From a virus: 24,312 nucleotides of DNA. Positions within the stretch are counted from its first letter, which is position 1. Every line of letters begins with the position of its first letter. The translations under genes and the position numbers were made by a program. The DNA is taken from IMG/VR virus record IMGVR_UViG_3300042381_000461, positions 1 through 24,312 of that record; one strand, 5' to 3'. Below are positions 1-24,312 of the stretch, one piece after another. Below the pieces are notes generated by a model. That model was not told the DNA's origin. It saw nothing but the letters and a program-made list of their open reading frames with translations, and did no database searches.

Positions 1-1
1 T

Positions 2-262
2 TCACTTGCCATTTTTGTTCTTTCGTGGCTGCATCAACCTTGCTTGGATCTGCCTGATCGTTACCCTGATCAAACTGGGTGCAATATCGCTAGGCTTTTC
101 AATGATTTCAATAATCAGATAACCTGCTGAAACCACATATAAACCAGTGATGCCCTGATAATGCCAGTGATTATCCTTCCCTAAGGATACCCCAGCTTTG
201 ATGGCATCTCCAAACAGTAGAGATTGAGTCCAGCTAGGATGCAATTCAAAGTGAATAACCAT
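2..262 (-). CDS. Small hypothetical protein downstream of tail fibre
   Basis: This is a complete 86-residue protein; its TGA stop lies at the very edge of the window. The ATG is preceded by AAAGGA at seven bases, a good Shine-Dalgarno, and the gap to the upstream fibre gene is only 28 bases, so it is probably in the same late operon. It has a mixed N-terminal half with several Trp, His and Gly residues, a hydrophobic stretch near residues 41-54 (LYVVSAGYLIIEII), and a basic tail ending RKNKNGK. The hydrophobic stretch is short and could be a beta strand rather than a membrane segment. I do not recognise the family. Position after the fibre genes would suit a tail accessory or a first lysis-module gene, but nothing in the sequence shows either. 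Confidence 0.7.
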   Translation of the reverse strand: MVIHFELHPSWTQSLLFGDAIKAGVSLGKDNHWHYQGITGLYVVSAGYLIIEIIEKPSDIAPSLIRVTIRQIQARLMQPRKNKNGK

Positions 263-290
263 GGTTGAATCCTTTAAGGCGGGGGTGGGG

Positions 291-2375
291 TTAGGTTGGT
301 GTTGCCGTTTGCGTTGTCGGATCGGATCGCATTAGCGAGCCATTGGTATTGGTGTAAACATAGTAGGAGTTTGTTTTGTAAAAGTTTAGTGTTGCTGCCT
401 GCGGTTTTCTTGCGTCTGAGTAACCACTATAGAACAAGGTGATATCGCTACTTAGACCGCCAGAACTTAGATAATGCTCGTAGTAAATCTGGTTAGAGGA
501 GTTCACTTTCCAGAATAGAAGCGATGAATTAAGGAATCTTTTACCACTAGCAACAGTCGGCAAGAGATTGGCAGGAAGCGTTAATCTGCCTGGTATGTTG
601 AAATAGTTCGCCACTGGCCCATAGTAGGTGCTGCTTGCTGCGTCGTAAGTCAAGGTAACACTAAGTGTGCCAAGTGCGATATCATCGCCAGATGGTATGT
701 CTACAGTCGTTCGCCTAAATACTGCATCAATCAGATAACAGGTGATTGTGGTAGGTATGGTTTGGCCGTATTGAATATCAAAGCTTAAAAGAGTTGGCGA
801 GTAACTCGCTGGATAATTAGATGAAAATGTTGCCGGACTCAATGCCGTGTTGTAGCTTGTCCATTCGTGCGGTGTTGCCTGCGAAAAGTCAAAGGCCGCA
901 TAGGAAGGTAAAGAAACTGGAGATTCATAGGAATAGTTCTCATTGCTGCGCCAAACACGATAATAGTAATCTAAATAATAAGTCCAAGAGGCAGCGCATA
1001 CATCGGCACCAGAACCGAGAATATAATTTAAAATCTGTGCTTGGTAGGTGCCGATGCCGTCAACTACACGGAACCAAAAAAATCTTCTGTTATTTGTTCG
1101 TGAAACGCCGCTGCATAAAATAGGCGCATCATATTCATAGTGAACAAAGTAATTGATGCCTGAATATATAGCTCCGTTGTAGGTGCTGACATAAGTTGCT
1201 GAAGGATCGAACAACCTTGCCACTACTGTTTCCGTTGGGAAAACTAATTCCACATGGTCAGGAAAAGTTTGCAAGTATTCAGTAGGTGGCGGACAGCAGT
1301 AGATATCTGCAACATCTGCTGCTGCCATCTCCACGCAACCGATAGGCGTGTAAGGTTTTGTAATCCACTCAATATCAAAAGATGTTTTGTATGCTGGTAT
1401 TAGTGCGTTGGTTTCTGCGGTGGCATCTGCAAGCGTAGGGTAAAGGATCATGGAAACTAAGGTGTAAACATTGGTGTAAACTGCGAACGGTGTGTAGGCA
1501 ACAGTACGACTAGACGCAAAAGTTCTGCCACCATTGACTGTGCCAGAAGAGACATAAATTAGCCAAGGTTTAGAAATATCAAAGTCAATAAAATCCCATG
1601 CCCCAGTTCGAACCGTATAAAGGCCGTTTTCGCTAAGTGTTGTTTGATTTTTTACTAGCACATAATTAAAAACAACTGTCTGAACTCCATCAATTATTGG
1701 CAATCCGCTCAAAGTAATGTTTCCGGTAGTAGCTAGTTTTGGATTAATCGAATTAGTGTAATTGTCGGTTGCGTAGTACTGTGGCGCTGCTGTCATATCC
1801 TTAAACCGTAACCAGTACACCGTTTGACTTTCTAGCAAAACAGGATCTAAAATCAGATCATAGTTTATTGCTGTCGTGCCTACGGTGATCGTTCCGGTGT
1901 TTTGTATTACTGCGTAATAGTCTGCGTTTACGGTGCCAGATGTTATCTTAAAAAACGATCTGACCTGTAGTTCTGTTCCGGTGTCGGTATCAAAAGGCCT
2001 AGTCCATGATCCAGATGCTACGGTGTAAATTCCGTTTTGCGTTGCCGTGGTTTGATTCTTTACTAGCACCCTATCGCCAGCAATCAAAACTATTCCATCA
2101 ATCGTCTGAAGTCCGCTTAAGCTGATGTTAGCGGTGGTAGCTGCTCGGCATGGTGTGCCAAGTGTTGGAGGCGTTACCATTACTTTATTAATGTAAGGGT
2201 TAAGGTAGTTGCTAGCCTCATCGTAGGTGGCATAAGTTTTTCTTGAGAAGCCTGCTGATGAACCTCCTGCCAAAGCTGTTCGATAACCAACAGCTAGAGG
2301 CAAAAACAAGCCTCCTAGCTCGCCTGTTGAGGTGACATTCGTAACGCTTCCAAAGGTAAGTTTAGTTACTAGCAT
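291..2375 (-). CDS. Tail fibre / receptor-binding protein with duplicated knob-like module
   Basis: A 694-residue protein, predicted to be a distal tail fibre or spike that touches the host surface. Residues about 79-174 and 216-300 are two divergent copies of one module: T-A-N-I-S-L-S-G-L, then IDG, VLVKNQTT, ENG/QNG-(I/L)YTV, SGxW and SGTVN. This module is common in phage tail fibres and other tail-tip proteins. The C-terminal half is rich in Tyr, Ser, Thr and Asn, typical of beta-rich adhesin tips, and shows no enzyme motif. The start codon overlaps the stop of the upstream gene as TAATG, so the two are translationally coupled. The gene sits third after the tape measure, where fibres are expected. 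Role is inferred from module and order; the receptor is unknown. Confidence 0.75.
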   Translation of the reverse strand: MLVTKLTFGSVTNVTSTGELGGLFLPLAVGYRTALAGGSSAGFSRKTYATYDEASNYLNPYINKVMVTPPTLGTPCRAATTANISLSGLQTIDGIVLIAGDRVLVKNQTTATQNGIYTVASGSWTRPFDTDTGTELQVRSFFKITSGTVNADYYAVIQNTGTITVGTTAINYDLILDPVLLESQTVYWLRFKDMTAAPQYYATDNYTNSINPKLATTGNITLSGLPIIDGVQTVVFNYVLVKNQTTLSENGLYTVRTGAWDFIDFDISKPWLIYVSSGTVNGGRTFASSRTVAYTPFAVYTNVYTLVSMILYPTLADATAETNALIPAYKTSFDIEWITKPYTPIGCVEMAAADVADIYCCPPPTEYLQTFPDHVELVFPTETVVARLFDPSATYVSTYNGAIYSGINYFVHYEYDAPILCSGVSRTNNRRFFWFRVVDGIGTYQAQILNYILGSGADVCAASWTYYLDYYYRVWRSNENYSYESPVSLPSYAAFDFSQATPHEWTSYNTALSPATFSSNYPASYSPTLLSFDIQYGQTIPTTITCYLIDAVFRRTTVDIPSGDDIALGTLSVTLTYDAASSTYYGPVANYFNIPGRLTLPANLLPTVASGKRFLNSSLLFWKVNSSNQIYYEHYLSSGGLSSDITLFYSGYSDARKPQAATLNFYKTNSYYVYTNTNGSLMRSDPTTQTATPT

Positions 2376-3472
2376 TAGAGCGCTTCCAGTGCTACCACTC
2401 TGGCGGTTAAGTCTGTGATGGCATCTAACATGGCTTGAATGTCAACTTCTGTGTACTGCAATCCAGTTCCACCACTGTTGACCTTTACAAATTTTCCTCC
2501 ATTCCCTGTGGTTGCTGGGAAATCTGTCAATGCTGTTAGCTGCAAAGTTCTGTAACCCTTGACCCCAGCAGATGTGGTTCCATACACCCGATTATTCCCT
2601 GGGCTTGTTTCATCATTTAATAAACTGAGAGCAACATAGGCAGGGTCGTTAGGGTTGCCACCACCTGCCAAACTTTTTGTAGTGGTGATGTTGTTGGCTG
2701 AGAATACTATTGATGCGCTACCACTAGCAACAGTTAGCACTTTATAGGGGTTGGTTCCGTAAACATTTGGTGTGTCTGATAAAGCAATAAAGGTGGTGTA
2801 ATTTGCATCAACTATAGGGCCAAATTCCAGCGCAGTGGCCGCATCATTCACCTTTACTACTCGTCCTTGATTAGCTAAGTAAGATGATGGCGTGACATCG
2901 GATAAAGCTAAAAATTGCCGTATTACTGCGTTATCATAATCAGCACCTGACAAAGTAACTGTGGATACTTCTATTCCTGTGGGTGTACAAATAACATCCG
3001 TCACCACTTCAATGGTTGCGGAACCACCGGAAGTCACCGCTGGTGCAGGTGGTAACCCAATCAGGACTCTTGGTTGTTCGGATCCGTTGTACCCAAAAAT
3101 CGTGCCAAGGTAGAAGCCCTTGCCTATGACTGGTGCGGATTCACTCCCAAGCTTAGGTGTGAAAGTCGTGCAGGTAATTCCCCCAGTCACGATTCCATCA
3201 GTATTATTCTTTCCCCACTGCATTAACCCTGCAGCATCCACCCCTGAATTGATTGGATAGCAAGTGGTTGCCCCACCAATTATCCAAGCCTTAACTGTTT
3301 CGTCATAGGTGCAGGTAACTGTTGCGGGTACATATGCCCAGATAAATGCAGGTGCATGATCTAATGGGATTTCATCATCAACCTCTGAATTGAAGGTGCC
3401 ATCCTTGGATTTCTTCAGAAGTCTTAGGAGTTGCTTTGCTGTCTCGAATTCAAATGCTACTGGATCTGGCAT
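2375..3472 (-). CDS. Tail fibre-like structural protein with three repeats and C-terminal coiled coil
   Basis: A 365-residue predicted tail-tip or fibre shaft protein. Residues about 187-218, 227-257 and 312-341 are three copies of a motif of the form L-x-A-L-(S/T)-D-x-P, a short spacer, then KVVKVN or a variant, then G/A-x-x-L-x-F/Y. Such repeats are common in phage fibre shafts. The last 24 residues (ending LTARVVALEAL) have leucine/valine heptad spacing, as expected of a trimeric coiled coil. The N-terminal 50 residues are charged and could be the anchor to the tail tip. Both its start and its stop are TAATG overlaps with neighbours, placing it in one coupled trio of tail genes. No enzymatic motif is seen. 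Confidence 0.7.
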   Translation of the reverse strand: MPDPVAFEFETAKQLLRLLKKSKDGTFNSEVDDEIPLDHAPAFIWAYVPATVTCTYDETVKAWIIGGATTCYPINSGVDAAGLMQWGKNNTDGIVTGGITCTTFTPKLGSESAPVIGKGFYLGTIFGYNGSEQPRVLIGLPPAPAVTSGGSATIEVVTDVICTPTGIEVSTVTLSGADYDNAVIRQFLALSDVTPSSYLANQGRVVKVNDAATALEFGPIVDANYTTFIALSDTPNVYGTNPYKVLTVASGSASIVFSANNITTTKSLAGGGNPNDPAYVALSLLNDETSPGNNRVYGTTSAGVKGYRTLQLTALTDFPATTGNGGKFVKVNSGGTGLQYTEVDIQAMLDAITDLTARVVALEAL

Positions 3473-4443
3473 TAGAAGAATCCTAGTCCTGGTAAAGTGG
3501 AATAATCGATGGTTCCGTAGACATCCGCACTGGCAAAAACTACATAGCTATTAGCAGCACCCGCAGCAGTTTTCTTTCCTGCTCCATTTAATCTCACTGG
3601 TTGCGTGATTTTTACCCCACCCTCAAAGATCGGTGCCCTCTCACCATCATCTTTCCTAATCCGATAGCCCATATCTAAAAGGTGCATATCCCACCCTATC
3701 ACTGTGGTTCCATCCGTGGGGCTTAAGCTGGTGTTAATCTCTACCTCATAAGTCAATCGCCAGTATTGAAGCTTCCCCTCAAGAAGTAATTCCGTGTTGA
3801 TGTTCTTAATCTTTCCAGTCTTTGCTGGGATGCTCAGAACACACCCAGTGCCTGTCGTGAAAGTCACACTAGTAGAATTCACTTTGCCTATGTAGGTGGC
3901 TAGGGTGTAGCTGTTAATAGATTTAACATTGCATCCAATGCTGAAAATAGGTCTAAACTTTTCTATGGTGATCGGTGGTACAAATGGATCGCCTGCACTG
4001 TTGTTGATGTTCGGCACTATGTAAGGAAAACTAACAAAGTTAACCTTGAAATCTGGTGGTCTAAGGGTGGGGTTGGCTTCCCTGTCTGCGGGTTTCTGTC
4101 CTCCCTGCTGGGTTTCCACTATGGGTGGTGGGGTGCTGCCACTGGGTGATGATGATGCTGCATCTGGATTAGATGAATACTCTATCGTTACTTTCCAAGT
4201 CTGTGGGTCATCCTGTTCAGGTGAGATGTTTACAGACTGAGCATAGCTGTCATCATCCCCAGGGAAAAGATCGCCAATCTGAGGGCAGTTAATATGCCCA
4301 TAAATGGCATCATAGATATTAATATCAGTCTGCTCTAGGGAGTCGGTGTGAACGATGAAAGACCGCGAAAAAGTATTCTGGTAACTCTTATCCAGAGTTC
4401 CTTTTCTCTCCTGCCATAGCTCTTCAAATAGATCAATAGCCAT
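3472..4443 (-). CDS. Putative tail-tip structural protein, unknown family
   Basis: A 323-residue protein directly after the tape measure gene, where siphoviruses encode distal tail or baseplate components. The start is ATG with AGGA seven bases upstream and lies eight bases after the tape measure stop. It has an N-terminal part of about 95 residues, a Ser/Pro/Gly-rich linker at about residues 96-126 (containing SGSTPPP and TQQGGQKP), and a beta-rich C-terminal part with repeated Thr/Val strands. I see no catalytic motif and no coiled coil. I do not recognise the family. The function as a virion protein is inferred only from gene order; a distal tail protein or tail hub role is possible but unproven. 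Confidence 0.65.
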   Translation of the reverse strand: MAIDLFEELWQERKGTLDKSYQNTFSRSFIVHTDSLEQTDINIYDAIYGHINCPQIGDLFPGDDDSYAQSVNISPEQDDPQTWKVTIEYSSNPDAASSSPSGSTPPPIVETQQGGQKPADREANPTLRPPDFKVNFVSFPYIVPNINNSAGDPFVPPITIEKFRPIFSIGCNVKSINSYTLATYIGKVNSTSVTFTTGTGCVLSIPAKTGKIKNINTELLLEGKLQYWRLTYEVEINTSLSPTDGTTVIGWDMHLLDMGYRIRKDDGERAPIFEGGVKITQPVRLNGAGKKTAAGAANSYVVFASADVYGTIDYSTLPGLGFF

Positions 4444-4451
4444 GATGATTC

Positions 4452-7400
4452 CTAAGGGTTAAGGGCCACTGCAATTTGCTGAGGTCTTGGCATTGCTGCG
4501 GGTAGATTCTTAATAGCTTCTGCAATTTCTCTAGCAGCTTCTAACTGTTGGGCTTCTACCTCTGCAGCAGCTTCCATGAGTTGCCTGATTTCTTCCTGAA
4601 CATTTTTACCTTTGCCCATCTCATCGACTTTAACTTGGAATTCTGCAGCCGATCCAGCCTGCACTGCGGATGCAAATTGCTGTGGACCGCCTAGGCCAGT
4701 GGCTTGTTTAAGTTTGGCAATGGCATTAGCACTACCAAGAGCAAAAGCCCTAACACCCTCAGGGCCTTCATTGAGCATGCCTTTAAGTTTTGCTACTTCA
4801 TTTTCATACTGCTGTAGTGGTGTGATGTTATCGGCAAAGAACTTCTTCCACCCTGGTTCTTCTATCCTCATGGGCTTTTGGACTTCATCACTGAGCTTCT
4901 GCCACTGCTTATCAAATTCGGCCAATTCCATCTCAGCTAGCTGCATCTCTTCTTCAAGAGCTGTTAGCCAAGTACCACCCCCATTGGATGCAGGTTGCAT
5001 CATTTCATTAATATCATCAGGACCAAAGCCACCACCTGCCCCACTCATATCTGTATCTGCTAAATTCTGTGCGTTCTGCGCTGCAAGATCAAAAGCATTA
5101 GCTAGGTTGTTTGCTGCATCAGTTGCTGCAATGGTGTTGTTACCTATGGTGGTTATACCATTGGCTGCATCTGTTAAACCTAATCCCCAATTTACAGTTG
5201 CTGCCCCTGCATCAGATATTGGATTAAGTATGTTGTCCTGAATAGCCTGTGCCCAGGTGTTGCCCTTCTTTAAAACAGTTCCACCAACCTTTATGAAATC
5301 CACTGTGAATCCAATGATCGTTGAAAGCGCATCAATCATCGGCTTAAGATCTTCTAGCATTTGTGATGCTGCGTTTTTAACTGACTGCAACATTTCATCA
5401 ATCGTCATTTTTTCAGTGAATATTACCCACTCATCAATAACACCAGCTAAATTATCCATCACCATCCCAGTGGTAGTGGAAACAAATGCACCAATCTTTT
5501 GTAATAGGGGTTCTAGATCCTCAGCCTTTTTAAACACTGAATCAAAAAAGTTGGTTACAGTATCACCAAGGTTGACTAAACCAAAACCCTCTAGAAGACT
5601 AGTTCCAAGCTTTTGCATTAACACTTCAATATTGTTGGTAACCCTGCTCCAGACTCCTGAAAAACTGTTGGCAGATTCCTGTGCTGCTGCTGCCATGTTT
5701 GGCATTGCTGCTGCATCTTGTAAACCCACCGCTGCATCTGTAACTGATATCAGGCCTGCTGCTACTCTGCGCTTAAGCTCATCAACACTGATTCCCATCC
5801 TGCTTGCCATCTCTTCAAAGATCGGGATACCCTCTTCTGCCAACTTGCCCAGGGCAGACATAGTTGCCACACCTTCACTAGCCATGTCTGCGAGTTTATC
5901 TGTGATCAGTGCCACGATCTTTTCGGGATTTCCTAAAGCTACACCAAGTCTATTAAAGTCTTTGATTAATCCAGTAACTACATCGGGTCGGAATTTCATC
6001 TGACTTAATCGGGTAGCTGCTTCACCTAGTGCATTGAAGCTGGCACTAGGGCCAGTCTTCATGATGTCCTGCAAACCTTTAGCGATCCCTTTAAATCCGG
6101 TCAGTGCCTTAAGCCTGTTATCTAGTTCCTGAAACTTGCTGCCTGAATCAATAACCTTGGCACCTAGATCAATCACAGAGGATGTAATCTTAGTTACCAG
6201 ATTTAATGCACCATCAAAGATCTTGCTGAATGCGGATGTGAAAAATCCGATGCCGAGCATGTCGGTGATTTTCATACCAGACTTAGAGTCTTTTGATTTT
6301 TTCTCTTCTGGTGGTTTTCTAAGTCCTAGTTTTATTTCAGTGTCATGCAGTTTCTTTTCAGCCTTTTCCAATGCTGATAATTCCCTGGCTAACTTAGCAG
6401 CACTACCATCAGCTATCATCATCTGCCGAGATTGCATATCCAGTTTCTTATTAAGTATGTCCGTTTCTGCAGACATCTTCTTAGCATTGGTTACATAGGC
6501 AGCCGTGTTTTTATTCTCTGGAATGGGTGGTGGCTTGATCGGTAGGGGTGGGGGAATTCCCCTGGCCTTATTCTCTGCAGCAATTAATTTCTGTTCCTGC
6601 TGCTCTAACCTGACCATCTCATCATGAAGCTTTTTAGTAGCTCCTGAATCAATGTTCATTTGTCGTGCTTGCAATTCTAAAGCCTTGGATGCTAAGTCGG
6701 TCTTATTCTTTAGATTGATTTGTTCCTGGACAAACTCAGGGGTATTAGTATCTACCTTGGGTGGTTCAATGATCGGTACTGGCTGATTGATCCCCTTCAC
6801 TTTATCTTCAGCTAATGCCAGGGCTTTTTCCTGTTCCTCTAATTTCACTAACTCATCATGCAGGGCTTTGGTTGCGCCAGTATCCAACATCATTTGTCGT
6901 GCTTGAATCTCAAGCTTTCTAGCATTGATGTCTAGTTCTGCGTTGAGTGTTTTGGTGCTAGCTGCATAGCCTATAGCCTGATCATCCACAGCCATCATGG
7001 ATGCAATCACATTTTTGTTTTCTAGGGATAATAGCTTTTGCTTCTGGGTGTTCAACTCAATTAGCAAGGTATTATTCTTGAATGCTGCATCAGTCTTCAT
7101 CAGATTGTTTTCAAGCTCTTTATAGCCTGTCTGAAGTTTAGCAGTCTGAAATTGAAGTTCGTTTTCATCCTTCATCAACAACAGGGTTGCGCCATCGAGC
7201 AAGACCATCTGATCCACTGCAAGCTTAGCTGCTGCAGAGGTCTGTTTAAACATGGCCGCATTGATGGAACCTGATGCTGCTGCCTGTTGGAGCTGCTCGA
7301 GCGATAGCGTTACCTTTTCCGTTGCGGTGGTAACCTTATTGGCATCCATAGCTGCAGCTACACTGCTACTACCAAAGGCTTGAACTTTTGTGGATGCTGT

Positions 7401-7475
7401 GTCTAAGGAAGATGTGAAGCCTGATAGGTCTGCTGTAACACTTAGACTGGCTCTACCTAGACTTGTATCAGCCAT
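4452..7475 (-). CDS. Tail tape measure protein
   Basis: A 1007-residue protein that would set tail length and occupy the tail tube lumen before DNA ejection. It is the longest gene in the window and follows the tail chaperone pair, the classic position. The N-terminal 400 residues are Ala/Gln/Lys/Glu-rich and helical. Residues about 410-640 look like the conserved tape-measure domain: FKGIAKGLQDIMKTG, then GEAATRLSQMKF, then KLAEEGIPIFEEMASRMGIS. Hydrophobic stretches at about 405-445 and 700-770 could be the membrane-active part used in DNA delivery. Three repeats lie in residues 172-400 and are listed separately. Start is ATG with AAAGGA seven bases upstream, located within the end of the preceding frame. 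No peptidase or muramidase motif was seen. Confidence 0.92.
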   Translation of the reverse strand: MADTSLGRASLSVTADLSGFTSSLDTASTKVQAFGSSSVAAAMDANKVTTATEKVTLSLEQLQQAAASGSINAAMFKQTSAAAKLAVDQMVLLDGATLLLMKDENELQFQTAKLQTGYKELENNLMKTDAAFKNNTLLIELNTQKQKLLSLENKNVIASMMAVDDQAIGYAASTKTLNAELDINARKLEIQARQMMLDTGATKALHDELVKLEEQEKALALAEDKVKGINQPVPIIEPPKVDTNTPEFVQEQINLKNKTDLASKALELQARQMNIDSGATKKLHDEMVRLEQQEQKLIAAENKARGIPPPLPIKPPPIPENKNTAAYVTNAKKMSAETDILNKKLDMQSRQMMIADGSAAKLARELSALEKAEKKLHDTEIKLGLRKPPEEKKSKDSKSGMKITDMLGIGFFTSAFSKIFDGALNLVTKITSSVIDLGAKVIDSGSKFQELDNRLKALTGFKGIAKGLQDIMKTGPSASFNALGEAATRLSQMKFRPDVVTGLIKDFNRLGVALGNPEKIVALITDKLADMASEGVATMSALGKLAEEGIPIFEEMASRMGISVDELKRRVAAGLISVTDAAVGLQDAAAMPNMAAAAQESANSFSGVWSRVTNNIEVLMQKLGTSLLEGFGLVNLGDTVTNFFDSVFKKAEDLEPLLQKIGAFVSTTTGMVMDNLAGVIDEWVIFTEKMTIDEMLQSVKNAASQMLEDLKPMIDALSTIIGFTVDFIKVGGTVLKKGNTWAQAIQDNILNPISDAGAATVNWGLGLTDAANGITTIGNNTIAATDAANNLANAFDLAAQNAQNLADTDMSGAGGGFGPDDINEMMQPASNGGGTWLTALEEEMQLAEMELAEFDKQWQKLSDEVQKPMRIEEPGWKKFFADNITPLQQYENEVAKLKGMLNEGPEGVRAFALGSANAIAKLKQATGLGGPQQFASAVQAGSAAEFQVKVDEMGKGKNVQEEIRQLMEAAAEVEAQQLEAAREIAEAIKNLPAAMPRPQQIAVALNP
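6280..6956 (-). repeat. Three tandem helical repeats in the tape measure gene
   Basis: At protein level the tape measure carries three repeats of about 78 residues, marked by QARQMM, QARQMN and QSRQMM at residues 191, 269 and 348. Each is followed by a Gly-Ala/Ser-containing turn, LHDELV or a variant, and a Glu/Lys-rich helix, and the first two end in a proline-rich linker (QPVPIIEPP, PPPLPIKPPP). A weaker fourth copy may start at residue 88 (DQMVLLDGATLL). At DNA level the copies have diverged, so this is an old duplication. Boundaries are approximate. Confidence 0.7.
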
Positions 7476-7477
7476 GT

Positions 7478-7765
7478 CTATTTCCTTTTTTTAGTAACCA
7501 ACCCACCTAACATTGCTGCCAACATTTCTGGGGTCTGCTTATTTTCTGCTGCTCTCTCACCCATCCAGTCAGGGATAAAATCACTTAGCTTATGTTTGCT
7601 AGTGCTAGTGCAAGCCACTTGGGTATGCTGAACGGATCCAGCTAGGAAATCTAACCTTGCATCCCCTATGGGTTCGATCCTAGAGAATGCCACCCACTCC
7701 ATCATTTCACTGTGGCTCATCTCCTGTTCAATCTCTGACACCATCTTTTTTAAGTGGCCAGCCAA
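7478..7765 (-). CDS. Tail assembly chaperone T-domain, made by -1 frameshift from the upstream gene
   Basis: This frame encodes the C-terminal part of a gpGT-type tail assembly chaperone. Its residues EIEQEMSHSEMMEWVAFSRI, then EPIGDARLD, resemble the lambda gpT-like/DUF4035 signature in which a short helix is followed by EW, a small-residue segment, R and EPxG. It has no proper start of its own: the only upstream start codon is a TTG without a Shine-Dalgarno. The frame is open without a stop back to position 7800, where it joins the gpG-like frame through an A AAA AAC slippery site. The fusion would be about 224 residues: 117 from the first frame, 12 linker residues and 95 here. In lambda the rare gpGT fusion bridges gpG to the tail tube protein around the tape measure. 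The stop lies just before the tape measure start and contains its ribosome site. Confidence 0.85.
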   Translation of the reverse strand: MAGHLKKMVSEIEQEMSHSEMMEWVAFSRIEPIGDARLDFLAGSVQHTQVACTSTSKHKLSDFIPDWMGERAAENKQTPEMLAAMLGGLVTKKRK

Positions 7766-7807
7766 TCTAAATAGAAATAATCTAGATGGGCTTTCCCTTA
7801 GTTTTTT
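7760..7807 (-). promoter_or_regulatory. Programmed -1 ribosomal frameshift signal (slippery site plus stem-loop)
   Basis: On the minus strand, positions 7807-7801 read A AAA AAC in the zero frame, immediately followed by the TAA stop at 7800-7798. Slipping back one base gives CTA AGG GAA and an open frame into the T-domain. Eight bases after the slippery site, AGCC-C-ATCTA (7792-7783) can pair with TAGAT-T-GGCT (7769-7760): nine pairs around one mismatch, with a 13-base loop. The spacing fits known frameshift stimulators. The heptamer and open frame are seen directly; stimulation by the stem is inferred. Confidence 0.88.
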
Positions 7808-8151
7808 TCCGCATCCTCTACTGCCCCTGCACCTATGCGGTTTATTTTAAGAATCGCATCAAAGATCTTCTCTAAGATTGTGGCAGGTAACACATTCACT
7901 TCAGCAATATCTGCTTCAGTGAATAAAGCTTTTCCTTGTTCATCGCAGCACCCCTTGATGAGCATCCGTGCCCGCAAGTTTTCTGGGGTTTTCCCCTTTG
8001 TTCGTGCTGCGTTGAATTCGTTATCTATGCTGTCTCGTTCACCCACTGTCAGACTTCTGACCCATACAGATCCTTCCCACTCGGGTACCAAAACTTCCTG
8101 CCTAGGCAGGTTGTCTTTTTTTGCAAGGATCTGTGATCGTGATAAAGCCAT
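7798..8151 (-). CDS. Tail assembly chaperone, gpG-like
   Basis: A 117-residue cytoplasmic protein expected to bind the tape measure protein during tail assembly and to be absent from mature virions. It has the pattern seen in siphovirus chaperones: LSRSQIL near the N terminus, VPEWEGSVWVRSLTVGERD at about residues 22-40, and a helical acidic C terminus. It lies between the tail tube and tape measure genes, and its last codons GAA AAA AAC form the slippery site that produces the longer fusion. Start is ATG with AGGAG nine bases upstream, in a 15-base gap after the tail tube stop. Assignment rests on order, the frameshift and the short motifs; sequence identity to lambda gpG is not claimed. Confidence 0.85.
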   Translation of the reverse strand: MALSRSQILAKKDNLPRQEVLVPEWEGSVWVRSLTVGERDSIDNEFNAARTKGKTPENLRARMLIKGCCDEQGKALFTEADIAEVNVLPATILEKIFDAILKINRIGAGAVEDAEKN

Positions 8152-8166
8152 AACAAAAGACTCCTA

Positions 8167-8562
8167 TTAGTCTGGGTAACAAATACCCGAGACTTTAACA
8201 GTAAAGGTACACTTAATAAGCTCATCACCCACAGCAATGGAACTGATGCCCCTTGAAGTGATGAAACCATTAACAGTAATCGAAAGGCTAATAGGTGCAG
8301 GAATGGCAATTACAAAAGCAGATTCCGTTCTAGCCACTGCAATTGCATTAAGTGCTGCAAAATTTGTTTCGTCTAGATTGCACTCAAAGGTCATTTCCCC
8401 TGCATCTTCATAACCTGCAATGTAGGTATGAACCTGATCAGGTGAGGAAAGATTGGTTACCTGAATGCTGCCGATTTTGGACTGGGGTGGAGTTATAGAA
8501 ATAACTTCAGCAACAGCAGTGCCAGCAGTAAGGGTAACACCATAAGTCGATTGAACTGCCAT
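8167..8562 (-). CDS. Major tail tube protein (putative)
   Basis: A 131-residue protein predicted to polymerise into the tail tube. It is Thr/Val/Ile/Ser-rich with beta character throughout, including IGSIQVTNLSSPDQVHTYIAG and the following DAGEMTFECN, a pattern often seen in siphovirus tube proteins (a strand, SP turn, then a GE-x-x-F strand). It sits between the tail terminator and the tail chaperone, the conserved position. I chose the ATG at 8562, which has GGAGG eight bases upstream; an in-frame ATG at 8577 would add five residues but lies before the upstream stop and lacks a good ribosome site. No additional Ig-like domain is present, so it is a minimal tube protein. Confidence 0.82.
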   Translation of the reverse strand: MAVQSTYGVTLTAGTAVAEVISITPPQSKIGSIQVTNLSSPDQVHTYIAGYEDAGEMTFECNLDETNFAALNAIAVARTESAFVIAIPAPISLSITVNGFITSRGISSIAVGDELIKCTFTVKVSGICYPD

Positions 8563-8566
8563 AATT

Positions 8567-8989
8567 CTAGCCTCCAAAAAAGTCGGTTACAGTTTCAGTA
8601 AATAAGACCACCACATCAATCGTTGCTCGGTGGATCCCAGTATCTTTTGCAGATTCCAGATCCCACCCCACATCCTCAGAATCTAATCTGGACTGATGGA
8701 TGTAAGTGGTGTTCCAGTTCCCCTGAAACCCATCTACTCTCAGTCTAATGGATTCAACTATGGTTTCGCAAACTGTACGGCTTGCAGCAAAAATGTCACA
8801 AGTTATCCTTGCAGTGCAAACACCAGTAGCCCCACGCAAAGTCATCTGCCTATCCACAGAAGTTTTTTCATAAACCAAAAGTGGTAGCGTTGCATTCTGC
8901 GGGCTGGCATCTGGATAGATCCTCGTTCCCAGCAGTGCTGTGATGGATCCTTCACCTGTCAGGTAGGAATAGAAATCGGATTCAATCAT
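8567..8989 (-). CDS. Tail terminator / completion protein, DUF3168-like
   Basis: A 140-residue protein matching the DUF3168 (lambda gpU/HK97 gp10-neighbour) pattern: an N-terminal helix ESDFYSYLTGEGSITALLGTR, the IYPD-x-x-PQ-x-x-LPLLVYE segment at about residues 25-42, an RITCDIFA strand, and a C-terminal beta strand region with RATIDVVVLF. Such proteins cap the tail tube and connect it to the head. It overlaps the upstream gp10-like gene by ATGA, so translation is coupled, with AGGGG eight bases before the ATG. The next gene, the tail tube, follows after four bases. The family assignment comes from these motifs and from gene order. Confidence 0.85.
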   Translation of the reverse strand: MIESDFYSYLTGEGSITALLGTRIYPDASPQNATLPLLVYEKTSVDRQMTLRGATGVCTARITCDIFAASRTVCETIVESIRLRVDGFQGNWNTTYIHQSRLDSEDVGWDLESAKDTGIHRATIDVVVLFTETVTDFFGG

Positions 8990-9573
8990 TTCTTTACCCC
9001 TATTTTAGAGATAATTTCAGCCATCTTTTCTGAGAATCTAATAAATATTTGTGATCCAGCAGCAGCAAGTGCAGTTTTCATGAACGGTTTTGCCGTTGCA
9101 CCAGGGTGCTGCCAGCTTTTAAATCTGCCAGGCATAACTGGACCCACAAAACTTTTGTTCTTTTCTTTGCGTCTTGGTGAAACTGTGTGCGGTGCTGCCC
9201 CTCTTTCAACAAGATGAGCATATCTAAATGGCTCAATTTTAAGACCGTTTTTTAATGTGATGGAAGTGCCAAACTTTGGACCCACTAGTCCTAATATTTT
9301 CTTTTTACTTCCCCTGCCAAACTTTTTAGCCTTCACTGCAATAGACTTCCTTAATAGGCCAGTCCTGCCAGACTTATTTTTATTGCTTCTTTGTTTTGGT
9401 GCATTAGCTTTCACTTGCTTCTGCAGGGGCTGCAAAGCAAAGCGCATGGCACTAACTAACTTTCCATCACTCTTCCCACCTGTTAAATCTTTGAAGGTTT
9501 GCATCAGGGCATCTAAGCCTTCAATAGAAACCTTGCCCTTCTTAATCAAAAGTGATTTATCTAATTTCCCCAT
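8986..9573 (-). CDS. HK97 gp10-like head-tail connector protein
   Basis: A 195-residue basic protein resembling the HK97-gp10 family of head-tail joining/tail components. Features: an N-terminal LDALMQTFKDL helix, ALQPLQKQVKANAP at about residues 48-61, RTGLLRKSIAVK, the conserved YAHLVERGAAPHTV at about 117-130, and a C-terminal PFMKTALAAAG helix. The region from 60 to 150 is very rich in Lys and Arg. It is coupled at both ends, by TAATG with the head closure gene before it and ATGA with the tail terminator gene after it. It is slightly longer than many members (about 130-170 residues), because of basic insertions around residues 60-90 and 130-150. Confidence 0.85.
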   Translation of the reverse strand: MGKLDKSLLIKKGKVSIEGLDALMQTFKDLTGGKSDGKLVSAMRFALQPLQKQVKANAPKQRSNKNKSGRTGLLRKSIAVKAKKFGRGSKKKILGLVGPKFGTSITLKNGLKIEPFRYAHLVERGAAPHTVSPRRKEKNKSFVGPVMPGRFKSWQHPGATAKPFMKTALAAAGSQIFIRFSEKMAEIISKIGVKK

Positions 9574-9893
9574 TAGCTCACCGCCTCTACGCAGTCCACC
9601 TGCAAAGTGTGGTTGCCTTCATCCACATTAATGATGGATGCAATATCAAAGATTCTCGCATCCATTTTGATGCGGTGCCCATGCTCTAAACCATCAAACC
9701 ATCTAAGGGTTATCCGGTGGGAAAGTTCTGGCCTAACCGATTTAGCAAAGAAACCTTCTCGGGATGTGAGTGGGATTATTCCTGCCCACCTTGTTTGGGA
9801 TGTAGCCCAACTAATCACAGGCTGACCCATGTCATCGCTAGTTGATGTCTGTGTCTGAATCTCCACCCTGTATTGCAATAGACCTGGTCGCAT
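9573..9893 (-). CDS. Head closure / head-tail joining protein (Phage_H_T_join-like)
   Basis: A 106-residue protein with the typical layout of SPP1 gp16-like head completion proteins: LLQYRVEIQTQT at the N terminus, an SDDMGQPVISW turn, RWAGIIPLTSREGF, then SHRITLRWFDG and a C-terminal FDIASIINVDEGNHTLQVDCVE. These all-beta proteins close the connector channel under the adaptor ring. It follows the gp6-like connector and precedes the gp10-like gene, both by TAATG overlaps, matching the HK97 order. Length is normal for the family. Confidence 0.88.
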   Translation of the reverse strand: MRPGLLQYRVEIQTQTSTSDDMGQPVISWATSQTRWAGIIPLTSREGFFAKSVRPELSHRITLRWFDGLEHGHRIKMDARIFDIASIINVDEGNHTLQVDCVEAVS

Positions 9894-10468
9894 TAGTGGT
9901 AGATCCCTGTGGTGTAGATCGTGACGATTGAAGCCACTGCCATTGGAACTTCTTTAAGATCAGTATCTGTGACCGCTGATCGGTTTTCATATAGATGGGC
10001 CACATAGAATAACATTCCAGATTTCAATAATTTAGGAACCAGTTCTGCCGTACTGTAGCCAGTGGTGTAACTAACCTGCACAGCGTTCACCACTTCTGCG
10101 GTTGCTGGCCATGACTGATTAAAAGCTGGTGTGATTCTCGCTGGGTTAGACACTAGGTCTTCTATCCAGTTAGCCAAAGTCTGTGTATTGTTTTGGGTGT
10201 CTGCGTAGCTGATATCTTCTACAGACTGGACTGGGCCTCTTGGCAGATAAACAATGTCATCGAAAGAATCCAAGGCCAGCAAGACTTCCTGACTGGCTAT
10301 GGATATTTCGCACTGACTTTCAAAAAACATCCTTGCACTGGTGATGCAGCTATTTAAAAGCGCATCATCATAATTGCCATCAATCCTTAGATGGCTTTTT
10401 ACTTCTGACAATGTCAGAGGTTCGGTTGTCGGTGGTGTCACTACCTGAATTCTGCCCTTGATTTCCAT
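9893..10468 (-). CDS. Head-tail connector adaptor, gp6-like
   Basis: A 191-residue protein resembling HK97 gp6/SPP1 gp15 adaptors, which form a ring beneath the portal. The N-terminal helix pair is clear: EPLTLSEVKSHLRI, DGNYDDALLNSCITSAR and FFESQCEIS (about residues 16-58). This is followed by a beta-rich middle with YLPRGPVQSV and VQVSYTTGY, and a final helical part with LKSGMLFYVAHLYENR. The ATG has GAGG nine bases upstream. Its first 89 bases overlap the end of the upstream small gene in another frame, which is unusually long for this compact genome. The stop is a TAATG overlap with the head closure gene. Confidence 0.88.
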   Translation of the reverse strand: MEIKGRIQVVTPPTTEPLTLSEVKSHLRIDGNYDDALLNSCITSARMFFESQCEISIASQEVLLALDSFDDIVYLPRGPVQSVEDISYADTQNNTQTLANWIEDLVSNPARITPAFNQSWPATAEVVNAVQVSYTTGYSTAELVPKLLKSGMLFYVAHLYENRSAVTDTDLKEVPMAVASIVTIYTTGIYH

Positions 10469-10646
10469 GATCTCTTACCTCAGGTATGACTTTGGAACTG
10501 GCCTTTTCTTTAGCTGCTGGTGTGGCAGGAGTGGCATAACCAATCCTGCACCATTCAGCACCTACATCATCAGGCACATCTATGATTAAGCCAGCGTTGG
10601 TGTCTTCCCAAGCACTGGCCACACTGGTTAACATTTTTATTTTCAT
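10380..10646 (-). CDS. Small head-region protein, unknown family
   Basis: An 88-residue protein between the major capsid and connector genes. Its N-terminal half (MKIKMLTSVASAWED, then IIDVPDDVGAEWCRIGYATP) resembles a short domain often encoded right after capsid genes: a KML strand, a V-D-V segment and an acidic helix ending in GYA. From residue 42 the chain is Lys/Ser/Asp/Gln-rich and probably disordered. The start overlaps the capsid stop as TAATG. The last 89 bases are shared with the connector gene in a different frame, so the disordered tail may be constrained by, or a by-product of, that overlap. Role unknown; a minor head or decoration function is only an inference from place. Confidence 0.7.
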   Translation of the reverse strand: MKIKMLTSVASAWEDTNAGLIIDVPDDVGAEWCRIGYATPATPAAKEKASSKVIPEVRDHGNQGQNSGSDTTDNRTSDIVRSKKPSKD

Positions 10647-11974
10647 TATGCGCCTGCTGCCATTAATAGGGACCAGATTGGGTTATAGGTGGTAGTGTTC
10701 CCAGTAAGGACACAACCATCAAACCTACTGAATGCTACCCAGCCGATTTGAGCAAGTGCTGCATAGGTTTCATTTTGGCGAACCAAAGTGAGACCACCAG
10801 AACCTACTACAGTACGGACAGTATAAGCAGACAGATCACCAAAGATGATAGGCTTAGTCGAAGCAGCAGCAGATGCCATGTTGTTGTTTAAGACAACAGG
10901 ATAGCCAAGGATGGTAGGAAGTCGGCCAGATGCATCAACATAATTTGAAACCAAGATCGGCCTTCCAGCAGTATCAAGGATAGATGCAATCTGATTCATG
11001 GTGGTTGAGTTCATCATGAATGCACATTTAGGGCTAGCCCTGTGTGCTGGATCAACATTACCGATTAAGGTCATGATGTTAGCCACAGTGATTGCAGTGG
11101 CACTAGCAACAGCAGTGGAAGCATTGGCACCCACTACTATGCCAGTTGGCTGGCTTGATCCAGTTCCGGTACTCATGTGAGTTTCAGTAATTCTCCCCAA
11201 TCGTGTGCCTGCCACTTTTGCTACAAGGCTTTCAATGTCAATCAAAGAATCTTCAAACAATTCATAGGAAGTCAGAATCTGTTTGGAAGAATACTTGTAC
11301 GCATTCAAGGTCTTGGTTGCAGTGGTGAAAGCAGTTTGGGCTGCGGTGCCGTTTTCTGATAACAGTTCACCAGTCACACCAGTTTCATCAAGCAATGGGA
11401 AATTCAGTGCAGATCCAGTGCTGGTACTGATAACAGTAGCAACCTGCATAACTGAGTTATAGTCTCTCAGGGCTTCTGTGAGGGTGTCATAAAAACCAGA
11501 ATTAGTGAGTGCGCCACCGATGCCAGCAGAGCCAATGCCCTGGGCAGCTCGGGTAGCTCCAAGGTCAAGGGTATTGCTGTTGAGGTCCAAACCAGTTTCA
11601 TTAGCAGCAGCAGCGAATTCATTTCTGAATGCAGGTGTGCCTTTGGTGAACCAACCTCTAAGAGCATTGGATTGATTAGCTTTGGCTTTGCGGTCTGACA
11701 CATCAGCTACAAAGTGGGGTGCTGAAATAGGTGCAGACTTTCTTACACTGCGTTTGACCGATTCAAGCTTTTCTGAATTCTGTTGCATGGATGCAGAACC
11801 AGCAGCAGCATCTTCAAGCACTGCAAGTCGAACATCGATATCCGCTACGGATGCAGCAAGATTATCAAAGGAAGTTTGTTCCTCTGGGGTCAATGCCCTA
11901 GCTGCCAAAGTTTCCATCGAGTTTACTTTCTCGATGCGATCAAGCTGCAAGGCTTTGATTTCTGAAATACTCAT
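10646..11974 (-). CDS. Major capsid protein, HK97 fold
   Basis: A 442-residue HK97-type capsid protein. The N-terminal 70 or so residues are helical and charged (IKALQLDRIEKVNSMETLA, later VDIRL-like heptads), fitting a delta-domain scaffold, followed by a Ser/Lys/Arg-rich region to about residue 110 where the prohead protease probably cuts. The core shows expected landmarks: GGALTNSGFYDTLTEAL, FPLLDETGVTGELLSENG, KYSSKQILTSYELFEDS, GTRLGRITETHMSTGTGS and the final FGDLSAYTVRT with a conserved R-x-x-G strand. It is preceded by a 323-base gap with its own terminator-delimited leader, a promoter candidate and hairpins, suggesting separate, high expression. AAGGA lies about nine bases before the ATG. 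Cleavage site position is inferred. Confidence 0.93.
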   Translation of the reverse strand: MSISEIKALQLDRIEKVNSMETLAARALTPEEQTSFDNLAASVADIDVRLAVLEDAAAGSASMQQNSEKLESVKRSVRKSAPISAPHFVADVSDRKAKANQSNALRGWFTKGTPAFRNEFAAAANETGLDLNSNTLDLGATRAAQGIGSAGIGGALTNSGFYDTLTEALRDYNSVMQVATVISTSTGSALNFPLLDETGVTGELLSENGTAAQTAFTTATKTLNAYKYSSKQILTSYELFEDSLIDIESLVAKVAGTRLGRITETHMSTGTGSSQPTGIVVGANASTAVASATAITVANIMTLIGNVDPAHRASPKCAFMMNSTTMNQIASILDTAGRPILVSNYVDASGRLPTILGYPVVLNNNMASAAASTKPIIFGDLSAYTVRTVVGSGGLTLVRQNETYAALAQIGWVAFSRFDGCVLTGNTTTYNPIWSLLMAAGA

Positions 11975-11984
11975 AAGTATTTTT

Positions 11985-12007
11985 CCTTGAAAAAGAGTTC
12001 TTCAAGG
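11985..12007 (-). promoter_or_regulatory. Hairpin containing the capsid gene ribosome-binding site
   Basis: On the minus strand CCTTGAA (12007-12001) pairs perfectly with TTCAAGG (11991-11985), with a nine-base loop. The 3' arm holds the AAGG of the capsid Shine-Dalgarno (AAGGA), ten bases before the ATG at 11974. When folded it would hide most of the ribosome site. The inverted repeat is seen; control of translation is inferred. Confidence 0.55.
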
Positions 12008-12015
12008 TGCCCGCA

Positions 12016-12061
12016 TACGCAGTGGCACCATGCCGGAATGCTCCGGTGGCCACCATGCGTA
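12016..12061 (-). other. Long imperfect hairpin in the capsid leader
   Basis: TACGCA-GTGGC (12016-12026) pairs with GCCAC and TGCGTA (12049-12053 and 12056-12061), and inside it CCGGA (12033-12037) pairs with TCCGG (12042-12046) around an ATGC loop. This gives 16 pairs broken by small internal loops. It has no U-tract after it, so it is not a simple terminator. It could stabilise the capsid mRNA 5' end or bind a protein. Confidence 0.5.
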
Positions 12062-12082
12062 AATACTGCAAGGCTTCCCCCA

Positions 12083-12109
12083 TTTTTACATGGGTTGGAA
12101 ATGTGTCAA
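12083..12109 (-). promoter_or_regulatory. Candidate capsid gene promoter
   Basis: A perfect TTGACA lies at 12109-12104 on the minus strand, followed after 15 bases by TAAAAA (12088-12083), four of six matches to TATAAT. The spacing is two bases short of ideal. It lies about 110 bases before the capsid ATG and downstream of the terminator at 12250-12280, where a new promoter is needed if the terminator is efficient. Confidence 0.35.
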
Positions 12110-12173
12110 ATCGTATGGAATGAAGGAAAAGACCGCATGCTGAATGGCTAGAAACAAGTGCTTTAATTGATGA

Positions 12174-12246
12174 TCACGCAATTAGGTTCGGGATCATGAA
12201 CTAAGGATGTGGCTTAGTTCAGGGAAATGGCTTTGCGTGAACTAAG
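12174..12246 (-). repeat. Three TGAACTAAG-type boxes and a nested inverted repeat before the capsid gene
   Basis: TGAACTAAG occurs at 12197-12205 and 12238-12246, and its exact reverse complement at 12213-12221. In the minus transcript the middle box can pair with either the first (16-base loop) or the third (7-base loop), but not both. An outer pair TCACGCAA (12174-12181) with TTGCGTGA (12233-12240) overlaps the first box. The pattern fits either DNA operator sites for a dimeric regulator or an RNA with mutually exclusive folds. Repeats are seen directly; function is inferred. Confidence 0.6.
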
Positions 12247-12249
12247 AAC

Positions 12250-12280
12250 AAAAAAAGCCCCTAGGGATTAGCTAGGGGCT
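12250..12280 (-). terminator. Intrinsic terminator after the membrane protein gene
   Basis: On the minus strand AGCCCCTAG (12280-12272 read as its complement arm) and CTAGGGGCT form a perfect nine-pair GC-rich stem with a seven-base loop, followed directly by seven T residues (12256-12250). It lies 18 bases after the stop of the membrane protein gene and before the capsid leader. It would separate upstream from capsid transcription unless antiterminated. Confidence 0.9.
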
Positions 12281-12297
12281 GATGAATGTGGTGGGGC

Positions 12298-12558
12298 TTA
12301 CCTTAACCAAGAGATATTGCTTTTAAGGTAAATATAAACAGGGGACAATATAAGAAAGACAATAAAACCTGCAATGAATATTAGAACCACCCGAATACAC
12401 AATCCAATTAAATGACCCATGTTTTGTGGTGGTGCTGGTGCCTTGTTCTGATTAGCCATCGTTGCATAGATCACATGAAGGGGTATGGTTATGAACAACC
12501 CAAAGAATCCGCACATGAATGCCAGAAAGTGAAGCACAATAAAAACAGCATGACCCAT
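12298..12558 (-). CDS. Small two-helix membrane protein (moron-like)
   Basis: An 86-residue protein with two predicted membrane helices: about residues 4-32 (VFIVLHFLAFMCGFFGLFIT and following) and 49-77 (HLIGLCIRVVLIFIAGFIVF and following), joined by a polar Asn/Pro/Gln linker at 33-48 (NQNKAPAPPQN). There is a short polar C terminus. GAGGA lies seven bases before the ATG. It sits between the prohead protease and capsid genes, which are normally adjacent, and it ends in a strong terminator, so it looks like a separately controlled insertion. Superinfection exclusion, host surface change or holin-like activity are possible, but no family is recognised. A hairpin covers its start codon. Confidence 0.72.
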   Translation of the reverse strand: MGHAVFIVLHFLAFMCGFFGLFITIPLHVIYATMANQNKAPAPPQNMGHLIGLCIRVVLIFIAGFIVFLILSPVYIYLKSNISWLR

Positions 12559-12594
12559 GGTTCCATCCTCAGTTAGAGAGTAATGAAACCATGG
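12555..12594 (-). promoter_or_regulatory. Hairpin burying the start codon of the membrane protein
   Basis: On the minus strand CCATGGTTTCAT (12594-12583) pairs with ATGGAACCATGG (12566-12555) over 12 pairs, one of them U-G, with a 16-base loop. The ATG start (12558-12556) lies inside the 3' arm and the GAGG ribosome site at the loop/stem border. This would repress translation until opened. A second small hairpin, AGATATC/GGTATCT, lies just before it at 12599-12618. Confidence 0.55.
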
Positions 12595-12621
12595 TAGCAG
12601 ATACCTTTTGCGATATCTAAA

Positions 12622-13191
12622 TTATTTAATCTTAAGTATCTGCACTAGATTCATTCTCTTTTGAATCTCCATCTCTCGTTCATGCTCTAGCTCTTGATAG
12701 TACTGCAAAGATCTCAATCCTATTTCAGTATTTAAATAGGCTGGATAGGTTACTGCGCTGACATCATGCAAATCGACATCGAGCAGGGTTCTGATGTTCT
12801 TATCCCCTTCTTTATCCCAGCTATCTTTTTTGGTGATGAATGCGAATGACATCTGGGTAACATCACCTCGGCTCATCGAAACCATGAGATCCCTTGCATA
12901 GCTGGTGTCAGGTGGGGTGATCTCAACCAACAACCCCTCAGAGTCCACTGTAAGATTAAGTGTGCCACTGGTGGATCTACCTAGGATTAAATTTTGGTCA
13001 TGGTTAATCAAAGCCCTGACATCTGCACCCTGTGCCAATGACCTTGTGAAAGCTTTAGGGTCAATCTGTTCAAGGAATCCACCCAGATCCTGTGACCTGT
13101 TGGGGCTGAACTTGGCAGCATAGCCCACTAGCTTTTTTCCATCTTGCTCTACCCTAAATTCTGTGGTGAATCGTGTTTCTAGTTTAACCAT
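12622..13191 (-). CDS. HK97-family prohead protease
   Basis: A 189-residue serine protease that would remove the capsid delta domain and then itself during prohead maturation. Family marks: LVGYAAKFSP at residues 21-30, DPKAFTRSL at 44-52, the INHD segment with probable catalytic His64, LVEITPPDTSYARDL, and QMSFAF with probable nucleophile Ser115, then LLDVDLHDVSAVTYPAY, which typically carries the third active-site residue region. Length is normal. It overlaps the portal gene by 13 bases; its ATG has GGGAG about eight bases upstream. The C-terminal 29 residues are charged and helical, consistent with a scaffold-binding or self-cleavage tail. Confidence 0.93.
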   Translation of the reverse strand: MVKLETRFTTEFRVEQDGKKLVGYAAKFSPNRSQDLGGFLEQIDPKAFTRSLAQGADVRALINHDQNLILGRSTSGTLNLTVDSEGLLVEITPPDTSYARDLMVSMSRGDVTQMSFAFITKKDSWDKEGDKNIRTLLDVDLHDVSAVTYPAYLNTEIGLRSLQYYQELEHEREMEIQKRMNLVQILKIK

Positions 13192-15032
13192 GTGACTTTC
13201 TCCCAGTTAGCTTTGGTATCGATCCAGTTCTTAAGTTTCTCATCGGCCAAAAGTTTTAGATTTCTAGGTGTGGCTGATCCAGCTAAGTCTAACCATTCAG
13301 CCTTCAATGCTTCACAGTGATCTGCAGCAGCTCGGACACCACCACCCGATTCCGGCTGAATGAATTCAAGGACAGGTTCAAGGATGATCTGCACCCTTTC
13401 CTGATGGGCTTCCAAAAACTTTTCTAAGGCTGGGATGAATTCCCCAGGCTTATTGCTGATCCTTCCCAAATGGTTTGCTTCAATCTTTCTGATTTGTTTT
13501 CTGGCAGCTTCTAACAACTTAGCAAAGCCAAAGCTGTTTTGTTGTGGTGCAGGGATTGGATCGGGTGTGGGTGGGGTAATCTTCAGACCTGAGAAGATGG
13601 AATCCAAAATAGTCTGATCCAGAAATGGGAATGATGCTAGGGCAATAGCCTTGGCCGATTCCATTGGTATTAAACCTTCACCAACCTTAGCCACTAGATC
13701 GACTAACGATGTGATCTGTGCGCCATTTAAAGCTGTTGCTGCCACATCTGCGGTGGGTGGTGCTATTGGTGCTGGGATTGGATCGGGTGTGGGTGGGGTT
13801 GGCATCTGGCCTAAAGTTTTTGCCTGGTCTACTGCTGCTGGTGTTTGTCCTGGTCCAAACGCAGGATCCATATTCTTTGGTACCATGTAGGCATCACCAC
13901 CTTCAAAGGGTGGTAGGTTCTCCAATGCTCTCACATCATTTCTAGATAACCATCCCCAACTAAGCGCACTAGCATAAAATGCTGATCTGCCTGCGGTGTC
14001 ACCCCTAAGTAATGCATCTTGATTATGCTCTGCATAAAGCTGGTCCAGCGAGCTTATCAACTTGAAGTTAATTTCCTGCTCCCATCGGATTAACCATGGT
14101 CTCAAAGTTTCCTGAAGGAATGCTAGGTTGTCCTGTTCTAAACTGCTGTAAGTTCCTGCACCTGCTCCTATTTTGCTGGCTGGAATCTTGAACCACCTAG
14201 CCACTTCTTGAAGTTGAAACTGCCTAGAGGCTATCCACTGTGCATCATCGGGTGGGGTTCCTATGGTCTGATAGGTTACACCATTTTGCAATATCGCTAC
14301 TCGATGTGCATTCTTAACAGTCGCATGCATATCCTCCCATGATTTCCGCATGTTCTGGATAGCTTCTGAATTAAGCTTGCCAGGAACGCTGATGACCCCA
14401 GCAGGTTTTCCACCTTGACCAAAGAAGGTTGAGCCGAATTCTTCTACAGCCATTCCAAGACCGATTGAATTTTTAGCCTGGGCAATTACTGAGTACCCTT
14501 TCACACCGTCAAAGCTTAGACCCTTGATGTGCAAAATCTCTGAGGGTAAAAAGATCACTGATCCGTATTTGTAAAACAGTTCGCCATTCTCATCTCGCAC
14601 AGGTTCAACCTGTGAAGGATCGAGTGGCCAGAGTTGTTGCACTCTCCCAGAGTTTTTATCCCTGACTATTTCTGCATAGCCATTACCCCAAACGAGCGAA
14701 TGCCCCATGAGGGTTTCACGAAAAGTTAAGGCACTCATTTCTGGGTTTGGCTGATCGTGCAGGATTCTATAAATAGGATGATCATTAGCCTTTGATCTTG
14801 AACCATCATGACCCCTGCGGAATACTTGCAATGGCAGACTGGCAACACCTTCAGAGATAGCCCTGACTGCTGCCCACACTGCGGAATAAGTCATCGATGA
14901 TGCTTGATTAACATTCTGGCCAGTGGTAGAAATGCCTGTGTAGGTCCAAGATCCAGAGTCGGTAACCAAACTATAGCCAGCTAATTTGTTGATGGTGTTT
15001 GCAAAGAGGGATCTGATGGATTTAAAAGGCAT
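13179..15032 (-). CDS. Portal protein, HK97 family, with long C-terminal extension
   Basis: A 617-residue protein whose first 390 or so residues match HK97-type portals: SAVWAAVRAISEGVASLPLQV, HPIYRILHDQPNPEMSA, LVWGNGYAEIVRD, QLWPLDPSQVEPV, HIKGLSFDGVKGYSV, FFGQGGKPAGVISVPG and EVARWFKIPASKIGAG. The dodecamer would be the DNA gate and terminase dock. The family is usually about 400-450 residues. Here the extra C-terminal part has a proline linker (PPTPDPIPAP) used twice, an NGAQITSLVDLVAKVGEGLIP-type helical module of about 50 residues between them, and about 120 further residues. Similar NGAQ modules occur in some other portals (known from phage families). The start is four bases after the terminase stop, without a clear Shine-Dalgarno, so coupled translation is likely. 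Confidence 0.93.
   Translation of the reverse strand: MPFKSIRSLFANTINKLAGYSLVTDSGSWTYTGISTTGQNVNQASSMTYSAVWAAVRAISEGVASLPLQVFRRGHDGSRSKANDHPIYRILHDQPNPEMSALTFRETLMGHSLVWGNGYAEIVRDKNSGRVQQLWPLDPSQVEPVRDENGELFYKYGSVIFLPSEILHIKGLSFDGVKGYSVIAQAKNSIGLGMAVEEFGSTFFGQGGKPAGVISVPGKLNSEAIQNMRKSWEDMHATVKNAHRVAILQNGVTYQTIGTPPDDAQWIASRQFQLQEVARWFKIPASKIGAGAGTYSSLEQDNLAFLQETLRPWLIRWEQEINFKLISSLDQLYAEHNQDALLRGDTAGRSAFYASALSWGWLSRNDVRALENLPPFEGGDAYMVPKNMDPAFGPGQTPAAVDQAKTLGQMPTPPTPDPIPAPIAPPTADVAATALNGAQITSLVDLVAKVGEGLIPMESAKAIALASFPFLDQTILDSIFSGLKITPPTPDPIPAPQQNSFGFAKLLEAARKQIRKIEANHLGRISNKPGEFIPALEKFLEAHQERVQIILEPVLEFIQPESGGGVRAAADHCEALKAEWLDLAGSATPRNLKLLADEKLKNWIDTKANWEKVTWLN
13546..13799 (-). repeat. Direct repeat pair encoding PPTPDPIPAP linkers in the portal
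   Basis: Positions 13546-13577 and 13768-13799 are identical at 31 of 32 bases. Both encode the same proline-rich linker in the same frame, and they flank the NGAQ-type module. The near identity at DNA level, unlike the rest of the gene, suggests recent duplication or gene conversion. Recombination between them would delete 222 bases, 74 codons, in frame. Confidence 0.85.
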
Positions 15033-15035
15033 GAT

Positions 15036-16562
15036 TTACAGGAATTCTATTCCCGCTCCTGTGTTGTTTTCGGTGCTTTCGTTCTGCGCTGTCACCATCC
15101 ATCGACCTACGGCCATAACTCCAGCTATAATTCCATCTATCTTGTCACGAGATTTCTTTTTCGACAACTTGTAGTTATTGTTGTCATCAAGGCTGCAAGC
15201 AATGTTCCCAAGATTCCACCTTAAAACAGGGTTTCCAGCATGCGCCACCTGCTTAGTCAGGATGAATTCCTCTAGTTTTTTGGTGGGTGGTGATAGGTTC
15301 GCTGGTGTTTGGCCGAACTTCACCATCTCGAAATGATCTGATAATTCATGAACGATCTGATCAGCATGCCATGGATCAAAAGCGATTTCCAAAATCTTAT
15401 ACTTCTCCCCCAGTTCCATGATCTGCTGCTTGATCTTTCTGTAGTCGATCCGGTTTCCTTCGGTCTCGTTGATGAATCCCTGTTTCACCCATGGTCCAAT
15501 CCTTTGACGATTCAATTTCTCCCGCAGTTTGTTTGCTTCACTCGGTGCCCAGAAGATCGGCAGCATGAAGTGTGGTTCATCCTCATAGGTACTTGGAAAA
15601 AATAAAGTGAGCGCAGTAAGATCCATCGTGGCTGAAAGATCCAGTCCAGCATAACATTCCCTACCAATCAGATCGGGCATAGGCACCTGACATTCATCCC
15701 ACTTCAAAGGACTGATCCACCTGACATCAGTTTCCACCCACTGGTTCAGATGATCTCTGCGAAAGCTCGCTTCCTTGGCTGGGTTGTCCTTACATTCCTG
15801 CACCTGTTGAAAAAAATATTCGGGCTTCACGGTGATCCCATAGCCTGGGTTAGCCTTGCGCCATGTTTCCTCTTGGGTCCAGTCATCATCGAGATCCGCA
15901 GCATAGATCTTTGCGTAAAAAGCTTTGTTTTTAATCGTGCCATCCATCCACCTCTGAGCGTAGGTATGCATCTCATGACAGAATGATGTTCTATCAGACC
16001 CTGCTGTGGTGATCATTACCACTAAAGGCTGCCGTCTGGATAGCGTTGAGGTCAGCAAAGTATCATAAAGATCGCGCGATTTCTGAGTGTGCAATTCATC
16101 GATGATGATTCCATGGGCATTTGCCCCATGCGCTGTGTAGGCATCGGCACTGATGGACTTGTAAATGCTTTTCGTTTGAGGATAAATGATCGTCTGCTTA
16201 TAGGGTTCCAGCTTATTCTTGAGTGCTGGGCATCCCTCCACCATGTTTTTGGCACTGTCAAAACAGATGTGGGCTTGCTCTCTGGAAGCTGCTGCGGAAT
16301 ATATCTCTGCACCAGGCTCGCCTTCGATCAGTAGCCAAAGTGCAATGGCACTTGCCAAAGTTGTTTTGCCAGATTTTCTGGGCACTTCCAAATAAACTTG
16401 CCTGATAACTCGGTTACCATGCTTGTCCACATTCCCGAATACTTCTCTTAAGATTTCTTTCTGCCATCCCTGCAGCTTAAATCCCTTCCCTGCCCACTCC
16501 CCTTTATGATGCCGTAATGCTCTTTCGATAAAGGGAATTATCATGGGATCGGGTTTACTCAT
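15036..16562 (-). CDS. terL: Terminase large subunit
   Basis: A 508-residue DNA packaging motor ATPase and nuclease. The Walker A loop is PRKSGKTT at residues 61-68, Walker B is GIIIDE at about 151-156 followed by LHTQ, and the coupling segment ITTAGS follows at about 184-189. The nuclease domain has GLDLS at about 306-310 with the first metal-binding Asp, an FDPWHAD motif near 395, and DKIDGIIAGVMAVGRW near 475 with the final Asp. It belongs to the Terminase_1 (YmfN/HK97 gp2) type. I chose the ATG at 16562, with AAGGAGG three bases upstream; an ATG at 16577 with a weaker GGAG would add five residues. It overlaps the small subunit stop by eight bases. Confidence 0.95.
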   Translation of the reverse strand: MSKPDPMIIPFIERALRHHKGEWAGKGFKLQGWQKEILREVFGNVDKHGNRVIRQVYLEVPRKSGKTTLASAIALWLLIEGEPGAEIYSAAASREQAHICFDSAKNMVEGCPALKNKLEPYKQTIIYPQTKSIYKSISADAYTAHGANAHGIIIDELHTQKSRDLYDTLLTSTLSRRQPLVVMITTAGSDRTSFCHEMHTYAQRWMDGTIKNKAFYAKIYAADLDDDWTQEETWRKANPGYGITVKPEYFFQQVQECKDNPAKEASFRRDHLNQWVETDVRWISPLKWDECQVPMPDLIGRECYAGLDLSATMDLTALTLFFPSTYEDEPHFMLPIFWAPSEANKLREKLNRQRIGPWVKQGFINETEGNRIDYRKIKQQIMELGEKYKILEIAFDPWHADQIVHELSDHFEMVKFGQTPANLSPPTKKLEEFILTKQVAHAGNPVLRWNLGNIACSLDDNNNYKLSKKKSRDKIDGIIAGVMAVGRWMVTAQNESTENNTGAGIEFL

Positions 16563-17037
16563 CAGCCTCCTTGTCATCTACTCCACAGATTTCACTCAGC
16601 CAGTTTTTTTCCTGCACCTGTGGATCTGCCACTAACTTAACTCTGGCCAGTGGTGATAAGCCCAGGCATTTTCCCATGGCTAGCATGCGTGATGAAAGTG
16701 CGGTGAACTGATCCACTGCTGGATGACTTTTCACACTGCCACCTGCAGTCTCGATGAAACCTTCTGTCTCATTTATTTTGTGCTGGCATCTCACCACCTG
16801 AGAATACAAGGCGCAGTAGTTAGCAATCAGATCTGAATCCACTGGTGATAAAATTGCCATCGGCTTTAATCCATTCATCAACTCGAGCCATTTCTTTTTT
16901 CCAACTTTATCTAACCAGTCGGGCATCACTGGGTCAGTAACTTTCCATTCAACAGGGTTTGGATTAATTGTGCCTGGTCTCGGATCAGCTTTTTGAGATA
17001 TCAAGACTCTTTTAATTGGCTTCTTCCCTCGCTTCAT
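16555..17037 (-). CDS. terS: Terminase small subunit, P27-like
   Basis: A 160-residue DNA recognition subunit of the packaging terminase. It has a basic N terminus, PDWLDKVGKKKWLELMNGL at about residues 39-57, the VDSDLIANYCALYSQ helix at 66-80, SHPAV and RMLAMGKCLGLSPLARVKL near the C terminus, a pattern typical of the Terminase_4/P27 family. AAAGGA lies five bases before the ATG. The gap before the gene carries tandem repeats and a GC-rich dyad, a likely binding and cutting region. The stop overlaps the large subunit start, the normal coupling. Confidence 0.9.
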   Translation of the reverse strand: MKRGKKPIKRVLISQKADPRPGTINPNPVEWKVTDPVMPDWLDKVGKKKWLELMNGLKPMAILSPVDSDLIANYCALYSQVVRCQHKINETEGFIETAGGSVKSHPAVDQFTALSSRMLAMGKCLGLSPLARVKLVADPQVQEKNWLSEICGVDDKEADE

Positions 17038-17046
17038 ACATATCCT

Positions 17047-17079
17047 TTCAAAATCGGTTAAAAAATCGGTTCAAAATCG
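17047..17079 (-). repeat. Three tandem CGATTTT repeats before terS
   Basis: On the minus strand the units CGATTTTGAAC, CGATTTTTTAAC and CGATTTTGAA follow each other head to tail with a period of 11-12 bases, close to one helical turn. They end at the ribosome site of terS. Such phased short repeats are typical of protein binding sites; terminase small subunit binding (cosB-like) is inferred from position. Confidence 0.6.
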
Positions 17080-17112
17080 TGCGACTTTACGAGAGGGTAC
17101 TTCTGTACACCT

Positions 17113-17134
17113 GTCGGAATTCTCGACCCCCCCC
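17113..17134. other. Candidate cos cleavage region
   Basis: GTCG-GAATTC-T-CGAC (17113-17127) is a near-perfect dyad with one extra base, joined directly to eight C residues (17127-17134). It lies between the HNH nuclease and terS genes. In HK97 the cos site lies between the HNH gene (gp74) and the small terminase gene. The dyad and C-tract are seen; a cos function is inferred and no cohesive end can be read from sequence alone. Confidence 0.35.
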
Positions 17135-17161
17135 TACCCTGTCAATCTGTCATGTTGATTT

Positions 17162-17473
17162 TCAGGGCTTTTTCTTCCTAACTATCTTTTTTTCCCATGT
17201 TTCATGCCATGTCTTGCTGTTGTGGCATGATGCGCACATAGGCTGAAGGTTCAGTCGGTCATTGGTGCCACCATCCTTGAGGGGCTTGATATGATCGACC
17301 ACAGAGGCAGGTGATAGGCACTTAACGCACACAGGATCTTCCCTCAGTACTGCCAATCGGATCTTAGACCATGTGTGGTCATACCCTCGGTGTCTGCGGT
17401 CAGGTCTGGATGGGTGCTGCTTCTTTTTCTTCCCATTCCCTTCTGGGTTGTGAGGTTTAGGATCCCATGGCAT
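17162..17473 (-). CDS. HNH endonuclease, packaging-associated type
   Basis: A 103-residue HNH protein with all zinc and catalytic positions: C49-x2-C52, D60-H61 in VVDHIKPL, N75 in NLQPMC, and C80-x2-C83-H84. The family member HK97 gp74 stimulates terminase cleavage at cos, and such genes usually lie next to terminase genes, as here. I chose the ATG at 17473, which forms a TAATG overlap with the rusA stop and has AGGAG seven bases upstream; an upstream start at 17500 lies within rusA and is less likely. The N-terminal 30 residues are Lys/Arg/Pro-rich, and the C terminus is basic (KKIVRKKKP), both likely to bind DNA. Confidence 0.93.
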   Translation of the reverse strand: MPWDPKPHNPEGNGKKKKQHPSRPDRRHRGYDHTWSKIRLAVLREDPVCVKCLSPASVVDHIKPLKDGGTNDRLNLQPMCASCHNSKTWHETWEKKIVRKKKP

Positions 17474-17835
17474 TATGCTGCTCCTATGGTCAGGTGGCAT
17501 TCTGCTGGTCTACCATCCCCAGGCTGATAGGTAACTACTAGGCGGGTGATGTGTTGACAGTTATCCTCTTTGATTAAATGGATGTGCTGCAACAGATCAA
17601 GCACTGGCTTCCAGATGTTGTCCAAATCTCTATCCTTGCGCCAGCCCTGACCACCAATGATCAGCATGGTGACCGCATAGGGTGGGCTGATTGGCTTGCC
17701 CTGCTTGGTTGCCAATGCCATGAGTTCAGCAGCGTGGTGCCAGTCGATGTATTTCTTGGACCTATACACCTGACCTCGCCTAGTAGCTCGGAATATGTGG
17801 TTAGCCGATGGTGGAATGGGTAGCTGCAATTTCAT
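17473..17835 (-). CDS. rusA: RusA-family Holliday junction resolvase
   Basis: A 120-residue endonuclease that would cut four-way junctions and so debranch replicated phage DNA before packaging. Length equals E. coli RusA. The family's key residues fall at the same numbers: D70 and D72 in KDRDLDN, K76, and D91 in IKEDN. The N terminus LPIPPSANHIF is also typical. The ATG at 17835 overlaps the stop of the previous gene as ATGA and is preceded by GGATGGGG; a longer reading to 17904 only adds residues overlapping that gene. It forms a coupled pair with the HNH gene downstream. Confidence 0.95.
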   Translation of the reverse strand: MKLQLPIPPSANHIFRATRRGQVYRSKKYIDWHHAAELMALATKQGKPISPPYAVTMLIIGGQGWRKDRDLDNIWKPVLDLLQHIHLIKEDNCQHITRLVVTYQPGDGRPAECHLTIGAA

Positions 17836-18449
17836 ACCCCATCCTGTGCATGAGGTGAGCAATCTGCAAATTGTAGTTGTTGATCTCCTGCTAACTCTGG
17901 CCACTTCAGCACATCAATAGGGGTTAGCTGTTCGGCTGATACTAGGTAGTTGAGGTAATGGAATTCAACGATAGATCCATGCACTCTGGCACTACTACCC
18001 CTGATGCAGCCCAGCACCTTCACCTCGAGCAGTTCAGGCTTCTTGGGTTCATCCACTGCAGCGATTGCTAAGATGTAAATGGTTTCTGGCTTGATTAGCT
18101 TTGCTTGAATCAGAAGGTTTGGAACTTTGCCACCGATCATGTCTGCGCATTTAATGTCCAGCCCTGGAAGATCATTGCCACCATCTCCCCTGTGTGATTT
18201 CTGTTGCAGTCCTTGCGCTATCCAAAACCTATGCAGATCACCATAGAGGATCCGATGGATGGCAGCTTCACCTGCCAGCCCAATGAACTGCATGTAGTGC
18301 TGTTCCTCATCGGGTGTGAGGTTGTAGGATGCGAGCTTGGGAGTCTTGGTGTTAGGCCATCGATGTGATCTGAACCACTCAGCCTTAGCACTGCCTGCCA
18401 TCCAAAGCAGGGCAGTATCATTGTGATTAAATTGAACGGTGCTAAGCAA
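17832..18449 (-). CDS. Putative PD-(D/E)XK superfamily nuclease
   Basis: A 205-residue protein with a motif arrangement seen in PD-(D/E)XK nucleases: helix GLAGEAAIHRIL with E61, then GDGGND at 88-93, then LDIK at 97-100, giving a D-x(n)-D-x-K core, and LLIQAKLI at 112-119 with a further polar residue. The next strand ETIYILAIA is hydrophobic as expected. No exact family is recognised. The start is TTG at 18449, supported by AAAAGGA seven bases upstream. It is coupled to rusA by ATGA. It could be an exonuclease that loads the annealing protein, a resolvase accessory, or a restriction-like nuclease; this is inference. Confidence 0.65.
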   Translation of the reverse strand: MLSTVQFNHNDTALLWMAGSAKAEWFRSHRWPNTKTPKLASYNLTPDEEQHYMQFIGLAGEAAIHRILYGDLHRFWIAQGLQQKSHRGDGGNDLPGLDIKCADMIGGKVPNLLIQAKLIKPETIYILAIAAVDEPKKPELLEVKVLGCIRGSSARVHGSIVEFHYLNYLVSAEQLTPIDVLKWPELAGDQQLQFADCSPHAQDGV

Positions 18450-18493
18450 GATGGATTCCTTTTCCTGTTGCGGGATCCATCCCTAAGCAGAGT

Positions 18494-19168
18494 CTAACCA
18501 TAAGTCCGAACAGATGCATCAACAATCATTTTGGGTGGTGGTTCTGCAACTTGATTTTCTTTAAATCGTTTGGTGATGCGGTCAAGAATATCGTCTAGGG
18601 GTTTGTTCCCATTGGGGTTTAGTTCGTTAATGGTTTTAGCCAGGTTGCGTTCGGATTCCTCACATGCTGACATCTGTCGCATCCAGTCTGGATTCTTTAG
18701 CTCATAGATTTCCAAGGTCATGACAGACTTTTTGCCTTCACCCGATGCACTAGTTTTAAATGGCAGGGAGTTGATGCAGATGCAGCTCACCCAGCATTTA
18801 GATTTACTTGACCAGATACCATTTTTCACATGGGCTAAGAATGGCACCAGAACCAAACCAGTGCCCCTGCACATCGAGCAATCAGCCACCTCATGTTTGG
18901 CAGTCCTTCGGTAATTCTCCCTGCGGATCCGCAAAGCCTTTTCCAGTTCATGGATGGTTTCTTCTCGCTTAAAGATTTTGACCCCTGTTAAATCCTTGGA
19001 AGCTGCCAAGAGTTCTTCAGGTCCATAACCCTCACTTGCAAAATAGACTGACCATGCTAACAACATTTTTAATTCCCTTTCGCCATCCCAGCCGTAAAAA
19101 GTGGAGTGAAACTGAATCCAATCGGGCCAATCGAAATAAGGTGCATTTGCATCGATAGTGATATTCAT
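18494..19168 (-). CDS. Unknown replication-region protein with zinc-finger-like CxxCxGTG
   Basis: A 224-residue protein of unknown family. Residues 1-85 are helical with several Trp (FDWPDWIQFHSTFYGWDGE). At about 97-103 there is CSMCRGTG, the half-motif of DnaJ-type zinc fingers, and about 25 residues later CWVSCIC, so four or five Cys could bind one zinc ion. The C-terminal third is charged and helical. It follows the winged-helix initiator by an ATGA overlap, the position of a helicase loader (as lambda O then P), but I see no Walker motif. A loader or initiator partner is a guess from place. A 44-base gap follows the stop. Confidence 0.6.
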   Translation of the reverse strand: MNITIDANAPYFDWPDWIQFHSTFYGWDGERELKMLLAWSVYFASEGYGPEELLAASKDLTGVKIFKREETIHELEKALRIRRENYRRTAKHEVADCSMCRGTGLVLVPFLAHVKNGIWSSKSKCWVSCICINSLPFKTSASGEGKKSVMTLEIYELKNPDWMRQMSACEESERNLAKTINELNPNGNKPLDDILDRITKRFKENQVAEPPPKMIVDASVRTYG

Positions 19169-19953
19169 GGTTGAATCCTCTGTGGCATTTGGAATCCCCT
19201 GGGCATTGCTGATAAGGCTTCTTGAAGACTGGGCTTAGGTTTGCCATTGGTTTGGAATGGCTTGGATGGTTTGTCTGTTTGGTTTGCCATCCATCTGGAT
19301 AGGAATGCTGGCATTCCCTTTGCCGTCTTTCTCTTAGCTGGGGTTGTCTCTGCCCAAAGCTTTGCCTTCTTAATCCAATCCAAAATAGGGGCATCTGGAT
19401 ATGCTTCTAGGATTTGATTAAAAAGCTTTTGAGTTAGTGACCATGTTTTGGGTTTTCCTACACATGGAAAGATCATTTCAGGTTGGTAAAGTTCAGGGGT
19501 GGTTGGCTCAGAGATGGGAACCAGCTCAGAGCAGGTGTCTGCCTCTCCTCTACTCTCTCTCTCCTCTGTCTCTTCTCTCCTCTTCTCTTCTCTCTCTCTA
19601 GGCACTGTTTTGCACACATCTGCTTGCATGTTGCTAGCATCTGCTTGCATGTTGCTAGCATCGACTTCAACAATTTTGAATAAACCTTTATCCAGTAATG
19701 ACTTAACACCTTTAAGGCACTCGGCATCAGATACCCTCAGGACCACTGCAATATCTTCAATGCTGTAGGGTATGTGTCCATCTGTATAGGTACTGGCTAA
19801 AATCCACAACATTGGGCAAAGTGATCTCCCAAAGACATCTAGGCGTAAGAATGCAGGGTCCATCAGGCACCCTCTGTGCAGTTTTATCCAGGGTGGATTC
19901 CTGTTCTTATAGTGTTGAAAGTTGGACCAGTTTTTAGGTACTAGGAATTGCAT
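19165..19953 (-). CDS. Replication initiator-like protein with N-terminal winged helix
   Basis: A 262-residue protein whose first 97 residues match the N-terminal winged-helix pattern common in phage replication initiators: NPPWIKLHRGCLMDPAFLRL, then LWILASTYTDGHIPYSIEDI and VLRVSDAECLKGVKSLLDKG. Then come two copies of ASNMQAD (99-112), an extremely Arg/Glu-rich linker (about 119-138), and a C-terminal part with WSLTQKLFNQILEAYPDAPI and a helical end that could contact a helicase or loader. The gene contains 21-base repeats beside a homopurine tract, reminiscent of lambda, whose origin lies inside gene O. The start overlaps the upstream stop by TAATG. Function inferred from domain and order. 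Confidence 0.72.
   Translation of the reverse strand: MQFLVPKNWSNFQHYKNRNPPWIKLHRGCLMDPAFLRLDVFGRSLCPMLWILASTYTDGHIPYSIEDIAVVLRVSDAECLKGVKSLLDKGLFKIVEVDASNMQADASNMQADVCKTVPREREEKRREETEERESRGEADTCSELVPISEPTTPELYQPEMIFPCVGKPKTWSLTQKLFNQILEAYPDAPILDWIKKAKLWAETTPAKRKTAKGMPAFLSRWMANQTDKPSKPFQTNGKPKPSLQEALSAMPRGFQMPQRIQP
19542..19599 (-). repeat. Homopurine tract inside the replication gene
   Basis: On the plus strand 19542-19599 is pyrimidine except A at 19552 and G at 19568; 19569-19599 is an uninterrupted 31-base run of C and T. The minus (coding) strand is GA-only and encodes the Arg/Glu linker. Such tracts can form triplex or easily melted DNA. It is 18 bases from the 21-base repeats. Confidence 0.85.
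19617..19658. repeat. Two perfect 21-base tandem repeats (iteron candidates)
   Basis: Two exact copies of a 21-base unit (19617-19637 and 19638-19658), followed by a four-base start of a third. Each unit junction creates the palindrome TGCTAGCA (19632-19639 and 19653-19660). In the protein they give ASNMQAD twice. The perfect identity, including silent positions, suggests a DNA function or recent duplication. Confidence 0.85.
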
Positions 19954-20540
19954 TACTGACCCTCTTCTTTTGAGATATTATGAACCCTTTTATGACAACC
20001 ATTGCAAACACCAACCAGTTCCCAAAGAAACTCATTATAAATATGTGCATAGGTAAGGTGGTGGACATGCTCGGCTGGTTTACTTCTGCATCCTTCACAC
20101 ATGTAATTGCAACGGGCTAAGACTTTTAATCTCAATGCAAACCACTCAGAGCTATTCAAATAAGATTGATATTTTTCTTTTTGATCATTCTGGGATTTTA
20201 GAAAGGCATCCCTTCTTAATGAGTCGTATCTATCAATTGCTTTTTTATTTAACTTATCTCTTAAATTCCAAATAGGTTTTAAGAAACTATGGCTTAAGGT
20301 GATATCAAAATCTTCAAGAAGATCTATGCAAACATTTCTAGGTAAGTTGATTCTCTTTATGGTTTCAACTGTTTCCCCACAGCGCAAGCATTGCATTCTG
20401 AAACTTAAAGCTTTGTTGCTCGCAGTAAATTTTCTCAGCCTTTTTGATTGATGATCACAGTGTTCTAATTTCTTGCAAAAGTCATAGTTTTTCTGCTGTT
20501 CATCGGTCAGGTAGTTTGTCTTAGTAACTTCACATTCCAT
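19953..20540 (-). CDS. HNH endonuclease with N-terminal Cys/His region
   Basis: A 195-residue protein with a C-terminal HNH nuclease: C148-x2-C151 (CEGC), H160-H161 in VHHLTY, C179-x2-C182-H183 and H187. Before it, YLNSSEWFALRLKVLARCN is the typical lead-in helix. The N-terminal half holds C51-x2-C54 (CLRC) plus C28/H30, possibly a second zinc site for DNA recognition. It may be a free-standing mobile HNH gene or a replication-linked nuclease. It has weak ribosome-site support (AAAGAG nine bases upstream) and is AT-rich compared with its neighbours, which could mean separate origin. The stop is a TAATG overlap with the replication gene. Confidence 0.85.
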   Translation of the reverse strand: MECEVTKTNYLTDEQQKNYDFCKKLEHCDHQSKRLRKFTASNKALSFRMQCLRCGETVETIKRINLPRNVCIDLLEDFDITLSHSFLKPIWNLRDKLNKKAIDRYDSLRRDAFLKSQNDQKEKYQSYLNSSEWFALRLKVLARCNYMCEGCRSKPAEHVHHLTYAHIYNEFLWELVGVCNGCHKRVHNISKEEGQ

Positions 20541-20560
20541 TTATGACACTCTTTAGTTAT

Positions 20561-20582
20561 GGGTGGGGTAATTCCCCCACCC
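20561..20582 (-). other. GC-rich hairpin in the 119-base gap before the HNH gene
   Basis: GGGTGGGG (20561-20568) pairs perfectly with CCCCACCC (20575-20582), with a six-base loop. No T-run follows on either strand, so a simple intrinsic terminator is unlikely. The rest of the gap (20583-20659) could form a small stem CCTCA/TGAGG (20620-20624 with 20638-20642) enclosed by CACTG/CAGTG. The hairpin lies about 20 bases before the HNH ATG and could affect its expression. Confidence 0.6.
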
Positions 20583-20659
20583 TGTGATAAAAACCCACTG
20601 CAAAGTTTAACCAGCCTTGCCTCACTCCCAGGTAGGATGAGGTGACCCAGTGCAATGGA

Positions 20660-20956
20660 TTACTCCTTTAGACTGTTTGCGATTGCTAAGTAAGCTGCTG
20701 CATCTTCTAGACTGTCCTGATGATGCCCTTTAGAAAGTCGCGCGATTTTTAACAGTGCCATCATGATGGCAACATCGTAGGGAGTGGTTTTGCAGTCGGT
20801 GTAGGTCTGCCAGTGCAATGCGATTTTAGACAGGCTAATTGCTGGGGGTTCATACTCGCTGGCCCTTTCCCTTATCAGGTCATAGCAGCGTTCAAAGAAT
20901 GCGCTGATGTTTTCATGTTCATCATGCTGCAAATGTGGGATGGATTGTTTGGTCAT
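20660..20956 (-). CDS. DUF6378-like phage protein
   Basis: A 98-residue protein with the pattern of a phage family of unknown function (DUF6378 type): ISAFFERCYDLIRERASEY, IALHWQTYTDCKTTPYDVAIMMALLKIARLSKGHHQDSLEDAAAYLAIA. The conserved Asp/Glu/His positions on helices recall all-alpha NTP-pyrophosphatase-like proteins, but that is only a resemblance. I chose the ATG at 20956, one base after the upstream TAA; a GTG at 20965 would add three residues and overlap the upstream gene. No metabolic partner gene is nearby. Confidence 0.75.
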   Translation of the reverse strand: MTKQSIPHLQHDEHENISAFFERCYDLIRERASEYEPPAISLSKIALHWQTYTDCKTTPYDVAIMMALLKIARLSKGHHQDSLEDAAAYLAIANSLKE

Positions 20957-20957
20957 G

Positions 20958-21809
20958 TTAACCACCGATCACTTTCTTAGCCCACTCTCTAGCAGCAAGC
21001 ACAACTTCATCAGGTGCATCTACAATGTTTTTAATATTTCTTCTATTTGGGTTATAAAGGTCTAAGGCTTTGCTAAGAACAAAATGTGCATTCCAAGAAC
21101 CTATAGTCCTGTTTTTAATCAATCTCATAAAATGAAAAGCTCTTGGCGAAAGTTCCCTAAGTGCTTCCACCGAACGATCAGCCCTGATCAGATCTTTCAT
21201 AAGATTAATGGTGTAATCTGGGTCGCCATAATGATCACAGCAAAATGCAGCAGCAAATCTTGAATATCCAGAAGTAACTATTTTAACCGTAGTGCCATTG
21301 TTCATAGTCGCTATTAATTCTTCTAGCGTAATATTTTGGCGAGTAAGATAAATCCTAGCGTTATTTATTTGGGTATGGTTTAAGACCTTATAACCACCTA
21401 CATGTTTAATAAGACCTGCAAGGAATGAATTGAAATGTTTTGACACACCATGGATATCACAATTATTTCTAAAAGCCCCTTGGTCCATATATTTAAAACT
21501 ATCTTTTGGCATATTCCTTGCCACCATTGCCATGATGGTTACACCTGATTGCACCACTGCCATCAAGCGATGCTGACCATTTAAAAGATTATTCTCTATA
21601 TCAAAACTGATACACTGATCTGTTACTGCCCATTCACCTGCCGTCATAAATCTAGCGTATTTTTTAACTATATCAGCCCTTGCCCTTCTGTTACCTGCGT
21701 TGAACAAAGCAAGCCAAGAGGCTGCAATATCTGGGGTAATCTCCACAATAGATGTGGTGACTTTCGGTGTAGCTGTCGGTTGGGTTCTAGTCTTCATTAA
21801 ACTCGTCAT
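20958..21809 (-). CDS. ParB/Srx-like (NGQHRL motif) phage protein
   Basis: A 283-residue protein with the ParB-like core seen in many phages: ITPDIAASWLALFNAGNRR, YARFMTAGEW, ISFDIENNLLNGQHRLMAVVQSG with NGQHRL at 77-82, then MVARNMPKDSFKYMDQGAFR. The G-Q-H-R segment corresponds to the nucleotide-binding/catalytic loop of the ParB/sulfiredoxin fold. No ParA ATPase and no parS-like repeats are visible next to it, so plasmid-type partition is not supported; CTP/ATP-dependent DNA binding or nuclease activity is possible. Residues 110-283 are helical and unassigned. AAGGAG lies five bases before the ATG. Confidence 0.78.
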   Translation of the reverse strand: MTSLMKTRTQPTATPKVTTSIVEITPDIAASWLALFNAGNRRARADIVKKYARFMTAGEWAVTDQCISFDIENNLLNGQHRLMAVVQSGVTIMAMVARNMPKDSFKYMDQGAFRNNCDIHGVSKHFNSFLAGLIKHVGGYKVLNHTQINNARIYLTRQNITLEELIATMNNGTTVKIVTSGYSRFAAAFCCDHYGDPDYTINLMKDLIRADRSVEALRELSPRAFHFMRLIKNRTIGSWNAHFVLSKALDLYNPNRRNIKNIVDAPDEVVLAAREWAKKVIGG

Positions 21810-21821
21810 GGTAGCTCCTTC

Positions 21822-22415
21822 TTAGAATTTTAAAATCTTGCGGGTACATTTCTTGCAGAAATATTTAACACCCACTTCAGCAGGGAATTCCAGCCATTCC
21901 TTTTGATTAAGCCACATCTCAAGGTCTGTGATCGACCAGAAGTGTGGGCTGGTTTTAACGCACTCAGAGCAGGTAGCATCGTAAAGGATGTAACTGGCAC
22001 GAAAATAAATACAGACAGAATGAGTGGCTAGGCTAACGATCAGTTGATCCTTAAGCTCAGCCTTCAGAACATCCCACCCCTCAACAAAGGACAGGGGTTG
22101 ACCATAGCCAAGTTCCCAGGGCTTTGCTCCTAGGCAGGTCATCTGGGTAGCCCAGAGTTTGAGTCCATCCATGTCGGTGATCGTCATGGGGTAGAGAATG
22201 TTTAGTCCATCATTCACCCCACCCTGCACCTGTGCGAGCAGATCAAAGCTTACATGACCATGGCGCAGAGTAACCACCATGTTCTGCACTTTCAGGATGT
22301 GCTTGGAACATTCATTTTCCAGCATGATGTTGGCAAGTTTTGCTACAGTTTCAATACTGGGTTCTTGCTGAAAGTCCGATGGAAAACTGGTGTTCCCTAG
22401 TTCGATCAGATCCAC
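21822..22415 (-). CDS. Unknown protein with C-terminal zinc-ribbon-like Cys pairs
   Basis: A 197-residue protein I do not recognise. The C-terminal 50 residues hold C149-x2-C152 (CSEC) and C188-x2-C191 (CKKC) about 36 residues apart, as in a zinc ribbon. The middle is mixed alpha/beta, including LRHGHVSFDLLAQVQG and VEGWDVLKAELKDQLIVSLA. The start is GTG at 22415, supported by GGAGG eight bases upstream, and not by any upstream ATG. It follows the structured intergenic region, whose 3' end lies about 25 bases before this start, so this gene is the most likely target of any control from it. DNA binding is inferred only from the Cys pairs. Confidence 0.7.
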   Translation of the reverse strand: MDLIELGNTSFPSDFQQEPSIETVAKLANIMLENECSKHILKVQNMVVTLRHGHVSFDLLAQVQGGVNDGLNILYPMTITDMDGLKLWATQMTCLGAKPWELGYGQPLSFVEGWDVLKAELKDQLIVSLATHSVCIYFRASYILYDATCSECVKTSPHFWSITDLEMWLNQKEWLEFPAEVGVKYFCKKCTRKILKF

Positions 22416-22439
22416 TTTAAAATCCTCCGTGATATAAAA

Positions 22440-22512
22440 TCAGGCTGGTCAGTTCTGACAACAAGTCAGGTGTGTTACTGGCCGTATATCTCATATGGCA
22501 TAACCAGCCTGA
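22440..22512 (-). ncRNA. Candidate structured RNA with three stems (branched fold)
   Basis: A perfect ten-pair outer stem, TCAGGCTGGT (22440-22449) with ACCAGCCTGA (22503-22512), encloses two hairpins: CTGAC/GTCAG (22455-22459 with 22465-22469, five-base loop) and GCCGTAT/ATATGGC (22481-22487 with 22493-22499, five-base loop, one G-T pair on the plus-strand reading). The total of 73 bases is tRNA-like in size, but tRNA landmarks are missing. On the minus transcript it is followed by TTTTATAT and then GGAGG of the next gene. The stems are read directly; being a functional RNA is inferred. Confidence 0.5.
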
Positions 22513-22529
22513 AGCGCATGAATATTATT

Positions 22530-22555
22530 GCTGCTGTTGGGTGGGTGACAGCAGC
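22530..22555 (-). other. Hairpin next to the branched element
   Basis: GCTGCTGT (22530-22537) and ACAGCAGC (22548-22555) form a perfect eight-pair stem with a ten-base loop rich in G on the plus strand. It lies 17 bases from the branched fold, on the side first transcribed. There is no T-run, so it is not a standard terminator. The remaining gap 22556-22606 holds only a weak ACCC/GGGT stem. Confidence 0.6.
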
Positions 22556-22606
22556 CCCATCAAAAGGTCTCGGAGCATGAGTTACCCCGCCACCCCTAAT
22601 GGGTAT

Positions 22607-23074
22607 CTAAAAGGGCAGGTCATCTTCTGATGCTGCTGGTTGGATGCTGTCCGCACTCAAGGCCATCAGAGTGATATTCTTGTACTGCCCATTGGTATCT
22701 CTTCTAAAACTCAGGGTCTTGCCCCGCATCGCTAGCCCTGCCTTATCCATTTCAACCAGGTAGGGTCGGTCAAACATCGGCCCCCACTGCGGAACATCAA
22801 AACCAATTTTCTGCAAATTGATTAAGCAGCGTTTCATGTTGGCATCAGAGGCTAGCCAGTAGCTGATCTGCACAGACTTGCCATTCACCACCAGGTTAAT
22901 CTCAAAGACCTTTTGTTTCCCTGAGGGTGTGACAGGGGAACTGACCTCTTTAATCCATGCGTTTTCAACCCTACCAAGGTAGGTGCCATCCTCTAGGTCA
23001 GAAGCTTTGGTGCTTCTAAAATTAGAATCCAGATCCACTTGCTTTTCATAATCGGGTTCACCAGATACAGTCAT
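22607..23074 (-). CDS. Single-stranded DNA-binding protein candidate with SSB-type acidic tip
   Basis: A 155-residue protein ending SEDDLPF, the acidic-hydrophobic tip that bacterial and phage SSB proteins use to recruit partners (E. coli SSB ends DDDIPF). The body has alternating beta-like segments (GTYLGRVENAWIKEV, QKVFEINLVVNGKSVQISYW, GKTLSFRRDTNGQYKNITLM), compatible with an OB fold, and aromatic residues that could stack on bases. It is shorter in linker than bacterial SSB and not an obvious member of the classic family. It lies between the Gp157 gene (TAATG overlap) and the structured gap, within a recombination cluster, which supports the role. Confidence 0.7.
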   Translation of the reverse strand: MTVSGEPDYEKQVDLDSNFRSTKASDLEDGTYLGRVENAWIKEVSSPVTPSGKQKVFEINLVVNGKSVQISYWLASDANMKRCLINLQKIGFDVPQWGPMFDRPYLVEMDKAGLAMRGKTLSFRRDTNGQYKNITLMALSADSIQPAASEDDLPF

Positions 23075-23586
23075 TACTTAATCCTCAAATGTGTGCCACG
23101 GGCAAGTTCAGTAACACCAATTAGGAAGGTGCCCATTTTCAAAGCCTCCCTGATTGTTTCCATGTTTGGTTTGATTTCCAGCTTTTGGAATTCTGCTGGG
23201 AGTTGATCGGGTGGGATGGTCACTTCGATAGGAGAATGACCACCATTAGCGCAGATCGAAAGGTTGAAACAGGGTGTCTTAAGTTTGCTGATCTTCTGCA
23301 ATCCAAAGAAGAACATGAGCCTGCCCTTCATCGCCTTCACTGTATTCCCATCTTGATCAGCCAGCTTTCGGATCCGGTCAGACTCTTCTTTCCTTGCAGC
23401 CTGAGTTAGTTCAAGCTCTCGAATTATTCTGCAATAAGCTTCCACTTTGTTTTCGATGGACCCTTCCAACTCTTCCAGAAGTTGATCCAGAACAGGATCC
23501 AGTTCCCCCTCGATGTCTGACCCTGCATCCTTCTCCATCCAGAACTGAAGCACAGCAGCTCCTGAAGCTAGATCTAGTAAGCTCAT
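23074..23586 (-). CDS. Gp157-family protein
   Basis: A 170-residue member of the siphovirus Gp157 family. The N-terminal half is a long charged helix, probably a coiled coil (ELEGSIENKVEAYCRIIREL, AARKEESDRIRKLADQDGN). The C-terminal half has the family's strands: KISKLKTPCFNLSICANGG, the IPPDQLPAEF motif, NMETIREALKMG and a final GTHLRIK. These proteins are usually encoded with phage recombination genes; in Streptococcus thermophilus Gp157 was linked to phage resistance when overexpressed. Activity is unknown. It is translationally coupled at both ends (ATGA before, TAATG after). Confidence 0.88.
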   Translation of the reverse strand: MSLLDLASGAAVLQFWMEKDAGSDIEGELDPVLDQLLEELEGSIENKVEAYCRIIRELELTQAARKEESDRIRKLADQDGNTVKAMKGRLMFFFGLQKISKLKTPCFNLSICANGGHSPIEVTIPPDQLPAEFQKLEIKPNMETIREALKMGTFLIGVTELARGTHLRIK

Positions 23587-24290
23587 ACAGCACCACCCTT
23601 TCTAAGTTTGGCATTCAAAAGTTCTGTAGCCTGAATCATGATTTCATCAGTCATCATTTCCACCGAGTCGCACTGGTAGTGGGTGAGCATCTTAGACATT
23701 GTTCCAGGGAACTGGGTGTCAACACTTAGCAGCAACCTTCGGAAATTACTCAGCATGGTTTCTTGCTTGGGTTCATTCATGGTTAGCATGGGTCTTGATG
23801 GGCTAGGTGCTACTACCTTAGTGCCACAGCTTTCCACCTCGGTTTCATCCAGCCAGCCAAGACCACAGATGCTCAGCGTAGCCCTGCGCTTAGCCTTGGT
23901 TTCAGCCTTCATGATTCCGTTAGCTCTTGTCTCACCTGTTAAGCCTTTAAGCGAAACAACCCCACAGGATTCATCTCGCCTTCCAGCAGTATCTTCTGCT
24001 CGAGCTACTACGGTGTAGATCTCATCCGTCAAGTCTTTAGAAATGATTTCAATAGATACCCCATTGATCTTTCTAAGCTGATCACTGCAAGCTCTAGTGG
24101 CATAAAGGGTGAGCTTGCCAGATAGCTTGATGTACTCAAAAGGATGGGTGTGTGGGTTCAGCCCTAGGCTATCGCATACCCGCAAATAGTAAGATGCTCT
24201 TTGCTCATCGCTCAGGCTGGTTAGATCCCCTTGGATCAGGACTTGATCTGCCTTGGCAGCAGATTCACTTCTTGGTTTTACTTGGGTCAT
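23583..24290 (-). CDS. Putative RecT/Red-beta-like single-strand annealing protein
   Basis: A 235-residue protein with the landmark KLSGKLTLYATRACSDQLRK at residues 55-74, IYTVVARAEDTAGRRDES, and MKAETKAKRRATLSICGLGW followed by LDETEVE at 127-153. The last segment parallels the Red-beta pattern in which a basic KR-containing helix is followed by a G-rich turn and D-E-x-E. Similar proteins occur widely in phages, often unnamed. With Gp157 and an SSB next to it, an annealing function is reasonable, but the family link is distant. The C-terminal 80 residues are variable and may bind SSB. GAGGAG lies nine bases before the ATG. No exonuclease gene is adjacent in this window. Confidence 0.6.
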   Translation of the reverse strand: MTQVKPRSESAAKADQVLIQGDLTSLSDEQRASYYLRVCDSLGLNPHTHPFEYIKLSGKLTLYATRACSDQLRKINGVSIEIISKDLTDEIYTVVARAEDTAGRRDESCGVVSLKGLTGETRANGIMKAETKAKRRATLSICGLGWLDETEVESCGTKVVAPSPSRPMLTMNEPKQETMLSNFRRLLLSVDTQFPGTMSKMLTHYQCDSVEMMTDEIMIQATELLNAKLRKGGAV

Positions 24291-24312
24291 TTTTTAGTTC
24301 TCCTCGGATAAT

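Follow-up and report, generated by a model that had tools for sequence, protein, structure and literature searches.

Results

An RNA fold behind an SSB-like gene

The window analysed here is a 24,312-nt stretch of viral DNA (IMG/VR record IMGVR_UViG_3300042381_000461, positions 1 to 24,312). Its minus strand carries an operon with genes for an SSB-like protein, a protein in the RecT position, Gp157 and a replication protein. Directly behind the SSB-like gene lies an intergenic gap that holds a structured RNA, and behind that a gene with a GTG start (Table 1). The zinc ribbon assigned to this downstream gene corresponds to two CxxC pairs recognized by eye; its protein matched no Pfam family at the cut-off. 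The upstream protein has no family in Pfam or PHROG. Its AlphaFold model (pLDDT 76.6) gave as the best Foldseek match the ssDNA-binding protein PrgE of pCF10 (E 1.6e-5, with TM-scores of only 0.40-0.47), followed by RPA/SSB OB folds. The DDLPF ending of the protein is one that we take to resemble the acidic tips of SSBs.

Table 1. Positions of the genes, the RNA element and its parts in the window
Feature	Position	Strand	Description
Upstream gene	22607-23074	-	OB-fold ssDNA-binding-like protein ending in DDLPF (AlphaFold and Foldseek)
Intergenic gap	22416-22606	- (operon strand)	191 nt
Whole conserved three-domain RNA element	22436-22604	-	169 nt in the window and 163-173 nt in relatives; scored 173.8 bits (E 1e-47) by covariance model R1; 28 distinct homologues with covariation
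Domain 1 (D1)	22556-22603	-	Stem P1 CCCAUUAGGG/CCUUUUGAUGGG, internal loop GGGGUGGC, inner stem-loop P1b; from the fold
GGGUGG	22590-22595	-	Proposed pseudoknot, 5' strand; identical in 28/28
Domain 2 (D2)	22530-22555	-	Perfect 8-bp hairpin GCUGCUGU/ACAGCAGC; invariant loop (C)ACCCACCCA
CCACCC in the domain 2 loop	22539-22544	-	Proposed pseudoknot, 3' strand; identical in 28/28
Domain 3 (D3)	22440-22512	-	73-nt three-way junction; closing stem P3 of 10-12 bp
Hairpin P3a of the domain 3 junction	22481-22499	-	Loop UGAGA, kept in 27/28
Hairpin P3b of the domain 3 junction	22455-22469	-	CUGAC UUGUU GUCAG
GGAGG	22424-22428	-	Ribosome-binding site of the downstream gene; read from the sequence
Downstream gene	21822-22415	-	GTG start and two CxxC pairs; relatives may have one of 10 other families instead

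The minus strand of the gap, folded at its full 191 nt, reached -68.7 kcal/mol versus -50.1 +/- 4.4 kcal/mol in dinucleotide shuffles (z = -4.2; 0 of 200 shuffles as good), and the plus strand folded more weakly (z = -2.3). Domain 3 alone, folded as 75 nt, gave -29.8 versus -15.0 kcal/mol (z = -5.3; again 0 of 200). The gap, the 73-nt branched fold with its two enclosed hairpins and the perfect hairpin of 8 bp described in the first-pass annotation were thus all recovered, on the minus strand, and beat the shuffles. The element is larger than that description, which had overlooked domain 1. This domain starts 2 nt past the upstream stop codon and is built on a 10-bp stem, P1, with an inner stem-loop; with it, the gap is structured throughout except for a leader of about 20 nt before the next gene. 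In the window, the domain 2 loop reads CACCCACCCA, and P3 is a perfect 10-bp stem with 2 further pairs that encloses the hairpins P3a and P3b. The fold ends 11 nt before the GGAGG, not about 15 as had been estimated.

ARAGORN called no tRNA or tmRNA in the gap, in agreement with the earlier statement that the fold is not a tRNA. No terminator-like site was found in the element and no U tract follows its stem, so that an intrinsic terminator was rejected and the earlier remark on the lack of an ordinary terminator tail holds. The bases 3' of P3 vary among members (GAUUUUAU, GAUAUUAAAAAC, GAUAUUUAAAA), with no conserved U tract; ordinary U-tract terminators occur elsewhere in these phages, at about 250-286 in contig L098 and about 12250-12280 in the window. 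A search for a promoter of the element's own found none: the sole 9/12 match lies inside domain 2, is tied to one stem haplotype, and such matches were no more frequent than in shuffles. We also rejected a coding role for the gap, in which internal ORFs span 8-57 aa and the frames shift between members.

The element is conserved in related viral contigs and its stems covary

Homologues were sought with the upstream protein first, which led to 12 viral contigs, and then with DNA patterns and protein alignments. All 12 of these first contigs keep the whole gap, but only half carry the same gene behind it. In total, the element occurs in at least 43 related viral contigs, including the window, as 28 distinct elements with identity down to 62%. 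A covariance model, R1, built from 22 sequences, detected six distinct diverged elements outside its training set with 113-141 bits. Each of the 15 contigs tested whole carries a single copy, and the second, weak matches in these contigs were the same site on the opposite strand. Many matches to loose DNA patterns (most of L060-L081, L118, L203 and L204) were due to chance and were discarded by sequence reading or by R1.

Over the 28 sequences, 99.1% of 1086 cells in 39 pairs are standard pairs. Changes on both sides were seen in 17 of the 39 pairs and in 94 cells, compared with shuffled means of 9.6 and 24.5, respectively (0 of 500 as high), and pairing fell to 20-44% when partners were slid out of register. 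The 28-sequence alignment was fitted to the model and is therefore biased toward the structure; an earlier sequence-only alignment of 22 sequences agrees with it (99.9% paired, 11 pairs with double changes, 0 of 500). A covariance model combined with compensatory changes in homologues was the very check that the first-pass annotation had proposed, and its outcome is strongly positive.

Double changes are found in all three domains. They affect 4 of the 5 pairs of P1b, where one position appears as A-U, C-G, G-C and U-A. The sixth pair of P1 is U-G, C-G or U-A, and inner P1 (columns 8-11) is weak in diverged members, with G-U pairs and a mismatch. The domain 2 stem has double changes in 5 of its 8 pairs (GCUGCUGU/ACAGCAGC, GCUGUCAG/CUGACAGC, GAUGCUG/CAGCAUC). 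In P3, all cells are paired and 4 of 11 pairs show double changes (e.g. AUCAGGCUGG/CCAGCCUGAU and AUUGGGCUGG/CCAGCCCAAU). P3a occurs as GCC..GGC, GGCA..UGCC, GCCA..UGGC and UCC..GGA, read by eye in the 28 sequences, and P3b has changed on both sides in 4 of 5 pairs (CUGAC/GUCAG, CUUGC/GCAAG, CGAAC/GUUCG, UUGAC/GUCAA).

On the operon-sense strand there are 95 G-U cells versus 1 A-C cell, and pairing on the opposite strand drops to 90.4% of cells. Moreover, the sense fold is more stable than the antisense fold in 28 of 28 elements. The selected molecule is therefore RNA of the operon strand. We regard it as practically certain that this part of the window encodes a real, conserved structured RNA.

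Invariant bases suggest a pseudoknot between domains 1 and 2

All 28 elements have the same GGGGUGG(C) in domain 1 and the same ACCCACCC in the loop of domain 2. A 6-bp duplex of GGGUGG with CCACCC would yield -10 to -12 kcal/mol, versus a loss of 1.6-9.4 kcal/mol from the competing inner P1 pairs. We infer from invariance and energy that a pseudoknot joins domains 1 and 2 through these strands, and that it is a better partner for GGGGUGG than inner P1 is; since both strands are invariant, covariation between them is impossible. As a separate observation, the 70-72-nt gaps of relatives that have no element hold one plain hairpin, GGGUGG...CCACCC (L131, 5656-5726; L133, 5678-5748; L137, 3277-3345). 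The recurrence of the same strands there may be due to chance.

The element stays in place while its neighbours are exchanged

In 43 of 43 contigs, an OB-fold SSB-like gene precedes the element, its stop codon lying 1-5 nt away. The proteins encoded there, all ending in LPF, fall into four families when clustered at 60% identity; these phages have at least four mutually diverged versions, with about 40% identity. The position behind the element is a hotspot of gene swapping: across the 43 contigs it holds 11 unrelated families of first genes (HTH-like, ParB-like, DUF6378, zinc-ribbon and unknowns), which start 19-58 nt after the element when three contigs with a spurious overlapping start are left out. 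The zinc-ribbon gene follows directly in 9 of the 43, and in L018 its homologue stands one gene further down.

The tree of the elements requires 12 changes of SSB type (12.2 when shuffled) and 19 changes of downstream gene (20.4 when shuffled). It is thus unlinked to either neighbour, and the element travels independently of both; the elements of L019 and L033 are identical, and SSBs of about 40% identity share near-identical elements. Contigs L131-L133 and L137 encode the RecT-position protein, Gp157, SSB and the zinc-ribbon protein in the same order, with a gap of 70-72 nt and no element. The element is therefore accessory and not essential to the operon. In addition, since the zinc-ribbon gene is exchanged behind the element and also occurs without it, the element is not the leader of that gene.

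The element matches no known RNA family

No match in Rfam 15 overlapped the element, either at the gathering threshold or at E values up to 10, in line with the first-pass annotation, which knew of no named class with this layout. Nor did GenBank phages and plasmids yield any DNA match to it; the plasmid matches were of 25 bp at E 0.5. We considered a TPP riboswitch (RF00059), whose pyrimidine-sensor half resembles the local string GGGGUGG..CUGAGAUACC in domain 1 of many members. This candidate was rejected: Rfam gave no match at E up to 10, the GAGA side is lost in some members (GGGUUUC in L098, GGGUUUUC in L138), and there is no pyrophosphate-sensor helix.

A scan of a genome collection with the domain 2 pattern gave 12 matches, all due to chance, and none with domain 1 or domain 3; thus, no prophage or host copy was found in that collection. 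We also looked for hosts with a profile of the RecT-position protein. Among the 289 genomes in the phylum of a Verrucomicrobia-group record (G016) it had no match, and among the 294 in that of a Planctomycetes record (G533) it had one; the contig of G533 has no element. Terminase matches, at about 44-46% identity to phages of Gram-positive hosts, are uninformative on the host. In L031, a gene judged by eye from its translation to be tyrosine-recombinase/integrase-like (12344-13288, minus strand) lies upstream of the gene in the RecT position, so that some of these phages may be temperate.

Other structures in these phages

The first-pass annotation had called the operon otherwise gap-free; gaps of 119, 124 and 323 nt are also present. 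The 119-nt gap, behind a DUF6378 gene (20541-20659, minus strand), holds a second conserved fold, consisting of a branched stem CCAUUGCA/UGCAGUGG, then GGGUUUUUAU and a hairpin GGGUGGGG/CCCCACCC. Compensatory changes were seen in 4 of its pairs across 16 sequences (the window and 15 relatives); L102 and L120 swap the inner domain and keep the outer stem, and Rfam gave no match above chance. The 323-nt gap (11975-12297, minus strand) immediately precedes the major head protein gene; in it are a canonical terminator, GCCCCUAGCUAAUCCCUAGGGGCUUUUUUU, and additional predicted structure. In L098, a U-tract terminator-like hairpin (192-288, plus strand) upstream of recombination genes matched Qrr below the threshold (E 0.04), most likely by chance on a terminator.

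Discussion

In the early operon of these phages, the OB-fold SSB-like gene is flanked on its 3' side by a non-coding, three-domain RNA of about 163-173 nt. Without a match in Rfam 15 or in GenBank phage and plasmid DNA, it is a new RNA family among the structured non-coding RNAs of phages. That it is kept behind ssb while its neighbours are swapped indicates that the RNA probably has a function of its own.

The reading we prefer, with a probability of roughly 0.4, is that the RNA acts in cis within the operon transcript as a gene-neutral element, similar to the put and EAR RNAs; its indifference to its neighbours combined with its fixed place suggests such an early-transcript element. Having neither promoter nor terminator of its own, it is presumably co-transcribed with ssb in the early mRNA. 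The RNA would fold once the ribosome, whose footprint includes P1, leaves the ssb stop codon, and domains 1 and 2 would probably be locked by GGGUGG-CCACCC. The folded RNA could then act on any downstream sequence. The likeliest route would be either to modify the transcribing RNA polymerase, in the manner of put and EAR RNAs (processive antitermination or anti-pausing), or to set the processing and stability of the transcript. This would secure expression of the exchanged accessory genes and of the replication genes further down, regardless of their identity. HK022 put, the best-studied gene-neutral example, works in cis on terminators as far as 10 kb away and needs no dedicated protein (PMC9378689). 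The single copy per contig at one fixed operon site, without its own promoter or a conserved U tract, argues for action in cis, and the four SSB families upstream and 11 gene families downstream argue for gene-neutrality. On the other hand, put RNAs are about 70 nt long and lie near early promoters as putL and putR, whereas our element is single, about 170 nt long and lies mid-operon. Moreover, L131-L133 and L137 manage the same gene order without it, and its many invariant unpaired bases would equally fit an RNA acting in trans.

Nearly as likely as the cis-acting reading is a trans-acting small RNA, cut from the early mRNA as the ssb 3'UTR or escaping as a stable fold, that would target a host protein, a host RNA or a defence system in the manner of an accessory "moron" RNA. 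Its independence of both neighbours, its presence or absence among close relatives and the many loop bases that stay invariant next to stems with strong covariation are all consistent with this, and a phage ncRNA of about 100 nt processed from the 3'UTR at the 3' end of PHIKZ298 offers a precedent (PMC8545117). However, the element was found only directly behind ssb, and it has neither promoter nor terminator of its own. We consider it rather unlikely that the element founds a new class of accessory trans-acting phage RNAs, in which a three-domain, pseudoknotted RNA released behind ssb would bind and block or redirect a host factor (e.g. a defence system, a nuclease or RNA polymerase) as a swappable module in many phages.

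The constant partner of the element is the ssb-like gene, which could point to a 3'UTR element that is bound by the OB-fold protein in a feedback loop or that shields the ssb mRNA from 3' exonucleases, as has been proposed for the L17 downstream element (PMC2864571). Yet the element tree does not track the four SSB families, SSBs as different as about 40% identity share near-identical elements (L019 and L033 have the same one), and the relatives without the element carry an SSB nonetheless, which makes regulation of this gene improbable. We give still less weight to a function at the DNA level: a replication origin, single-strand origin or recombination hotspot that folds as ssDNA would suit a replication/recombination operon and the mosaic boundary with its 11 alternative genes, and would explain the gene swapping behind it, but the excess of G-U over A-C cells on one strand fits RNA and not DNA hairpins, some relatives lack the element, and flanking homology can serve gene swapping. 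Least probable of all is one of the roles offered by the first-pass annotation, in which a leader RNA would sense a ligand or protein to control the zinc-ribbon gene. The element does lie 23 nt before that gene in the window, but the exchange of the downstream gene, for 10 other families elsewhere, already largely refutes this reading, and an alternative fold that would sequester the ribosome-binding site was not found.

Structured RNAs in long early or operon transcripts that could serve any downstream gene, independent of its identity, are represented by HK022 put and EAR (the epsC motif), and the cis-acting reading places our element beside them. Put differs in having two stem-loops in about 70 nt and two copies near early promoters (PMC9378689), compared with three domains, including a three-way junction, in a single copy behind ssb. 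Rfam, which covers epsC/EAR, gave no match, and put is set apart by its published description (PMC9378689). The L17 downstream element (RF01708) is likewise a conserved structured RNA directly 3' of one gene, with its strand set by G-U pairs and its function unknown (PMC2864571); our element has no Rfam match, occurs in phages and has further genes read downstream. It shares with the L17 type a constant place behind one gene family, but it neither co-evolves with that gene nor is universally present beside it. The PHIKZ298 ncRNA also lies directly past a stop codon in a phage and has no promoter of its own (PMC8545117), but it consists of about 100 nt with two stem-loops, the second possibly a terminator, whereas our element has no U-tract terminator.

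Taken together, our results add a well-supported, uncatalogued family to the small set of phage structured RNAs, and the model R1, with 28 distinct sequences, can serve others in searches. The genetics of the family is unusual in that the RNA stays while the genes on both sides are exchanged. Relatives that naturally lack the element exist, and with operons of both kinds at hand its function is directly testable by deletion and comparison. Should the element turn out to be a gene-neutral antiterminator, it would account for the ability of these phages to keep exchanging accessory genes and still express the part of the operon that follows.
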